A stretch of 64,000 nt of DNA from Lachnospiraceae bacterium (GTDB lineage Bacteria; Bacillota; Clostridia; Lachnospirales; Lachnospiraceae), in assembly GCA_017460885.1 (NCBI GenBank), contig JAFUAB010000037.1:1-64000 (forward strand), in the 5' to 3' direction. The position numbers were made by a program, and so were the translations under genes. The notes beneath the pieces are model-generated. The model was not told the origin of the DNA. It was given only the letters and a program-made list of their open reading frames with translations, and searched no databases. Positions 1-64,000 of the stretch are shown here, piece by piece. Position 1 is the stretch's first letter; the number at the start of each line of letters is the position of its first letter.

Positions 1-1455
1 CTCCGTATTGTTCTCGTCCTTGACAATCTTCTTCGTCTTTATGCTTCCGTCTTCGTTATACTGGATCTTCCCTTCAGCATCCGTGTCAGCCACCACTGTC
101 ACGGTATAGGTATGCTCTCCGTCTACCTCCTGCGTGGTCCCATTAATCACATATTTCAGAGTAACATTTGTATTTGCCAGTATTGCTTTACCTACATCAC
201 TGCTATTATCAATAATATTCCCCTTTTCATCTTTAATAACCGTTGTTTCCTTACCCGAAGATGAAACATTCTTAGATACAGTATAAGTATGTGTGCCATC
301 AACACCTACATTAGTACCGGTCACAACATAATTTATTGTAGCATTTGTATTATTGAGAACAGTTGCACGAATCTGATCAGATGTTATCTCATTTCCGTTC
401 TCATCCGTAACGCTTACAGTCTCATTTCCGGACTCATCCACATTCTTGGTCACAGTATACGTATGGTTACCATCCACCTCCGTCTCAGAGCCCTCGATAT
501 AATAAGTCTTCTCTTTTCCTTCGGAGGCTTTGTTGACGATCTTGTAGAGGTCGCTGTCGGCTTCTACGGTCGTGGACTTTCCGGCAGCATCTGTCTTGGT
601 GATAGTTATTGTGCCGTCGGAAGCGGTAGTAACCTTGAAGGAATCTCCTTCGTTTACTCCCATACCGGTCACATCGGTGCCGTCGATGGATGCAGCTACG
701 GAGATATCGCTGACGGATACAGTGGTTGCGTGGATCACGTTACCCTTGTTGTCCTTAACGGTACTTTCGCCGCCATTGACGATCTCGGCTTCGATCCCGG
801 CCTTGATGCCCTCAGCCACATCCCTGTTATCGGTAGTGACAGTTGTCTCCTGGGTAGTTGTGGATTCTTCGTAAGGAGCCCAGGTACCGGCATTATCCGG
901 ATCCTCATAGTGACCCTGTGTGGTGGTCTCTGTATAATTTGTAACGGTCGAAGTGATCTCGTTACCCTTGGAATCCTTGATCGGATTACCCTTGGAATCA
1001 ACAAGAGTGGCTTCCTCCGCAGGGCCGTTCTTGACCACTGTAGACTGTGAGCTGTCCTCAACCTTGTTGAAATTATCGGTATTGTATTCCGTAGTCTCGG
1101 TCGTGACCGTGGTCTCGGACGTAAATGTATTATTGTCACCGGTTTCCTGATAGGTGGCAACATCAGTCTGAGTTACATCGCCCTCTGAATTAGTCTCCGT
1201 GTATGACTCGCCTGAAGTCTGCTCTCCGTAATTATCATCGGTTGCCTGGTTAACGACCTGATCGGCTGCATCCTCGGCAACGGAATCGGTTCCGTTATCA
1301 AGATCCCGGGAAATATCATTTTCCTGAGGCAGATCGGCACCGCCGTCCCCCTCGGCAGCCTGCGCGGTAATAGCACTGCCTGCAAAGACAAATGCTCCTG
1401 TCATAAAGCAAAAGATACCTTCACGGATACACTTAGGGATGTTCTTTGACTTCAT
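1..1455 (-). CDS. Secreted repeat protein, N-terminal part (C-terminus outside window)
   Basis: Open for 485 codons with no stop before the window edge. The ATG at 1455 sits 7 nt behind a strong AGGAGG. The first ~33 residues form a signal peptide (basic start, hydrophobic core, AQA-A cleavage site). A Thr/Ser/Glu-rich stretch with many TTVTT and ETTT motifs follows. From about residue 318 there are three tandem units of 57-59 residues, each containing DGxHTYTV, a Gly-Asn turn region and a closing NxTxxYV strand; they begin near 504, 330 and 153. The composition and repeats suggest a cell-surface or extracellular adhesin-like protein. No anchor motif can be judged because the C-terminus is missing. 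I do not recognise a named family. Confidence 0.85.
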   Translation of the reverse strand, partial: MKSKNIPKCIREGIFCFMTGAFVFAGSAITAQAAEGDGGADLPQENDISRDLDNGTDSVAEDAADQVVNQATDDNYGEQTSGESYTETNSEGDVTQTDVATYQETGDNNTFTSETTVTTETTEYNTDNFNKVEDSSQSTVVKNGPAEEATLVDSKGNPIKDSKGNEITSTVTNYTETTTQGHYEDPDNAGTWAPYEESTTTQETTVTTDNRDVAEGIKAGIEAEIVNGGESTVKDNKGNVIHATTVSVSDISVAASIDGTDVTGMGVNEGDSFKVTTASDGTITITKTDAAGKSTTVEADSDLYKIVNKASEGKEKTYYIEGSETEVDGNHTYTVTKNVDESGNETVSVTDENGNEITSDQIRATVLNNTNATINYVVTGTNVGVDGTHTYTVSKNVSSSGKETTVIKDEKGNIIDNSSDVGKAILANTNVTLKYVINGTTQEVDGEHTYTVTVVADTDAEGKIQYNEDGSIKTKKIVKDENNTE

Positions 1456-1502
1456 TTTTTTCCTCCTGTCAAAAGTTATCTGGTTATGTTCAATCTTTCC
1501 TG

Positions 1503-1656
1503 TTAACGGGTTACTTCTTAATCAGTGTGTTACTATTAGCGGGTTACTTCCTATAAACAGGCGTTTGAAATTACGAAAACGTTTAAGTTGTTGAGTGCAA
1601 AATAAAAACACCTATAAGTAAAGACTATTATAACGTAAAAAAAGGTCATAAGTTTA
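1503..1656 (-). promoter_or_regulatory. Putative promoter and direct repeats upstream of the surface-protein gene
   Basis: On the minus strand a perfect TATAAT (1628-1633) lies 17 nt from a weak -35 AAACTT (1651-1656). Between it and the gene, a 15-bp direct repeat TTAnCGGGTTACTTC occurs at 1503-1517 and 1536-1550 (period 33 bp, one mismatch). This arrangement could bind a regulator downstream of the promoter. The 305-bp gap between mfd and this gene otherwise holds only the mfd terminator. Confidence 0.4.
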
Positions 1657-1672
1657 TATATAAAAATCAACG

Positions 1673-1709
1673 AAAAAAATCCCTGTTTTTGTTGACTTTG
1701 CAGGGATTA
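1673..1709 (-). terminator. Rho-independent terminator of mfd
   Basis: Read on the minus strand, an 8-bp stem AATCCCTG/CAGGGATT is followed directly by a T run. It lies about 50 nt beyond the mfd stop codon. Confidence 0.8.
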
Positions 1710-1760
1710 TTTGTTCGGTATACATAATCTTGTGGTTATGGTAAACACAGACTACTATTT

Positions 1761-4700
1761 TTATGAAGACGCAAGAAGCGGAGCAAAAGCTTCGCGTATC
1801 AGATACTCTGTTTTTTTCAAAAGATTGGCAGTCTCCAGTTCTACCAGAGATTCCGTTTTATACCTGTATACAAATTCAGGCGTGCCTTTGGGAGAGAATG
1901 TCAGATCACCCTTACATATCGCCAGAGCCTCGGGAATCCCTTCCACTCTGATGGGCGCATCGCCTCTCATTATCACGCGGATCCTGCCGGCTCCGCCTTT
2001 TATCTCGGCTACGCCCAGTTTATGTGCATCGGATTTGATCAGCGCTATCCTGAGCAGATTGTCGGCACATACCGGTACGGAGCCGAACCTGTCTCTCAGC
2101 TCATCCTGCATATCCCTGTATTCATCGGGGCTTCCGATGGCAGTGATACGCTTGTATATGTCCAGCTTCTGCATTTCATTCATTATATAATCGCCGGGAA
2201 TGTATGCATCTACATCCAGGTCCACCTGGGTTTCATAATCCGGTGTCACCTCCTCACCCTTGCGGGTTCTCACCGCCTCCGCAAGCAGCTTGCAATACAT
2301 ATCGTAACCGACGGACTGCATATGTCCGGACTGCCTGCTGCCCAGCAGGTTACCTGCGCCTCTGATCTCCAGATCCCTCATAGCGATACGATATCCGCTG
2401 CCGAAGTCGGTAAACTCGCGGATCGCCTCCAGTCTCTTTTCCGCAACTTCCTTAAGAAGCTTGTTCCTGCGGTACATCAGAAATGCATACGAAGTACGGC
2501 TGGATCTGCCCACGCGCCCTCTCAGCTGGTACAACTGTGCCAGTCCCAGCCTGTCGGAATCGTGTACTATCATGGTGTTTACATTCGGAATATCCATACC
2601 GGTCTCAATGATCGTAGTCGAGACCAGTACATCTATATCTCCTGCCACGAAATCATACATGATACGTTCAAGCTCATGCTCCTGCATCCTGCCGTGCGCA
2701 AATTCCACCCTGGCCTCCGGTACCAGTGAGCGCAAAGAAGCAGTGATATCTTCTATATTGTTAATGACATTATAGACATAGTAGACCTGTCCTCCGCGGC
2801 TGACCTCCCTGACTATGGCTTCCCGGACTATCTCCTCATTATATTCGCATACAAAGGTCTGGATCGGTCGTCTTTCCTCCGGCGGTTCCTCCAGCAGACT
2901 CATATCCCTGATACCTATCAGTGACATATGCATGGTACGCGGGATGGGAGTTGCGGTCAGAGTCAGCACATCCACGGTCTCCTTCAGTTTCTTGATGGTC
3001 TCCTTATGCTTAACGCCGAAACGCTGCTCCTCATCTATGATAAGAAGTCCCAGATCCTTAAATCCAACATCCTTGGACAGAACCCTGTGCGTTCCGATCA
3101 CGATATCCACCATACCGGCTTTTAGGTTTGCGATGACCTTTTTCTGCTCGGATGCGGTCCTGAAGCGGCTCAGCAATTCCACCCTGACGGGAAAGTCCTT
3201 CATCCTCCGGGTAAATGTAGTATAGTGCTGCTGGGCAAGTATGGTAGTAGGCACCAGATATACGACCTGTCTGCCCTCCTGTACGGCCTTGAATGCCGCA
3301 CGTATGGCTATCTCGGTCTTGCCAAAGCCCACATCTCCGCAGATCAGGCGGTCCATGATGCGGGTGGACTCCATGTCCGACTTCACCGCCTCGATCGCTC
3401 TCAGCTGATCCTCGGTCTCCTCATAAGGGAACATTTCCTCAAACTCACGCTGCCAGACGGTATCACTGCCGTATACATATCCCTGCAGGCTCTGCCTGGC
3501 CGCATACAGCTTAACCAGATCATCGGCGATCTCGTCCACCGCTTCCCTGACTTTGGCCGTAGTCTTTTCCCATTCTTTTGTACCCAGCTTGTTGAGTTTG
3601 GGCGCATGTTCGCTGCCCGAAGCATATTTCTGGATCACATCCAGACCGGTGGCGGCAACATACAGATTACCGCCGTCACGATATGCGATCTTTATATAAT
3701 CCTTGACCACATGGTCGACCTCGACCTGCTCGATCCCTTTATATATTCCAAGTCCGTGAGACTCATGCACCACATAATCTCCGACCTTGAGCTCCGCAAA
3801 ATCCCTGACAGCTTTGGACGGATCGATCAGTGACTTGCGGCGCTTTTTCTTTTTGGCTGCACCGAAGATATCAGATTCGGAGATTACGCAGAACTTAGCA
3901 TCGGGATACTCGAATCCGCGTCTGATGTGTCCGTAGAAGCACTCAACCTCACCCGGCTGGATCTCGCGTGACGCATCCTCACTGTAAAGTGCCGTCAATC
4001 CTTCCGCGCTCAGATCCGATGCCAGTCGTCTGGCCCTGGTCCGCGAAGGAGAGATCAGGGCGACCCTGTATTTGTTCCTGTGATATTTCTTCAGATCGGT
4101 GACCAGCGCGTCAAAACTGTTATTATATGAAGTAACGGCTTTGGCACGGGCGTCAAATTCGGAAGCCGGCTTGAAATACGGATTCGTACAGGCTACCGTG
4201 CCAAGCAGCACAAGATGCCTGTCCGCAACAAGGGCTGCACACTTCTCATTATCTATGATCAGTTCGGCCTGCCCCGGCAGAATATATCCCTTTTCCAGAC
4301 GGTGGATCATACTCTGGCGGAATTCGTCCTCCGTAGCGGAAGCATGCTCGGCGCAATGAGCGGGCTCATCTATAAATACCGCCGACTGTTCCTCATCAAA
4401 ATAAGATATGATCGAATCGATATGATCATAAAAATATCCTATATAGCCCTCCAGATTGACACTGTCCCGGGACATCCCGAGTTCCAGCAGCTGCTCGGAA
4501 AGTTCGGCGGCGCGGTTACGGATGCGGGCGGCCTCCTCGGTTTTAAACTGCCTGCGGAGTGCTTCGGAATATTCACCGGCTTCCTCGTTTATCCTGGACA
4601 GACCCTTCCGGAGCTCGTTTTCATTCAATATCAGTTCACTGGCCGGATAGATCGAAACACGGTCAAGCTTGATAATGGATCTCTGGGATTCCACATCGAA

Positions 4701-5309
4701 GCTTCGGATCGAATCCACCTCATCCCCCCACAGCTCGATACGGTAAGGGCTGTCCTCGGTTATGTCGAAGATATCGAGTATCCCACCATGTACAGCGAAC
4801 TCGCCGGGATTTTCAACGACCTCTCTCTTTTCATATCCGAGTGTGACCAGATCCGTACTGATCCTGCGCAGATCAACGGAATCTCCGCCGGAAATACGGA
4901 TTACTGCCTTTTTGATGACGGAAGGATCCGCGCAGGGCATCATCAATGCACTCCAGGTTGTGATGACTGTCAGTGATTTATTATCCAGCAGATGCCTGAA
5001 AACCTGAAGTCTCTGTCTTTCAGTCTGATTGCTGCTTACGTCGGCTTCATAAAAGATCATATCCTTGGCAGGAAAGACAAAGGAATTGCGGTCATAAAGC
5101 AGGCTGTCCTCGTAGATCTCCCGGCAGCGGGCATCCGAATAGGTTATTATCAGGCGTATGCGGTAGCCCTCGCTGAGAGAATAGATCAGATTCAGCTTCT
5201 GAGAATCGGTACAGCCCGTAACCGCTAATGCCCCGGCCCGTGCGGCCAGGGTGGTAAGCATTTCCTTGTAATTCGGATTCTCCCGTACGGGAGCGTATAG
5301 AGATCTCAA
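1761..5309 (-). CDS. mfd: Transcription-repair coupling factor Mfd
   Basis: An ATP-dependent DNA translocase that displaces RNA polymerase stalled at lesions and recruits UvrA. It has 1,182 residues, normal for the family. Order seen: UvrB-like N-terminal modules, a basic KKKKRRKS linker, the CarD-like RNA-polymerase-interaction domain near residue 510 (KVGDYVVHESHGLGIYKG), then the RecG-like motor with Walker A GDVGFGKTE near residue 655 and DEEQRFG near 763, QLRGRVGR, and the C-terminal TRCF domain. I chose TTG at 5309 because GGAGGA lies 5 nt upstream and the family-typical beginning LRSLYAPVRENPNYKE follows; an in-frame upstream ATG at 5363 would run through a palindromic repeat. pth lies upstream on the same strand. 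Confidence 0.95.
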   Translation of the reverse strand: MRSLYAPVRENPNYKEMLTTLAARAGALAVTGCTDSQKLNLIYSLSEGYRIRLIITYSDARCREIYEDSLLYDRNSFVFPAKDMIFYEADVSSNQTERQRLQVFRHLLDNKSLTVITTWSALMMPCADPSVIKKAVIRISGGDSVDLRRISTDLVTLGYEKREVVENPGEFAVHGGILDIFDITEDSPYRIELWGDEVDSIRSFDVESQRSIIKLDRVSIYPASELILNENELRKGLSRINEEAGEYSEALRRQFKTEEAARIRNRAAELSEQLLELGMSRDSVNLEGYIGYFYDHIDSIISYFDEEQSAVFIDEPAHCAEHASATEDEFRQSMIHRLEKGYILPGQAELIIDNEKCAALVADRHLVLLGTVACTNPYFKPASEFDARAKAVTSYNNSFDALVTDLKKYHRNKYRVALISPSRTRARRLASDLSAEGLTALYSEDASREIQPGEVECFYGHIRRGFEYPDAKFCVISESDIFGAAKKKKRRKSLIDPSKAVRDFAELKVGDYVVHESHGLGIYKGIEQVEVDHVVKDYIKIAYRDGGNLYVAATGLDVIQKYASGSEHAPKLNKLGTKEWEKTTAKVREAVDEIADDLVKLYAARQSLQGYVYGSDTVWQREFEEMFPYEETEDQLRAIEAVKSDMESTRIMDRLICGDVGFGKTEIAIRAAFKAVQEGRQVVYLVPTTILAQQHYTTFTRRMKDFPVRVELLSRFRTASEQKKVIANLKAGMVDIVIGTHRVLSKDVGFKDLGLLIIDEEQRFGVKHKETIKKLKETVDVLTLTATPIPRTMHMSLIGIRDMSLLEEPPEERRPIQTFVCEYNEEIVREAIVREVSRGGQVYYVYNVINNIEDITASLRSLVPEARVEFAHGRMQEHELERIMYDFVAGDIDVLVSTTIIETGMDIPNVNTMIVHDSDRLGLAQLYQLRGRVGRSSRTSYAFLMYRRNKLLKEVAEKRLEAIREFTDFGSGYRIAMRDLEIRGAGNLLGSRQSGHMQSVGYDMYCKLLAEAVRTRKGEEVTPDYETQVDLDVDAYIPGDYIMNEMQKLDIYKRITAIGSPDEYRDMQDELRDRFGSVPVCADNLLRIALIKSDAHKLGVAEIKGGAGRIRVIMRGDAPIRVEGIPEALAICKGDLTFSPKGTPEFVYRYKTESLVELETANLLKKTEYLIREAFAPLLASS

Positions 5310-5333
5310 TTTTCCTCCATGATCGGTGTGTCG

Positions 5334-5362
5334 TGTGTCAACAGAACCGTCCCGGCGACACA
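5334..5362. repeat. 29-bp palindromic extragenic repeat (copy 1)
   Basis: An imperfect palindrome beginning TGTGTC and ending GACACA around the core AGAACCGTCCC, located between pth and mfd. Two more copies lie at 30705-30733 and 30770-30798. The GGGACGGTTCT core resembles the REP-like palindromes scattered in many Firmicutes genomes (established knowledge, from memory). Confidence 0.75.
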
Positions 5363-5370
5363 CGGCAACA

Positions 5371-5934
5371 CTAGCAATTAAATCTGTTGATGGCCTTGTC
5401 TACACCCTCGGTAATTATCGATACCACGGTATCGGCGGCACGCTCCTGCATCTCCTTAAGCTTAACGGCATCCTCTCCCGTCACTCTGCCGAGAACATGC
5501 TCCACCAGATCGTCTCCGGCCTTCCGGTCTCCGACGCCGATCTTGATACGGATAAACCCGTCGGTCCCGGTTCTCTCGATTATACTCTTAAGGCCGTTAT
5601 GTCCTCCGGCTGATCCGCTTTTGCGCGTACGAAGTCTGCCGACATCCATCGAGATATCATCTGATATCACGATCAGCTGAGACTCGACAGGCACCCGGTA
5701 ATGTCTGCAAAGAGGAGCGATGCTTTCCCCCGAATTGTTCATATAGGTCTGGGGCTTGAGCAGTATCACCTTTTCGCCCTCTATCACTCCCTTACCGTAC
5801 AGTCCGCGGAACAGATGCCTTCTTAAGGGTATGCCAAACCGCTCCGACAGTATGTCTATCGTGTCGAATCCGGCGTTATGTCTGGTATGTTCATATTTTT
5901 TGCCCGGGTTACCCAGGCCTGCGATTACGTACAT
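5371..5934 (-). CDS. pth: Peptidyl-tRNA hydrolase
   Basis: Cleaves the ester bond of peptidyl-tRNAs released by drop-off, recycling tRNA. 187 residues, normal length. Family motifs are present: start MYVIAGLGNPGKKYEHTRHN with the catalytic His in TRHNAGF, KPQTYMNNSG, and SDDISMDVGRLRTRKSGSAGGHNGLKS. It lies upstream of mfd on the same strand, a common pairing in Firmicutes. No clear promoter is visible between the spoVG terminator and pth; the leader carries two strong hairpins. The SD sequence is weak (TTGAG). Confidence 0.97.
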   Translation of the reverse strand: MYVIAGLGNPGKKYEHTRHNAGFDTIDILSERFGIPLRRHLFRGLYGKGVIEGEKVILLKPQTYMNNSGESIAPLCRHYRVPVESQLIVISDDISMDVGRLRTRKSGSAGGHNGLKSIIERTGTDGFIRIKIGVGDRKAGDDLVEHVLGRVTGEDAVKLKEMQERAADTVVSIITEGVDKAINRFNC

Positions 5935-5946
5935 ATTAACTCAAAT

Positions 5947-6016
5947 CGAGTAGGGATGACGAAGTCGCACCCTACTCGCCCGCGAGCCGCCGGTCAGCTC
6001 CGCTGACCGGCGGCTC
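5947..6016. repeat. Two strong adjacent hairpins between spoVG and pth
   Basis: A 9-bp stem CGAGTAGGG/CCCTACTCG at 5947-5955 and 5970-5978, followed by a perfect 15-bp stem at 5984-5998 and 6002-6016 with a 3-nt loop. Neither is followed by a T run, so they do not look like intrinsic terminators. They form the pth 5' leader if transcription passes through. Confidence 0.6.
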
Positions 6017-6021
6017 TGTGA

Positions 6022-6056
6022 TAAAAAGATCCCGGACACGATCTCTCATGTCCGGG
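6022..6056 (-). terminator. Rho-independent terminator of spoVG
   Basis: Minus-strand stem CCCGGACA/TGTCCGGG followed by ATCTTTTTA, starting about 19 nt after the spoVG stop. Confidence 0.8.
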
Positions 6057-6074
6057 TCAGATCAAAGATCGTTA

Positions 6075-6344
6075 TTAGTTAGCCGGTTCATCCGGAGCCT
6101 TCTCATAAGCTTCCAGTATCAAAGACTGAAGTCTGGCTCTGGTATCCGAGTTAATGGGATGAGCTATATCCCTGAACTCACCATTAGCGCCCTTTTTGCT
6201 GGGCATCGCGATGAAAAGTCCTCTCTCGCCTTCGATGACCTTGATATCATGAATGACTAACTCATCATCAATAGTAATGGATACCACTGCCCTCATCTTG
6301 CCTTCGGCGTCCACTTTTCTCACTCTCACATCTGTAATTGTCAT
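6075..6344 (-). CDS. spoVG: SpoVG family regulator
   Basis: A small nucleic-acid-binding regulator of cell-wall, sporulation or virulence functions in Firmicutes. About 89 residues from the ATG at 6344: the usual start [11 protein letters not shown], the conserved [10 protein letters not shown] segment and the family signature [22 protein letters not shown] lies 5 nt upstream of this ATG, so an in-frame extension to 6389 is rejected. It has its own terminator and lies downstream of glgD after a 111-bp gap with no clear promoter. Presence does not prove sporulation, because non-sporulating relatives keep the gene. Confidence 0.96.
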
Positions 6345-6455
6345 AATTCTTCTCCCTTGTGAATCAGTGCGGATCTCCGCTATCCACACTTCCGTAGCTA
6401 AAACGGCTGCCTGTCGCTATCGGCGTCGGCATCCGTCCGCCTTCCGAACGCCGGA

Positions 6456-7574
6456 TCAGATAACATACCTGTCATTCTGTTCCGTTACGATCTGAATGCT
6501 GCCCTCCCCCTTATAATAGGAGTTGGCTCTGATCGTGCTGTGACTCTCGACGATACAGTTCTCAATATGAGTGTTATCGCCGATATATACATCATTTAAT
6601 ATGATGGAATTCTTAATATAGCAGTTGCTGCCTATATATGTCTTTTTGAAGATCACGGAATCCTCTACCACACTGTTGATGATACAGCCACAGGCAACCA
6701 GTGAATTGTGCACTGCGGCACCGACATTGTATTTTGCCGGCGGATGATCATCCACCTTGGAGTAGATATCCGGATACTCCTTAAAGAAGAAGTTACGTAT
6801 CTCGGGACGTAAGAAATCCATATTGGTCCTGAAGTAATCATCCACAGAAGATATATTGCTCCAGTAATCGGTCATCCTGTATCCGCAGATACGCTTCATG
6901 TCCTTATACCGCACAAGGACGTCGTTGACAAAATCGAACCTGTCTTCCTCGATGCATCTTTCGATCAACTCGATGAGCAGGCGGCGCCTCATGACGTAGA
7001 TTCCGCATGAAATGGTATTTGACTTGGCCACTACAGGCTTCTCCTCGAATTCCTCTATGCGGTCATCCTCACCGATCTTAACGGTTCCGAATCTCTCAAG
7101 AGAAAAATCCGAAGGCATATCCTTGCAGACTACTGTTATATCAGCCTTCTTGTCAATATGATATTCGAGAAGCCTGTTATAGTCAAGCTTATATACGCAA
7201 TCACCCGATGAAATAACCACATAAGGTTCATGGCTGCTCTTCAAAAAGCCTATATTCTGTGCAATGGCGTCTGCCGTACCGCGATACCACGCATTGCTTT
7301 CAGCCGTAACAGCCGGCGTGATCACAAAAAGTCCGCCCTGCTTACGTCCGAAGTCCCACCATTTGGAACTGCTGAGATGTTCGTTCAGACTGCCTGCATT
7401 ATACTGTGTGAATACCGCAACCTTATTAATATGAGCATTCGACATATTACTTAAGGCAAAATCGATGCTCCGGTAACTGCCGGCCACGGGCATGGCGCAT
7501 GCAGCTCTCTTGGTCGTCAGTTCCTTGATGCGGTGGTTATTACCGCCTGCTAAGATTATTCCTACTGCTCTCAC
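6456..7574 (-). CDS. glgD: Glycogen biosynthesis protein GlgD (ADP-glucose pyrophosphorylase-like subunit)
   Basis: A 372-residue paralogue of GlgC. It has a nucleotidyltransferase-like N-terminus ([16 protein letters not shown]) in which the GxGxRL activator loop of GlgC is altered, and a left-handed beta-helix C-terminus with hexapeptide-like repeats ([18 protein letters not shown]). In Firmicutes GlgD forms a heterotetramer with GlgC and modulates its activity rather than catalysing strongly on its own (family knowledge). Its start overlaps the end of glgC by 4 bp, indicating translational coupling. Confidence 0.95.
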
Positions 7575-8845
7575 CGCTCATCACCTGCCTTAATCAATGT
7601 CTTGCCGCTGCCGAGAGCTCCGCCCGGGAAATCTGCGGGGGTCGTCTCTCCGAATACGACAGAATTCTTGCCTACGGTCACACCCGAAGGAATGATACTC
7701 TTCTCACCGATGGTTACCATTCCCTGGTTATAGATATGCGGATCGGTCTCATTGTCGACTTCCTCTCCGATACCCAGTTTGACTCCGTCTCCGATCTCGA
7801 CATTCTCGGCAATGATGGCCTTGTAGATCTCGCATCCGGTGCCTATAACGGAATTGTTCATTATGATCGAATCACGGATTATCGTATCCTTGCCGATGGT
7901 AACGCCGCATCCGATAACGGAATTGTATACCTTACCGTAAATCTCGCAGCCCTCTCCTATGATGCTGCGCTCGGTAACGCTCTCACTGGCCAGATACTGC
8001 GGAGGCAGGATCTCGCTGCGTGTATATATCTTCCAATATTCCTCGTAAAGGTTGAACTCGGGAACTATGTCGATAAGCTCCATATTGGCTTCCCAATATG
8101 AGCTGAGGGTTCCTACGTCCTTCCAATACCCGTTGAATTCATACGCATAAAGCGGTGAACCCTTCTGGTGGCAGTAAGGAATGACATGCTTACCGAAGTC
8201 AAGCGCCGGCTGGCTGGCGTTAGTCACCAGAGCTTCCTTAAGCGTCTTCCAGTTAAAGATATAGATACCCATACTGGCCAGATTGCTCCGGGGATTAGCG
8301 GGTTTCTCCTCGAAATCAGTTATCCTGCCGTTACCGTCGGTGATCATGATTCCGAATCTCTTGGCCTCCTCCATAGGAACAGGCATAACTGCGATGGTAA
8401 CGTCTGCATTATTCTTTTTGTGATAATCCAGCATCACCTCATAATCCATCTTATATATGTGATCGCCCGAAAGGATCAGTACATAGTCAGGATTATATGT
8501 TTCCATGAATTCCAGATTCTGGTAAATGGCATTGGCAGTACCTGTATACCATTCACTGTTTGAGCTCTTTTCATACGGAGGAAGAACCGTGACACCTCCG
8601 ATGTTTCGGTCGAGATCCCACGGAATACCGATTCCGATATGAGTATTAAGCTTAAGGGGTCGATACTGAGTCAGTACTCCAACGGTGTCCACGCCGGAAT
8701 TGATACAGTTACTTAAAGGAAAGTCGATGATCCTGTACTTGCTTCCGAAGGATACCGCAGGTTTAGCCATCTTGGAAGTAAGTACTCCAAGTCTGCTTCC
8801 CTGACCTCCGGCAAGCAGCATGGCGATCATTTCTTTTTTGATCAT
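7571..8845 (-). CDS. glgC: Glucose-1-phosphate adenylyltransferase GlgC
   Basis: Makes ADP-glucose from ATP and glucose-1-phosphate, the committed step of bacterial glycogen synthesis. 424 residues. Seen: [15 protein letters not shown] nucleotide loop, [19 protein letters not shown], the metal-binding [10 protein letters not shown], sugar-phosphate region ITDFEEKP, and a C-terminal beta-helix with [15 protein letters not shown]-type repeats. GAGGTGATG is the ribosome binding site. It is the first gene of the glgC-glgD pair, behind a good sigma-A promoter at 8921-8949, divergent from murC. The other glycogen genes are not in the window. Confidence 0.97.
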
Positions 8846-8920
8846 GTCATCACCTCTGGTTCCTTGTCAGAGATAACAAAAATTTTTGAAATCTCCGATG
8901 ATTTATGTGTATTTTATACA

Positions 8921-8949
8921 AGTATAGCACCAACCAAATAAAATGTGAA
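8921..8949 (-). promoter_or_regulatory. Sigma-A promoter of glgCD
   Basis: Minus strand: -35 TTCACA (8944-8949), 17-nt spacer, -10 TATACT (8921-8926); each hexamer matches consensus at five of six positions. About 75 nt upstream of the glgC start. Confidence 0.75.
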
Positions 8950-8991
8950 TGCTTTTTTACCCATCAGAATGTACAAAAATCGGATTATAAA

Positions 8992-9020
8992 TGTAAATTA
9001 TCTACAAAGTGTGGTAAAGT
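8992..9020 (+). promoter_or_regulatory. Possible extended -10 promoter giving leaderless murC mRNA
   Basis: TGG-TAAAGT (TG at 9012-9013, -10 at 9015-9020) lies 6 nt before the murC ATG, with a weak -35 TGTAAA 17 nt further up. Transcription would start at or next to the ATG, which fits the absence of a ribosome binding site there. Confidence 0.4.
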
Positions 9021-9026
9021 ATTGTT

Positions 9027-10433
9027 ATGCATACTTTTGATATAAAGAAACAACAGCACATATATTTCATAGGTATAGGCGGTATCAGCATGAGCGGCCT
9101 GGCCGAGCTTTTGCTTTTTAACGGTCATAAGGTCACCGGCTCGGACGCAAGATCTTCTCTCCTGACGGAAAGGCTGGAGAAAAAGGGCGCCGTGATCTAT
9201 TATGATCAGACCGTGTGCCATATTCCGGATGATACCGATATGGTGGTTTATTCCGCCGCGATCCGTCCGGGCAATCCGGATCTGGATACTGCGGCTGCCA
9301 GAGGGATCCCCACACTGACCAGGGCAGAGCTGCTTGGTCAGGTGATGAAGGATTACAAATACTCGGTTGCGGTCAGCGGGACCCACGGCAAGACCACGAC
9401 TACCTCCATGATCTCGGAGATCCTGCTCGAAGCCGGTACCGATCCCACGCTTTCCATCGGAGGCATACTTCAGACGATAGGCGGTAACTTCCGCGTGGGC
9501 GGCAGCGATTACTTCGTAACGGAGGCATGTGAGTACACCAACAGTTTTTTGAGTTTTTTCCCTTATATCGGGATCATCCTCAATATTGACGCAGACCATC
9601 TCGATTTCTTTAAGGATCTGGATGATATCCGGCATTCCTTCCACGAATTCGCCAGACTGATACCCGGGGACGGACTCCTTATTGTTAATGAAGAAATACC
9701 ACGTTATGACGAATTCATAAGCGATCTCAAATGCCGTATAATAACGGTGGGCAAATCCGAAAAGTGCGATTATTACGAAAAGGATATCTCTCTCGACGAC
9801 AATGCTCACGCCACATTTACCGCCGTATGCTCGGATCCCGATATACCCGACCGGAGATTTACACTTGGGGTGCCCGGAGTGCATAATGTGTTCAACTCCC
9901 TGGCAGCCATCGCTCTGGCGGATGAGCTGGGAATAGATCCGGCCATTACCCGTAAGGCCCTGAAGGGATTCAAAGGATCGGACCGCAGATTCCAGTATAA
10001 AGGTGACATGCCCGCAGCCGACGGCTCCGGTACATTCAGCATATATGATGATTACGCCCACCATCCCACGGAGATACGAGCGACCATGAACACCGCCCTG
10101 AAGCTTAATCACAACGAGCTATGGGTAATATTCCAGCCTCACACCTACACCCGCACCAAGGTTCTGATAGACGACTTCGCGGAGGTTCTTGCGATGGCTG
10201 ACCATTGTATACTTACCGATATCTATGCGGCGCGCGAAAAGGACGATCTTGGAATAAGTTCAGACACCCTGGCAGACAGGATCCGGGCCAAAGGCAGGGA
10301 TTGTATACACATTTCCGCCTTTGATGATATCGGAAAATATGTTTCGCAAAATTGCACAAAAAATGATCTGTTGATAACAATGGGAGCGGGCGATGTCGTA
10401 AATATCGGCGAAGCGCTCCTGCAAAAAAAATGA
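9027..10433 (+). CDS. murC: UDP-N-acetylmuramate--L-alanine ligase
   Basis: Cytoplasmic ligase that adds L-Ala to UDP-MurNAc in peptidoglycan precursor synthesis. 468 residues. Seen: N-terminal Rossmann motif YFIGIGGISMSGLAELL, ATP-binding VSGTHGKTTTTSM near residue 115, central domain with ACEYTNSF, NIDADHLDFF and GVHNVFNS, and C-terminal YDDYAHHPTEI and FQPHTYTR. The ATG at 9027 has no Shine-Dalgarno sequence but fits the family N-terminus. It is divergent from glgC and ends in its own terminator. Confidence 0.97.
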   Translation: MHTFDIKKQQHIYFIGIGGISMSGLAELLLFNGHKVTGSDARSSLLTERLEKKGAVIYYDQTVCHIPDDTDMVVYSAAIRPGNPDLDTAAARGIPTLTRAELLGQVMKDYKYSVAVSGTHGKTTTTSMISEILLEAGTDPTLSIGGILQTIGGNFRVGGSDYFVTEACEYTNSFLSFFPYIGIILNIDADHLDFFKDLDDIRHSFHEFARLIPGDGLLIVNEEIPRYDEFISDLKCRIITVGKSEKCDYYEKDISLDDNAHATFTAVCSDPDIPDRRFTLGVPGVHNVFNSLAAIALADELGIDPAITRKALKGFKGSDRRFQYKGDMPAADGSGTFSIYDDYAHHPTEIRATMNTALKLNHNELWVIFQPHTYTRTKVLIDDFAEVLAMADHCILTDIYAAREKDDLGISSDTLADRIRAKGRDCIHISAFDDIGKYVSQNCTKNDLLITMGAGDVVNIGEALLQKK

Positions 10434-10630
10434 ATCCACATTATCCACATCTTCCGTTCGAGGTTTTTCCCCAAGGTGATGTGGATATTTTTTTGAAGAG
10501 ATCCCCGTTTATCCCGGGCCTTTATCAGAGTAAAAGGATTTATCCACTTTTCTGTCAATTAATGTGGATAACCGACGGAATATAATTCGTGAGATTTACC
10601 ATTTAGCATTTTTGTCCACACTGTTATAAT
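10432..10630 (+). promoter_or_regulatory. DnaA-box cluster and promoter of the dnaD-like operon
   Basis: Against the DnaA-box consensus TTATCCACA there are two perfect sites (10441-10449 plus, 10563-10571 minus) and three one-mismatch sites (10480-10488 minus, 10540-10548 plus, 10612-10620 plus). The last occupies the spacer of a promoter with -10 TATAAT at 10625-10630 and a -35 TTAGCA 16 nt upstream, so DnaA bound there would cover the promoter. Autoregulation of a replication operon by DnaA is inference. Confidence 0.6.
10443..10494 (+). terminator. Terminator of murC
   Basis: Stem ATCCACATC (10443-10451) with GATGTGGAT (10478-10486) followed by seven T. The stem arms are themselves DnaA-box-like, so the element may serve twice. 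Confidence 0.7.
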
Positions 10631-10663
10631 CATAGACGCTAAACTTGTGATTGGTGGTTACAT

Positions 10664-11776
10664 ATGGGAAATTTCAGGATCTATCAGGAAGATGCCAGCG
10701 ACTTTACCGTCGTGAACAATCTTTTTATTGATAATTATATGGCTGACGCCAACGACGCTCAGCTTAAGATTTATCTGTACCTTTTGCGTATGCTGAATGC
10801 GGCACTGCCCACCGGCGTGTCGGATATCGCGGATCGCTTCAATTATACCGAAAAGGACGTAAACCGTGCCCTGGATTACTGGGACAACAAGGGCGTGATA
10901 CGCCTCGAACGGGCTCCTTCCGGAGAGCTGGCCGGAGTGCGCATAATATCCCTGCGCGATACTGCCCGGTCCTCCGCTGACATTGATGATGTTTCCGTCA
11001 CAACGCCCGATGCGGCATCCCTTTCCGGACAGTCGTATCAGGATCCGTCAGTCTCTGTAAGGGAGAGCAATGTGCCTGCCGGTAACGGGAGTACTCCGAT
11101 CATCAGCATCAGGGATTATTCCAAGCCGCAGTATACCAGTGATGACCTGAACAGGTTCCGTGCCAAAGCAGCGGAATCGGACATCTTTTATCTGGCAGAG
11201 ATATACCTCAAGAGGGAACTCACACAGGATGATATAGTTACACTGATGTATATATCGGAGCAGCTCGGCTTCAGTGACGAGCTTATAGACTACCTGCTGG
11301 AGATGTGCGCCGACAAGGGCAAAACCTCCATCCGATATGTGGAGAAGGTCGCTCTGGACTGGGCTCAGAACGGGATCACTACGCCCAAACAGGCTTCCGA
11401 ACACCTCGGTAAATACGATTCCGCCTACAAGATCATGAGAGCGCTGGGCAAGAACAGCGATCCCTCCACGGTTGAGCTCGAGTATATCAACAAATGGCGT
11501 AATTCCTACGGATTTGACAACGCAGTTATCCTGGAGGCATGTGCCCGCACCGTTATGAGTACGGACAGATCCAGGTTCAGGTATGCGGACTCGATACTTG
11601 CCGATTGGAAGCAAAAGGGTGTACATACGGTTGCGGATATATCCAAACTGGACCCGCAAAAGAAGCCGCAGACTCCGGCCGACAAGCAGCCTACGGGCGG
11701 CAAGAACAAATTCAACCAGTTCACTCAGAACAAATATGACTTTGACGAACTTGAAAGGAAGCTGATCAGCAACTGA
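10664..11776 (+). CDS. DnaD/DnaB-domain replication initiation protein
   Basis: Firmicutes primosome protein helping load the replicative helicase at origins and restart sites. 370 residues: an N-terminal winged-helix-like region (about 20-90, FIDNYMADANDAQLKIYLYLL), a Ser/Asp-rich linker (about 110-165), then two DnaD C-terminal-type helical domains (about 170-245, ELTQDDIVTLMYISEQLGFS; about 275-335, YINKWRNSYGFDNAVILEA), and a basic Asn/Gln-rich tail. The following helicase-loader gene starts 1 nt after its stop, so the pair is co-translated. GGTGG precedes the ATG. Assignment to DnaD rather than DnaB of the Bacillus scheme is uncertain. Confidence 0.9.
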   Translation: MGNFRIYQEDASDFTVVNNLFIDNYMADANDAQLKIYLYLLRMLNAALPTGVSDIADRFNYTEKDVNRALDYWDNKGVIRLERAPSGELAGVRIISLRDTARSSADIDDVSVTTPDAASLSGQSYQDPSVSVRESNVPAGNGSTPIISIRDYSKPQYTSDDLNRFRAKAAESDIFYLAEIYLKRELTQDDIVTLMYISEQLGFSDELIDYLLEMCADKGKTSIRYVEKVALDWAQNGITTPKQASEHLGKYDSAYKIMRALGKNSDPSTVELEYINKWRNSYGFDNAVILEACARTVMSTDRSRFRYADSILADWKQKGVHTVADISKLDPQKKPQTPADKQPTGGKNKFNQFTQNKYDFDELERKLISN

Positions 11777-11777
11777 T

Positions 11778-12752
11778 ATGGGACTGACAAAATCTCAATA
11801 CGAAAGAATATCAAGTGAATACAGTGCCAGAAGATCCCGTGCACTCTCGGCACGTGACAAAAAACTTGCCGATATACGTATTAAGTATCCGGAGTATTCA
11901 GCGCTCGAGGACGAGTCCACCACTGCGGCTGTCGGCTTTGCCAGGAAATTTCTCGATAATCCCGGTATGTCCCTGGAGACGATGGACGAGGAGCTGCACA
12001 GCCTGTCCGAACGCAGAACCGCCTTTCTCAGGGCAAGGGATATCGATCCGGCCGATCTGGAGCCTCACTATACATGTCCCGACTGTCAGGATACCGGTTT
12101 CATCGGCAATGTCAAATGCCATTGCTTCAGACAGGCAGAGATCGAGCTGATGTATGACAGATCCAACATCAGACCTTTGCTTGCCGTCAATAATTTTGAT
12201 AATCTCAGAGAAGACCTTTATGAAGGTGATGATCTGAATCATTTTAAGGAAGCCGTGATGTGGTGCCACAGGTTCATCGACAGCTTTGATTCCGAATACG
12301 GGAATCTGATGCTCACGGGGACCGTCGGCACAGGCAAGTCTTTTCTGTCCTGCTGTATTGCAGGCGAATTACTCAGATCCGGACATTCCGTACTCTACTT
12401 TTCCGCTGCCGATTTCTTCAGATCCTACGGTGATCTGATGTACGGCCGCAGCAAAAACACCGAGGAGGACTCCTCCCTGTATGACAGTGATGTTTTTGCC
12501 TGCGATCTTTTGATAATCGACGACCTCGGCACAGAGCTTCAGGGCGATTTTTCCGCATCCGGGCTTTTTAACTGCCTGAGTGCGCGTCATAACGCCGCCA
12601 GATCTACGATAATAAATACCAATCTGTCACTCTCGGACCTTCATGAACGCTATAGTGACAGGGTATTTTCCAGACTTACAGGTTACTATCGTATACTTAA
12701 ACTTACAGGAAGCGACCTCAGAATGAAGACCAGAAATATAGGAGACAACTAA
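11778..12752 (+). CDS. DnaC/DnaI-like helicase loader ATPase
   Basis: AAA+ ATPase that delivers the replicative helicase to DNA. 324 residues: a helical N-terminus, a zinc-binding segment CPDCQDTGF...CHCF near residue 98-115, Walker A GTVGTGKSF near residue 180 and Walker B LLIIDDLGTE near residue 247, followed by the sensor TIINTNLS and an arginine-rich YSDRVFSRL. It is placed tightly between the dnaD-like gene and the PRPP synthetase gene. Its helicase partner DnaB is encoded at 34703-36064 on the other strand. Confidence 0.93.
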   Translation: MGLTKSQYERISSEYSARRSRALSARDKKLADIRIKYPEYSALEDESTTAAVGFARKFLDNPGMSLETMDEELHSLSERRTAFLRARDIDPADLEPHYTCPDCQDTGFIGNVKCHCFRQAEIELMYDRSNIRPLLAVNNFDNLREDLYEGDDLNHFKEAVMWCHRFIDSFDSEYGNLMLTGTVGTGKSFLSCCIAGELLRSGHSVLYFSAADFFRSYGDLMYGRSKNTEEDSSLYDSDVFACDLLIIDDLGTELQGDFSASGLFNCLSARHNAARSTIINTNLSLSDLHERYSDRVFSRLTGYYRILKLTGSDLRMKTRNIGDN

Positions 12753-12753
12753 A

Positions 12754-13941
12754 ATGCCAAAAAGGGAAGAAAAAAGAAATCTGCAAACCATACCCGTAGG
12801 TTCTCTCGGCCTGATCCCGTTAGAGGGCTGCCGCGGACTCGGTAAAGAAGTCGATGACTACCTGGTCAGATGGCGTACAGAGCGTGAGAATGAACACCAT
12901 GACTCGCTTGCCTTTTCGGGCTACCGCAGACCGAGCTATATTATCGAAGCGAAGGTTCCGAGATTCGGTTCGGGCGAGGCCAAGGGACAGATCCTCGAAT
13001 CAGTCAGGGGTTCCGATCTGTATATTCTCGTGGATGTGGCAAATTACAGCCTGACATATTCTCTGTGCGGTCATGAGAATCACATGTCTCCGGATGACCA
13101 CTATCAGGATCTCAAGCGTATCATAGCAGCTGTCGGCGGCAAGGCCCGCAGGATCACGGTCATAATGCCATTCCTGTATGAGAGCCGCCAGCACAAGAGG
13201 ACGGCGAGAGAATCCCTGGACTGCGCACTTGCACTGCAGGAACTTGTCAATATGGGTGTAGACAACATCATCACCTTTGATGCCCATGACTCCAGAGTAC
13301 AGAACGCCATCCCTCTTCACGGATTCGAAACCGTACAGCCTGCGTATCAGTTCATCAAAGGACTGCTGAATAACGTAAAAGGGCTGCAGATCGATGCCGA
13401 TCATATGATGGTAGTCAGTCCCGACGAGGGCGGTATGAGCAGAGCGATATATATTGCCAACGTTCTCTGTCTGGATATGGGTATGTTCTATAAGCGCCGG
13501 GATTACACACGTCTGGTCGACGGCAGAAATCCCATAGTGGCCCACGAATTCCTGGGAAGCAGCGTAGAGGGCAAGGATCTGATCATTATAGACGATATGA
13601 TCTCCTCGGGCGAAAGCGTGCTGGAGGTAGCTTATGCCCTTAAGAAAAAGGGCGCAGGCAGGATATTTATCTTTGTCACCTTCGGTCTGTTTACCGCAGG
13701 TCTCGAGCCCTTTGACAAAGCCTTTGAAGATGGTGTGATCACGAACGTGCTTACCACCAACCTGATCTACCAGACTCCGGAGCTGCTGTCCCGCAGCTGG
13801 TATATCAACTGCGACCTGAGCAAATATATCGCATATATCATAGATACATTGAACCACGATTCTTCGATCAGCGACCTGCTGAATCCGGTTGAGCGTATCC
13901 AGACCATTGTTGCGAGATATAATAACGGTGAACTCAGCTGA
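12754..13941 (+). CDS. prs: Ribose-phosphate pyrophosphokinase
   Basis: Makes PRPP from ribose-5-phosphate and ATP for nucleotide, His and Trp synthesis. 395 residues, longer than the classical ~315, with an extra N-terminal region. Motifs: MPFLYESRQHKRT (ATP loop), ITFDAHDSRVQNAIP, VVSPDEGGMSR, and the PRPP-binding IIIDDMISSGES. This longer type occurs in several Clostridia (from memory). It begins 1 nt after the helicase-loader stop, with AGGAGA upstream inside that gene, and closes the operon. A possible second prs elsewhere cannot be judged. Confidence 0.93.
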   Translation: MPKREEKRNLQTIPVGSLGLIPLEGCRGLGKEVDDYLVRWRTERENEHHDSLAFSGYRRPSYIIEAKVPRFGSGEAKGQILESVRGSDLYILVDVANYSLTYSLCGHENHMSPDDHYQDLKRIIAAVGGKARRITVIMPFLYESRQHKRTARESLDCALALQELVNMGVDNIITFDAHDSRVQNAIPLHGFETVQPAYQFIKGLLNNVKGLQIDADHMMVVSPDEGGMSRAIYIANVLCLDMGMFYKRRDYTRLVDGRNPIVAHEFLGSSVEGKDLIIIDDMISSGESVLEVAYALKKKGAGRIFIFVTFGLFTAGLEPFDKAFEDGVITNVLTTNLIYQTPELLSRSWYINCDLSKYIAYIIDTLNHDSSISDLLNPVERIQTIVARYNNGELS

Positions 13942-13972
13942 TCATTTGCGAAACACCGATCAAATCAGTCTT

Positions 13973-16519
13973 TCATTTGACGTAAGTGATAAATCTGTAA
14001 CCGCTTGATCTGAAGGTATTATCCATTTCGGTAATACCTTCTTTTCTTAACTCTCCGGCAGACGGATCGTATACCACTATCTGACTTTCGTTAAATCCCG
14101 TGATCAGCACCGCGGAATTATCCTGCTGTATCGCAAGCACGGGAATATCCATATTGACATAATACAGCACCGCATCCAGACTGCATCCGTTCAGATTGAG
14201 CACGGTCCCGGTATCCATAAACTGTTCCAGTATCTGATACGCATTCTTTCCCTGATTGAGCAAAATACGTGAATTGGTCGTTATCCCCTCGAACGCGAGC
14301 ATTTCGTCAATGCATGCGGCCAGCGAATATTCAGGTTCCACCTTCTCAGGCTCAGTAATTGCCATGATCTGGTTTTTCCCCGCCCTGGTAGTCTTGTACC
14401 ATATGTAATTTCCGTTTTCCTCGAGAACTATTCCGGATCTTGAATAAGCATAATTCACCGCATTGGCTGCTTCCATGTACGATGAAAGAAATCCTGTCAG
14501 ACCATACACGTAATACTGGTAAGGACGTGATCCGGTCTCTATGTTCAGTACTCTCGAGCCCTCGGTAACAGTTTCCCGGGGCGTAAGGAACATGATCTCA
14601 TCCATGTTCAGCTCGGCTTTCATGCTTATCTGCACGACAGTCTCAAGAAGCTCGGTAACCACCTTTACCGGGGCATTGACATATGGCTCTCTTTCGGTTG
14701 TTCTGACTATCTGATCGTCGCTTACATACTCATATCGTCCGGTGGCTGCCGTATATTCGGCCCTCCGTAGTGTAACCATATCGTTACCGAACTCGCAGTC
14801 CATTACATAGATGTCAGGCTCGGAATAGGTCTTCAGTATCTCTCCCGATACATCCCTGATCACCAGTTTATACATGGGAAAGATAACGTTTCCGTCCACA
14901 TCCGTCATGACATCCCTCGACTTGGCCATACCGTAAACCATATCCTCTCCCATAAATCCGAGAGGCATGATGTATTCCCCGTATCCGGCTCTGATATCCT
15001 CGCTGATCCCGGTAGCGAGATTTATGAGTCTGAGTTTTGTACAGCTGTATACTCCACCGTCAGTCTGCCACAAAAGCATCTGCCCGCTGGACGAAACCTT
15101 ATAGGAATCATCCTCCAGTGAATCCGCCACTACCATAAGATGCTTTGCCGCAGTATCAACCTCGTATACACTTCTGTCCAGCATAAAATACTGATGACCT
15201 TCTCTGTCCGCATAGCTGAGCTCTTCTATGTTTTTCATCAAAATGGACGGAGACCCGGTGTAGTCGACATATGCAAGCTCCTCGATCGTATTATACGCCC
15301 GGTTATACGTGTAGATACTGATTCCGACTCTGCCTTCATGCTGTCCCCGGTTCATATATCCATACACCATAAACTCCACGTCGCCTGTTTCATCAACCGA
15401 CAAAATATGTATCTTATGCTCAGAATGCATGCATCTGAGATCCTTAGGATCATCATTCAGGAAAGTGTAGATAACCGAGACTCTCTGGTTGGCACAGCTT
15501 ACCCCAACCAGCTTGCCACCGTCCGCAAATGCAAACTCATTTCCCCCGTCGCTTTCAACAAATTCCATATCAGGATCCGCAAACCCGAGCTCGATCTGAT
15601 CACCCGCATAAATATCCCTGCTCTCATCGGGGATCTGTACAAGATGTCTTTCCCATCCCAACAGATAGATCCTGTCGGATGTATATCTTATGCGGTAATA
15701 TTCGCTGACGTTGCAGAGAGCATTTCCGGACTCCTCCAGTATATATACGGAATAATCGACCCTGAAGTATCCGAAGACAGAAGTCAGTTCCGATATCGTG
15801 ATCCTGGGCCTGCCTATCCGTGATACAGTCAGATCCCCCCAGGTTACCTGCTTAAAGCTTGAGTGTATATCGGTGTACATGAAGCTCGAATTATCGCCGG
15901 TAGAGTCCGACTCCAGATACCTGGTCAGTTCCTTTGCCCGTTCCTTATCAAAGGTTCTGTCCGAGAAATCACAGACATACGCGATCTTTTCCTCTACATG
16001 CAGATCCTCCGACCAGATCAGACGGGTATAATATCTTATCTCCGAATGTTCCGGTGTACTCAGGACAAGAACGAGCATATACTCATCGCCGTCTTCTATC
16101 AGATCCTTTATCGTGAAATTCCCCGTGATCAGATCTCCCGAACCGGAGTTGAATTTAATATCTGTCTTTTCCACAAGACGCGAACCGTCAAGGCTTCTGA
16201 CCTCAAAATATATCCCACCGACTTTTTTGCCGTATGTATCCACCTCAAAGTTTACACGTCTGTCCGCACCGACGATCGTCAGATTATCGCGCATAATACC
16301 CGTTTCCATCTCATTCAGATAGCCGTAGAGATAGTTTACGTCCATTTCTCCGACCTTGAGATGGACAACGGGAAGCGTAGCCTCAGCCATATCCATGGTC
16401 ATATCCACATTACCCTGATTCAGATAACGGCTGAAGCACAAACAGGCCACCGCAAATACGGTGGCCAGATATATTACTTTTATGATACCGGTAAGGAATT
16501 TTTTGTTAACGGCATTCAT
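13973..16519 (-). CDS. Membrane-anchored protein with C39-peptidase-like C-terminus, coupled to atpC
   Basis: 848 residues. One N-terminal membrane helix (about 10-30), then a long exported region rich in short beta strands, and a C-terminal ~130 residues that resemble the C39/papain-like fold: SLAACIDEMLAFEG, a GCSLDAVLYYVNMDIPVLAI strand, and AVLITGFNESQIVVYDP. The positions where such peptidases carry catalytic Cys and His appear to be Tyr/Ser and Ser, so the domain is probably non-catalytic (inference). Its ATG follows the atpC stop codon with no gap and no separate SD, so it should be translated with the ATP synthase genes. Function unknown; it may be an envelope factor linked to energetics. 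No terminator is visible before the convergent prs end. Confidence 0.85.
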   Translation of the reverse strand: MNAVNKKFLTGIIKVIYLATVFAVACLCFSRYLNQGNVDMTMDMAEATLPVVHLKVGEMDVNYLYGYLNEMETGIMRDNLTIVGADRRVNFEVDTYGKKVGGIYFEVRSLDGSRLVEKTDIKFNSGSGDLITGNFTIKDLIEDGDEYMLVLVLSTPEHSEIRYYTRLIWSEDLHVEEKIAYVCDFSDRTFDKERAKELTRYLESDSTGDNSSFMYTDIHSSFKQVTWGDLTVSRIGRPRITISELTSVFGYFRVDYSVYILEESGNALCNVSEYYRIRYTSDRIYLLGWERHLVQIPDESRDIYAGDQIELGFADPDMEFVESDGGNEFAFADGGKLVGVSCANQRVSVIYTFLNDDPKDLRCMHSEHKIHILSVDETGDVEFMVYGYMNRGQHEGRVGISIYTYNRAYNTIEELAYVDYTGSPSILMKNIEELSYADREGHQYFMLDRSVYEVDTAAKHLMVVADSLEDDSYKVSSSGQMLLWQTDGGVYSCTKLRLINLATGISEDIRAGYGEYIMPLGFMGEDMVYGMAKSRDVMTDVDGNVIFPMYKLVIRDVSGEILKTYSEPDIYVMDCEFGNDMVTLRRAEYTAATGRYEYVSDDQIVRTTEREPYVNAPVKVVTELLETVVQISMKAELNMDEIMFLTPRETVTEGSRVLNIETGSRPYQYYVYGLTGFLSSYMEAANAVNYAYSRSGIVLEENGNYIWYKTTRAGKNQIMAITEPEKVEPEYSLAACIDEMLAFEGITTNSRILLNQGKNAYQILEQFMDTGTVLNLNGCSLDAVLYYVNMDIPVLAIQQDNSAVLITGFNESQIVVYDPSAGELRKEGITEMDNTFRSSGYRFITYVK

Positions 16520-16921
16520 TTACTTAAGTACGCTGATCCTCGTCATGGCTTTCCTGAGTGCCTGCTCCGCCCGGGCTACATCAATGCCCTCGGGAAGCTC
16601 CTTTATACGCCTTTCGGCTCTGTCTTTGGCGGCCTCGGCGCGTTCTTCGTCTATCTCACCCGGCCACTCGATGATCTCAGCCAGTATTGTGACCTGCTCG
16701 GGAAGGACCTCTGCGAATCCCGCATGAAGAGCCGCATTCTTCGATTCTCCATCCCTGGTAATGGTGAGGATGCCCGGAGCAACGACCATAGACATAGGGA
16801 TATGTCCGCGGTAAATGCCCACTTCTCCCTCATAGGTATTGAACTCCACCATATCCACATCGCCTTCATAGAACCTGCGGTCGGGAGTTATTATCTTTAA
16901 TTGAAACCTGGTGTCTTCCAA
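16520..16921 (-). CDS. atpC: ATP synthase F1 epsilon subunit
   Basis: Central-stalk subunit that couples rotation to catalysis and inhibits ATP hydrolysis. About 133 residues from TTG at 16921, chosen because GGAGG lies 8 nt upstream and the family start FQLKIITPDRRFYEGDV follows; an in-frame codon at 16936 would place the start on top of the SD. Beta-sandwich (GEVGIYRGHIPMSMVVAPG) then the two-helix C-terminus (DEERAEAAKDRAERRI). 26 nt downstream of atpD. Confidence 0.95.
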   Translation of the reverse strand: MEDTRFQLKIITPDRRFYEGDVDMVEFNTYEGEVGIYRGHIPMSMVVAPGILTITRDGESKNAALHAGFAEVLPEQVTILAEIIEWPGEIDEERAEAAKDRAERRIKELPEGIDVARAEQALRKAMTRISVLK

Positions 16922-16947
16922 GACCTGTTCCTCCAATGACTGCCGGA

Positions 16948-18375
<1,428 letters not shown>

Positions 18376-18391
18376 TTATATTACAATCTCA

Positions 18392-18546
18392 GGAACTGTT
18401 GCAAAATAACTTGATCATTTGTCTCGGCTAAATTGTCCATATGCTTCTTCAGAAAGCCTCGGCGTAGCCCACTACGCCTACGTTTTCTTCATTGCATATG
18501 AACATTTATCCTTTGCCAACTGTTCAAGTTATTTATGAACAGTTCC
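18392..18546. repeat. 155-bp imperfect palindromic element between atpG and atpD
   Basis: Three pairs of inverted segments share one centre: GGAACTGTT/AACAGTTCC at 18392/18546, CATATGC/GCATATG at 18438-18444/18494-18500, and GGCGTAG/CTACGCC at 18461-18478. The arms also match at AATAACTTG/CAAGTTATT. It could be a MITE-like insertion or an RNA foldback inside the operon transcript. No transposase is present. Confidence 0.75.
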
Positions 18547-18556
18547 ATATTATTTG

Positions 18557-19417
18557 CTATGAAATAGCATTTGCTCCGGCTATGATCTCCGTCAGCTCCT
18601 GAGTGATAGCACCCTGTCTTGCACGGTTGTACTGAAGCGAAAGCTTTGAGATCATCTCCTCGGCATTGCTCGTAGCCGAATCCATCGCCTGCATCCTGGC
18701 ACCGTTCTCACTGGCTACCGATTCGATCATCCCGCCGTATATCAGACTGTTGACATACTTGGGCACGATCAGCTCCAGTGCCTCCTCTTCCTCGGGCTCA
18801 AAATTCATAACCGCCTTGGAACCGGATCCTTCGCCTTCGGCTTCCTCAGGTACATCCACCGGAAGAAGCTTAAGCAGTGTGGGCTCATGAACTACTGTAT
18901 TTTTAAATCTTGTATATGCCAGATACAGAGTGCCGATCTTACCCGACGAATAATCCTCAAGAGCCTTAGCTCCTATCAGCATTGCATCCGGGTACGCGGG
19001 AGCATCTATGCAATCGGAATAATCCTCTGCCATATTGTATCCGCCACGCACCAGACCTTCACGACCCTTACGGCCGATGTTATAGATATCGGTCTTTGAA
19101 GGATCAAAGCCGGCGTCTCTGACAAGTCTGACGATATTGGAATTATATCCGCCTGCCAGTCCTCTGTTGGATGTAATGACAATGATACCGATCCGGTCAC
19201 TGTCAACACCTGAAACAAAAGGATGAACGATGCCTCTGGTCTTGGAAAGGACAGATGTTACCGTTTCGTAAACACTGTCAAAATAAGGCTTTGCGTTCTC
19301 GGCACGTCCCTTGGCACGCTGAAGCTTGACAGTAGAAACAAGCTTCATGGCCTTGGTGATCTGCTGGGTACTCTGTATACTGGTTCTACGCCTTTTTATG
19401 TCTCTCATTGAGGCCAT
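18557..19417 (-). CDS. atpG: ATP synthase F1 gamma subunit
   Basis: Rotating central shaft of F1. 286 residues. N-terminal coiled-coil start MASMRDIKRRRTSIQSTQQI, ITSNRGLAGGYNSN, and C-terminal MQAMDSATSNAEEMI and NRARQGAITQELTEIIAGA. It follows atpA by 14 bp. Confidence 0.98.
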   Translation of the reverse strand: MASMRDIKRRRTSIQSTQQITKAMKLVSTVKLQRAKGRAENAKPYFDSVYETVTSVLSKTRGIVHPFVSGVDSDRIGIIVITSNRGLAGGYNSNIVRLVRDAGFDPSKTDIYNIGRKGREGLVRGGYNMAEDYSDCIDAPAYPDAMLIGAKALEDYSSGKIGTLYLAYTRFKNTVVHEPTLLKLLPVDVPEEAEGEGSGSKAVMNFEPEEEEALELIVPKYVNSLIYGGMIESVASENGARMQAMDSATSNAEEMISKLSLQYNRARQGAITQELTEIIAGANAIS

Positions 19418-19431
19418 AACGCATTATCCTC

Positions 19432-20934
19432 TTATTTGAACTGACCTTTGAATTCCTCTACTGCCCCTCGTAATCTGGGATCCAGCTCATCGGAAATAAC
19501 CTTGGACTCTGCTATCTCACGCGGTATATCGGGATACTTGGTATCGATGAACTCGAAGAGTTCCCTCTCAAATCTCGTGATCTGATCCGTAGGTATATCC
19601 AGAAGCATCTTGTTGGTAGCAACAAAGATGATGATTACCTGGTACTGTACCGGCATAGGCTGATACTGAGGCTGCTTAAGGATCTCCTTGATCCTTTCGC
19701 CCTGCGCAAGCTTCTCTCTCGTATCGTCATCCAGCTCTGATCCGAACTGTGCAAAAGCTGCCAGCTCTCTGTACTGTGCAAGCTCCACACGGATAGGAGC
19801 CGAGATCTTCTTCATAGCCTTGATCTGGGCGGCACCGCCGACTCGTGAAACCGACAGACCGGCATTGATGGCGGGACGGAAACCGGAATTGAACATCTCC
19901 GTCTCAAGATATATCTGACCATCCGTGATGGAAATAACGTTAGTCGGGATATACGCGGAAACATCTCCTGCCTGAGTCTCTATGATAGGAAGTGCGGTAA
20001 GCGAGCCTCCGCCGTATTCTTCGCTCATGCGGGCAGCTCTCTCGAGCAGTCTGGAATGAAGATAGAATACATCTCCGGGATAAGCCTCACGTCCGGGCGG
20101 ACGCTTGAGCAGCAGCGAGAGTGTTCTGTATGCAACGGCATGCTTACTGAGGTCATCATATACGACAAGCACGTCCTTGCCCTGTTCCATCCACTCCTCA
20201 CCGATAGCGCATCCGGCATAAGGAGCGATGTACTGAAGCGGAGCCATCTCGGAAGCGGTAGCGGCTACAACCGTGGAATAATCCATGGCACCGTATTCTT
20301 CCAGTGTCTTAACTATATTCGCAACCGTTGATGCCTTCTGACCGATCGCAACATATATACAATATACGCCCTGTCCCTTCTGATTGATGATGGTATCAAT
20401 GGCAACAGCGGTCTTACCTGTCTGCCTGTCACCGATGATCAGCTCACGCTGGCCTCTTCCGATCGGAACCATCGAGTCGATAGCCTTGATACCTGTCTGA
20501 AGAGGGGTATCAACCGACTTACGGGTGATAACGCCGGAAGCAACTCTTTCAATCTTGCGGAATGTGTCTGTCTGGATCGGCCCCTTGCCGTCTATGGGCT
20601 GGCCGAGCGCATTGACCACGCGGCCCAGCATGCAGTCGCCCGTAGGTACCTCAACTACCCTGCCGGTAGTCTTGACGGTATCACCTTCACTGATATCGCC
20701 GGCACCGAGAAGAACGGCTCCGACATTATCCTCCTCGAGGTTCATGACCATGCCGTATACTTCACCGGGGAACTCAAGAAGTTCTCCCTGCATTGCCTTT
20801 TCCAGTCCATGCACACGTGCGATACCGTCAGCCACCTGGATAACGGTTCCGACCTCGGAAACCTCCAGTGTAGCCGCGTATCTGCTAATCTGTTCCTTGA
20901 TAACAGAGCTTATTTCTTCTGGTCTCAAATTCAT
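19432..20934 (-). CDS. atpA: ATP synthase F1 alpha subunit
   Basis: Regulatory nucleotide-binding subunit alternating with beta in F1. 500 residues. P-loop GDRQTGKTA near residue 169, [20 protein letters not shown], and the signature [19 protein letters not shown]. It lies between atpH and atpG in the standard order. Confidence 0.99.
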
Positions 20935-20969
20935 AGATCCGTACGCACCTTTCTTAAGTTAAATATGAG

Positions 20970-21515
20970 TTATACCTGTGCCTGCAGGAGTTCTCTGGTC
21001 AGTCCGTTCAGCTTGGTACGGACACTTGAATCGACCACAGTATCCCCGATTCTGATCACCATGCCGGCTATAACACCCTCGTCGATGGCATAATGCATCT
21101 CCATAGTGTCAAACCGCGTGGTCTCCAGGAGTCTGGACTTAACGGCGGCTTTCTGGCTGTCGGTAAGTTCCTTTGCCGTAGTTACCCAGGCAACACCCAC
21201 ATTATTATGTTCTTTCACCAGATCGATAAATCCGGTAAATATTTCTCCTATCTGAGCATAACGATCCTTCTCCACGACTATGCGGAGCAGTCCCACTATC
21301 TCAGGATCGACCTTACCCGTAAAGGCCTCGTCAACAAGCTTAAGCTTTTCCTCCTTAGGGATACGGGGATGAGTCATAAGCTCGTTAAACTGCGGGTTAT
21401 CCTTGAGGATACCCCGGATTGCCTCCACCTCTTTAAGCCAGTCATCTGCCTTATTCTGCTCAAGAGCCAGTTCAAAGAGCGCACCGGCATATGTGGTAGA
21501 AATTAATTTAGCCAT
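20970..21515 (-). CDS. atpH: ATP synthase F1 delta subunit
   Basis: Connects F1 to the peripheral stalk. 181 residues. Start MAKLISTTYAGALFELALEQ, and the C-terminal family signature EGVIAGMVIRIGDTVVDSSV. Its start overlaps the atpF end by 13 bp. Confidence 0.98.
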   Translation of the reverse strand: MAKLISTTYAGALFELALEQNKADDWLKEVEAIRGILKDNPQFNELMTHPRIPKEEKLKLVDEAFTGKVDPEIVGLLRIVVEKDRYAQIGEIFTGFIDLVKEHNNVGVAWVTTAKELTDSQKAAVKSRLLETTRFDTMEMHYAIDEGVIAGMVIRIGDTVVDSSVRTKLNGLTRELLQAQV

Positions 21516-22018
21516 GTGCTCTCTCCCATCTGTGTGAGCGTTTCCTCAATGATGGAATCCTGAACCCTGGTATCTATATTCTGGCTCACGACCTTTCCTG
21601 CCATCATGGATGCCAGGACCACCATCTCTTTCTTCACATCATCGGCAGCCTTCTGCTTCTCAAGCTCAGCTTCCTTCTTTGCTCTCTCGATGATAGCTGC
21701 GGCCTCGGCATGTGCCTCGTCCAGGATATGCTTTTCATTGTCGAGAGCCTTTTTACGGGCTTCCGCCAAAATACCTTCGGCTTCCCTGTCGACCTTGCTC
21801 AGCTTTTCCTCGTATTCCGCCTTCATGGCCCTGGCCTTTTCCAGGTCACCGGCTGCATCATCCAGCTCGCCCTGAATCTTGTCACGACGGTTTTTGAGCA
21901 TTTCGCGGACAGGATTAAAGAACAGATAGCTGGCCAGCAGGAATAATACGAAGATCGCTATGATCATCAGCCCCGCATCAGCGATCAGCTGAAAATCCAG
22001 ATCGAATAATCTTGACAT
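21503..22018 (-). CDS. atpF: ATP synthase F0 b subunit
   Basis: Peripheral stalk subunit. 171 residues: one N-terminal membrane helix (about 16-33, MIIAIFVLFLLASYLFF) followed by a long charged coiled coil rich in Glu, Lys and Ala. RBS AAAGGAGG. The end overlaps atpH. Confidence 0.97.
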   Translation of the reverse strand: MSRLFDLDFQLIADAGLMIIAIFVLFLLASYLFFNPVREMLKNRRDKIQGELDDAAGDLEKARAMKAEYEEKLSKVDREAEGILAEARKKALDNEKHILDEAHAEAAAIIERAKKEAELEKQKAADDVKKEMVVLASMMAGKVVSQNIDTRVQDSIIEETLTQMGESTWLN

Positions 22019-22055
22019 GCAGTGATGCCTCCTTTCTCAGTCTTTAAGAGGCGTA

Positions 22056-22325
<270 letters not shown>

Positions 22326-22407
22326 TTATTTTTTTCATCCTAAATGGAACAAAAAAACTAACTGATTGATAATATCTTCAGGGCCGGGATCAAATCCGGC
22401 ACCCGGC

Positions 22408-23127
22408 TCAGGACTCCGTCGTGCACGCATCGCTGACATAAGTCATGGTCAGCATACAGAATACATACGTCTGGATAGCACCCGAGAACAGATCAAAGTA
22501 AACATGCAATGCCGCGGGCCATATGATCGCGATCCTGCCGAGCAGTCCATAGATCAGTGTGGTCATAACGAGGCCCGATAACACGTTTGCGAAAAGACGC
22601 AGCGACAACGATACCGGAACCGCGAAATCTCCGATTATATTGATCGGTGCCCAGATCGGCCAGGGATCGCAGAGTCCCTGTATTACACCTTTAACCTTTT
22701 GATGCTTGAACTTGTTGAAGTGGATCAGTGTAAAAGTGATGATACCCAGGGCAAAGGTCGTACCGTAATCCGCTGTGGGCGGACGTAATCCGAAAAGTCC
22801 CGAGATATTGCTTAACAGGATAAAGATAAAGATGGTACCGATATAATTACGGAATCTGGGAGCCCACTGTCCCATCGTATTCCCGATCATATTATCCAGC
22901 ATTTCCACTATGAGTTCGACAATGTTCTGGAATGTACCCGGTACCTCGGTTGCATGCTTCATCGTGATCCTGGCGGCGATGAAAAAGCCTATCATGACCA
23001 GAAAAACGATAAGTATACACACATGAGAAGTAGTGACCCACACCGTCTGTCCGAACAGTGTGTAGGAGAATACACCATGGATCATAAAATCCAGGTTGTC
23101 AGCGGAGAGCAGAATTCCCTGCCCCAT
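22408..23127 (-). CDS. atpB: ATP synthase F0 a subunit
   Basis: Membrane stator that forms the ion half-channels. 239 residues with about five or six helices. The essential Arg lies in SLRLFANVLSG, and there is a C-terminal IQTYVFCMLTMTYV. RBS AAGGAGGTGAG. It follows atpI with only a few bases between. Confidence 0.98.
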   Translation of the reverse strand: MGQGILLSADNLDFMIHGVFSYTLFGQTVWVTTSHVCILIVFLVMIGFFIAARITMKHATEVPGTFQNIVELIVEMLDNMIGNTMGQWAPRFRNYIGTIFIFILLSNISGLFGLRPPTADYGTTFALGIITFTLIHFNKFKHQKVKGVIQGLCDPWPIWAPINIIGDFAVPVSLSLRLFANVLSGLVMTTLIYGLLGRIAIIWPAALHVYFDLFSGAIQTYVFCMLTMTYVSDACTTES

Positions 23128-23131
23128 TTTC

Positions 23132-23527
23132 TCACCTCCTTAGTAATCTATGTATGAACGGCTGCATATAAGCGGCCGGCTTCATACCGAAATAAGCAAT
23201 AAACGCGGCAAAAGGACTGCCGATGCGTGTCAGATAAAGCACAACTATCAGTATGATCAATGCAAAATATCTGATCAGATATCCGGTGCCTATACGGCGG
23301 CTGGCCGTCTTTTCATCTCCGGTCTCAAGAGAGGAATCCAGCATATACCAGATATGCCACGTCGCAAAGCACGAAAGGAGCGCACCCGATACGATCCCCA
23401 TCGTATAGGCTGCCCTGTCTTTAACAAACCATATCCCGATGAATTCGCACAGGATCGCAAACAGAACTGTTCCTATCCACATTTCAAATACGGTAACGTC
23501 CGGTTTTTGCTTAATCCCGTTGATCAT
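23132..23527 (-). CDS. atpI: ATP synthase subunit I (AtpI-like)
   Basis: Small membrane protein encoded at the head of many atp operons and thought to aid c-ring assembly or ion supply. About 131 residues with four predicted hydrophobic segments (WIGTVLFAILCEFIGIWF; MGIVSGALLSCF; YFALIILIVVLYL; FAAFIAYFGM). I prefer the ATG at 23527, which overlaps the AtpZ-like gene by 17 bp behind GAACGAGAAG. In-frame ATGs at 23560 and 23584 are possible. Confidence 0.8.
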   Translation of the reverse strand: MINGIKQKPDVTVFEMWIGTVLFAILCEFIGIWFVKDRAAYTMGIVSGALLSCFATWHIWYMLDSSLETGDEKTASRRIGTGYLIRYFALIILIVVLYLTRIGSPFAAFIAYFGMKPAAYMQPFIHRLLRR

Positions 23528-23864
23528 CTTCTCGTTCGTCTGTCGGTTCCCATCCGTCATAAGGGTCTGTTTCCCGGTCTCCACTCATATTCTCAGCTGC
23601 GGTTACGGGCAAACCACTCTCTGCGTTATCGCGATTGCGTACGTCTCCGCTGCCGGATTCCGTAATGCGCCGTGCCGTGCGATACACATTGCGCGCACCG
23701 GCGATGGCTCCGACAAAGAAAAGCACTATAAATATCCATGAAGTCCCCGCTTTCCTGTCCAGCCAGTACCCGGCCAGCGAACACAGGAATATAGGTACCA
23801 GCATGTCGATCCCGAACTGCGTGATCAGAACCAGCGACTGTCTGACATTTTTGCCATATTTCAT
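23511..23864 (-). CDS. atpZ: AtpZ/AtpI family membrane protein
   Basis: 117 residues: two membrane helices (about 15-35 and 42-60) with the family-typical GYWLDRKAGTSWIFIVLFFVGA, then a long acidic, hydrophilic tail. First gene of the operon behind the promoter at 23898-23926. AtpZ-type proteins are reported to work with AtpI in cation handling (family knowledge); the charged tail here is longer than usual. Confidence 0.85.
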   Translation of the reverse strand: MKYGKNVRQSLVLITQFGIDMLVPIFLCSLAGYWLDRKAGTSWIFIVLFFVGAIAGARNVYRTARRITESGSGDVRNRDNAESGLPVTAAENMSGDRETDPYDGWEPTDEREDDQRD

Positions 23865-23897
23865 AAACAGATGGAACCCTTTTTACTTTATTTCATC

Positions 23898-23926
23898 ATT
23901 ATAACCAAACTGTACCGAATTGTCCA
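23898..23926 (-). promoter_or_regulatory. Sigma-A promoter of the atp operon
   Basis: Minus strand -35 TGGACA (23921-23926), 17-nt spacer, perfect -10 TATAAT (23898-23903), about 34 nt upstream of the first gene. Confidence 0.85.
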
Positions 23927-24013
23927 CCGCGGAGAGATATTTTCTTACAGCGGTACCTTTTTCATGACGGATATGATAAGATCTGTATAAATATATGAAT
24001 TGGCGAGGTGCTT

Positions 24014-24496
24014 ATGGATTATCCGCGGTTGTATCGCAAAAGACTTATCCCTTACGAGTGTGTTGAGCTGAAAAAAGATCGCATACTTCAGTATGATGAC
24101 AGGATAATAGTGACATCCTGGGATACGATACGGCCTAAAAAGGAGCTTCACCACGGTTTCTCATGCTTCTATATCAAAGAAGGCTGGAAGGTCAGCTATT
24201 TCTGCCGCGAAGACAACAGTCGGATGTACGTTTACTGTGATATCGTTTCCTATGATCTCGATAAAGAGCAAAACACGCTTACCGTTACCGATCTTCTTGC
24301 GGATGTGATCATATATCCGGACGGATTTGTTAAGGTCGTGGATCTCGACGAGCTGGCTCAGGCAGTCCGTGAAGGTCTGATCACCGGAGAACAACTGAAT
24401 ATATGTCTTGTAAACGTAGATTCCCTGCTGAATAAGATCTATTCCGGAAAATTAAATGAACTCACCGCACCTCTGGAGCGCTTCATCAATCCGTGA
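24014..24496 (+). CDS. DUF402 domain protein
   Basis: About 160 residues. The central part has the DUF402/FomD-like beta-barrel pattern: WDTIRPKKELHHGFSCFY, YCDIVSYDLD, DLLADVIIYPDGFVKVVDLDEL. Related proteins are nucleoside di/triphosphate phosphatases or tRNA-binding factors; which applies here is not visible. I chose the ATG at 24014 because GCGAGGTG lies 3 nt upstream; an in-frame GTG at 24008 would overlap that SD. It ends 1 nt from the convergent wall-hydrolase gene, with no terminator between. Confidence 0.82.
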   Translation: MDYPRLYRKRLIPYECVELKKDRILQYDDRIIVTSWDTIRPKKELHHGFSCFYIKEGWKVSYFCREDNSRMYVYCDIVSYDLDKEQNTLTVTDLLADVIIYPDGFVKVVDLDELAQAVREGLITGEQLNICLVNVDSLLNKIYSGKLNELTAPLERFINP

Positions 24497-24497
24497 A

Positions 24498-25805
24498 TCA
24501 ATAGAAAATATGACCGCCTATGGTGTATTTGGGCGATACCGAGGATGAAGGCGTCCTGAAATACAATGAATTGCCTATGTTATTCACGCCGCTGATGGCC
24601 GCATCCGCAGCCTGATAGCAGCTTTCGGTGGCGCTGTCACGTGAGAGCGCCAGTGCCAGATTGCCCGTATAGGCAGGGGTAAACTGTTTGCCCTGATATA
24701 TCACTCCCGTGATCGTATCCGGAAAAACAGAGCTCATAACACGGTTCATGACTACCGCGCCCACGGCAACCTGTCCCACATAAGGTTCGTTGCCTGCCTC
24801 ACACCAGATAAGATTAGCCAGAAGCTTCCGCTCGGATGCGTCAACCGAAACACTGGAGATATCACGCCACGAAGCATTCGCTGCCTGCTGTGATATCCTT
24901 TTTTCTTCCTCAACCTGTTTCCTCAGAGCTTCTATATCCGATTCCTGTTCGGCCAGTTCCTTCTCGTATCTGAGGATCCTGGCCTCGGTATCCTCTATCT
25001 CATCCTGATAGGTCTTCACCTGTTCCGCAGCCTTGTCTACTTCGGACTGTATCTCCTCGTACTGTTCCTGTACCGTTGCCCGGTACTCCTCGAGTGCCGC
25101 CTTGGACTCCTCGAGCTTCATCAGGTTCTTTTCGTATTCCGCCTTTGTTGAGGTCAGTTCTTTACCGGTTTCGGTCAGAGCCTCGATACTGTCCCGGTAA
25201 TATTTGGTAAACATCTGCAGATATACCGCGCGGTTCAGGTATTCCGCATAAGATCCGCTGCCGGTCAGGAGGATATTGGTCAGATCCCCACCGTTTTCGT
25301 ACACAAATCTGATCTGCTCACTGGCGGTATCGTATTCCTCATCTGCCTTTATCTGCAGTTCATCGATAACGGCCGACAGTTCCTCGATACGTCCCCACGT
25401 GGTCTCTATCCCGGTCTGGGTATTGGATATATTTGTTTCCAGACCGTCCAGTATATCGGCGGCCTCGGTCATTTTGGTATTAAGTGTGTCCAGAGCGGAC
25501 TGCAGCGAATTGCGTTCGGATTTCAGATTCTCAAGATCATCGGATGCACCGGTTCTTTTCTCTTTGGTCTCCGCATACTCGGACTCGGCGGCATCCAGAC
25601 GGGACTGGGCAGAACCCGCGGGTTTATAATGCCGGTTATACTGCTCCTGTCCCGAAACGGACGTTATCTTCTGTGTTTTTGCAAAGCTTGACGGGGCCTC
25701 CGCAGTCATGCCGGTGATAAGACAAAGGCATACGGAAACCGCAAGCAGTCTGCCAAGACTTTTGCTTCGATGTTCAGTTCTCGATCTGACTGACTCTCCT
25801 TGCAT
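24498..25805 (-). CDS. Coiled-coil secreted cell-wall hydrolase (SleB-type C-terminus)
   Basis: 435 residues. Basic N-terminus and hydrophobic signal segment (about 18-36), then about 230 residues of coiled coil (Glu/Lys/Leu/Ala-rich, residues ~65-300) like PcsB or the NlpC-associated coiled coils. The C-terminal ~120 residues form a Hydrolase_2/SleB domain: LLANLIWCEAGNEPYVGQVAVGAVVMNRV, FPDTITGVIYQGKQFTP, and GNSLYFRTP. Glu in WCEAGNEP is the likely catalytic residue of this lytic transglycosylase/amidase family. The coiled coil suggests regulation by a division complex (inference). The start overlaps the rpiB end by 32 bp, with GGGAGAAG as RBS. Confidence 0.88.
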   Translation of the reverse strand: MQGESVRSRTEHRSKSLGRLLAVSVCLCLITGMTAEAPSSFAKTQKITSVSGQEQYNRHYKPAGSAQSRLDAAESEYAETKEKRTGASDDLENLKSERNSLQSALDTLNTKMTEAADILDGLETNISNTQTGIETTWGRIEELSAVIDELQIKADEEYDTASEQIRFVYENGGDLTNILLTGSGSYAEYLNRAVYLQMFTKYYRDSIEALTETGKELTSTKAEYEKNLMKLEESKAALEEYRATVQEQYEEIQSEVDKAAEQVKTYQDEIEDTEARILRYEKELAEQESDIEALRKQVEEEKRISQQAANASWRDISSVSVDASERKLLANLIWCEAGNEPYVGQVAVGAVVMNRVMSSVFPDTITGVIYQGKQFTPAYTGNLALALSRDSATESCYQAADAAISGVNNIGNSLYFRTPSSSVSPKYTIGGHIFY

Positions 25806-26202
25806 GCTTTTCTTCTCCCGAAAAAGGAGTATTCAAAAACGTCTCAACTATCGAAAGTGCCAGATTCGGTCCCACAATACCTGCTCCCATCGCGAGTACG
25901 TTTGCGTCATTGTGAAGTCTGGTAAGACTCGCCGATACCGTATCGGAGCAGAGTGCGCATCTGATACCCGGAGTCTTATTTGCAACGATCGATATCCCGA
26001 TACCCGTAGTACAGATCACAATGCCCTTGTCGGCGTTGCCTGCTGCCACCTCCTGCGCTACTGCTCTTCCGAACTGCGGATAATCGCAGCTTTCCGTACT
26101 GTAGCAGCCCATATCCTTATACTCCAGCCCCTTCTCATCCAGGTACTTTTCAACCCTGAGCTTCAGCTCATATCCGCCGTGATCACTTCCCAATGCTATC
26201 AT
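25774..26202 (-). CDS. rpiB: Ribose-5-phosphate isomerase B
   Basis: Interconverts ribose-5-phosphate and ribulose-5-phosphate. 142 residues. Start MIALGSDHGGYELK, catalytic Cys in GIVICTTGIGISIVANK, and LCSDTVSASLTRLHNDANVLAMG. RBS AAAGGAG. It is the third gene of the operon that begins with the GH18-like protein. The pairing with Sua5 next door is common in Firmicutes. Confidence 0.96.
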   Translation of the reverse strand: MIALGSDHGGYELKLRVEKYLDEKGLEYKDMGCYSTESCDYPQFGRAVAQEVAAGNADKGIVICTTGIGISIVANKTPGIRCALCSDTVSASLTRLHNDANVLAMGAGIVGPNLALSIVETFLNTPFSGEEKHARRVSQIEN

Positions 26203-26222
26203 CTTTTTCTCCTTTGTATCAT

Positions 26223-27314
26223 TTATAATCTGACGATATGATGTCCCGCAGCTTTGGTGAGCCGGTTCATGAATGCGGTACCGATACCGCCCTCGCTCAT
26301 GCTCTCGGTGTAGATCACATCGATCTTTTCGTCATCCATCCTTCTGAGGACCGTATATATCCTGTGAGCCGCTTCCTCGGGTTCAGTCTCTCTCCCGATG
26401 CCGGCAATAAGGTCGGCTTTATACATTCCGGTTCTCTCATCATGAGCTATCACGCCTGTTCTTAGCCCTTTTTCGGAAGCCTCCCCGGTCTTCATATTTA
26501 TATAGGAAATAACACTCTCATTATCGCCCTCGACTATAGTCAGCTCGCCGCGAGGCGCATAATGCCTGTATTTCATTCCGGGAGCCTTAGGACGGATATC
26601 GGGATCCTCGGAGATCAGTCCCCTGTCAAGCGTGATCCCCGGCAGAACCTCTCCAAGCTCCTCGAGCGTGATAAAGCCCGGGCGGAGTATCACGGGTTCC
26701 TCTGAGGTCATATCCACTATCGTGGATTCCAGCCCGATCCTTGAATCATCACCGCAGATTATCATATCGACCCTGCCATCCAGATCCTGGATCACATATT
26801 CCCCCCGGGTAGGCGACGGTCTTCCGCTGATGTTGGCGGAGGGGGCGGCAATGTATCCACCGGATGCCTTTATTAAAGCCTGAGCCGTCCTGTCCTCGGG
26901 GAAACGGACCGCAACGGTATCCAGTCCGCCGGTAGTCTGAACCGGTACCGCATCCGATTTTTCAAATATTATGGTCAAAGGCCCCGGCCAGAATCTGTCG
27001 GCCAGTTTTCCTGCCCCGTCCGGGATCCTGCGGACTATTCTGTCAAGAGAGTCCGTTTCGGCAATATGTACGATCAGCGGATTGTCGGAGGGACGGCCCT
27101 TTGCCGCGTATATTCCGGCAGAAGCTTCGGGGTTGAGTGCATCTCCTCCGAGTCCGTAAACGGTCTCTGTCGGGAACGCAACAAGTCCGCCTTTTTTGAT
27201 TATATCGCCGGCCCGGGCTATAACCTCCGGATCGGGATTATTGGGGTCTATATGTTCGATTATCGTATTCATTTTTGTATCGGCAGATTGGTTACCGGGA
27301 TCATCTCTGCTCAT
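26223..27314 (-). CDS. tsaC: Threonylcarbamoyl-AMP synthase (Sua5/TsaC family)
   Basis: Makes threonylcarbamoyl-AMP for the t6A37 modification of ANN-decoding tRNAs. About 363 residues in the long Sua5 form: YrdC domain (GGLVAFPTETVYGLGGDA, KGRPSDNPLIVHI, FWPGPLTIIF, AAPSANISGRPSPT) followed by the Sua5 C-terminal domain (RPKAPGMKYRHYAP...). I chose the ATG at 27314, which overlaps the preceding gene's TGA as ATGA; an internal ATG at 27272 also fits the family start. Confidence 0.95.
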   Translation of the reverse strand: MSRDDPGNQSADTKMNTIIEHIDPNNPDPEVIARAGDIIKKGGLVAFPTETVYGLGGDALNPEASAGIYAAKGRPSDNPLIVHIAETDSLDRIVRRIPDGAGKLADRFWPGPLTIIFEKSDAVPVQTTGGLDTVAVRFPEDRTAQALIKASGGYIAAPSANISGRPSPTRGEYVIQDLDGRVDMIICGDDSRIGLESTIVDMTSEEPVILRPGFITLEELGEVLPGITLDRGLISEDPDIRPKAPGMKYRHYAPRGELTIVEGDNESVISYINMKTGEASEKGLRTGVIAHDERTGMYKADLIAGIGRETEPEEAAHRIYTVLRRMDDEKIDVIYTESMSEGGIGTAFMNRLTKAAGHHIVRL

Positions 27315-29008
27315 CTGTGCAGATATTCGGATATAACATCCCAAATGTCCGGTGTCTCAAATCCGAGTCTCCAGGATGCCACTCCGGCAAGTCCGTAATT
27401 ATCCATCACATTCAGCTTGACTTCTATCGATTCCGCATCCTCTATCCAAACCTGTTCCCTGGAACTGTCGGATATCACGCGTTCGCCGTAATTCTGACAG
27501 TTATCCTGATCCCAGGTGGTGCTTATCCCGTATTCCGACAGATAATCGGCCACATCCTGCATACCAAGAGCGCGGGACGAAACATCGGCACCATCCGTTT
27601 TCCAGATCCTGGTATAAAACGGTATACCGTTGATGATCCTTGAGGGATCCACCTCCTGCGCGGTCCTGGTTATACCCTGCTCAACATATTTGATCCCGGC
27701 TACGCTGCCCGCCTCTTCGGATCCGGCGTAGTGCTCATCATATCCCATTATAACGACATAATCCGCAAATACGCCCTGTTCGGACCTGCCGTAATAATCC
27801 GTATTTCCAAGCGGCACGTAATTATCCACGCTGAGGACAGTCCCCGTCCGGCGGCATCTGACCGACAGCTCTCTGATAAACTCCACAAAATGTGTACCGG
27901 TGCCGAAGCTCAGGTCCTCAAAGTCGATATTTATACCGTCAAGGTTGTATTCGGAAACTTTGTTCATTATGCTGTCTATCAGTACATTTCTTGTGGTGGT
28001 CGTACTGAGTACGGTAAAAGTATCCACTCCTTCAACATCAAAATTGTTGACAACTGCCCATACCTGCATCCCTCTGTCATGCAGAGCGTTCACGATCTCG
28101 GCGGAGGCATAGTCCTCAAGACTTCCGAAATTATCGGAAAGCGGAAACCACGTGGGAGAAACCACATTCACGTCTTTCGTGTTGGAAACCAGCGGGATCA
28201 CAGTATCATTTCCGCCCTTTGCAGCGATGGCTGCCCACGCCATGTTAACCTTTCCATCCATAGAGATATGGGTAAATTCGGGTTCCTTATAGGAAGTAAC
28301 GGGGATCGGATCTATCGTATCATAATCCCCGAGACGTTTGTTCTCGAGATATCCAATATAGCCGTCTTCGGTCTTTACCTCGCTCCAGGTATCCATGGTA
28401 TCCAGAACATATACCACGTCTCCCCTGGATACATCCCTGAGGATAGGACTCTTGATGCCGCCGCGGTATCTTACCTTTGTATCCTTATTCACGACGGCCG
28501 TCTCCCTCTGAGGCCACTCGGTATACATCTGTATCCGGCCGGGATCTTCATAATAAGTATATTCGAAATTGGTAAAGGTCCTGATAAATTCACAGGACAG
28601 ATAGACCTTGCCGTCCACATTCAGCGCCGGAACATAAGCCGTGCTCACGGGTGTACCGGACGCATCATATCCCGGCTGTCCTATGTGCGCCGTATTCACG
28701 GTCAGCGGCTCCACATATATGATCAGACCTTCATTTTCATCAAGATAAAATCTGCCGTTAAAGTGTTCCAAAACAGTATCAATATCCAGATAGCATTCGC
28801 CATCGATCAGCTTTGCCTTGTAATCCTGTAGCTCGTCTCCCATGATAACGGCAGCTTCATCGGGCGAAGTTACCCCGAAATACTCAGCCTGATCCATGCG
28901 TTCATTTGAATACGAATATTTTTCCTTATACACGGAATATCCGTATACTCCCGCAATAACCAGGATGAGAACTATTGCGATAAGTGCAGGTATTATCCTC
29001 TTCATCAT
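27311..29008 (-). CDS. Membrane-anchored SH3/GH18-like glycosidase
   Basis: 565 residues. N-terminal membrane anchor (about 4-24), a copper-amine-oxidase-N-like region (about 45-165), a bacterial SH3-like segment (about 175-225, KVRYRGGIKSPILRDVSRGDVVYVL), and a GH18-like barrel (about 240-565) with the active-site strand LDGINIDFEDL carrying the candidate catalytic Glu, and VIMGYDEHYAGSEEAG. Similar proteins (YaaH/YdhD type) act on peptidoglycan or cortex; the substrate here is unproven. First gene of a four-gene operon with sua5, rpiB and the wall hydrolase. RBS AAAGGAGC. Confidence 0.9.
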   Translation of the reverse strand: MMKRIIPALIAIVLILVIAGVYGYSVYKEKYSYSNERMDQAEYFGVTSPDEAAVIMGDELQDYKAKLIDGECYLDIDTVLEHFNGRFYLDENEGLIIYVEPLTVNTAHIGQPGYDASGTPVSTAYVPALNVDGKVYLSCEFIRTFTNFEYTYYEDPGRIQMYTEWPQRETAVVNKDTKVRYRGGIKSPILRDVSRGDVVYVLDTMDTWSEVKTEDGYIGYLENKRLGDYDTIDPIPVTSYKEPEFTHISMDGKVNMAWAAIAAKGGNDTVIPLVSNTKDVNVVSPTWFPLSDNFGSLEDYASAEIVNALHDRGMQVWAVVNNFDVEGVDTFTVLSTTTTRNVLIDSIMNKVSEYNLDGINIDFEDLSFGTGTHFVEFIRELSVRCRRTGTVLSVDNYVPLGNTDYYGRSEQGVFADYVVIMGYDEHYAGSEEAGSVAGIKYVEQGITRTAQEVDPSRIINGIPFYTRIWKTDGADVSSRALGMQDVADYLSEYGISTTWDQDNCQNYGERVISDSSREQVWIEDAESIEVKLNVMDNYGLAGVASWRLGFETPDIWDVISEYLHR

Positions 29009-29041
29009 TGCTCCTTTAGAATCTGTGAACTATCCTACAAA

Positions 29042-29070
29042 AGTATATCTTATCAGAACTTTATGTGCAA
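29042..29070 (-). promoter_or_regulatory. Sigma-A promoter of the GH18/tsaC/rpiB/hydrolase operon
   Basis: Minus strand -35 TTGCAC (29065-29070), 17-nt spacer, -10 TATACT (29042-29047), about 34 nt upstream of the first ATG. Confidence 0.8.
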
Positions 29071-29680
29071 TGGTGGGACTTAAACCGCAGCCGTAGCAGA
29101 CCGGTCGCGGTTTAAATCCCGGTAAGGAGCCTCCCGCGCAGGTGGCTTTCCCTCGGGTTAATTTCCTTACACCTGATCCAGACATTTGCCGTACGTGCCA
29201 GAGCGGAGTTTATCGTGATATAAATATCCTTCACGCACTGACGGCAGTTAAGCAGATGCATCCGGCAGTATCTGTCAATGATACGGTTTTGAGCAGGCCG
29301 TAATCCTGCAGTCATAAAAAAGAAGTATGAAAATGTTACGAATTATCCGTTGCCGGAAATTCCGATATCAGTGGGTTATTTCGGACAAGCGCTGAGCTTG
29401 CTTGACAATAAATGATCTTTGCACATAAGAACAGATGTCTTATGTTATTTGTATATGAACAAAAGCTAAACTGGTGTTGGTTTGGGCAAACCGCTGCTGC
29501 GGTGCCCGCAGATGCTGTCGAGTGCAAATGCGACAGCATAGAAATCTATCCTGCCTCCTCTCCGATACGGATTGGCCGGATGCATCTGTGAAAAGCATAA
29601 TACACATTTTGCGGGAATCCGTCAAGCGGTTTTCGGAAAATTTATTATGATTAAAATTTTCTTAAATCGGATAAAACGGC
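29071..29680. other. 610-bp intergenic region with hairpins, no convincing gene
   Basis: Short open frames (29112-29315, 29336-29539) have no well-placed ribosome binding site and no recognisable family. Seen: a 14-bp stem at 29075-29088/29107-29120 with one mismatch, the hairpin CATAAGA/TCTTATG near 29425-29445, TGCTGTCG/CGACAGCA near 29513-29538, and a perfect -35 TTGACA at 29402-29407 on the plus strand with a poor -10. It may hold an unrecognised small RNA. The divergent promoters lie at its two ends. Confidence 0.5.
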
Positions 29681-29709
29681 TTGACTAAACCCGGGCTTGA
29701 GTCTATTTT
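29681..29709 (+). promoter_or_regulatory. Promoter of mecA, probably leaderless
   Basis: -35 TTGACT (29681-29686), 17-nt spacer, -10 TATTTT (29704-29709). The expected transcription start coincides with the ATG at 29716, and there is no SD. Confidence 0.6.
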
Positions 29710-29715
29710 ATGGGT

Positions 29716-30429
29716 ATGAAACTCGAAAGAATGAATGAACAACAGATAAGATGCACTCTGACCGCCGAGGATCTGCGTGAAAGAAAGATCAAACTCAGCG
29801 AGCTTGCCTACGGTACCGACAAAGCACAGTCCCTTTTCAGGGATATGATGCTGCAGGCATCCGCGGAACTTGATTTTAATGTGGATGACGAGCCTCTGAT
29901 GATCGAAGCCGTGCCCATGAGCGCAGATTGCATGGTCCTGACGGTCACCAAGGTTGACGATCCCGATGAGCTTGATACCAGGTTTGCCAGGTTTGCGCCC
30001 GAAGTCCTCGAAGATAAAGACTATGACAGCGATGATCTTTTTGATACCGGACATGCGGAGGACATACAGTCCTGGCTCACCGATCTCACCAGATCAGATG
30101 GCCAAAAAACTCCCGATATCACTGCGGACGACAAGGAACTGGCCAGGCTCTTCTCACTTAAGGACATGGACCGCTGTATTACACTTGCCCATGTCATAGG
30201 AGACGAATATGACGGTGTCAATTCCCTTTACCGGGACAGCCGTACAGGCAGATACCTTCTGATACTCGCCAAATCGGGGATGGATCTTGTCGCTTTCAAC
30301 CGTATCTGCAACATCGTATCGGAATACGGTCAGAGCGAAAAAAGCCTGCTTGCCACCTCGGCATTTCTCGAGGAGCACTGCGAAATCATCATCCGCGAAA
30401 GAGCGATCCAGCAGCTTTCACAGATCTGA
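29716..30429 (+). CDS. mecA: Adaptor protein MecA
   Basis: ClpC adaptor that delivers substrates for proteolysis and affects competence and other regulators in Firmicutes. About 237 residues. N-terminal MKLERMNEQQIRCTLTAEDL with the family's short start and LFRDMMLQASAELDF, an acidic Asp-rich linker (about 95-135), and a C-terminal ClpC-binding domain (about 140-237) that begins near LARLFSLKDMDRCITLAH. An ATG 6 nt upstream (29710) touches the -10 and is unlikely to be transcribed. The terminator follows directly. Confidence 0.9.
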   Translation: MKLERMNEQQIRCTLTAEDLRERKIKLSELAYGTDKAQSLFRDMMLQASAELDFNVDDEPLMIEAVPMSADCMVLTVTKVDDPDELDTRFARFAPEVLEDKDYDSDDLFDTGHAEDIQSWLTDLTRSDGQKTPDITADDKELARLFSLKDMDRCITLAHVIGDEYDGVNSLYRDSRTGRYLLILAKSGMDLVAFNRICNIVSEYGQSEKSLLATSAFLEEHCEIIIRERAIQQLSQI

Positions 30430-30460
30430 TGATCCCTGTATATCACCTAATGACAAAAAA

Positions 30461-30491
30461 TGGTGGAGGTCATCCCTCCACCGTTTCTTTT
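30461..30491. terminator. Bidirectional terminator between mecA and the DUF1858 gene
   Basis: GGTGGAGG/CCTCCACC stem (30462-30482). A T-rich tail follows on the plus strand (30484-30491) and an A run (30455-30460) serves the minus strand. Confidence 0.8.
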
Positions 30492-30688
30492 ATCTCTCTC
30501 TTGTTTTCTATGAATTCCATCAGTTCATCGATGTCGATACCGTGTACCGCAGCGGCTTCCTCGAGGGTCTCACCCTGTGATGCGGGGCATCCAAGGCAGT
30601 GCATTCCAACACCCATCAGAAGCGGTGCCACATCGGGTGCACTTACCAAAATCTCACCGATCGTCATATCTTTGGTTACGGGGGTCAT
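30470..30688 (-). CDS. DUF1858 small redox-like protein
   Basis: 72 residues of the DUF1858/hybrid-cluster-protein-associated disulphide family: [27 protein letters not shown] with a Cys31-x2-Cys34 pair, then [21 protein letters not shown]. The ATG at 30688 is chosen because AAAAGGAGAC lies directly upstream; an in-frame start at 30712 has none. It faces mecA and is divergent from pflB. The family is often near redox enzymes, but its reaction is unknown. The stop lies inside the bidirectional terminator stem. Confidence 0.88.
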
Positions 30689-30704
30689 ATACTGTCTCCT
30701 TTTC

Positions 30705-30798
30705 TGTGTCAATGGGACGGTTCTGTCGACACATCATATGTATTTAAGCTGATCAAAAGGCTTTTTAAATGTGTCGGCAGAACCGTCCCGCCGACACA
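30705..30798. repeat. Inverted pair of 29-bp palindromic repeats (copies 2 and 3)
   Basis: Copies at 30705-30733 and 30770-30798 in opposite orientation, separated by 36 bp. Both have TGTGTC/GACACA ends and the GGGACGGTTCT core, and they match the copy at 5334-5362. The head-to-head pair resembles a BIME-type unit of REP elements. Confidence 0.8.
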
Positions 30799-30842
30799 TC
30801 CATAGTGTATCATAAAAAATGCATAAATAAAAGCATTCTTCC

Positions 30843-30900
30843 TTGAAAGTAGAAACTTCGAAAGCTATAATTATGTCCGTAAACGCATCCGTAAGGATGC
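30843..30900 (+). promoter_or_regulatory. Strong promoter and 5' hairpin of the pfl operon
   Basis: -35 TTGAAA (30843-30848), 17-nt spacer, perfect -10 TATAAT (30866-30871). A GCATCC/GGATGC hairpin (30885-30900) lies in the leader, followed by TTAGGAGG before the ATG. The strength fits a major fermentation enzyme. Confidence 0.85.
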
Positions 30901-30933
30901 CATGTTATCACAATAAAGTTTTAGGAGGCATTT

Positions 30934-32970
30934 ATGAGATCAGAATGGAATGAATTCGTAGGTGGCAAGTGGGATCACGAGATCAATGTACGTGATTTCA
31001 TCCAGAGGAACTATACTCCCTATGACGGAGATGAGTCCTTCCTTGCAGGCCCTACACAGAACACCAAGGATCTGTGGGCACAGGTTCTTGATCTGCAGAA
31101 GCAGGAGCGTGAAGCAGGCGGAGTACTTGATATGGATACAAAGGTTGTATCTACCATCACTTCACACGGCCCCGGATATCTTGACAAGAGCAAGGAGACT
31201 ATCGTAGGTTTCCAGACAGATAAGCCTTTTAAGCGTTCACTTCAGCCTTACGGCGGTATCCGTATGGCAGAGAAGGCATGTGCCGACAACGGTTATGAAG
31301 TAGATCCCGAGATTTCCGAGTTCTTCTCCGTACATCGCAAGACACACAATGCAGGCTGCTTCGATGCTTACAATCCCGAGATGAGAGCATGCCGTTCTTC
31401 GCACGTTATCACCGGTCTTCCGGATGCATACGGACGCGGACGTATCATCGGCGACTATCGTCGTGTTGCTCTTTACGGTATCGACAGACTGATCGAGGAT
31501 AAGGAAGAGCAGAAGGCTTCAACAGGACGTGTTATGACAGATGATGTTATCCGTCTTCGTGAAGAGCTTTCAGAGCAGATCGTAGCACTCAAGATGATGA
31601 AGGAAATGGCTGCATCATACGGCTGCGATATCGCTCGTCCCGCTTCCAACGTACAGGAAGCCATCCAGGCTACATACTTCGGATATCTGTGTGCGGTTAA
31701 GGAGCAGAACGGTGCCGCAATGAGCCTCGGACGTACATCCACATTCCTTGACATCTATGCAGAGCGCGACCTCAGGAACGGCGTATTCACAGAGGAGCAG
31801 ATCCAGGAATTCGTTGATCACTTCATTATGAAGCTTCGCTGCGTTAAGTTCGCACGTACACCTGAGTATAATCAGATCTTCGCCGGCGATCCCGTATGGG
31901 TTACCGAGTCTCTCGGCGGTGTAGGCGTAGACGGACGTCACATGGTTACCAAGATGAGCTTCAGATATCTGCATACTCTTGAGAACCTCGGTGCATCACC
32001 CGAGCCCAACCTGACGGTACTCTGGTCTGTAAGACTTCCCGATGCATGGAAGAAGTACTGCGCAAAGATCTCCATCACCACATCTTCCATCCAGTATGAG
32101 AACGATGACCTGATGAGAGTTACCCACGGTGATGATTATGGTATCGCATGTTGCGTATCTTCGATGGTTATCGGCAAGCAGATGCAGTTCTTCGGAGCTC
32201 GTGCAAACCTCGCTAAATGTCTTCTTTACGCTCTTAACGGTGGTGTCGACGAAGTCAGCCACAAGCAGGTTGGTCCCAAGTATCGTCCTGTTGAAGGCGA
32301 CATCCTCGACTATGATGATGTAATGGCCAAGTTCACAGATATGATGGAATGGCTCGCAGATGTATATGTAAATACTCTGAACGTTATCCACTATATGCAT
32401 GACAAGTACTGCTACGAGAGAGCACAGATGGCTCTTCATGACAGAGACGTTCTTCGTTACTTCGCTACAGGTATCGCAGGACTTTCGGTTGTTGCGGATT
32501 CACTTTCCGCTATCAAGTATGCTCAGGTCAAGGTTGTACGTGATGAGGACGGTATCATAGTTGACTTCGAGACTACCGGTGATTTCCCTAAGTATGGTAA
32601 CGACGATGACCGTGTAGACGTTATCGCAAGAGATCTGGTTAAGACCTTCATGACCATGCTCAGACGTCACCACACCTACAGAGACGGTTTCCCGACCATG
32701 TCGGTTCTGACCATCACATCCAACGTTACATACGGTAAGGCTACAGGTAATACTCCCGACGGACGTAAGAAGGGCCAGCCTTTCGCTCCCGGAGCAAACC
32801 CGATGCACGGACGTGATTCTCACGGTGCTGTTGCTTCACTTTCATCCGTATCCAAGCTTCCTTTCCAGTATGCTCAGGACGGTATCTCCAATACCTTCTC
32901 GATCATACCCGGAGCTCTCGGTAAGGATGACAAGGTATTCGCAGGCGACATCAACGTAGATCTGAACTAA
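30934..32970 (+). CDS. pflB: Pyruvate formate-lyase core, lacking the C-terminal glycyl-radical domain
   Basis: Converts pyruvate and CoA to acetyl-CoA and formate when activated. 678 residues against about 740-760 for intact enzymes. Seen: [18 protein letters not shown], the catalytic Cys406-Cys407 pair in [10 protein letters not shown], and the late segment [20 protein letters not shown], after which the protein stops with [10 protein letters not shown]. In E. coli the chain would continue through about 80 residues to the radical Gly734. Here that part is a separate downstream gene. The stop is followed by two genes with perfect SD sequences, so this is not a simple frameshift. Codon choice is strongly biased (GTA, CGT, GGT), as expected for high expression. 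Confidence 0.95.
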
Positions 32971-33001
32971 TAAACCAGACCGCAGACAGGAGGACAACAG
33001 C

Positions 33002-33205
33002 ATGGATAGTAATCAGCAGATAGATGATCTTGTCAAAATGCTGGATGCCGGAATGGCAAGCGGCGTAGGACACGTAAATGTAGATACCAGTGAAGAGGTT
33101 GACGGTATGAAGAGTGTTGAGACAATGGGCTGTACAGACTGCAGCCGTACACCGCTCGCATGCTCGGTACCCACTCTTCACGATGGGTTGGATGATTTCA
33201 AATAA
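33002..33205 (+). CDS. 67-residue cysteine-tailed paralogue of the glycyl-radical subunit start
   Basis: Starts 31 nt after the pfl core behind AGGAGGACAACAGC. Residues 5-28 (QQIDDLVKMLDAGMASGVGH...) align with the start of the following glycyl-radical subunit ([20 protein letters not shown]...). Instead of continuing into the RVSGYAV loop, the protein turns into an acidic segment and a tail with Cys44, Cys47 and Cys54 (GCTDCSRTPLAC). It looks like a diverged partial duplicate that gained a metal-binding or redox motif. A possible role is a chaperone, redox sensor or placeholder for the radical subunit; none is proven. I know of no named family. Confidence 0.85.
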   Translation: MDSNQQIDDLVKMLDAGMASGVGHVNVDTSEEVDGMKSVETMGCTDCSRTPLACSVPTLHDGLDDFK

Positions 33206-33223
33206 TAACAGGAGGTAATTAAA

Positions 33224-33463
33224 ATGGCAGCATCAGCTCAGGTTGACAACCTTGTTTCTCTCCTTGACGGATATGCAACAAAGGGTGGTCACCACTTAAA
33301 CGTAAATGTACTTAACAGAGAGACTCTTCTGGACGCTCAGAAGCATCCCGAGAATTATCCTCAGCTTACCATCCGTGTGTCAGGTTACGCAGTTAACTTC
33401 ATCAAGCTGACACCCGAGCAGCAGGCAGATGTAATCAGCAGAACCTTCCACGAATCGATCTGA
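33224..33463 (+). CDS. Separate glycyl-radical subunit of pyruvate formate-lyase
   Basis: 79 residues that match the C-terminal domain of [34 protein letters not shown], then [15 protein letters not shown] with the radical Gly54, and the final [24 protein letters not shown] lies upstream. It starts exactly where the core stops relative to intact PFL. It lacks the extra N-terminal region of the E. coli spare part YfiD/GrcA, which rescues an intact PFL after oxygen damage; here it should be an obligatory partner (inference). It would receive the radical from PflA, encoded 94 nt downstream. Confidence 0.93.
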
Positions 33464-33506
33464 TCGTGATAGTCTGCGCGTCAGGCTGACAGAAGTTTAG
33501 TTAAAT

Positions 33507-33539
33507 AAGGGCGGAGCTCCCTGACGGAGCCCCGCCTTT
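33507..33539 (+). terminator. Attenuating hairpin between the radical subunit and pflA
   Basis: A GC-rich stem (AGGGCGG-GCTCC/GGAGC-CCGCC) followed by only TTTG, 19 nt before the pflA start. The short T run suggests partial read-through, lowering the activase level relative to PFL. Confidence 0.6.
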
Positions 33540-33557
33540 GTAATAAGGAGAACCGAT

Positions 33558-34349
33558 ATGACCAAGGGAAAGATTCATTCACTCGAAAGCTTCGGCACAG
33601 TAGACGGCCCCGGCGTAAGATATGTAGTATTTGTACAGGGTTGTCCCATGAGATGTCTATACTGCCATAATCCCGATACCTGGGAGATGCGTGACGGCAC
33701 TCTGACGGATCCGCAGGAAATAATCGATAATTATGAGCGAAACCGTCCTTTCTATCAGAATGGCGGCGGACTGACGGTAACAGGAGGCGAGCCTCTGATG
33801 CAGGTGGATTTCCTGATCGATCTTTTTACTCTGGCCAAACAGCATGGGATCCACACTGATATAGATACATCGGGTATCGCATACAGACCGGAAAACAAAG
33901 AGTTCATTGCCAAGCTTGATAAGCTGATGGAACTAACGGACCTCGTAATGCTGGATATCAAGCATATAGATCCCGAGAAGCACAAAGAGCTTACTTCTCA
34001 GCCCAACGACGGTATCCTCGCTTTCGTCAGATATCTCGACGAAAAAAATGTGGATATGTGGATCAGACACGTCATCGTTCCCGGCCTCACGGATGATGAT
34101 GAATATCTGTACAAGCTGGGATATTTTATCGGCCAATTCCACAATCTCAAGGCCCTGGATGCGCTCCCGTATCACACCATGGGTAAATCCAAATACGAGA
34201 AGCTCGGGATCGACTATCCCCTCGGTGATACACCTCCGATGGATCAGAAGATCCTCCTGGAAAAGAAGCAGGTGATACTGCAGGGAATCAAAGACAGAAG
34301 AGCTGAAGCAGGTATACCTCATGATGATTCCGTATTATTGGACGCATGA
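33558..34349 (+). CDS. pflA: Pyruvate formate-lyase activating enzyme
   Basis: Radical SAM enzyme that abstracts hydrogen from the PFL glycine. 263 residues. [4Fe-4S] motif Cys29-x3-Cys33-x2-Cys36 in QGCPMRCLYCHNPDTW, SAM-binding TVTGGEPLMQ, and LDIKHIDPEKH and RHVIVPGLTDD. RBS AAGGAGA. Last gene of the pfl transcript. In this organism its substrate must be the stand-alone 79-residue subunit, alone or bound to the core. Confidence 0.97.
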   Translation: MTKGKIHSLESFGTVDGPGVRYVVFVQGCPMRCLYCHNPDTWEMRDGTLTDPQEIIDNYERNRPFYQNGGGLTVTGGEPLMQVDFLIDLFTLAKQHGIHTDIDTSGIAYRPENKEFIAKLDKLMELTDLVMLDIKHIDPEKHKELTSQPNDGILAFVRYLDEKNVDMWIRHVIVPGLTDDDEYLYKLGYFIGQFHNLKALDALPYHTMGKSKYEKLGIDYPLGDTPPMDQKILLEKKQVILQGIKDRRAEAGIPHDDSVLLDA

Positions 34350-34449
34350 TAAAATATGCTAACAAAGATTAGACATGGCTTTGTTGTAATCGAAGTCCAA
34401 AAATAGTAGTATAAAAGTCAGGAATTATTACTACAAAGGAGGCAATATC

Positions 34450-34620
34450 ATGGCATTTGTTATAGGTGATGGTTGTATTGCATGCGGAGCTTGCGAGGCT
34501 CAGTGTCCTGTTGGAGCTATTTCAATGGGTGACGGCAAATTCGAGATAGATCCCGATAAGTGCATTTCCTGCGGTTCATGTGCAGGCGGATGCCCTGTAG
34601 GAGCAATCTCAGAGGGCTGA
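34450..34620 (+). CDS. 2[4Fe-4S] clostridial ferredoxin
   Basis: 56 residues. Two cluster motifs: Cys9-x2-Cys12-x2-Cys15-x3-Cys19-Pro and Cys38-x2-Cys41-x2-Cys44-x3-Cys48-Pro. The ATG follows AAAGGAGG. A low-potential electron carrier suited to pyruvate:ferredoxin oxidoreductase (encoded at 52254-55392) and to hydrogenase or Rnf-type partners outside the window. It probably has its own promoter in the 100 bp after pflA, and a strong terminator follows. Confidence 0.97.
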   Translation: MAFVIGDGCIACGACEAQCPVGAISMGDGKFEIDPDKCISCGSCAGGCPVGAISEG

Positions 34621-34647
34621 TATTACAACACAGCAGACAAAGAATCA

Positions 34648-34674
34648 GACGGGCATACAAGCCCGTCTTTTTTT
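34648..34674 (+). terminator. Terminator of the ferredoxin gene
   Basis: GACGGGC/GCCCGTC stem with a 6-nt loop followed by seven T. Confidence 0.9.
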
Positions 34675-34702
34675 GTACTTTCCTATGTATTTTGCTCTGA
34701 TA

Positions 34703-36064
34703 TCAGTCTCTCCTTACAGAGGAATGATCCAGATTAACGAATTTGGTCAGTTCCGGTATCCAGCCAAGTTCAACCTTATCCACCGCCCCGTTACGGTTCT
34801 TTGCCACGTTTATCTCCGATATTCCCTTTTTCTCCGAATCTGCATTATAATAATCATCGCGGTATATAAACATTACCACATCCGCATCCTGCTCTATAGC
34901 TCCGGATTCACGCAGATCCGAAAGCATCGGTCTGTGATCCGTTCTCTGTTCCACAGCCCTGGAAAGCTGGCTCAGCGCAACAACAGGCACATTCAGCTCT
35001 CTGGCAATATCCTTAAGTCCCCTCGATATCTCGGATATCTCCTGCTGTCTCGAATCGGCTTTACTGCCTCTGGATACACTCATAAGCTGAAGATAATCGA
35101 TCATGACAAGATCTATATCATTCTCCATCTTATATTTTCTCGCTCTGCTTCTCAGATCTCCGAGAGAAATACCGGATGTATCATCGATGACCAGCTTTGT
35201 TCCGGCCAGAGTACCTGCGGATTGAATAATATTATGCCACTCGGTATCGCTCAGCTGTCCGTTCCAGATACTCTTTGCATTCACCCTTGAATTAACAGCC
35301 AGAAGTCTTTTAACAAGATCCGTCTTGGGCATCTCCAGGCTGAATATGGCTACCGACTTGGCCTGACGGCAGATAACATGCTCCGCTATATTCAACACAA
35401 AGGCCGTCTTTCCCATAGAGGGTCTGGCAGCAACCAGCACAAGATTAGCGGGCTGCAAACCCAATGTCACGCGATCCAGATCCGCAAATCCCGTTGACAG
35501 CCCGGTAATCCCGCTTTTATTTCGCGCGGCTGCCTCTATCTGTCCCAGGGTTTCAAATACGATTTCCTTGATCGGAACAAATTCGGAAGTACCCCTGGAC
35601 TGTATAAGCCTGAAGATCTTTTTTTCGGCATCATCAAACAGATCATCGATCTCCACCTTGCCGGAATAGCAATCCGAGGCGATCTCCTCGTTCAGTCTGA
35701 TCATACGCCGCTTGAGAGCGAACTCTGCTATGGCTGTAGCGTAATACCTCGCATTTTCGGATATACCGGCAGCATTTGCCACTCCATTGACATATTCCAG
35801 AGTAGTCAGTTCGGGCGGAACATCCATCTCTCCAAGCTTCTTGTGGAGAGTAAGAGGATCGACAGCCTGATCGGCAGCAGCCATCTGACAGATAGCAGCA
35901 TACGTAAGACCGCACTGTCTATCATAAAAATCCTCTTCGGTCACAAATTCTCTCACAACCTGGATCTTATCGGGATAAAGCAGCAGGGTTCCAAGCAGCG
36001 CCCTTTCCATATCGGTGTCATGAGGCAATATTCTTTTGATCCGGTTCTCATCAATCTCCGGCAT
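34703..36064 (-). CDS. dnaB: Replicative DNA helicase DnaB
   Basis: Hexameric 5'-3' helicase of the replication fork. 453 residues. N-terminal HDTDMERALLGTLLLYPD domain, linker, and RecA-like motor with Walker A AARPSMGKTAF near residue 213, Walker B IDLVMIDYLQLM, VVALSQLSRAVEQR and LSDLRESGAIEQDADVVMF. Downstream of rplI by 4 bp in the gdpP-rplI-dnaB order common in Firmicutes. Confidence 0.98.
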   Translation of the reverse strand: MPEIDENRIKRILPHDTDMERALLGTLLLYPDKIQVVREFVTEEDFYDRQCGLTYAAICQMAAADQAVDPLTLHKKLGEMDVPPELTTLEYVNGVANAAGISENARYYATAIAEFALKRRMIRLNEEIASDCYSGKVEIDDLFDDAEKKIFRLIQSRGTSEFVPIKEIVFETLGQIEAAARNKSGITGLSTGFADLDRVTLGLQPANLVLVAARPSMGKTAFVLNIAEHVICRQAKSVAIFSLEMPKTDLVKRLLAVNSRVNAKSIWNGQLSDTEWHNIIQSAGTLAGTKLVIDDTSGISLGDLRSRARKYKMENDIDLVMIDYLQLMSVSRGSKADSRQQEISEISRGLKDIARELNVPVVALSQLSRAVEQRTDHRPMLSDLRESGAIEQDADVVMFIYRDDYYNADSEKKGISEINVAKNRNGAVDKVELGWIPELTKFVNLDHSSVRRD

Positions 36065-36068
36065 TGGA

Positions 36069-36518
36069 TTATTTTACCTCATCTACCCTGACCTTGAGCT
36101 TAGCCTGAACCTCGGGATGAAGCTTTACTCCTACTTCCACAAACCCGGGCATTTTGATCGGCTCATCCAATACTATCTTCTTTTTATCAAGCTCAAGCCC
36201 ATACTGTTCCCTGCATGCTTCCGCGATCTCTTTTGTAGAAACCGAGCCAAAGCTGCGACCGCCTTCTCCCGTCTTGATAGATGTTACCACTTCAAAACCG
36301 GCGATCTTTTCGGCAAGTGCCCTGGCGTCGGCAAGGCTTTCTGCGGCTTTTTTCTCCGCATTGGCCTTTTGAAGCCTCAGATTATTCATATTGGCATTGG
36401 TCGCCTCAACTCCCAATCCGCCGGGAATGATCTTATTGCGGGCATAACCGTCGCTCACATTTACGATCTCTCCTTTTTTGCCCAGGGATTTAACATCCTG
36501 TGTAAGAATCACTTTCAT
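36069..36518 (-). CDS. rplI: Ribosomal protein bL9
   Basis: Large-subunit protein with two globular domains joined by a long helix. 149 residues. [28 protein letters not shown] is the family signature; helix [19 protein letters not shown], then the C-terminal domain [12 protein letters not shown]. It lies between gdpP and dnaB. Confidence 0.98.
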
Positions 36519-36543
36519 AATTTACTCCTTAAAAAGCTGTGAT

Positions 36544-38601
36544 TTACGCTATATCTCCATCCTCGATCATAGTCTCAAGCGTACTCTTCAAAGCCCCTAT
36601 AGCCTCCTCCATGGGTACGCTCAGCTGGCAGGCAGCCATGTTCATATGTCCGCCTCCGCCCATTCTCTCCATGATGATCTGTACATTGACCTCATCTATC
36701 GATCTGGCCGAAATATTGATTATATTGTTATGAGAAGTCAGAACAAAGCTGGCCTTGATGCCCTGAATGTTCAGAAGCTCGTTTGCAGCCTGTGCGCCAA
36801 TAACAAGCGGGTTCTCCTGATCCTCATCCTCATAGGTCGAGATAGCGTACCAGTCGTGGTATATCTCCGCCTGCGAAACGATATCCGCACGGGCTTTATA
36901 TACCGAAGCATCCTCTCTGAACAGCTTGCGAACCCTGACAACGTCGGCTCCGTTCCTGCGCAGATAAGCAGCAGCTTCAAAGGTTCTGACACCGGTCTTG
37001 GATGTAAAGTTATTGGTATCGATCACCATACCCGCATACATACAGTCCGCCTCCTCGGGACGGATATGGGTATTGTTGCCGGTATACTGCAATATCTCGC
37101 TGACAAGCTCGCAGGCACTCGATGCATACGCCTCCACATATGAGAGGGTTGCATTCTCTATGGTCTCCGAGCCCTGTCTGTGATGATCGAGCACGACAAT
37201 CGATTTACAGTATTTGATAAGCTCCGGGCACTCCGTTATGGACGGTTTGTTGACATCCACAACTATCAGCGCTGCGTTGGAGCCTACCCAGTCCAGCGCA
37301 TGCATACCGGATACGATAGCGTCCTCTTCATATTCCGGCATACTCTTGTAGAGCTCCACAAGCGGTCTGAGGGATGCGGAAATATCATTCAGGACTATAT
37401 GCGCCGGCTTATCCATATCGCGAACTATCCTGTACATTCCGACTGCAGCACCGAACGCATCCTCGTCGGAATTGCGGTGTCCCATGATATACACCTCATC
37501 ACGTCCGGATATGATCTCCATCAGAGCCTGAGCTTTAACTCTGGCTTTGACACGCGTGGATTTCTCAACCTGCTGGCTCTTGCCCCCGTAATATGACAGG
37601 TTGTCCGGGGTCTTGACCACTGCCTGATCTCCGCCCCGTCCGAGTGCCATATCTATGGCGTTACGGGCAAACTCATAATTCTGCGAAAACGAAAGACCGT
37701 CAAGGCCGACGCCCATCGAAAGGGTTACCGCCATTTCATTACCGATATTGACGGTCTTAACATCCTGCAGCAGATCAAACTTGTTCTCCTGCATGGTCTT
37801 TAAAGCCATCTTCCGGATAATAACAAGGAATTTATCCTTCTCGATCTTCTTACAGATTCCGTCGAGCGCTGCAATATATCTGTTGACCTTACGATCGATC
37901 AGAGCTATCAGAAGGCTCCTGCGGACTTCCTCGACACTGCCGAGCGCTTCATCATAATTGTCCAGATAGATCAGTCCTACCGCAAGGCTCTGATCATCGA
38001 TCTCCTGGAGCGCTATCTTAAGAGCCGTAGTTTCATAGAAGAAGCATGCCGTAAGATATTCTTCACCGTTTCCGGTCTCAACTATGTCGCTGTTGGCTAT
38101 CATATCCCCAAGCGAGACCCTCTTCATGGTGACATCGTAATTTCGTCCCGAAAACTCAACGGGCGCATTCTTCTCATCGCCGGATTCGGAAACATCCTTC
38201 AGCCTGTCCATAATACCGGGAAAAAGCGAAGATATCGGCTTTTTATAATCCCTGTCCACACTGAATGCCTTTCTGAACGCGTCATTTGTCCAGACAATAT
38301 GATCGCCGGAATCCAATAGCGCATAGGGAAGCTTAAGGTCTCTTAACAGTCGTCTCTGAACCTGCCCATAGTGAGTCGCAAAGCTCACCATATCATTGAT
38401 GATCAGATTCCTGGAGCGCACGTAAAAAACCACCGTGACAGCTATATATGCCGCAGTAAAAAACGCCAGTATGATGCCACTGCGCAGATTGATCGTGGCG
38501 ATCCATATATTTACCGCCGTCAGAAGCCCCGCCAGCGCCCAAAGCATCAGGATAAAACGCTTCAAACTGCCCTTTAGTCTGATAGATTGATTCTTCGACA
38601 T
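36544..38601 (-). CDS. gdpP: GdpP-type cyclic-di-AMP phosphodiesterase
   Basis: Membrane-bound enzyme that degrades c-di-AMP and so affects wall and potassium homeostasis. About 685 residues: two N-terminal membrane helices (about 20-60), a PAS-like sensor (about 85-170), a degenerate GGDEF domain (about 180-315), then DHH (YIMGHRNSDEDAFGAAVG; VVLDHHRQG near residue 472) and DHHA1 with GGGGHMNMAACQ. The ATG at 38601 is chosen because GAGGG lies upstream; an in-frame TTG at 38616 would include that SD. It has its own promoter at 38686-38714. Confidence 0.95.
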   Translation of the reverse strand: MSKNQSIRLKGSLKRFILMLWALAGLLTAVNIWIATINLRSGIILAFFTAAYIAVTVVFYVRSRNLIINDMVSFATHYGQVQRRLLRDLKLPYALLDSGDHIVWTNDAFRKAFSVDRDYKKPISSLFPGIMDRLKDVSESGDEKNAPVEFSGRNYDVTMKRVSLGDMIANSDIVETGNGEEYLTACFFYETTALKIALQEIDDQSLAVGLIYLDNYDEALGSVEEVRRSLLIALIDRKVNRYIAALDGICKKIEKDKFLVIIRKMALKTMQENKFDLLQDVKTVNIGNEMAVTLSMGVGLDGLSFSQNYEFARNAIDMALGRGGDQAVVKTPDNLSYYGGKSQQVEKSTRVKARVKAQALMEIISGRDEVYIMGHRNSDEDAFGAAVGMYRIVRDMDKPAHIVLNDISASLRPLVELYKSMPEYEEDAIVSGMHALDWVGSNAALIVVDVNKPSITECPELIKYCKSIVVLDHHRQGSETIENATLSYVEAYASSACELVSEILQYTGNNTHIRPEEADCMYAGMVIDTNNFTSKTGVRTFEAAAYLRRNGADVVRVRKLFREDASVYKARADIVSQAEIYHDWYAISTYEDEDQENPLVIGAQAANELLNIQGIKASFVLTSHNNIINISARSIDEVNVQIIMERMGGGGHMNMAACQLSVPMEEAIGALKSTLETMIEDGDIA

Positions 38602-38685
38602 ACTACCCTCGAACAATTTCTACGCCCAGGTACCATGGATGGGACCGGGCATGTCCAGAAATACATGGATGTATTTCTATGCCCA

Positions 38686-38714
38686 ATTATACCACTTACG
38701 CCCTCCACGGTCAA
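38686..38714 (-). promoter_or_regulatory. Promoter of gdpP-rplI-dnaB, overlapping the rpsR terminator
   Basis: Minus strand -35 TTGACC (38709-38714), 17-nt spacer, extended -10 TGG-TATAAT (38686-38691). The -35 begins in the T run of the preceding rpsR terminator. The ~80-nt leader contains the palindrome AGAAATACAT/ATGTATTTCT inside a GGGCAT/ATGCCC stem (about 38641-38685). Confidence 0.85.
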
Positions 38715-38743
38715 AAAAGCGCTCCCGGCTGACCGGAAGCGCT
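38712..38743 (-). terminator. Terminator of rpsF-ssb-rpsR
   Basis: Minus-strand stem AGCGCTTCCGG/CCGGGAGCGCT followed by six T. Confidence 0.9.
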
Positions 38744-38755
38744 TTCTGTACTGTA

Positions 38756-39019
38756 TTATTCCTGAATATAGGGCATCAGTGCAATATGACGTGCTCTCTT
38801 GATCGCTGTTGTAAGCGCCCTCTGGTGTCTTGCACAGTTGCCTGTAATCCTGCGAGGAAGGATCTTACCTCTCTCTGATACATATCTTTTGAGCTTGGCT
38901 ACATCCTTGTAGTCGATCTCGCTCTCTTTACCGCAGAATACACATACCTTTTTTCTGCGGCGGATATTGCCCTTGCGCCTCATAGGGGCATCGGACTTTT
39001 CGCTCTTATTGTAAGCCAT
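38756..39019 (-). CDS. rpsR: Ribosomal protein bS18
   Basis: Small-subunit protein that pairs with bS6. 87 residues. Signature [35 protein letters not shown] followed by [23 protein letters not shown]. The zinc-type CxxC (CVFC) is retained. Last gene of the rpsF-ssb-rpsR operon. Confidence 0.98.
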
Positions 39020-39052
39020 AACTGCCTCCTGTCTGAATCATTAATCTTTAAA

Positions 39053-39502
39053 TTACTTGAATGGTAATGCCTCATCAATACCGTCCGGTATGTTCATAAA
39101 GTCATTACCCGGATCAGATCCCATATCTCCCGAAGGCGTCGGTGCGGAATATCCACCCGCCTCACCGGTACCTCTGCTCTCGCAGAACTCATGGCGATCG
39201 ACTACAACATCCGTCGTATATACCTTCTGGCCTTCCCTGTTGGTATAGCTTCCGGTCTGAATACGACCCTCAATAGCGATCTTGGTGCCTTTCTTTAGAT
39301 ACTTCTCAACAAATTCCGCAGTTCTGCCAAATGCAACACAGCTTATAAAATCCGCTGTAGGCTGATCAGGCGAAGCGTTGTTGCGGCTTATCCCCCTGTC
39401 AACAGCCAATGTGTATCTGGCGTTGGAGATTGTACTTTCTCCCTGTGCGTATCTGATATCGGGATCTCTGGTAAGTCGACCCATTAAAATTACTCTGTTC
39501 AT
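39053..39502 (-). CDS. ssb: Single-stranded DNA-binding protein
   Basis: Binds ssDNA in replication and repair. 149 residues: OB fold (MNRVILMGRLTRDPDIRYAQ, FISCVAFGRTAEFVEKYLKKG, IEGRIQTGSY), a Gly/Ser/Pro-rich linker and the acidic tip EALPFK, equivalent to the DxPF tail that recruits partners. Start at 39502 (ATG after GAGG); the in-frame TTG one codon upstream is less likely. It lies between rpsF and rpsR. Confidence 0.97.
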   Translation of the reverse strand: MNRVILMGRLTRDPDIRYAQGESTISNARYTLAVDRGISRNNASPDQPTADFISCVAFGRTAEFVEKYLKKGTKIAIEGRIQTGSYTNREGQKVYTTDVVVDRHEFCESRGTGEAGGYSAPTPSGDMGSDPGNDFMNIPDGIDEALPFK

Positions 39503-39515
39503 CAATATACCTCGT

Positions 39516-39809
39516 TTATTCTTCCTCGTCGGCTCTAACGATCAAGTATCTGATGACATTATCCATAATACGGATACGGCTTTCGATCTCAGCAGGAGCG
39601 GAGCTCTCAGCATCGAACTGAATGAAGTAATAGAATCCTTCACTCATCTTCTGGATCTCATAGGCCAGCTTTTTTCTGCCCCAATCATCCACATTTGTGA
39701 TCTGGCCGCCGAAACGCTCGATCAAGGCTTTGACTTTATCAAGCACTTCTGTTCTTGCATCATCTTCAAGCTTTGCGTTGAGCACAACGGCTACTTCATA
39801 CTTGTGCAT
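39516..39809 (-). CDS. rpsF: Ribosomal protein bS6
   Basis: Small-subunit protein, partner of bS18. 97 residues: MHKYEVAVVLNAKLEDD, GGQITNVDDWGRKKLAYEIQK, YYFIQFDAES, then acidic ADEEE tail. The ATG at 39809 is preceded by GGAGG; the upstream in-frame extension contains that SD and is rejected. First gene of the rpsF-ssb-rpsR operon. Confidence 0.98.
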   Translation of the reverse strand: MHKYEVAVVLNAKLEDDARTEVLDKVKALIERFGGQITNVDDWGRKKLAYEIQKMSEGFYYFIQFDAESSAPAEIESRIRIMDNVIRYLIVRADEEE

Positions 39810-39856
39810 CTTTTTTCCTCCTTTTGGTCTCTGGCCCCCTGTCGGGAGCAAGGATA

Positions 39857-39884
39857 TTTATATCACGGACTACTATGATATCAA
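39857..39884 (-). promoter_or_regulatory. Promoter of rpsF-ssb-rpsR
   Basis: Minus strand -35 TTGATA (39879-39884), 16-nt spacer, -10 TATAAA (39857-39862), immediately after the sirtuin terminator. Confidence 0.7.
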
Positions 39885-39913
39885 AAAAATCCTTGGAAAT
39901 CAAGGATTTTTTT
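39883..39913. terminator. Terminator of the sirtuin gene (symmetrical)
   Basis: ATCCTTG/CAAGGAT stem flanked by seven A on one side and seven T on the other, so it can work in both directions. Only the minus-strand sirtuin gene uses it obviously. Confidence 0.8.
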
Positions 39914-39973
39914 GAATTTGCAGTATGTTTTGAATTGAATTGATCGGTCGGAATAGTATTCGCCGGATGCGTT

Positions 39974-40732
39974 TCAGATCTCAATTCCCTGGAGCCTGGC
40001 AAGCTCCGTAAATGCTTCTCCGATCTTTGCCTGTATAAACAGGACACGTTCACCGAGAGCCACATCCAGGGCTGTCATGTTGATCACGACCAGATTCCTG
40101 CCTCTGAAATAATGTATAAACGAAGCCGCCGGATATACCGCCAGTGAAGTACCGCCGATTATCAGCGTATCCGCTTCGCTGAGCGCTCTTACGGCTCCGG
40201 CCACCTGATCATCGGGAAGTCCCTCTTCATATAACGTGATGTCCGGACGGATCACCCCACCGCATTCACAATGCGGAACGGCTTCCGTTGAGTTGAAAAT
40301 ATGATCGACAGGATACTCCTTGCCACAGTCTGTACAGTAATTCCTGAGTGCTGTACCGTGTATCTCATACACAACCTTACTTCCTGCCTTCTGATGCAGT
40401 CCGTCGATATTCTGGGTAACTACTGCCTTGAGCTTACCCTGCTTTTCCAGCGCGGCCAGATATCTGTGAGCAGCATTCGGTTCGATATTGCGTGTATCCA
40501 TCTTCTGTCTGTGAAATTCAAAATACACCTCAGGTTCAAACGTCAGGCATGAGTGGCTGAGCAGATATTCGGGCTGGTATTTCTCAAATCTGACATCATG
40601 CTGATTATACAGTCCGTCCTTGCTCCTGAAATCCGGCACTCCGCTCTCGGTGGATACGCCCGCGCCTCCAAAAAACACGATGTTGTCGCTGCCGTCAATA
40701 ATATCCTTTAATTCTTCAATTTTATCGATCAT
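39974..40732 (-). CDS. Sir2-family NAD-dependent protein deacylase
   Basis: Removes acyl groups from lysines using NAD+. 252 residues. FFGGAGVSTESGVPDFRS (NAD site), TQNIDGLHQKAG, catalytic His in YEIHGTALRNYC, a zinc site from CTDCGKEY and HCECGG, and GGTSLAVYPAASFI. RBS is GAGGG. It stands between the rpsF operon and the sugar transporter genes, with 14 bp to the permease stop upstream, so it may be the last gene of that transcript. Confidence 0.95.
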   Translation of the reverse strand: MIDKIEELKDIIDGSDNIVFFGGAGVSTESGVPDFRSKDGLYNQHDVRFEKYQPEYLLSHSCLTFEPEVYFEFHRQKMDTRNIEPNAAHRYLAALEKQGKLKAVVTQNIDGLHQKAGSKVVYEIHGTALRNYCTDCGKEYPVDHIFNSTEAVPHCECGGVIRPDITLYEEGLPDDQVAGAVRALSEADTLIIGGTSLAVYPAASFIHYFRGRNLVVINMTALDVALGERVLFIQAKIGEAFTELARLQGIEI

Positions 40733-40746
40733 GCTACCCTCGCAGA

Positions 40747-41916
40747 TTATTTAGCGCTCTTTTTGTTTGCAACTATATCAAACACAACCGCTGCAAGCAA
40801 AACTATACCTTTAACCACCTTCTGGAAGTTGGCATCAACTCCCATGAGTGACATACCCAGGTTGATAACACCGATCAGTGTAGCGCCGACAACCATGCCG
40901 AACACATTACCGCTGCCGCCGTATGCGGATACACCGCCCACAACGCAGGCTGCGATGGCATCCATCTCGAAGTTTGTACCTGCAGTAGAGTTGGCAGCCG
41001 TAAATCTTGCTACGACGATGTAGGATGTGATAACCGTAAGAACTGCCATATTGAGATAAGCCAGGAACATCATCTTTTTGGTGTCTACACCGGAAAGTCT
41101 GGTTGCTTCCGCATTACCGCCTATGGTATAGAAATATCTGCCGAGTACGGTCTTGGATGTTACGAAGCTGTAAATAAGCACGATCGCAACCACCCAGATC
41201 AGTGCGGTAGGGATACCGCCGGACATGCCGAGCTTGTATGCAAAGAGCAGGATAACGGCCACAGCGATAGCGGATTTAACGCATACGCTTACCATGGACT
41301 CTGCCTCATAACCCTTTTTGAGCTTTCTTGCTCTTGAGGAGAAATTCAAAAATACGACTACGGCGCAGGCAATGATCCCCACTACTATACAGGGAATGTT
41401 CATCTGTCCGCCCGGTGAGCTGAGTATCTTACCGGAGAACGCATTAAGGAACGACTTCGGGAAGGGTGCGATACTGCCAGTTGTGGAATTGCTGGACAGC
41501 AGCTTGGTTCCCCATCCGCGGAATGCCAGATATCCGGCCAGTGTGGCGATCCACGGAGGAACATCCACATAAGCGATCAGGAAACCGAGTATGCATCCGT
41601 AGATAATACCCACAACCAGCATCAGAAGGATCGATACTACGGGATTGATCTCTTTGATGACCATCAGTATACCGCCTATCGCTCCGACAAAGCATACAAA
41701 CGAGCCGCATGAAAGATCGATATTACCGCCTGTCAGCATACAGATCAGCATACCCGTGGCAAGTATGTATACATATGCGTTCTGAGCGATCAGGTTACTG
41801 AAATTATCGGGTGTGAACATATTGCCGCCTGTCGTGATGGTAAAGAAGATAAATACCAGGACAAGGACGATCGGCATTGCATTTTTCTTAATAATATCAA
41901 AAGCTTTATTATTCAT
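40747..41916 (-). CDS. Sugar ABC transporter permease (second copy)
   Basis: 389 residues with about 10 hydrophobic segments, BPD_transp_2 family as in MglC/XylH/GguB: ILATGMLICMLTGGNIDLSCGS, RLSGVDTKKMMFLAYLNM, FEMDAIAACVVGGVSAYGGSGNVFG. The ATG at 41916 follows GGAGGAGG. It is a paralogue of the upstream permease (same length, aligned throughout). Two such permeases in one operon suggest a heterodimeric channel or diverged specificity (inference). Confidence 0.93.
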   Translation of the reverse strand: MNNKAFDIIKKNAMPIVLVLVFIFFTITTGGNMFTPDNFSNLIAQNAYVYILATGMLICMLTGGNIDLSCGSFVCFVGAIGGILMVIKEINPVVSILLMLVVGIIYGCILGFLIAYVDVPPWIATLAGYLAFRGWGTKLLSSNSTTGSIAPFPKSFLNAFSGKILSSPGGQMNIPCIVVGIIACAVVVFLNFSSRARKLKKGYEAESMVSVCVKSAIAVAVILLFAYKLGMSGGIPTALIWVVAIVLIYSFVTSKTVLGRYFYTIGGNAEATRLSGVDTKKMMFLAYLNMAVLTVITSYIVVARFTAANSTAGTNFEMDAIAACVVGGVSAYGGSGNVFGMVVGATLIGVINLGMSLMGVDANFQKVVKGIVLLAAVVFDIVANKKSAK

Positions 41917-41932
41917 CGTTTTTCCTCCTCCC

Positions 41933-43102
41933 TTACTTTTTCTTCTTACTGGACATAACATCAAATATGATAGCGATCAGAAGAACGAGACCTTTTACCA
42001 CCTTCTGGTAATTGGCATCGATACCCATGATACTCATACCCTGGTTGATAACACCCATCAGCACGGCTCCGATGATCACACCGAATATACCGCCTTCACC
42101 GCCGTATGCGCTTGCGCCGCCGATGAAGCAGGCTGCGATGGCATCCATCTCATAGCCCTGACCAAATGTGGGCTGAGCCTGTGTAGCTCTGGCAACCGTC
42201 AGTATACCGCCCAGACCTGCCATCAATCCCATATTGATATATGCGAAGAAATAAACCTTGCGGGAATCTATACCGCTCAGACGTGTTGCTTTTTCATTAC
42301 CGCCTACCGCATAGAGATAACGTCCCATCGTGGTCCTCGTTGTGATGTAGGAATATACCAGGAGTACAAGCGCTATCCATATCAGAGATGTGGGAATACC
42401 CTTATAGTTTGCCAGCTTATAGAAAAGCCATACGATAACGGCACAGATAATGACCGTTTTGATGATGACCGTGGTAAGAGGATCCACCTCATAGCCGTTG
42501 GCCTTGGCGCTGATGCGGTTCCTGAGGATCATTGCAACGTAGATCGCCGCGATCAGGATACCTGCTATCATACATGTCATATTGAAAGCACCGCTGGAAA
42601 AGAAATCCGGAATATAGCAGTCGGCGCCTCCGCCAAATACGTTAAGGAAGGTTACGTTGTCAATACCTACCGTGAAGCCCTGCAGCAGTACGTTCGAAAG
42701 TCCTCTGAACGCATACATGCCCGACAGAGTCGCAATAAACGGAGGAACGTTGAAATACGCAATCCAAAAGCCCTGCCATGCACCGATAACGGCACCGCAG
42801 ATCAGCATACAGATAACAGCGACCCATACATTGATGTCCCTGTCCATCATTACGGCGCCCAAACCGCCGACAAAGCATACGACCGAGCCGCAGGCCAGAT
42901 CGATGTTACCGCCTGTCAGTATACAGAGCAGCATACCTGCTGCAAGCACAAACACATATGCATTCTGTGAGATCAGGTTATTGATGTTCTGTGCAAAGAG
43001 GATCTTACCCTGGGTTGCTATCTGGAAAAAGATAATAACCAGGACCAGGGCGATCACCATTGAATATTTTTTAAGTACATCTGTCAGTTTTATACTTTTC
43101 AT
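41933..43102 (-). CDS. Sugar ABC transporter permease (first copy)
   Basis: 389 residues, BPD_transp_2/GguB-like: MLLCILTGGNIDLACGS, RLSGIDSRKVYFFAYINM, YEMDAIAACFIGGASAYGGEGGIFG. The ATG at 43102 lies 1 nt after the ATPase stop. The pair of permeases with the ChvE-like binding protein and the 512-residue ATPase corresponds to the multiple-monosaccharide (ChvE-GguAB) class. Confidence 0.94.
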   Translation of the reverse strand: MKSIKLTDVLKKYSMVIALVLVIIFFQIATQGKILFAQNINNLISQNAYVFVLAAGMLLCILTGGNIDLACGSVVCFVGGLGAVMMDRDINVWVAVICMLICGAVIGAWQGFWIAYFNVPPFIATLSGMYAFRGLSNVLLQGFTVGIDNVTFLNVFGGGADCYIPDFFSSGAFNMTCMIAGILIAAIYVAMILRNRISAKANGYEVDPLTTVIIKTVIICAVIVWLFYKLANYKGIPTSLIWIALVLLVYSYITTRTTMGRYLYAVGGNEKATRLSGIDSRKVYFFAYINMGLMAGLGGILTVARATQAQPTFGQGYEMDAIAACFIGGASAYGGEGGIFGVIIGAVLMGVINQGMSIMGIDANYQKVVKGLVLLIAIIFDVMSSKKKK

Positions 43103-43103
43103 A

Positions 43104-44642
43104 TTATTCGCCCTTTCCTGTCTGCACGATGGCAGCCATAATATTTTCCTGTGTTGCTTCCGAAGCCTGCATCTCACCCATGAAGCGGCCCTCGTTCATA
43201 ATATAGATCCTGTCGCTCATACCGATGACCTCGGGAAGCTCAGATGAGATCATGATAACCGATTTGCCCATTGCGACCAGATCGTTGATGATACAATAGA
43301 TCTCATACTTGGCGCCGACATCGATACCTCTGGTAGGTTCGTCAAGGATCAGAATATCGGGATCCGTAAACATCCATTTGGCCAACAGCACCTTCTGCTG
43401 GTTACCACCGGAAAGATTGCCGACATTCTGCTCAACCGTCGGTGCCTTGGTCTTGAGCTTATCCTTGTAATCTACCGCAACGGCATATTCCTTATCCACA
43501 TCTATAACGCCCCTGGAGCTGACTCCGGTCATGTTGGCCAGAGATGTGTTTACTCTGATGGGATTGGAAAGGACAAGTCCGTTGCCCTTACGATCCTCAG
43601 TTACATACGCGAGTTTTGCGTTTATGGCTTCACGGGGATTCTTAAGAGTTACTTCCCTGCCGCCGATCTTTAACGTACCCTGGATCTCGGATCCGTAGGA
43701 ACGGCCGAATATACTCATTGCCAGCTCGGTACGTCCTGCTCCCATGAGTCCGTAGATACCTACGACCTCGCCTTTGCGCACATTTAAGGTAACATTATCG
43801 ACAACCTTACGCTCTGTGTACAGCGGATGATATACCGTCCAGTTGTCGACCTCCATATTGATATCACCGATCTTGACATTCTGTCTCTTAGGGAAACGGT
43901 CGGTGATCTCACGGCCAACCATTCCTTTGATGATACGGTCCTCATCTATATGATCCGTATGCTTGTCCATGGTCTCGATCGTTGAACCATCACGGACTAC
44001 CGTGATTTTATCTGCAACATACACAACCTCGTTGAGCTTGTGTGTGATGATTATCATAGTCATACCCTGTTTCTTGAACTCGAGCATCAGATCGAGCAGA
44101 GCCTTTGAATCTGTCTCGTTCAGGGAAGATGTGGGTTCGTCAAGGATCAGAAGTTTGGCATTCTTGGCCAGAGCCTTGGCAATTTCAACAAGCTGCTGCT
44201 TGCCGGTACCTATATCCTTGATAAGCACATGAGAAGACTCGGTCAGACCGACCATCTTAAGATATTTATCTGCTTCTTTGTAAGTTTCATTCCAATTGAG
44301 TGCGAGTTTTTTGCCGCGTTCGTTGCCGAGGAACATATTCTCGCCGATAGACATCTGGGGAACAAGAGCGAGTTCCTGATGAATGATGACTATACCCTTC
44401 TGTTCGGAGTCCTTGATCGTGTGGAACTGACACACTTCTCCGTTATAAATGATATCGCCCTCATAGGTTCCATAAGGGTAAATACCGCTCAAAACATTCA
44501 TCAGCGTCGATTTACCGGCTCCGTTCTCTCCTACGAGTGCGTGTATCTCTCCCTCTTCTACCTGGAGATTCACATTGTCCAGAGCCTTAACGCCGGGGAA
44601 TGTTTTGGTGATATTTTTCATTTCCAATAACACTTTAGCCAA
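43104..44642 (-). CDS. Sugar ABC transporter ATP-binding protein (GguA/XylG-like)
   Basis: 512 residues with two fused nucleotide-binding domains, typical of monosaccharide importers. First half: [27 protein letters not shown]. Second half: [17 protein letters not shown] (altered P-loop), [16 protein letters not shown] and [14 protein letters not shown]. It energises the two downstream permeases. The substrate is probably one of several monosaccharides, by similarity to ChvE-GguAB. Confidence 0.96.
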
Positions 44643-44681
44643 AAGATTTCCCCCCTTCCGGTAAGATTAATAATAACTTTC

Positions 44682-44707
44682 GGGCAGGCGGGGTATCCCG
44701 CCTGCCC
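44682..44707 (-). promoter_or_regulatory. Intercistronic hairpin between the binding protein and ATPase genes
   Basis: An 11-bp GC-rich stem (GGGCAGGCGGG/CCCGCCTGCCC) with a 4-nt loop and no T run. Such hairpins protect the upstream mRNA and give more binding protein than transporter (known in other sugar operons; inference here). Confidence 0.7.
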
Positions 44708-44728
44708 GTGATAAACTATCCGATATGA

Positions 44729-45862
44729 TTACTTAAGCTGATCCTCAGTATAATAACCGGAATCGATCAGGATCTCTTTGTAGTTGTTTGCGTCAGCGAA
44801 TACGGGTTCGCAAAGGAATGAAGGGATAACGCCTGTTCCATTGTCATAAGTAGTAGTATCGTTAACGTCAACTGTCTGGCCGCTAAGGATCTGGCCGGTC
44901 ATCTTAACAACCTGTGAAGCCAGAGTACGTGTATCCTTGAATACTGACATTGACTGCTTGCCGGCGATCATGTTCTTTGTATTCTCAATATCGCAGTCCT
45001 GACCGGTGATGATCGGATAAGTACCTGAATAGTTAGCTGCAAGAGCGTTCTCTACACCAAGTGCTGTAGAGTCATTGGAGCAAAGCCATACATCTACGTT
45101 GGTACCATCTGCATAGTAAGAAGAAAGAATGTTCTCTGCTCTGGACTGAGCTGTCTCGGTTGCCCATGTAGGTGTAGCAACATCATCAAACTTGGTCTGT
45201 CCGGATACTACATTCAGCTTACCCTCATCGATGTAGGGCTGAAGAACATCCATAGCTCCGCTGTAGAAGTAGTTAGCGTTGTTGTCACCGGGGTCACCGG
45301 CAGTGATCTCAAGGTTGAAAGGACCTGCTGCATTCTTAAGATCAAGAGCATCAACAATGTAGTTGCCCTGAACGGTACCAACCTTGTAGTTATCAAATGT
45401 TGCATAATAGCTTACTGCATCCGAGTTCATGAGCAGACGGTCATATGCGATAACAGGGATTCCTGCTTCCTTAGCCTTGTCAAGTGCGGAACCGAGTGAT
45501 GAACCCTCGATAGCTGCGATAACCAGTACGTTAGCGCCGCTGGAGATCATGTTCTCGATCTGTGAAACCTGAGTAGCTACATCGTTGGATGCGAACTGAA
45601 GGTCAACATCATATCCTGCTGCCTTAAGCTCGGACTCCATGTTGGAACCATCCTGATTCCATCTCTGCAGATCCTTGGTAGGCATTGAAACGCCAACCTT
45701 TGTGCCGCCTGCCGAAGCAGATGATCCGGCATCCGAAGATGCCTCGGTAGCTGCGCCTGCATCGGATGAAGCTGTGTTAGATGAACCGCTGCTTCCGCAT
45801 CCTGCAAGAAGAGATGCTACCATGGTAGTGGAAAGAAGTGCTGCTAAAACTCTTTTTTTCAT
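44729..45862 (-). CDS. ChvE-like sugar-binding lipoprotein
   Basis: 377 residues. Lipoprotein signal LLAGCGSSG with the lipobox Cys near residue 22, a Ser/Ala/Gly-rich linker, then a Peripla_BP_4 fold: VGVSMPTKDLQRWNQDG, SQIENMISSGANVLVIAAIEG, GIPVIAYDRLL, DVWLCSNDSTALGVENAL, ITGQDCDIENTKNMIAGKQSMSVFKDTR. The Arg, Asn and Asp residues typical of ChvE/XylF sugar binding are present. First gene of the transporter operon, with a long leader containing GGGGAGG. Confidence 0.95.
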   Translation of the reverse strand: MKKRVLAALLSTTMVASLLAGCGSSGSSNTASSDAGAATEASSDAGSSASAGGTKVGVSMPTKDLQRWNQDGSNMESELKAAGYDVDLQFASNDVATQVSQIENMISSGANVLVIAAIEGSSLGSALDKAKEAGIPVIAYDRLLMNSDAVSYYATFDNYKVGTVQGNYIVDALDLKNAAGPFNLEITAGDPGDNNANYFYSGAMDVLQPYIDEGKLNVVSGQTKFDDVATPTWATETAQSRAENILSSYYADGTNVDVWLCSNDSTALGVENALAANYSGTYPIITGQDCDIENTKNMIAGKQSMSVFKDTRTLASQVVKMTGQILSGQTVDVNDTTTYDNGTGVIPSFLCEPVFADANNYKEILIDSGYYTEDQLK

Positions 45863-46052
45863 ATTTGGATTTCCTCCCCTTTCTGAATATGGCTAAACAC
45901 TATTGTCTCGCCTCGATGAAACAACTATATCACGATTCAAATAGGACAAACTTGTTACATTCTTCATATTTTGGTCTGCACCGCAGGTAAAACGGAGTAT
46001 AAAAATAGCACAATTTTGCCATCTCCGTATATTGTGTGCAAAATTGTGCTAT
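45863..46052 (-). promoter_or_regulatory. Intergenic terminator and likely regulated promoter region of the sugar operon
   Basis: A 15-bp perfect stem (46005-46019 with 46038-46052) followed on the minus strand by a T run terminates the upstream sensor operon. Between it and the binding-protein gene there is a -10-like TATAGT but only a weak -35, consistent with activation by the AraC-type regulator encoded upstream (inference). Confidence 0.6.
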
Positions 46053-46115
46053 CCCGCTACATATTGTTATATCGTGACCTGAATGTGTATATTTCACCGA
46101 TCCGATATCCGCTTA

Positions 46116-47165
46116 TTATTCCACATTCAGATATACTTCGCTTCGCTGGTGAAAGTTTCCTATGATCACCTCATCCATATTATCGGCCGTGACCTTGACA
46201 GGTTCGAGACTGACATACGGCACGCTGAAAGCTCCGTCGGAAATACTGCCGTATTCCTCTCCCTCAGCCACCGGATTTCCGGTCCGTACCAGCTGTACCG
46301 TCAGCTCCGCCGCCCGCTGCGCCAGCTTTTCAACCGGCTTATACACCGTCATATATTGTGTCCCCTCCACGATCCTTTGGCAGGCCTCAATATCCGCATC
46401 CTGTCCGGTAACGGTTATCCTGCCGGCCAGCTTTCTCTCCGACAGAGCCTTGATAGCCTGACCCGCTATCGAATCATTTCCGCACATTATCGCCTCAGGG
46501 TAATTATCCGGATTCTCCGCAAGATACGCACTGACATAGTCAAATGCATATTCGGGGCGCCAGTTATCGCAATGATATGTCTGCGCGATCCCGATCCCGG
46601 ACCCTTCAAGTCCTTTTTCAAAGCCCTCCATAACAGAGGGAACATTCGAATCGGTCAGAGGCCCGTTGACCATCAGTACCTCATCACCCTCCTTCCCGAG
46701 GGAGACGATGCTTTCGGCCATAAGTCTGCCAACTTCTTCATTATCAAAGGATATATACAGATCCGTTCCGGCTTTATTGATAAGTCTGTCATACGATATT
46801 ACTTTTATGCCTGCACGGCGGGCTTTAGCCACCTCTGCTGAAAGAGCATCGCAGTCCGTTGCAACTATGACTATCGCCTGCATCTTCTTTTCGATAAAAT
46901 ATTCGATCTGAGAGATCTGCGTAGCCACATCGCCGTTTGCATTCTGAACGTTCACCTCGGCACCGAGCTCCCTGGCTGTCGACACGAAAACATCCCTGTC
47001 TCTTTCCCATCTCTCTATTACAAGCGAATCGAAGGTAACGCCGATCCGGATCGGACTGTCGGGATCTCCTTCGGTGGATGAGGATTCCGCGGACGCGCAT
47101 GAGCACAGCAAAAGGCTCATGAGCAGTAATATGGCCGTGATTCTTACAATACCTGGTTTTTTCAC
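46116..47165 (-). CDS. XylF-like sugar-binding lipoprotein in the sensor operon
   Basis: 349 residues. Signal peptide with lipobox LLLCSCAS (Cys about 24), then a periplasmic binding fold: IGVTFDSLVIERWERDRDVF, ISYDRLINKAGTDLYISFD, MCGNDSIAGQAIKAL, VTGQDADIEACQRIVEGTQYMTVYKPVEKLAQ, resembling D-xylose-binding XylF. Starts with GTG overlapping the regulator stop (GTGA). It may present sugar to the sensor or feed the downstream transporter. Confidence 0.92.
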   Translation of the reverse strand: MKKPGIVRITAILLLMSLLLCSCASAESSSTEGDPDSPIRIGVTFDSLVIERWERDRDVFVSTARELGAEVNVQNANGDVATQISQIEYFIEKKMQAIVIVATDCDALSAEVAKARRAGIKVISYDRLINKAGTDLYISFDNEEVGRLMAESIVSLGKEGDEVLMVNGPLTDSNVPSVMEGFEKGLEGSGIGIAQTYHCDNWRPEYAFDYVSAYLAENPDNYPEAIMCGNDSIAGQAIKALSERKLAGRITVTGQDADIEACQRIVEGTQYMTVYKPVEKLAQRAAELTVQLVRTGNPVAEGEEYGSISDGAFSVPYVSLEPVKVTADNMDEVIIGNFHQRSEVYLNVE

Positions 47166-48757
47166 TTCACACTCTCCCTGTATTCCGTCGGAGGTATACC
47201 AACCACCTTTTTAAATATCCTGCTGAAATAATTGGGATCGCTGTACCCGACCTCCATGCAGATCTCCTTCATGGTCCTGTCCGGCAGAGCCAGCATCTCC
47301 TTGGCCTTGCTGATCCTGACTCCGGTCAGGAATTCCACAAAGTTCTCACCGGTTTTTTCCTTAAACAGTTTGCTGAAATAATAGGGGCTGATGTTCATGC
47401 TCCTGGAGATATCGTCCAGTGAAACATCCTTATTATAGTTCTCGTCTATATAGCGCTTCGCGTTCTCGATGATATCGTTGGACTTCTCGGTACGTTTGCT
47501 CATAGCGTCATGACAGGCATCCCCTATCCTGTCGAGATACCACTTCTTGAGTTCCTCAAGCGACGAGGCATTCATTACCGCCGGCAGATAGTCCGCGCGT
47601 TCGCTGAACCGGTATGTCATACCGCCGGCCAGATGAGACTCGGTTTCCGCACGCATTGCAAATTCCAGTACCTTGAGGCGGATATTGTTCATATCCCCCG
47701 TATAGGTCTGCTCCATCCAGCCGAAGAACTCGTTGCTCGCCTGCATACACTCATCAAAATGTCCGTTCCTGAGTTCCTCAAACATCCGCTTCTCCACCGC
47801 GATCGGATAATTCTCTGCATAATCCACCGAGAGCGGAAGATCGTCCACATGTCCAACCCGTCCCGTGGAATTGATCAGGGCTCTGAGACCGTCCTGATAT
47901 GATTCCATCGCATCCGTAAACGGAACCACTTCGCCGATACCTATACGGAAACTGATCCCGCACTCCTTGTTGAGTCTGTTGCCCAGGCTTCTGCAGCTGT
48001 CTATAAGATCCACGCGGGCGTTATAGTCCATGCTCCTGTTTTCATGGGGAACACAGACCGGTATCTTGTTGGACATTATATTACCGACGAAGCAGTCAAA
48101 TGTCTCCTTGATGATATCCCGTATCACATGATAATTTTCGCTCAGCCGGATGCTCGAGCCCACGGCATTGGTCATATGGTTGCCTTCCTGGCTGTCTCCG
48201 AACACCAATGCCATCATGAAGCAGTATGAAGTATGTATATCCAGCAATTCACGGTAACGATTGACATCCTCTTCGAAGTATTCCCTGAAAAGGATCGAAT
48301 ATATAAATCCGCTCTCGATGACAGGAATAACATTCTCCATCTTTTCCTTAATGATAAGGTCATTCCGGTGCTGTTCACGTCTGTCATCGATACACTTGAT
48401 CGCCCGTTCAAGAACCTCGGTAATGACTGTTTTGTTAAAAGGTTTATTGAGATACTCCAGGACTCCCAGCGAGATAGCCTCTTTTGCATACATGAAGCGG
48501 TCGTATGCACTGAGTACGATAAACACGATGGCAGGATTATTCCGCTGTATCTCCCTCATCGCATCTATACCGTTTATACCCGGCATCTGAATATCCATAA
48601 ACGCGATATCCGGCCGAAAGCTCTCCGCCAGTTCTATGACTGCGCGTCCGGTTTTGGCGGTCTCTATCTCAAACTGTCCCGGATATTCCTGTTCTATAAT
48701 ATATTTGAGCGAATCGGTAACGATACCCTCATCATCCGCAAGCATTATTCGATACAT
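47162..48757 (-). CDS. YesN-like AraC-type response regulator
   Basis: 531 residues. Receiver domain with phospho-acceptor Asp55 (DIAFMDIQMPGINGIDAM), Thr/Ser switch IVLSAYDRF and Lys in EYLNKPFNK; a long middle region; then a C-terminal AraC HTH (KRYIDENYNKDVSLDDISRS...NISPYYFSKLFKEKTGENF, MKEICMEVGYSDPNYFSRIFKK). It follows the kinase stop directly (TAA-ATG) and likely activates the ChvE-Ggu operon downstream. Confidence 0.95.
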   Translation of the reverse strand: MYRIMLADDEGIVTDSLKYIIEQEYPGQFEIETAKTGRAVIELAESFRPDIAFMDIQMPGINGIDAMREIQRNNPAIVFIVLSAYDRFMYAKEAISLGVLEYLNKPFNKTVITEVLERAIKCIDDRREQHRNDLIIKEKMENVIPVIESGFIYSILFREYFEEDVNRYRELLDIHTSYCFMMALVFGDSQEGNHMTNAVGSSIRLSENYHVIRDIIKETFDCFVGNIMSNKIPVCVPHENRSMDYNARVDLIDSCRSLGNRLNKECGISFRIGIGEVVPFTDAMESYQDGLRALINSTGRVGHVDDLPLSVDYAENYPIAVEKRMFEELRNGHFDECMQASNEFFGWMEQTYTGDMNNIRLKVLEFAMRAETESHLAGGMTYRFSERADYLPAVMNASSLEELKKWYLDRIGDACHDAMSKRTEKSNDIIENAKRYIDENYNKDVSLDDISRSMNISPYYFSKLFKEKTGENFVEFLTGVRISKAKEMLALPDRTMKEICMEVGYSDPNYFSRIFKKVVGIPPTEYRESVK

Positions 48758-50263
48758 TTACTCTTCCCCGTCTTTCTCCGGTTGAGGTATGGTTACCACA
48801 ACCTCTGTTCCGGTGCCTTCGCCCTCACTGTGTATATCCAGAAGTCCCGTCTCTCCGAAATACAATTCCAGCCTGCCCATAACATTTCCGAGCCCGATGC
48901 CGCTGCCTCCGGAGGAATTCCTGTCAGATACGTAATCTCCGTTCAACACTTCCTCTATACGTTCTCTGCTCATACCACGTCCGTTATCCCAGACACTGAG
49001 CTCCAGATGATCTCCCACGGAAGTACATGTAACTTCTATGATCTTCTCTCCTTCAAGATCCCGGATACCGTAGTTAACGGCGTTCTCCACGATCGGCTGC
49101 AATATCATGCTGGGCACGCGGACTGATTCCAGACTCTCATCTATATCCTTGTGGTAATGGATCTCCCCCGAGAATCGGACATTGAGAATATATATATAAT
49201 TGTCTACCAGACTGAGTTCCTCTCCTATGGTAGTGTCCTCTTCCAGCTTACGTATATTATATCTGAAAAAACTGGCCATATTATCTATGAACACAACTGT
49301 TTTATCGGCTCCCTCCATCATAGCCAGCTGGGCACCCGCATTTAATGTATTAAAGAGAAAATGAGGATTGATCTGAGCCTGCAGAAGCTTCAGCTGCGCG
49401 TCCTTCATGCGGGTTTCCATCAGCAGCTCATTTTCCTTCATCGCGTTCTCCTTTTGGAGCGACTCGCGAAGTCTTTCCACATACAGCCTGATCGATTCAA
49501 GCATCTGGGCAAAGGTTCCGGACAAAATCCCGATCTCGTCGTGACTGCCGGTAGGTTCAACCACGACATCAAAGTTTCCCTCCGAAACCTCCCTGGCCGC
49601 TCCGGACAGATCGCGCAGAGGCCGGGTAATATTGCCGATCAGCGCACTCATCAGTAATATATTGAATATCCCCGTGATGACAAGTACTCCTATGTTGACA
49701 AATTCCAGATATTTAAGTGACGTAAGAAGCACCCTGTAATCATCATTGTTGCTTCGAAATCTCGCATTATTCAGACTGTATATAAAAGTCTCGACATCAT
49801 TCTCACGATCGGTGGCTTTTTCGTAGTACATACTGTACTGCTCCACATCACGGCCTCGTTTGGCATTGATGGTATCCTCCACAACCGACAGATAATTCAA
49901 AGAAAGATTGTAAATGTTTTTTTCAGCAAGAAGCATCGGATCACTGACAGCATCCTTATTAAGTACATCGAGATAGTTTCTGAAATTCTGATCCGCACGG
50001 TAATACTTGTTAAGTGAATCGGAGCTCTTGGTATCCAGATATTCCGTCATCGTTGCCTGAACATCTCCCAATGCCCCCAGCAGACCGTCCAGATTCAGAT
50101 TACTGACATAGATCTGCTCCAGCTGATTGACCATTGTATTGATATTTACTATCATTACGGTATTTACGGACAACAGAAAAAGAAGCGTCAGAACAAATCC
50201 CGCCATCAACTTCACCTGCAGACTTCTGTTATTCCAATCGACCAGTTTACTCAGCTTCTTCAT
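48758..50263 (-). CDS. LytS/YesM-type sensor histidine kinase
   Basis: 501 residues: membrane helix about 20-40, an extracellular four-helix sensor region (about 45-180), second helix about 186-208, HAMP (LIGNITRPLRDLSGAAREVSEG), short coiled coil, then the His_kinase domain with the phospho-acceptor in INPHFLFNTLNAG and HATPase motifs NAVNYGIRD, VWDNGRGM and GIGLGNVMGRL. It overlaps the upstream binding-protein gene by 17 bp. Confidence 0.95.
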   Translation of the reverse strand: MKKLSKLVDWNNRSLQVKLMAGFVLTLLFLLSVNTVMIVNINTMVNQLEQIYVSNLNLDGLLGALGDVQATMTEYLDTKSSDSLNKYYRADQNFRNYLDVLNKDAVSDPMLLAEKNIYNLSLNYLSVVEDTINAKRGRDVEQYSMYYEKATDRENDVETFIYSLNNARFRSNNDDYRVLLTSLKYLEFVNIGVLVITGIFNILLMSALIGNITRPLRDLSGAAREVSEGNFDVVVEPTGSHDEIGILSGTFAQMLESIRLYVERLRESLQKENAMKENELLMETRMKDAQLKLLQAQINPHFLFNTLNAGAQLAMMEGADKTVVFIDNMASFFRYNIRKLEEDTTIGEELSLVDNYIYILNVRFSGEIHYHKDIDESLESVRVPSMILQPIVENAVNYGIRDLEGEKIIEVTCTSVGDHLELSVWDNGRGMSRERIEEVLNGDYVSDRNSSGGSGIGLGNVMGRLELYFGETGLLDIHSEGEGTGTEVVVTIPQPEKDGEE

Positions 50264-51269
50264 CCAGTTCTATGTCTCCGGCCCTGATCACCTCTGTGTC
50301 CTGAGTGATATAGTTGCTCACATAACCGGTATTTAAAAATTCATCAAGTGCCTCGACCGCGCTTGCTCCCATGCGTCTGGCATCAACCGAGATCGTTGCC
50401 TCGAGCAGACCTTTACTAACCGCCTCGAGTATATCTCCCGAGTCGTTGAAGCCATACATATACACATCGCCCACCCTGTTGTAATCAACTGCAGCCTGAT
50501 AAAGACAACGGGTATAAACCGAATTAAGTGCCACTATCGCATCCGGAATGTTACGGCCCATAAAAATATCGCGAATTTCCTCCTCTGCTGTAAAAGGGGT
50601 GTCATCATGCACATATACTCCCTTGATATTGCATGCATCTCTGAGCCCCTTATCCGCAAAAGCATCCGTAATTCCCGAAATGATCAGATCCTGTCCGCCT
50701 CCGACACTGTCGGGATCCATCAGAACAGTTATATCAATAGGCGAATTACTGTAGTGTCTCAGTATCTCGGCTCCGTACTGTCTGCCGATCGTATAGCTTC
50801 CGAACCCGACGAAGCATATCCTTTCCGAATCGGCACAGTCCGAAAGCAGGGTCACCACGGGAATGCCCTTCTCAAATGCCTCATTTATCAGTTCGGCCAT
50901 TCCTTCATCCGAGTCGCCGTTTATGATGATACCGTCTACCCCCGCATCTATGGCCATGCTGACAAGCTTGTTCTTGTCTACGCTGGCGGTCAGCTCCGAA
51001 CCGAAATACTCGGTATAAGCATCCAGCTCCTCTCCGCGTTCAAGTGCTCCTCCGTAGATGTTGTCCCACAGGCTCTCATCGCCTCCGGTATGAATAAAAG
51101 CATAATGCCGGGAAAAGGTATTGCCGGACTGTATCTGAACCTGTCCCGAGGTCGACCCGATCCGCCCGAGAATTATGTGCATAGCAATAAAGCTCCCGAC
51201 GGTTATCACAGCCATCAGGAGCACAAAACTCAGTATTATCTTAATGGTAATGGAATCGGAATTTTTCAT
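50247..51269 (-). CDS. Membrane-anchored sugar-binding sensor protein
   Basis: 340 residues. A non-cleaved N-terminal helix (about 10-32), then a Peripla_BP_4-like extracellular domain: YAFIHTGGDESLWDNIYGGAL, DAGVDGIIINGDSDEG, GIPVVTLLSDCADSERICFVGF, MDPDSVGGGQDLIISG, YMYGFNDSGDILEAVSKG. Its position before the LytS/YesN pair matches the XylFII-LytS-YesN three-component systems described in Clostridium, where the anchored binding protein signals to the kinase (established for that system; inferred here). Confidence 0.9.
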   Translation of the reverse strand: MKNSDSITIKIILSFVLLMAVITVGSFIAMHIILGRIGSTSGQVQIQSGNTFSRHYAFIHTGGDESLWDNIYGGALERGEELDAYTEYFGSELTASVDKNKLVSMAIDAGVDGIIINGDSDEGMAELINEAFEKGIPVVTLLSDCADSERICFVGFGSYTIGRQYGAEILRHYSNSPIDITVLMDPDSVGGGQDLIISGITDAFADKGLRDACNIKGVYVHDDTPFTAEEEIRDIFMGRNIPDAIVALNSVYTRCLYQAAVDYNRVGDVYMYGFNDSGDILEAVSKGLLEATISVDARRMGASAVEALDEFLNTGYVSNYITQDTEVIRAGDIELDEEAE

Positions 51270-51283
51270 GGATTACCATTGTA

Positions 51284-52189
51284 TCAACGGTTTACGCCCG
51301 CAGTGATTATCCAGGGTGCCGGCTGATCCTCAAACACACCGGAGCTCTTGAGTCTTGATACCGATATCTGTATCACATTCACTTCCTTAAGCCCGATCCC
51401 GGTCAGGATATCGCGCATCGATGCCGCCGTTTTGAAATCAAGTGTATATATCACAAATTCCATATCGGGATTGATCCCGGTCAGGAATTTAAGCTCCTGT
51501 TCAAGGCTTGCCGATGCAACCAGCATGGTAACGTCCGGCACGGCCAGGCCGGCAAATGTATCTTCTCCCACATGATCCACTATGACAACATTCGAGAGCC
51601 CGAACCGGTTGACATTCTCCTCCATGGTCTCCCGGTCTCTCTCCCTGTATTCGACCGCTATCACGGTTCCCTCGCCGCACATCATCGCGGCTTCAACCGC
51701 TATGGATTCGCCGGAGATAACGCAGAGATTCTTGCTCTCGTGTATCTTCATCTTGGAGATCAATACCGAACGGATCTCTGAACCGACATATTTCACCGAG
51801 CCCGATGCAAACTGGTTATTGTCCATACCGAATTTGATCGTATTCCTCGCATTCGGATTAAGTACGATCATCCCGGCCGAGGCATTGATGCCACGATCTA
51901 TCATATCGCTGACCTTATCCCTCTTGATCGGGCCCTCCGGCTCGGAACCTTCATTATATATGACCTCACAGTCTCCGAGGCCTACATCCCACATCTTATA
52001 AAATATGTCCATGTTGCCGGCTTCGGTAAAGACCAGGACACACCGATGTGCCTCTACCGTAGGGATCAGATTCTTGTTCTTGCGGGTTATGTCCAGTATC
52101 CTGACATGTTCAAGATCGATCTCGGAATTATCCGAGAAATACTTAAGCCATGACAATATGTGCGTATTGGTAAAAAGTTCCTGATTCAT
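51284..52189 (-). CDS. CbiT/CobL-like protein with degenerate SAM motif
   Basis: 301 residues. The second half resembles precorrin-6B decarboxylating methyltransferase CbiT: FASGSVKYVGSEIRSVLISKMKI, VEAAMMCGEGTVIAVEYRERDRETMEENVNRFGLSNVVIVDH. The usual SAM loop (DIGAGTGS) is here CVISGESIAVEAA, so SAM binding is doubtful. The first half could be a degenerate tetrapyrrole-methylase domain. It ends 14 bp before the sensor-binding-protein gene and has GGGGGAG upstream. No other cobalamin genes are in the window. A role in the sugar-sensing operon cannot be derived. Confidence 0.7.
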   Translation of the reverse strand: MNQELFTNTHILSWLKYFSDNSEIDLEHVRILDITRKNKNLIPTVEAHRCVLVFTEAGNMDIFYKMWDVGLGDCEVIYNEGSEPEGPIKRDKVSDMIDRGINASAGMIVLNPNARNTIKFGMDNNQFASGSVKYVGSEIRSVLISKMKIHESKNLCVISGESIAVEAAMMCGEGTVIAVEYRERDRETMEENVNRFGLSNVVIVDHVGEDTFAGLAVPDVTMLVASASLEQELKFLTGINPDMEFVIYTLDFKTAASMRDILTGIGLKEVNVIQISVSRLKSSGVFEDQPAPWIITAGVNR

Positions 52190-52253
52190 AGTGTTCTCCC
52201 CCTCGGAAATCCTTCTCCTGCTCCGGAATCAATCAGTCTTTCATTAATAATTC

Positions 52254-53189
52254 TTACTTACAAAGGGTAAGCAGCTCCTCCCATTTGGCATCCACATATT
52301 CCTGCGCCGCCTCTATGGTCCATTCGTTGCCGGGCTTAAAGCAGTGTTTAAACCTGCCCTGTCTGCTCATAAAGTCTTCTACCGGCAGTTTATGTCTGGG
52401 TTCGTAAGTGAGGTGGTATTCTCCTTCCACCACTTCATAAACCGGCCATACGCAGGTATCTATGGCCAGCTTACAGATCTCAAGCAATTCATCTGCCGGA
52501 TACTGCCAGCCTCTCGGGCAGGGCGTAAGCACATTCACAAAGGTCGGCCCCTGCGTATAGATCGCACGATGAGCCTTCTCGTGAAAATCCTTCATATTGC
52601 CGAACATGGTCGTCTGTGCCACATAGGGTGATCCGTGAGCAACCATGATACGTGTCAGATCCTTCTGATTCTGCTTCTTACCCACACTCTCCGTACCGGC
52701 AGGTGTCGTAGTAGCCGACGTAAATCTCGGAGTAGCCGAAGATCTCTGGGTTCCGGTATTCATATAAGCATTATTGTCATAACAGAAATATGTAAAGTCA
52801 TGTCCTCTCTCAAAGGCACCCGAAAGCGACTGGAAGCCTATATCGTAGGTTCCGCCGTCTCCTCCGATGGCGAGGATCTTAAACTCCGCATCCTCAGCGA
52901 GCTTACCCCTGCGCTTCATAACGTTCCGGGCCGCCTCGACACCCGAAGCGGTGGCGGATGCATTTTCAAAAGCGGTATGGATATAGGAATCATCCCATGC
53001 CGTATAAGGATACTGGAAGGATGAAACCTCCAGACACCCGGTCGCGTTGCAGACTACCGCCTTGTCCTTTTCATCGACGGCGCGCATCATTGCCCTGCAC
53101 ACTATTCCCGCTCCGCAGCCTGCACAGAGTCTGTGTCCGGGATAGAAGCGCTCCTTTTTATTCATTTCTTCTTTAAGATTATATGCCAT
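52254..53189 (-). CDS. porB: Pyruvate:ferredoxin oxidoreductase beta subunit
   Basis: Thiamine-diphosphate-binding subunit. 311 residues. HRLCAGCGAGIVCRAMMRA with cluster Cys residues, ThDP motif IGGDGGTYDIGFQSLSGAFERGHDFTYFCYDNNAYMNTG, and APY-like substrate segment HGSPYVAQT, C-terminal Cys-rich region. The four-gene order porGDAB is that of the multi-subunit PFOR of Thermotoga and several Clostridia. Confidence 0.94.
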   Translation of the reverse strand: MAYNLKEEMNKKERFYPGHRLCAGCGAGIVCRAMMRAVDEKDKAVVCNATGCLEVSSFQYPYTAWDDSYIHTAFENASATASGVEAARNVMKRRGKLAEDAEFKILAIGGDGGTYDIGFQSLSGAFERGHDFTYFCYDNNAYMNTGTQRSSATPRFTSATTTPAGTESVGKKQNQKDLTRIMVAHGSPYVAQTTMFGNMKDFHEKAHRAIYTQGPTFVNVLTPCPRGWQYPADELLEICKLAIDTCVWPVYEVVEGEYHLTYEPRHKLPVEDFMSRQGRFKHCFKPGNEWTIEAAQEYVDAKWEELLTLCK

Positions 53190-53249
53190 GATATCCTCTC
53201 ATATGTCCGTGTCCGTCTGACACGGCTTGCGTAAATCCATTATCCGGTC

Positions 53250-54434
53250 TTATCTTTCCCTCTGTCCCATATGGGTGTAGACCGCTCCGATCTCACCTCC
53301 CGCAGCGATATCCTGCAGTCTGGTATATACCTGTTTTGCGGCAGCTACCGTGAAATCCCTGCCTCCGAGACCGTATACTATATCAACCATCTTAGGTCTG
53401 TTATCCATATTTATGCAGGCAGCGCAAGTCTCCGCGAAAAGAGGCCCGCCGCAGCCCGAAAAGCCCTCGCTCTTATCCATGACGGCAACTGCCCTGCATC
53501 CTGCAAGAGCCTTTGCGATCTCTTCCGACGGGAAGGGTCTGAATACCCTGACCTTGATCAGTCCGGCTCTGATACCCTCATTTCTGAGAGCATCGACCTC
53601 AGCCTTGGCCGTACCTGCCGAGGATCCCATAATGACCATGGCTATCTCGGCATCCTCCATCCTGTATTCCTCTATCAGGCCGTAACGCCGGCCGAAGGTC
53701 TTTTCAAAATCATCCGCCACCTCCATGATCACACGCTTCGCATTCATCATGGCGTGTGCCTGGGCAACACGGGCTTCCATATAGTAATTCGATACTCCGT
53801 AAGGGCCCACCGCAAGCGGATTATCTGTTTTGAGCAGATAATTCTCCGGATGATACTCACCGACAAATGCTTTGACCGCATCATCCTCCTCCAGCTCTAT
53901 ATTCTCTATCGCATGGGATGTGATGAAGCCATCCTCACAGACCATCAGAGGCAGTCTGACATCGGGATGCTCCGCGATCCTGTGAGCCATCAGGTAATTA
54001 TCATATACCTCCTGATTATTCTCGGAATAGAGCTGTATGAAGCCTGAATCCCTCTCGGCCATTGAATCCGAATAGTCATGATTTATATTGATCGGGCCTG
54101 TCAGAGCGCGGCACGAAACTGCCAGTACTATAGGGAGTCTGGATGAAGCCGCCACATACAGCACCTCATTCATAAAGGAAAGACCGGCGGAAGAGGTTGC
54201 CGTCACGGCTCTGCAGCCTGCTGCCTCGGCACCCATACATGCACTCATGGACGAATGCTCGCTTTCCACACATATAAACTCCGTATCCACTTTGCCGTCA
54301 GCCACGTATTGTGCAAAATACTGCGGGATCTCCGTGGACGGTGTGATCGGAAACATTGCGAATACATCCGGATTGATCTGTCGCATTGCGGTTGCTATGG
54401 CTTCATTTCCGGACAGTCGTTCTCTGATACTCAT
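53250..54434 (-). CDS. porA: Pyruvate:ferredoxin oxidoreductase alpha subunit
   Basis: 394 residues. MSIRERLSGNEAIATAMRQINPDVFAMFPITPSTEIPQYFAQYV, FICVESEHSSMSACMGAEAAGCRAVTATSSAGL, and the transketolase-C-like part VMGSSAGTAKAEVDALRNEGIRAGLIKVRVFRPFP. It starts 1 bp into the porD stop. Subunit architecture fits pyruvate rather than branched-chain 2-oxoacids, but substrate is not provable from sequence alone. Confidence 0.93.
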   Translation of the reverse strand: MSIRERLSGNEAIATAMRQINPDVFAMFPITPSTEIPQYFAQYVADGKVDTEFICVESEHSSMSACMGAEAAGCRAVTATSSAGLSFMNEVLYVAASSRLPIVLAVSCRALTGPININHDYSDSMAERDSGFIQLYSENNQEVYDNYLMAHRIAEHPDVRLPLMVCEDGFITSHAIENIELEEDDAVKAFVGEYHPENYLLKTDNPLAVGPYGVSNYYMEARVAQAHAMMNAKRVIMEVADDFEKTFGRRYGLIEEYRMEDAEIAMVIMGSSAGTAKAEVDALRNEGIRAGLIKVRVFRPFPSEEIAKALAGCRAVAVMDKSEGFSGCGGPLFAETCAACINMDNRPKMVDIVYGLGGRDFTVAAAKQVYTRLQDIAAGGEIGAVYTHMGQRER

Positions 54435-54751
54435 TATCTCACCTCCCCGGATGAGTCATACTCATCTTCCCAGACGATGGCCTTAAATGGACATGCCTTG
54501 ATGCATATTCCGCAGCCCTTGCAGTGATCGTAGTCAAAGTCCGCTCTTCTGCCGCCCGAAACCGGTATGGAGGCATCCGGACAAAACGGTGCGCAAAGCA
54601 CACACTGCTTGCACTTGTCCTCAAGCCATTTAGGCGTTCTGGATCTCCACTCACCGGTCATCGTAAGCCTGCTGGTGCCGGGCTCGTATATTTCGCATCC
54701 CACAGTCATATCCTGCCATGGGATCTGTTCGTTGATGTCTTTTGCTTTCAT
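54434..54751 (-). CDS. porD: Pyruvate:ferredoxin oxidoreductase delta subunit
   Basis: Ferredoxin-like subunit that carries electrons to external ferredoxin. About 105 residues with two [4Fe-4S] motifs, CKQCVLCAPFCPDA and CKGCGICIKACPF. The ATG at 54751 is chosen because GGAG precedes it by 7 nt; an in-frame TTG at 54763 is part of that SD. It overlaps porA by 1 bp. Confidence 0.93.
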   Translation of the reverse strand: MKAKDINEQIPWQDMTVGCEIYEPGTSRLTMTGEWRSRTPKWLEDKCKQCVLCAPFCPDASIPVSGGRRADFDYDHCKGCGICIKACPFKAIVWEDEYDSSGEVR

Positions 54752-54816
54752 TTTATACTCCAATATTGCTATGCGGAGAGGGGATCCGTAAGGCAGACCT
54801 CCCGCATGCTATCCCT

Positions 54817-55392
54817 TCACTCCGATACATTCTCAAAGGAAATCCGCAGACATTCGAGATTACCTTCTACAACCTGCGGTTTTTTTGCAAACTTATGACG
54901 ATAGGAGCCCTCCATGTCCTGAAGAAATCTGTCCCTGTCCACGCAACCGCTCACCGCTACAACCGCGGCAAGCATCGGCGTATTGGGGAAGTATGCTCCC
55001 AGACACTTAAGTGAGATCGAGCGTGCATCTATGGTGCAGACTCTTCCCTCGTAGCCCTTTAACTTCAGACGTATCTCTTCCGGCGTCAGAGCAGTGTTTA
55101 CTATGATCGCTCCTTCCTTCTTAAGTCCCGCCGTCACATCTACGCTGTCAAGCAGCGTCTCGTCCACTACGGCAACATAATCGGGCTCGTAAATATTTGA
55201 ATGGATACTGCAGCGTTCATCGGAGATCCGGTTATACGCCGTGATCGGCGCACCGCTTCTCTCAGGTCCGTACTCGGGAAAGGACTGGACATATCTTCCC
55301 GCCATAAAAGCCGCATCCGCCAGTAGCTGACTCGCCGTCTTTGCTCCCTGTCCGCCTCTTCCATGCCATCGGATTTCTATCATTTCATTCAT
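54817..55392 (-). CDS. porG: Pyruvate:ferredoxin oxidoreductase gamma subunit
   Basis: About 191 residues. EIRWHGRGGQGAKTASQLLADAAF, the family glycine-rich start; SFPEYGPERSGAPITAYNRIS; and ALTPEEIRLKLKG. Starts at ATG 55392 behind GGAGAG. First gene of porGDAB. Confidence 0.94.
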   Translation of the reverse strand: MNEMIEIRWHGRGGQGAKTASQLLADAAFMAGRYVQSFPEYGPERSGAPITAYNRISDERCSIHSNIYEPDYVAVVDETLLDSVDVTAGLKKEGAIIVNTALTPEEIRLKLKGYEGRVCTIDARSISLKCLGAYFPNTPMLAAVVAVSGCVDRDRFLQDMEGSYRHKFAKKPQVVEGNLECLRISFENVSE

Positions 55393-55500
55393 AATACTCT
55401 CCAAAACAATAAACTCCGGAGCCGCCGGTACCGCACGGTTCCGCGCAAGCAGTCATAAATATACAGTAAACGGCAAAGAATTTATACTTTTCGTCGTTTA

Positions 55501-56385
55501 CTATAAAAGATTCAGTTTCTCATCTATTATATATTTGGATACGAATACAAGAGCTATCGCAACCGCAAGCGTTACTATCAGCTTCAGATCATATCTCACA
55601 AAGAAACCTGAATTTACGAATTCTGATCCCAGGCCCTTATTCAGACTGTAAATACGTTTTGCCGAAAAAGCACTGATGAGTCCTGTGATAATGGTCATTA
55701 TGATATTTGTACCCCAGGAAATGATAAAGTAAAATACAATTCCCATCAGGCCTCTGTTTTTCTTAAAAAGCTGCCCGATCGTCAATGCTCCGTATATATG
55801 GGCTATCGTGATAAACGGAGACAGGATGGCGGAAAAAACACCATACATACTGATATGAACAATCGTACCCTTATTCTCCTTCAGATACTCCGGCAGATAA
55901 GGGATCCAGCCGTAAACAGTATCCAGCACCTGCTTAAAGGTATATCCTGCCCTGTAGCCCACTATCACGGCTGAAATAAAAATAAATCCCAGCGATGCGG
56001 CTATAGCCAGCATTATGATCATATACCACAGATATCCGACTATTATTTTGGAACCCAGTCGTTCCATCGTGGTGGCAGGCAGTGTATGTGTCAGATATCC
56101 CTCATCATCATACATTGAATGATAAAAACGGACCGCCAGATAGATGATCGAGGCCAGATTTACGCTTACGATCAAAAGTCCCAATGCGAATATTCCGAAA
56201 CCGCCGGAAACAAAAGCAAACGCTTCCACCGAATCCGATGATTCATGTCCGGTAACAAACCCCGAATACATCGGAGTCTGTATCATGACTGCAACTATCA
56301 GTCCGTATATACCCATTATGGCTGCCAGTATACCTTCCACGCGGCAAACACTGAGCCAGTCGTATTTCATTAATTTGGTCAGCAT
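55501..56385 (-). CDS. ABC-2 type transporter permease
   Basis: 294 residues with six hydrophobic segments (about 18-38, 60-85, 110-140, 180-205, 215-240, 265-285). It overlaps the ATP-binding gene by 7 bp, so the two form an exporter-type unit. The permease resembles small clostridial ABC-2 proteins of unknown substrate. A weak AGTAAACG/CGTTTACT hairpin follows the stop and lies before porG. Confidence 0.85.
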   Translation of the reverse strand: MLTKLMKYDWLSVCRVEGILAAIMGIYGLIVAVMIQTPMYSGFVTGHESSDSVEAFAFVSGGFGIFALGLLIVSVNLASIIYLAVRFYHSMYDDEGYLTHTLPATTMERLGSKIIVGYLWYMIIMLAIAASLGFIFISAVIVGYRAGYTFKQVLDTVYGWIPYLPEYLKENKGTIVHISMYGVFSAILSPFITIAHIYGALTIGQLFKKNRGLMGIVFYFIISWGTNIIMTIITGLISAFSAKRIYSLNKGLGSEFVNSGFFVRYDLKLIVTLAVAIALVFVSKYIIDEKLNLL

Positions 56386-57086
56386 GCAAACACCTCCCTG
56401 AAATATGCATCCACGGATTTACCGTACTGATCGCGGATATATTGTGCCGTATTGTACAGGATCATGCTACCCGTTCTGATAAATATGACCTCGTCCAGAA
56501 CGGTCTCTATGTCTCCTATCAGATGTGTGGACAAAAGTATCGACGAATCCGGTCTGTGTGCGGAAAGGATCGTCCGCATGATATAATCCCTGGCTGCGGG
56601 ATCCACTCCGGCTATCGGTTCATCCAGGATATACAGATCGGCTCTGCGGCTCATCACAAGTATCAGCTGCACCTTTTCCTTATTGCCCTTGGAAAGCGTC
56701 TGCAGCCTGACTCTGGGATCCACGCCCAGATCAAACAGCATATCGTATGCCCGGTCTATCTCAAAATCTTCATAAAGTTCGTTGAACATATTAAGGACCT
56801 CATCTATCCTGCTGCCGTTATTTAAGTATGTACGGTCAGGCAGATAGGATATCCTCTTTTTGGTCTCAACTCCCACGGTAAACCCGCAGACAAATATCGA
56901 GCCGTATGTGGGCCTGAGCAGGCCGTTCATCATTTTGATCAGAGTGGTCTTGCCGCTTCCGTTTGGGCCGAGCAGACCGATGATCTTTCCTCTGGGAAGC
57001 ATCAGATTCATCTCATTGACCGCCGGATAATGATTGTTGTCATATATCTTGGTCAGGTGCTGTATATTAACCAGACATTCTTCCAT
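56379..57086 (-). CDS. ABC transporter ATP-binding protein
   Basis: 235 residues, single ABC domain. Walker A GLLGPNGSGKTTLIKMMNG, signature TLSKGNKEKVQLIL, Walker B LYILDEPIAGVDPAARD, switch His in LLSTHLIGD. YxxD/GntR-associated exporters look alike, but no such regulator gene is adjacent. Its SD (GAGGT) is supplied by the edge of a 73-bp repeat. Confidence 0.93.
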   Translation of the reverse strand: MEECLVNIQHLTKIYDNNHYPAVNEMNLMLPRGKIIGLLGPNGSGKTTLIKMMNGLLRPTYGSIFVCGFTVGVETKKRISYLPDRTYLNNGSRIDEVLNMFNELYEDFEIDRAYDMLFDLGVDPRVRLQTLSKGNKEKVQLILVMSRRADLYILDEPIAGVDPAARDYIMRTILSAHRPDSSILLSTHLIGDIETVLDEVIFIRTGSMILYNTAQYIRDQYGKSVDAYFREVFAC

Positions 57087-57095
57087 TTCGGTTTA

Positions 57096-57345
57096 CCTCA
57101 TGTTTCACGGGTCTCAAGTACATAATCCTCATTCAAGCTCGCTTGATTCGGATTATGTACCTTTCGACTTACTTTATAATATACGAATTGCTCCGTTTCG
57201 CTCCGAAACTCTCGCAATTCTGAAACATTCGGAATCCGCTAATTTCCCTGCTTCGCAAGAAAATTGCTACTTCCTCATGTTTCGCGGGTCTCAAGTTCAT
57301 AATCCTCATTCAAGCTCGCTTGATTCGGATTATGTACCTTTCGAC
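57096..57345. repeat. Two direct copies of a 73-bp repeat with hairpin
   Basis: Copies at 57096-57168 and 57273-57345 (period 177 bp) differ at two positions. Each contains the stem CATAATCC/GGATTATG enclosing TCAAGC/GCTTGA. The 104 bp between copies contain further small tetraloop-like hairpins (TTTCGCTCCGAAA, CTTCGCAAG). The region lies between the ABC exporter and tRNA-Cys and explains an otherwise spurious plus-strand open frame. Confidence 0.85.
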
Positions 57346-57374
57346 CCTAATATTATCATATTATACAAAAAATC

Positions 57375-57403
57375 TTGCAATTCTTCCACATTTAATATAT
57401 ACT
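57375..57403 (+). promoter_or_regulatory. Promoter of tRNA-Cys
   Basis: -35 TTGCAA (57375-57380), 17-nt spacer, -10 TATACT (57398-57403), about 50 nt upstream of the tRNA. Confidence 0.8.
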
Positions 57404-57459
57404 TTATAGATGTTGACGCGTCAGATATACAGGTAGATCACAAATCTGCGCGAACATAT

Positions 57460-57530
57460 GGTGCTGTAGCCAAGTGGTAAGGCGTGGGACTGCAACTCCC
57501 TGATCATCGGTTCAAATCCGTTCAGCACCT
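57460..57530 (+). tRNA. tRNA-Cys (GCA)
   Basis: 71 nt. Acceptor GGTGCTG/CAGCACC, D-loop AGCCAAGTGGTAAGGC, anticodon GCA within GGGACTGCAACTCCC, T-arm with GGTTCAAATCC, discriminator T; no encoded CCA. The 3' end is the integration site of the neighbouring island. Confidence 0.95.
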
Positions 57531-57531
57531 C
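57509..57531 (+). other. attL within the 3' end of tRNA-Cys
   Basis: 23-bp sequence from GGTTCAAA to CACCTC, repeated exactly at 62023-62045. It covers the T-arm and acceptor end, so integration restores the tRNA. Confidence 0.9.
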
Positions 57532-57540
57532 GCGTAAAAT

Positions 57541-57574
57541 GCCCTGAAACTCTAATGTTTTGGGGCGTTTTTTA
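57541..57574 (+). terminator. Terminator for tRNA-Cys supplied by the island
   Basis: GCCCTGAAAC/GTTTTGGGGC stem (with G-T pairs) followed by six T, 10 nt beyond the tRNA. It overlaps the 3' end of the integrase gene on the other strand. Confidence 0.7.
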
Positions 57575-58532
57575 TTGGGATACTCTGGGATAAATCTGCT
57601 CCGGTAGCCACTACGGACAGAGCAAAGTCCCTTTGGTACTTCTGGCCCATCTCGGGACCAGTGTGCCCAAGCCTGCGCTGAATCGCCTGAGCGCCCTTCT
57701 CCTGCTTCGCCATGATTGTGGCCTCTGAGTGCCTAACCTGATGGGGCGGAAGGTACTGAACGCCGGCGCTTTTGCAAAGGCGCTTCATTTTCTTCTCCAC
57801 GTTGGACATTGAAATCAGCACCTCGTTGCCTTTAACATAGCAGGGCTCCCTAACAAACAAAAACTCGTCTGACCAGGATACTTCTTTGGCCTTCTCGAAT
57901 ATCCGCACGAGCCTCTCTGTCATCGGCTGGTTTCTCTTTCCGGCGTACGAGTCTGCCTTTATCTCCTCGTCCCTGTGACCGTCTCTTGCAAAGCCGCAGA
58001 TCCTGACGTGCGGAACCTCCGCATCGAAGTGGAAGTCGCCGAACCTGATCGCGCGCGCTTCGGAGTTTCGCGCGGCTGTTTCGATGATGAATCCGACGCA
58101 AAGATCTCCGGCATCCGGATTCTTGATCGAGTCAAAGGCGATCGCGAGCTTGTCTCTGTCACTTTCATCAAACCATGGATGCTCTCCAACCTTTTCCCCG
58201 TCGTAATAAGGGAAGCGGCCGTAATCCAGGCTTAGGATCGGGTTGATCAGGTTTGCGCTCTCGTAGGTGTTTGCGAAGCCGTAGACCATGTTGATGATCG
58301 TTCTGATGGAGTTGTGCCTGTGCTTTTCGATAACCTTCTGTCCGCGCTGCCTGTCCTTCTCAGAGACCTTTATGTGAGCCCTGTCGAGAAATGACGCGAC
58401 ATCTGCGATGGAAATGTCGGATAGGCTCTTCTTGACGAAGGGGTCATCAGCGAAGAATCGCTTGAACTCCCTTTCGTGATCCACTATTGTTTGCTCTTTA
58501 ATGGTGGAGAACTCCCTATGGTGATCAATCAC
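57552..58532 (-). CDS. int: Tyrosine recombinase, core-binding and catalytic part
   Basis: 326 residues. A SAM-like core-binding domain (about 15-110) and the catalytic domain with Arg155 (ARNSEARAIRFG), HxxR His264-Arg267 (HQVRHSEA), His290 (RLGHTG) and nucleophile Tyr299. The N-terminal arm-binding domain is missing from this frame and is found in the upstream 113-residue frame. The ATG at 58532 overlaps that frame's stop (ATGA). A -1 frame change at an A6 run would give one 437-residue-type integrase. No SD is seen at 58532. Confidence 0.92.
   Translation of the reverse strand: MIDHHREFSTIKEQTIVDHEREFKRFFADDPFVKKSLSDISIADVASFLDRAHIKVSEKDRQRGQKVIEKHRHNSIRTIINMVYGFANTYESANLINPILSLDYGRFPYYDGEKVGEHPWFDESDRDKLAIAFDSIKNPDAGDLCVGFIIETAARNSEARAIRFGDFHFDAEVPHVRICGFARDGHRDEEIKADSYAGKRNQPMTERLVRIFEKAKEVSWSDEFLFVREPCYVKGNEVLISMSNVEKKMKRLCKSAGVQYLPPHQVRHSEATIMAKQEKGAQAIQRRLGHTGPEMGQKYQRDFALSVVATGADLSQSIPIKNAPKH
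57576..57592. promoter_or_regulatory. Candidate arm-type site, left end
   Basis: TGGGATA twice (57576-57582, 57586-57592) at a 10-bp period. The same motif recurs at the right end (61950-61956, 61961-61967, 62011-62017). Confidence 0.5.
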
Positions 58533-58870
58533 CCGCCTGAAGACTTCCTCGAAAGAACTCCTGCTTTTTTCTTGGCCTTTCCAAAGTAGTGATCGTAGAG
58601 CTTCTGAATCATTTCGTCGGAGCTGGTTGCATAGATGGTCGTCCTCTTTTCCTTAGAGCCCTCGTCCTTGACATGCGTCTTGCACCTGCCCTTCTTTGCG
58701 TAGTCCTCTTCTGTTGGCAGCTTGTAGGGGTGAACTGCCAGAACCCTGTCCGTGATGTTCTTCTTCATGTCTTCCTCCATTCTCTCACGGACTTCCTCAG
58801 AAAAGAATGATACATCAATCCCTACCGCCACGCAATAACTCTGCGGTTCAAGTCTTTCGCATTTTGTCAT
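58529..58870 (-). CDS. Integrase N-terminal (arm-binding) frame
   Basis: 113 residues. The part KEKRTTIYATSSDEMIQKLYDHYFGK is typical of the arm-binding beginning of Firmicutes tyrosine integrases. After the run KAKKKA the frame ends in GVLSRKSSGG, whereas the -1 frame reads SRSSFEEVFRRVIDHHRE directly into the catalytic protein. AAAGGAGG precedes the ATG. It is either half of a frameshift-expressed integrase or a broken one. Confidence 0.8.
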   Translation of the reverse strand: MTKCERLEPQSYCVAVGIDVSFFSEEVRERMEEDMKKNITDRVLAVHPYKLPTEEDYAKKGRCKTHVKDEGSKEKRTTIYATSSDEMIQKLYDHYFGKAKKKAGVLSRKSSGG

Positions 58871-58902
58871 GCAGCTAAACCTCCTTTCGTTTGAGCTGCA
58901 TG
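58868..58902 (-). promoter_or_regulatory. Hairpin that can close over the integrase start codon and SD
   Basis: Perfect 9-bp inverted repeat CATGCAGCT/AGCTGCATG. The start codon lies in the stem and the AAAGGAGG in the loop, so translation could be held low until the fold opens. Confidence 0.6.
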
Positions 58903-59187
58903 TATATGTACAGGAAAATGCTCGTGAAATTGACCTGAATAAAGAGTCCTGAAATCCCTTGATTTTACGGGGCTTTCGGCATTTTCTTTACGGGAGCTGT
59001 TTCAGAGTTCTTCCTGTACCTGTTCCGTATCCGGATTCGTCCCTGTAACAGAGTGATTTCGGGAGGGTTTTATTTTACATATCTAAGAAAGGAACGGCTG
59101 ACTGCATTGATCTGTTACGGAGCGGTAACCGTCCCTGTAGCAAAGAGATGAATGGATTTGTAACGAAAAAGGAAGGAGAACTGACAC
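58903..59187 (+). promoter_or_regulatory. 285-bp control region of the island
   Basis: Divergent region between the integrase frames and the 145-residue gene. It contains repeated CTGTTAC/CTGTAAC-like words (about 59046, 59111, 59142) and GTTAC-GGAGCG-GTAAC (about 59113-59128), which could be operator sites. No promoter is convincing. Confidence 0.4.
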
Positions 59188-59625
59188 ATGGTTAGAACAA
59201 TGGACGAACTAAATTCTGCCACGGAAGATGAACTGCTTTCGATGGTAAAAGAAGCCGAGGGCGCAACAGGAAAAGACAAGTTCCAGGAACGATTTCCTGA
59301 AACAGAGTTTTCCTACTCTGCGATCACGAACCGGCTTGGGAAGCTTGGGTACCTGTCCGGCTTCTACCACCCCAAGTGGAAGGACGCCTACGACTCGAAG
59401 GGCGATGCACCTGCTGAACCTGAGCACGAGACCTCGGCGAAGACGATCGCCGTAAACTCCGACGAAAAGAGGGAGAGGTACAACCTCGCCGTTCTCTCAT
59501 CCACGAAGAGGAGGTACGAGGCCTTCCTGAAGGGGAAGAACTTCCCGTTCAAGCATACGACGGCTGCGCTGGAGCTGTACATGTCCTCCGTCAAAGACGG
59601 TTCGGTAAAGGTAACGCTTGAGTAA
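59188..59625 (+). CDS. Hypothetical island protein, possible DNA-binding accessory
   Basis: 145 residues, no recognised family. The N-terminal ~60 residues (ELLSMVKEAEGATGKDKF...SAITNRLGKLGYLSGFY) could form a helix-turn-helix; a charged linker follows; the last ~45 residues (LSSTKRRYEAFLKGKNFPFKHTTAALELYM) hold two helices after a strand, as in ribbon-helix-helix proteins. AAGGAAGGAG lies upstream. GC-rich third positions (CTC, AAG, GAG) differ from nearby chromosomal genes and fit acquisition. It could be the excision or control factor of the island (speculative). Confidence 0.6.
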   Translation: MVRTMDELNSATEDELLSMVKEAEGATGKDKFQERFPETEFSYSAITNRLGKLGYLSGFYHPKWKDAYDSKGDAPAEPEHETSAKTIAVNSDEKRERYNLAVLSSTKRRYEAFLKGKNFPFKHTTAALELYMSSVKDGSVKVTLE

Positions 59626-59775
59626 CCTATACTGTTCCAGATGACGATTCGGAGCTGTTCTTGGTGTGTGTACGATACTGTTACGATTGCGTATCCTGAT
59701 TTGTCCCTGATGCTGATGCGCTTTGGGATCGGTTCTGTTTTTTGGCACAGTTTTTCACTATTAAAAAAAACGACA

Positions 59776-61549
59776 ATCGAGTAGGAGGGAGTGATTAGCT
59801 CCCGTCCTCTCACAGCACCGTACGTACCGTTCGGTATACGGCGCTTTCAATAGTTGACGTGCACTGACTGATAGGCTGTGGCTAAATCATAGAAGCCACT
59901 GTTTATCAGTCTTTCTTTTGTCATCGCCATGTTGACTGCGACTGTATGTGTGGTAAACCAATATCCACGCCGACTGTTGCCAGCCATATGCGCCAAGTCC
60001 TTGGGCACGCCCATCTTTAAGAGATTGCGTACTTTAGTTTTTGGTTTCTTCCACTGTTTCCATATACACATACGTATTCTGTGATAGAGCCACCCATTGA
60101 TTTCGTCTATGTTGTTCTTCATGCTTGCTATACCGTAGTAGTTAAGCCATCCTCTCGCATATACCTTGATTTTCTCAAGACTAGGCTTGATGGACTGCAC
60201 AGACCTACGGGAAGATAAATCTTTCAGCTTTGACTTGAACTTCTTCCATGACTTTGGATGAACCCTGACGAAAACGCCACTTCCGTTCCTTCCCAATGCA
60301 AAGCCAAGGAATTTAAAATTTCGGATTGCAAACACGCTGACCGTACGACTTTTCTCTCGATTTACTGTTAACTTCAGTTTATCTTCGAGATATTTTGTAC
60401 TGCTTTCCAATAGTCTCCCTGATGCTCTTTTGCTTTTCGCTAGAAGAACGATGTCATCTGCATATCTTATGCAGGGCACACCCCTTTTCAGAAACTCTTG
60501 GTCGAACTCATTGAGGTAGATATTCGCAAGAAGTGGAGATAAATTCCCACCTTGCGGTGAACCTTCTTCTGTATCAATGACCACTCCATTTTCCATTACC
60601 CCACTTTTCAGATAACGCTTTATTAGTTGAACTACACGTTCATCCTTCACATTCCTTCTGAGGAGATTGATAAGGATTTCATGATTCAAGGTGTCGAAAT
60701 ATTTTGATAAGTCCAAGACTACCGCAAAAGTGTAACCTTGTTCTGCGTATTCTTTTACCTTCTGTATAGCATCCTTTGCGCTTCTGTTTGGGCGATAGCC
60801 GTAGCTTCCTTCCGCGAACAATGGTTCATAGATTGGCACTAACTGTTGAGTTATTGCCTGTTGGAGTGTTCGGTCTATCACGGTAGGTATGCCAAGCTTA
60901 CGCACACCTCCATCTGGTTTTGGAATCTCAACTCGCCTGACTGGCGATGGAGTATACTTACCGCGGTATATGCGGTCAGTTAACTCCTGCTGATGTTCCT
61001 TAAGGTACGGAAGTGCCTCTTCAATGGTCATACCATCAATACCTGGTGCTCCCTTGTTTGCTTTAACTCTTTTATAAGCTCTGTTAAAGTTATCTTTATA
61101 CAGTATCGCTTCCAAGAGCTTCGGCTGTGCACTGTCTCTTTCTTTCCATATCCGATTGAATGACCTAGGCGCTTTCGCATACCCTTCATGTTCCGCATTA
61201 TCTCTTTGCGAACAGCCATTGTTTTCAATGTTTTCTGCCATTAAAGGTCATTCCTCCTTTCTCGGTCATACTTAAGACTCCTATTGATTCGATCCTTCGG
61301 TTAGCATGTCCATGTTTCCATGTCCATATCCCTACTATGACCTCTGCTGACTTCTGCATGTTCAGCACCGCCTTGTTTCCTTGTACGGTGGTTACTCCTT
61401 TCAGAGCATTTCACGCAGACCTCCCTAGGTACCACACGTTTCTTCCTCTCCATCCATCTGCCTCATTTATCATGCATGATTCCGTGTAGTTATGGGGCTT
61501 CGACTTGTACCGCAGCCTTACCCTCATGCATGACCTCATAAAAAAGCAC
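59776..61549 (-). mobile_element. Group II intron
   Basis: Ribozyme elements around the maturase frame: domain V (AGCGCCGTATACC...ACGGTACGTACGGTGCT, 59822-59853), domain VI (GGACGGGAG...CTCCC with a bulged A) and the 3' end CCTACTCGAT at 59776. The 5' end is placed at GTGC (61549) from the usual GUGYG start; this is approximate. Length ~1.8 kb is typical. Confidence 0.8.
59847..61241 (-). CDS. ltrA: Group II intron reverse transcriptase/maturase
   Basis: 464 residues. RT motifs: KANKGAPGIDGMTIEE, RRVEIPKPDGGVRKLGIPTVIDRTLQQA, YGYRPNRSAKDAI, VVLDLSKYFDTLNH, EGSPQGGNLSPLLANIYLNEFD, CIRYADDIVLLAKS (YADD near residue 261), then the maturase X domain (LKDLSSR...YARGWLNYYGIASMKN) and GMAGNSRRGYWFTT-type tail. 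No HNH endonuclease is seen. Apparently intact. Confidence 0.96.
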   Translation of the reverse strand: MAENIENNGCSQRDNAEHEGYAKAPRSFNRIWKERDSAQPKLLEAILYKDNFNRAYKRVKANKGAPGIDGMTIEEALPYLKEHQQELTDRIYRGKYTPSPVRRVEIPKPDGGVRKLGIPTVIDRTLQQAITQQLVPIYEPLFAEGSYGYRPNRSAKDAIQKVKEYAEQGYTFAVVLDLSKYFDTLNHEILINLLRRNVKDERVVQLIKRYLKSGVMENGVVIDTEEGSPQGGNLSPLLANIYLNEFDQEFLKRGVPCIRYADDIVLLAKSKRASGRLLESSTKYLEDKLKLTVNREKSRTVSVFAIRNFKFLGFALGRNGSGVFVRVHPKSWKKFKSKLKDLSSRRSVQSIKPSLEKIKVYARGWLNYYGIASMKNNIDEINGWLYHRIRMCIWKQWKKPKTKVRNLLKMGVPKDLAHMAGNSRRGYWFTTHTVAVNMAMTKERLINSGFYDLATAYQSVHVNY

Positions 61550-61577
61550 TTGCAATCTGATCCGGCATTGATATAAT
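61550..61577 (+). promoter_or_regulatory. Promoter of the antitoxin-like small RNA
   Basis: -35 TTGCAA (61550-61555), 16-nt spacer, perfect -10 TATAAT (61572-61577). The -35 begins at the first base beyond the group II intron boundary. Confidence 0.75.
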
Positions 61578-61583
61578 GAATGT

Positions 61584-61655
61584 AGGCAAAATGTAAGAAC
61601 TGTTCCATGCGGACGGCGAAAAACCCAGGGCGGCAACCCTGGGCTTTTCATTACT
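61584..61655 (+). ncRNA. Antisense small RNA of a Fst/par-like type I toxin-antitoxin locus
   Basis: Predicted about 70-nt RNA from the promoter above to a hairpin shared with the toxin mRNA. Its 5' half (61593-61611, GTAAGAACT-G-TTCCATGCG) nearly repeats the antisense of the toxin start region (61767-61786, GTAAGAACT-AT-TTCCATGCG), so it can pair with the toxin initiation site as well as with the shared 3' end. This is the arrangement of RNA II in the par locus of pAD1. Confidence 0.65.
61617..61655. terminator. Shared bidirectional terminator of toxin mRNA and antisense RNA
   Basis: CCCAGGG/CCCTGGG stem (61624-61630, 61637-61643). An A run on the left gives a T tail on the minus strand; CTTTTC and a later T run follow on the plus strand. 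Confidence 0.8.
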
Positions 61656-61672
61656 CTTTTTGGCGAGGCGAG

Positions 61673-61783
61673 TTATTCCTCAGGCTCATTGCCGGCGCTA
61701 CAATCTCTGTCGAGCCATTTGCTGATGAGGTTGGCAACAACACCAGCCGCAACCGAGATCAAAAAAGTAAGAACTATTTCCAT
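61673..61783 (-). CDS. 36-residue Fst-like membrane toxin peptide
   Basis: Too short for routine calling but well supported: GGGAGGTG lies 5 nt upstream of the ATG. The peptide has one hydrophobic helix (about 3-21, VLTFLISVAAGVVANLI), then SKWLDRDCS and an acidic tail NEPEE. The layout (helix, then xxLDxx and a polar tail) matches Fst/Ldr-type type I toxins, which damage or condense the membrane. It is convergent with the antisense RNA at 61584-61655. Confidence 0.75.
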   Translation of the reverse strand: MEIVLTFLISVAAGVVANLISKWLDRDCSAGNEPEE

Positions 61784-61949
61784 GCGTTCACCTCCCTTCC
61801 GTGCCAGTATAGGAGGCGGCAACCATTCCATTGTACTCTATATGGCATGATGTGAAAAGTTCAAGTTCAGGGATTGGAACGAAACTGTCACTAACGAAAA
61901 CACATAAAAAGGTCCTATGAAAAAAGTCCTGCTTATGAAAAAAAGAATT

Positions 61950-62017
61950 TGGGATAATCCTGGGATAGAAAGATGAGGAAGCCCGTGAGGCTTGAAAACT
62001 GGTGCATTACTGGGATA
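61950..62017. promoter_or_regulatory. Candidate arm-type sites, right end
   Basis: TGGGATA at 61950-61956, 61961-61967 and 62011-62017. They are related to the pair at 57576-57592 near the other end of the island. Confidence 0.5.
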
Positions 62018-62022
62018 ATCTT

Positions 62023-62045
62023 GGTTCAAATCCGTTCAGCACCTC
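62023..62045. other. attR of the tRNA-Cys island
   Basis: Exact 23-bp copy of the tRNA-Cys 3' end (57509-57531) without the rest of the tRNA. Confidence 0.9.
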
Positions 62046-62048
62046 ACA

Positions 62049-62085
62049 GAAACCGGGCTGTCGTGATGACGGCCCGGTTTTCTTT
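62049..62085 (+). terminator. Probable original tRNA-Cys terminator, displaced by the island
   Basis: ACCGGGC/GCCCGGT stem (62052-62058, 62072-62078) followed by TTTTCTTT in the plus direction, lying immediately beyond attR. Before integration it would have stood a few bases after the tRNA. Confidence 0.65.
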
Positions 62086-63328
62086 ATGATTTCTTTATTC
62101 GATTAAGCATCATGTCCTTCTGCTCTTCCTCGAGCGTGAGCTTCAACGGTTCGGTCATGTAATGGGTGGCGCTGCCGGCACGACCGACCGGCTTCATGCT
62201 GGAGTGCATTACCAATGCGACGATGACGGTTATCACGGCAGCTATGACGAAGCCTGCAGAGCCTCCATCGGTCATGTATGATCCGATTATCGAGAGGATT
62301 ATGAACAACGGTATGATGACTGCCAGGAACTTGGGCACGCTGATGGGCAGGTCCCCGATCATCTTGCCGGTCTGTCCGTTCATGGCGAATTTGTATGTCT
62401 TGTCATTCCATTTGGTGGTCAGCATCCATACGGGCAAGAGGGCATAATCCGTCTTCTCGTTCTCATATCTGAACTGCTCGTTGGAATCTTCGATCTTATC
62501 ATGCCTGATGGTCCGTCTGGTCTCGCTGCTGATGGTCGACTGAACGCGCTCCCTGGCACGCTTCCTGTTGTCCTCCTCGCTGACGTCATACCTCTCAGCC
62601 AGGAATCCGGGCAGGTAGGTCAGCGAAAAAGGCTTCATGTCATTCAGTTCATACGGCTCTATCGAATCCATGAGGGCATCATCCATGCGCCCGGAAGCAT
62701 CCGTAGGCACGTGGGCATAGCTCATGTGACCCTGACGCCGTACCTGAAACCTGCCCGTGACGTGAGTATGACCTTCCTTATCGGTCTCTTCATCCACGGC
62801 CACGTATTTGGCATCGATGTTTATCTTGCCACTGAAAAGCCAGAACGGCACGTACACGCCCTGGATCTCCTCGACGTGATTGTCACTCTTAAATGACCTG
62901 GGCAGCAAAAATCTCTTGTTGTAATATTCCAGGTATTTCTGCTCCGCTTCCTTTTTGGAATGGGCAAAGGGAACTACATAATCGGGCTTGATGTTTCCGG
63001 CAAACTGCATCGGAGCTATAGTCTGATTGCCGCAGTATGGACAAACCATAACAGCGGTATTAACATCCGCCATCAGATCGGCACCGCATGTTGAACAGCG
63101 GTATTCCTTCATGGATTCCGTCGTCATGGCATTGGCATCATCTCCGTCAGCCGAACCGCCCTCGGTCAGGTTTGCCTCCTTATCTCTCCAGGCTGCTTCA
63201 ACCTCCTCGTTGGTATACTCCGAATCACAGTACTCGCATTTGAGCTTACCCGCCTCCGGATTCCAGACAAGGGTTCCTCCACAGGCAGGACATGTACTCG
63301 CCATGGTACCGCTTATTGAATTTGCCAT
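62084..63328 (-). CDS. Zinc-ribbon membrane protein, TFIIB-like ribbons at N-terminus
   Basis: About 414 residues. Two zinc ribbons: CPACGGTLVWNPEAGKLKCEYC near residues 12-34, and CSTCGADLMADVNTAVMVCPYCGNQ near 75-100; a beta-rich middle (about 105-320) with VYVPFWLFSGKINIDAKYV and LLPVWMLTTKWNDKTYKFAMNGQTGK; then two hydrophobic helices (about 333-353 and 360-378) and a basic C-terminus. Such proteins are common in Lachnospiraceae (from memory) with no assigned role. The ATG at 63328 follows GGGAGGTG. Confidence 0.88.
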   Translation of the reverse strand: MANSISGTMASTCPACGGTLVWNPEAGKLKCEYCDSEYTNEEVEAAWRDKEANLTEGGSADGDDANAMTTESMKEYRCSTCGADLMADVNTAVMVCPYCGNQTIAPMQFAGNIKPDYVVPFAHSKKEAEQKYLEYYNKRFLLPRSFKSDNHVEEIQGVYVPFWLFSGKINIDAKYVAVDEETDKEGHTHVTGRFQVRRQGHMSYAHVPTDASGRMDDALMDSIEPYELNDMKPFSLTYLPGFLAERYDVSEEDNRKRARERVQSTISSETRRTIRHDKIEDSNEQFRYENEKTDYALLPVWMLTTKWNDKTYKFAMNGQTGKMIGDLPISVPKFLAVIIPLFIILSIIGSYMTDGGSAGFVIAAVITVIVALVMHSSMKPVGRAGSATHYMTEPLKLTLEEEQKDMMLNRIKKS

Positions 63329-63433
63329 AATCACCTCCCGCAGTCAGCGCTGCTGATCCGCTATTATATGTTTAAGGAAACATTGATCAAAGCTTTTTCT
63401 TACCAAAACTCATTTTCGTTTTTCTCTAACCAC

Positions 63434-64000
63434 TCAGTAGGATACGATGACTCCGCCGGGATTTTCGTAAGCGGTACTGATACCGCTGGCCGACAAAATC
63501 TTCACATCCGTAAAACCGAATTTCTCGGTAAGGACCAGGGCAACCTTTCTGCACATTGCCTTGCTGTCACACTGGGTGATCCTGACCTTACGGTTTTTGT
63601 CGACATTTGCCTTCTCTATTATCTGAAGCATATGGTTGACCGCACGGTTCATCCCCACTGCCTGATCGATCTGTTTGATCTCTCCGTCATCTCCCCAGAG
63701 AACAGGCTTTATATTCATTGTGGTAGCTACAAGTGCGCGTATTCCTTTGAGTCTTCCGTTTCTCTTGAAGGTTTCAAGATCATCGAGTACAAAGATGGTA
63801 CTCATCGTATCGCGATAATCCTCCACGTAATCCACAATCTCCTCAAAGCTTCTGCCAAGCTCCGCCTGCTCCCGGATAGTCTCATAGATCAGGTGCTGGG
63901 CCGCTGCGGCGCTCTTGGAGTCAAACACGTGGATCAGGGCACCCTCATGCTCCTCTTTATACATTTCCCTGGCTATCATCGCACTGTTGTATACGCCGCT
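63434..64000 (-). CDS. DegV family protein, C-terminal part (start outside window)
   Basis: Open to the window edge for 189 codons including the stop. SGVYNSAMIAREMYKEEH is the conserved strand after the missing N-terminal domain. IHVFDSKSAAAAQHL and FVLDDLETFKRNGRLKGIRALVATTMNIKPVLWG are typical DegV segments; the C-terminus ends in SASGISTAYENPGGVIVSY. DegV proteins bind long-chain fatty acids; FakB members supply fatty acid to FakA kinase. Which DegV subtype this is cannot be said without the N-terminus. Confidence 0.93.
   Translation of the reverse strand, partial: SGVYNSAMIAREMYKEEHEGALIHVFDSKSAAAAQHLIYETIREQAELGRSFEEIVDYVEDYRDTMSTIFVLDDLETFKRNGRLKGIRALVATTMNIKPVLWGDDGEIKQIDQAVGMNRAVNHMLQIIEKANVDKNRKVRITQCDSKAMCRKVALVLTEKFGFTDVKILSASGISTAYENPGGVIVSY

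Follow-up and report, generated by a model that had tools for sequence, protein, structure and literature searches.

A pyruvate formate-lyase divided between a core chain and a separate glycyl-radical subunit, accompanied by a cysteine-bearing third component

In gut anaerobes, pyruvate formate-lyase (PFL) is one of the main enzymes supplying acetyl-CoA and formate, and it is a classic case of an enzyme destroyed by oxygen; other glycyl-radical enzymes, such as benzylsuccinate synthase and HPA decarboxylase, carry small cysteine-rich subunits. The E. coli enzyme PflB (1h16) has a Cys-Cys active site and the motif RVSGYAV, both of which it has in common with the locus described here. A stand-alone radical domain is also found in YfiD/GrcA (TIGR04365), in which it is preceded by a further, disordered N-terminal half; GrcA acts on a PFL of full length (PMC8683613). 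The same work reports that E. coli PFL cut at residue 695 and combined with YfiD shows wild-type activity once the radical is in place, that binding of YfiD to the truncated core is undetectable and the radical yield 32-fold lower, and that the lower activation arises because residues 696-733 matter (PMC8683613). A further model, GrcA3 (NF038360), covers a small protein only; the term GrcA3 was not found in the open-licence PMC literature.

The window, that is, the whole stretch of 64,000 nucleotides analysed here (G000:C15:1-64000), belongs to a 3.6-Mb draft genome that is 99% complete with 6.64% contamination. On its plus strand, the genes for a PFL core (core), a small protein that we call mid, a separate glycyl-radical subunit (rad) and a PFL-activating enzyme follow one another in this order (Table 1). 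The earlier note had given the distance between core and rad as 254 nt and had treated the gap as empty; it measured 253 nt and holds mid, a third conserved gene. The activase product reached the curated score of TIGR02493. The hairpin between rad and the activase gene is a possible transcript boundary, and the ferredoxin-like protein encoded further downstream is possibly an electron donor, so far putative, for the PFL system. Upstream of the PFL operon lie a MecA adaptor gene (29710-30429, plus strand) and, on the opposite strand, the gene of a DUF1858 protein (30470-30712, minus strand). Two facing copies of GACGGTTCTGYCGACACA were located at 30716-30787, upstream of the core gene, and a third at 5334-5351, with 0.04 copies expected on average from shuffles.

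Table 1. Features of the PFL locus, in coordinates of the window.
Feature	Position	Strand	Basis
Promoter-like site 5' of core, TTGAAA-17-TATAAT, 11/12	30843..30871	+	consensus match only
core, PFL of 678 aa, PflB without the glycyl-radical domain	30934..32970	+	
core, active-site Cys406-Cys407	32149-32154	+	
core, C-terminal extension of 14 residues	32926..32967	+	
mid, 67 aa, rad-like first half plus cysteine tail, radical motif absent	33002..33205	+	
mid, residues 1-31, homologous to rad residues 1-31	33002..33094	+	hhalign probability 96.0, E 4.1e-9
mid, cysteine tail CTDCSRTPLACSVPTLHDGLD (Cys44, 47, 54)	33131..33193	+	hhalign to core tails
rad, stand-alone glycyl-radical subunit of 79 aa, GrcA3 family	33224..33463	+	
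rad, Gly54 codon	33383-33385	+	within RVSGYAV
G+C-rich hairpin between rad and activase gene	33510..33536		consensus match only; listed as terminator-like on the minus strand
PFL-activating enzyme, radical SAM	33558..34349	+	TIGR02493, 291 bits, cut-off 231.75
4Fe-4S ferredoxin-like protein, 3' of activase	34450..34620	+	

Core matched the PflB model TIGR01255 with 1093.6 bits, above the curated cut-off of 994.2, over profile positions 2-665 of 744 only, and rad matched positions 665-744. The core chain stops at position 665 and is therefore devoid of the radical glycine; as had been proposed from the letters alone, the 79-residue gene encodes the missing C-terminal domain with RVSGYAV. Against E. 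coli PFL (1h16), core aligned with residues 9-681 and rad with approximately 683-758. Every row of the alignment, split or fused, had the vicinal pair Cys406-Cys407. Two further cysteines, Cys116 and Cys429, occurred in all aligned split cores and not in any fused PFL outside the clade described below; Cys429 is located six residues past the GAR motif near the active site. Most of the split cores examined ended in an acidic stretch like that of the window core, and a few differed. This acidic extension was missing where the radical domain is fused, and in those cores that bear a C-terminal cysteine tail (tail-type cores) it runs into that tail. With regard to the small subunit, rad scored above the cut-off of NF038360 (GrcA3; 161.4 bits vs 158) and below that of TIGR04365 (GrcA/YfiD; 102.5 bits vs 170), the latter match beginning at profile position 65, and 61 of its residues aligned with 6owr. 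The view that rad is unlike GrcA thus stood as far as the N-terminal half is concerned, which rad lacks, as it lacks a full-length PFL to serve, and has to be qualified in that the GrcA2 and GrcA3 models are themselves just 80 and 78 positions long. Taken together, these alignments argue strongly for a PFL split into a core and a separate radical subunit.

The other Gly_radical matches in the window's own genome were a second stand-alone rad, an NrdD and a 672-aa PFL2-type protein that is present twice. No other PflB and no full-length PFL were found in this 99% complete draft, and hence the full-length pflB elsewhere that the earlier note had named as evidence against a split enzyme did not turn up; core plus rad was the sole PflB-type enzyme that the genome yielded. 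As core is without the radical domain and no other PflB is at hand, the enzyme would work only as core plus rad. The family name of NF038360, autonomous glycyl radical cofactor, could also be taken to mean that rad is a mere YfiD/GrcA-like spare part for a full-length PFL, which is very improbable: such a PFL was not found in the own genome, which led us to reject this reading, and in the loci examined the core beside rad has no radical domain of its own. The two copies of the 672-aa PFL2-like protein (L065 and L066, contigs C33 and C50) have the same family scores and represent either a duplication or contamination of the draft (6.64%).

The second rad of the own genome, on contig C18, differs at 1 of 79 residues and has no core beside it, and this orphan copy lends support to the proposal of an 'exchangeable' radical subunit. 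In the own genus, the orphan rad lay near thioredoxin and receiver-domain-like genes in 6/6 genomes examined (Pfam-checked on L038 only). Among 17 orphan rads of other genera, three (L219, L221, L223) had genes for thioredoxin, rubrerythrin or desulfoferrodoxin close by, four (L215, L217, L218, L225) had Crp-family regulators in the vicinity, seven were beside apparent spoIIIAA/AB genes (Pfam-checked in L231 only), and three had none of these neighbours; the survey leaves out the orphan rads of G005, G071, G276 and G126. A tie between orphan rad and oxygen defence is suggestive and not general. Stretches similar to rad also occurred in 1,539 phage records and spanned 80% or more of rad in 41 of these; nine of the 12 phage matches listed cover at least 90% of it and are unannotated. 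These phage stretches are possibly bacterial carry-over.

In a family sample of 299 genomes, nearly one per genus, 221 genomes had a rad-like match at E ≤ 1e-20 and 114 had a stand-alone rad, defined as a frame of <300 aa, which by subtraction leaves 107 genomes with only other, presumably fused, matches. At this cut-off, 108 of the 114 split genomes had stand-alone matches only; G114, G148, G161, G294, G313 and G325 had one further match each, which may be a fused PFL, and no genome with both a stand-alone and a fused form was found among the matches listed for the 299. In a draw of 398 genomes from the phylum, all matches at E ≤ 1e-20 outside the own family were long and fused, besides short frames in G523 and G354. 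In a draw of 391 genomes from the class, searched at a strict cut-off, 16 genomes from outside the order, belonging to seven families, had a stand-alone rad, so that the split extends beyond the window's own family and its confinement to that family, which had been considered, is contradicted. For core itself, individual loci were inspected in the 38 genomes lacking mid, in further relatives and in the 80 near loci, which covers a part of the 76 split genomes with mid. As a separate observation, a second kind of split glycyl-radical enzyme, PFL2-type, was encountered at L062:3326-5949 (G021): its core of 776 aa extends to PFL2 profile position 708 of 786 and has an incomplete second copy upstream of it, and its stand-alone radical subunit of 84 aa, with RVAGYSAYF, covers profile positions 710-786.

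At least 585 relatives of core are present in GTDB genomes, of which the best 80 were kept; the closest named ones among the matches listed were Lachnospiraceae, including strain XBB2008. Mid lay directly 3' of core in all 80, and rad 3' of mid in 79, the contig ending in L073. Shine-Dalgarno (SD) sequences precede both core and rad in the window, and across the window and the 80 loci an SD of at least 4 nt was found at 81/81 core, 67/81 mid and 79/80 rad starts, vs 219/4466 internal ATGs. The codon use of rad resembled that of core, at the 98.2th percentile of 67-codon windows from the other ORFs of the window, and that of mid stood at the 83.8th. Median dN/dS was 0.055 for core, 0.139 for mid and 0.068 for rad, after exclusion of pairs with dS outside 0.1-1.5, which left 461, 79 and 278 of 600 pairs, respectively; mid is less conserved than rad and shows a weaker codon bias. 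Core and mid shared a reading frame in 23/80 loci and all three genes did so in 5/80, near chance, and this scatter of relative frames indicated that the three are translated apart. Alignments A2 and A3 exclude L103 (undetermined bases), and A3 also excludes L124. An artefact, in which a frameshift, pseudogene, misassembly or read-through would in truth give a single chain, has a negligible probability in view of the split in 114/299 family genomes, the scattered frames, the SD sites and purifying selection. Specifically, a pseudogene or misassembly was ruled out by conservation and purifying selection, decay and misassembly having already been judged unlikely before the arrangement was seen to recur in 80 loci with low dN/dS, and read-through or frameshifting as a rule was ruled out by the scattered frames in those loci.

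The first half of mid is homologous to the first 31 residues of rad, which we take to be the helix and strand preceding the radical loop of PFL, and a cysteine tail replaces the loop. Through its residues 46-64, mid aligned with the tail at the C-terminus of the tail-type cores (hhalign probability 95.4, E 1.7e-8). The window mid had no Pfam match, only 18.9 bits to GrcA3 among NCBIfam models (cut-off 158), and no match in the PDB at E ≤ 1; a set of 14 mids hit four Pfam families with one member each, at a best E of 0.037. When a mid profile was employed, 118 genomes matched at E ≤ 1e-3, of which 77 reached 60 bits and were taken to have mid; the other listed matches were mostly to the N-terminal half of rad, and a few to fused PFLs.

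By the 60-bit rule, 38 of the 114 split genomes were without mid. Rad had a core beside it or close by in all 38, and in 36 genomes this core ended in a tail with at least two cysteines. Among the 76 split genomes with mid, it lay directly before rad in 73; it was unlinked in G008 and G326, on other contigs, and in G311, 372 kb away on a single contig. In G159 a clear mid on another contig was recognised from its sequence, outside the 60-bit count, and G317 had neither mid nor core tail, even at E ≤ 1. A cysteine module, on either chain, was thus present in 113/114 split genomes of the family (73 with mid beside rad, 4 with mid elsewhere, 36 with a core tail). Among the 16 split genomes from outside the order, 12 yielded the module (as mid in G857, where it lies behind rad, G818 and G767, and as a tail in nine), and it was not found in G860, G958, G1058 and G896; the link between module and split is therefore strong, albeit not absolute. 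Mid without rad was seen in G012, a genome 67% complete. In L199 and L213 (G326 and G311, with mid unlinked) the gene order was core-activase-rad, the usual one being core-mid-rad-activase. A module that tracks split PFLs and, in mid, replaces the radical loop could be a radical quencher docked at the active site, whose thiol would return a hydrogen atom to the glycyl or thiyl radical and so switch the enzyme off before oxygen cuts it; the tail-type core, which is without a second docking half, speaks against this function, and we consider it improbable.

With regard to the cysteines themselves, two were invariant in all 21 aligned core tails (alignment A4, 21 of 32 tails examined), and x-[IV]-P-[NT] followed the second in 12 of these; their spacing ranged from adjacent to six intervening residues. 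A three-cysteine pattern fitted 79 of 81 mids (window plus 80 near loci), and only two cysteines were found in the distant mids L054, L056, L060 and L061. This conservation in tails and mids, together with thioredoxin near orphan rad in all six own-genus loci, would suit a redox or metal switch, by which a disulfide, zinc or Fe-S site, perhaps across the PFL dimer, would gate rad docking or activation. Such a switch is rather unlikely in our estimation: the variable spacing and the two-cysteine distant mids are unusual for a fixed metal site, and a switch alone leaves the copy of the rad docking half in mid unexplained.

All split cores in the core tree, from which the duplicates L021, L023 and L026 and the long rows L036, L154 and L155 were excluded, fell into one clade with a support of 100. 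The same clade holds seven fused PFLs, in which nearly all of its 15 diagnostic residues recur. From their position, these fused PFLs are likely to have arisen by re-fusion; this is likely rather than firm because the AU test did not reject all split rows as one clade (p 0.29). Searches for mid in ten genomes with fused PFLs (the seven of the clade and three others) returned only radical-domain matches and partial hits of ≤15.1 bits, and the cysteine tail was absent at 12 of 13 fused junctions examined. The fused PFL of L203 (G125) carries at 3170-3330 a cysteine tail, ...DVTCGCEEVTCAVD..., between core and radical domain, and could be an intermediate or a re-fusion.

The explanation that best accommodates these results overall, and that we regard as highly probable, is a split PFL made up of core, a replaceable rad and a cysteine module. 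In such an enzyme, core would supply the barrel and the active-site cysteines, rad would dock its helix-strand half on core and insert the radical loop, and the neighbouring activase, judging by the PFL family, would make the glycyl radical on rad. Oxygen would then cut rad at the glycine, and only a 79-residue part would have to be replaced, for which the orphan gene may provide extra supply. Of what the earlier note had put forward, core plus exchangeable radical subunit, the separate subunit held firm (sole PflB found, conserved, under selection) and exchange, now likely on the strength of the orphan rad, was reinforced; the third component had not been foreseen. Considering that the truncated E. 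coli core showed no detectable YfiD binding, split cores must bind rad better, and a split core may hold rad by its own means, perhaps via its C-terminal extension. The natural split lies about 14 residues earlier than the E. coli cut at 695, so that the counterpart of the 696-733 element reported there would be part of rad, and by this analogy rad looks like a complete cassette.

The cysteine module may, in turn, fill the rad slot of an empty core, keep a dithiol near the active site and protect core until rad displaces it. This placeholder role, which we advance tentatively and at somewhat below even confidence, explains best that the module tracks the split, is near-absent in fused PFLs, sits on core or on mid and replaces the radical loop. 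Slightly more tentative still is the possibility that mid and the core tail are two forms of a decoy that stands in for the radical domain and hands the slot to a fresh rad. If true, there would be a swap cycle of radical subunit, damage, placeholder and new subunit; we know of no glycyl-radical enzyme with repair of this kind. In many gut bacteria, the cysteine module and the separate rad would suggest a built-in swap of the oxygen-destroyed part.

No description of a split PFL core or of mid was found in the open-licence PMC literature among the matches listed, and the split PFL was absent from the accessible parts of PMC11528403, PMC13252398 and PMC12150765. NCBI already has a family for the radical subunit (GrcA3), and a structure group may be aware of the split; for the third component and its distribution, no description was found in the open-licence PMC literature. 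The closest solved chains to core are 38lb_A and 38la_A ('Formate acetyltransferase'). Of these, 38la_A stops at the split point, and 38lb_A resembles tail-type cores in that a DCAC motif is found at about 722-725 of its 739 residues; going by their sequences, both look like split-PFL cores, and 38lb is probably a tail-bearing one. No GrcA3-like chain was among the 34 PDB sequences matching rad.

In 114 of 299 genomes of a major gut family, the fragile part of PFL is thus a separate small protein. The E. coli YfiD work asks how a spare part enters the damaged enzyme (PMC8683613); the split PFL is a natural system in which each assembly inserts such a part, and in which repair, exchange and protection become testable. 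Mid, encoded next to a gene of central metabolism, represents a protein family that lacks annotation, and is an unstudied third player that tracks the split. It is a small cysteine-bearing accessory like the subunits of benzylsuccinate synthase and HPA decarboxylase, and the window mid is unlike these in having no Pfam match and in combining a rad-like half with a tail. In contrast to PflB, the split PFL thus consists of two chains, with a C-terminal extension of the core's own and a third, cysteine-bearing component.
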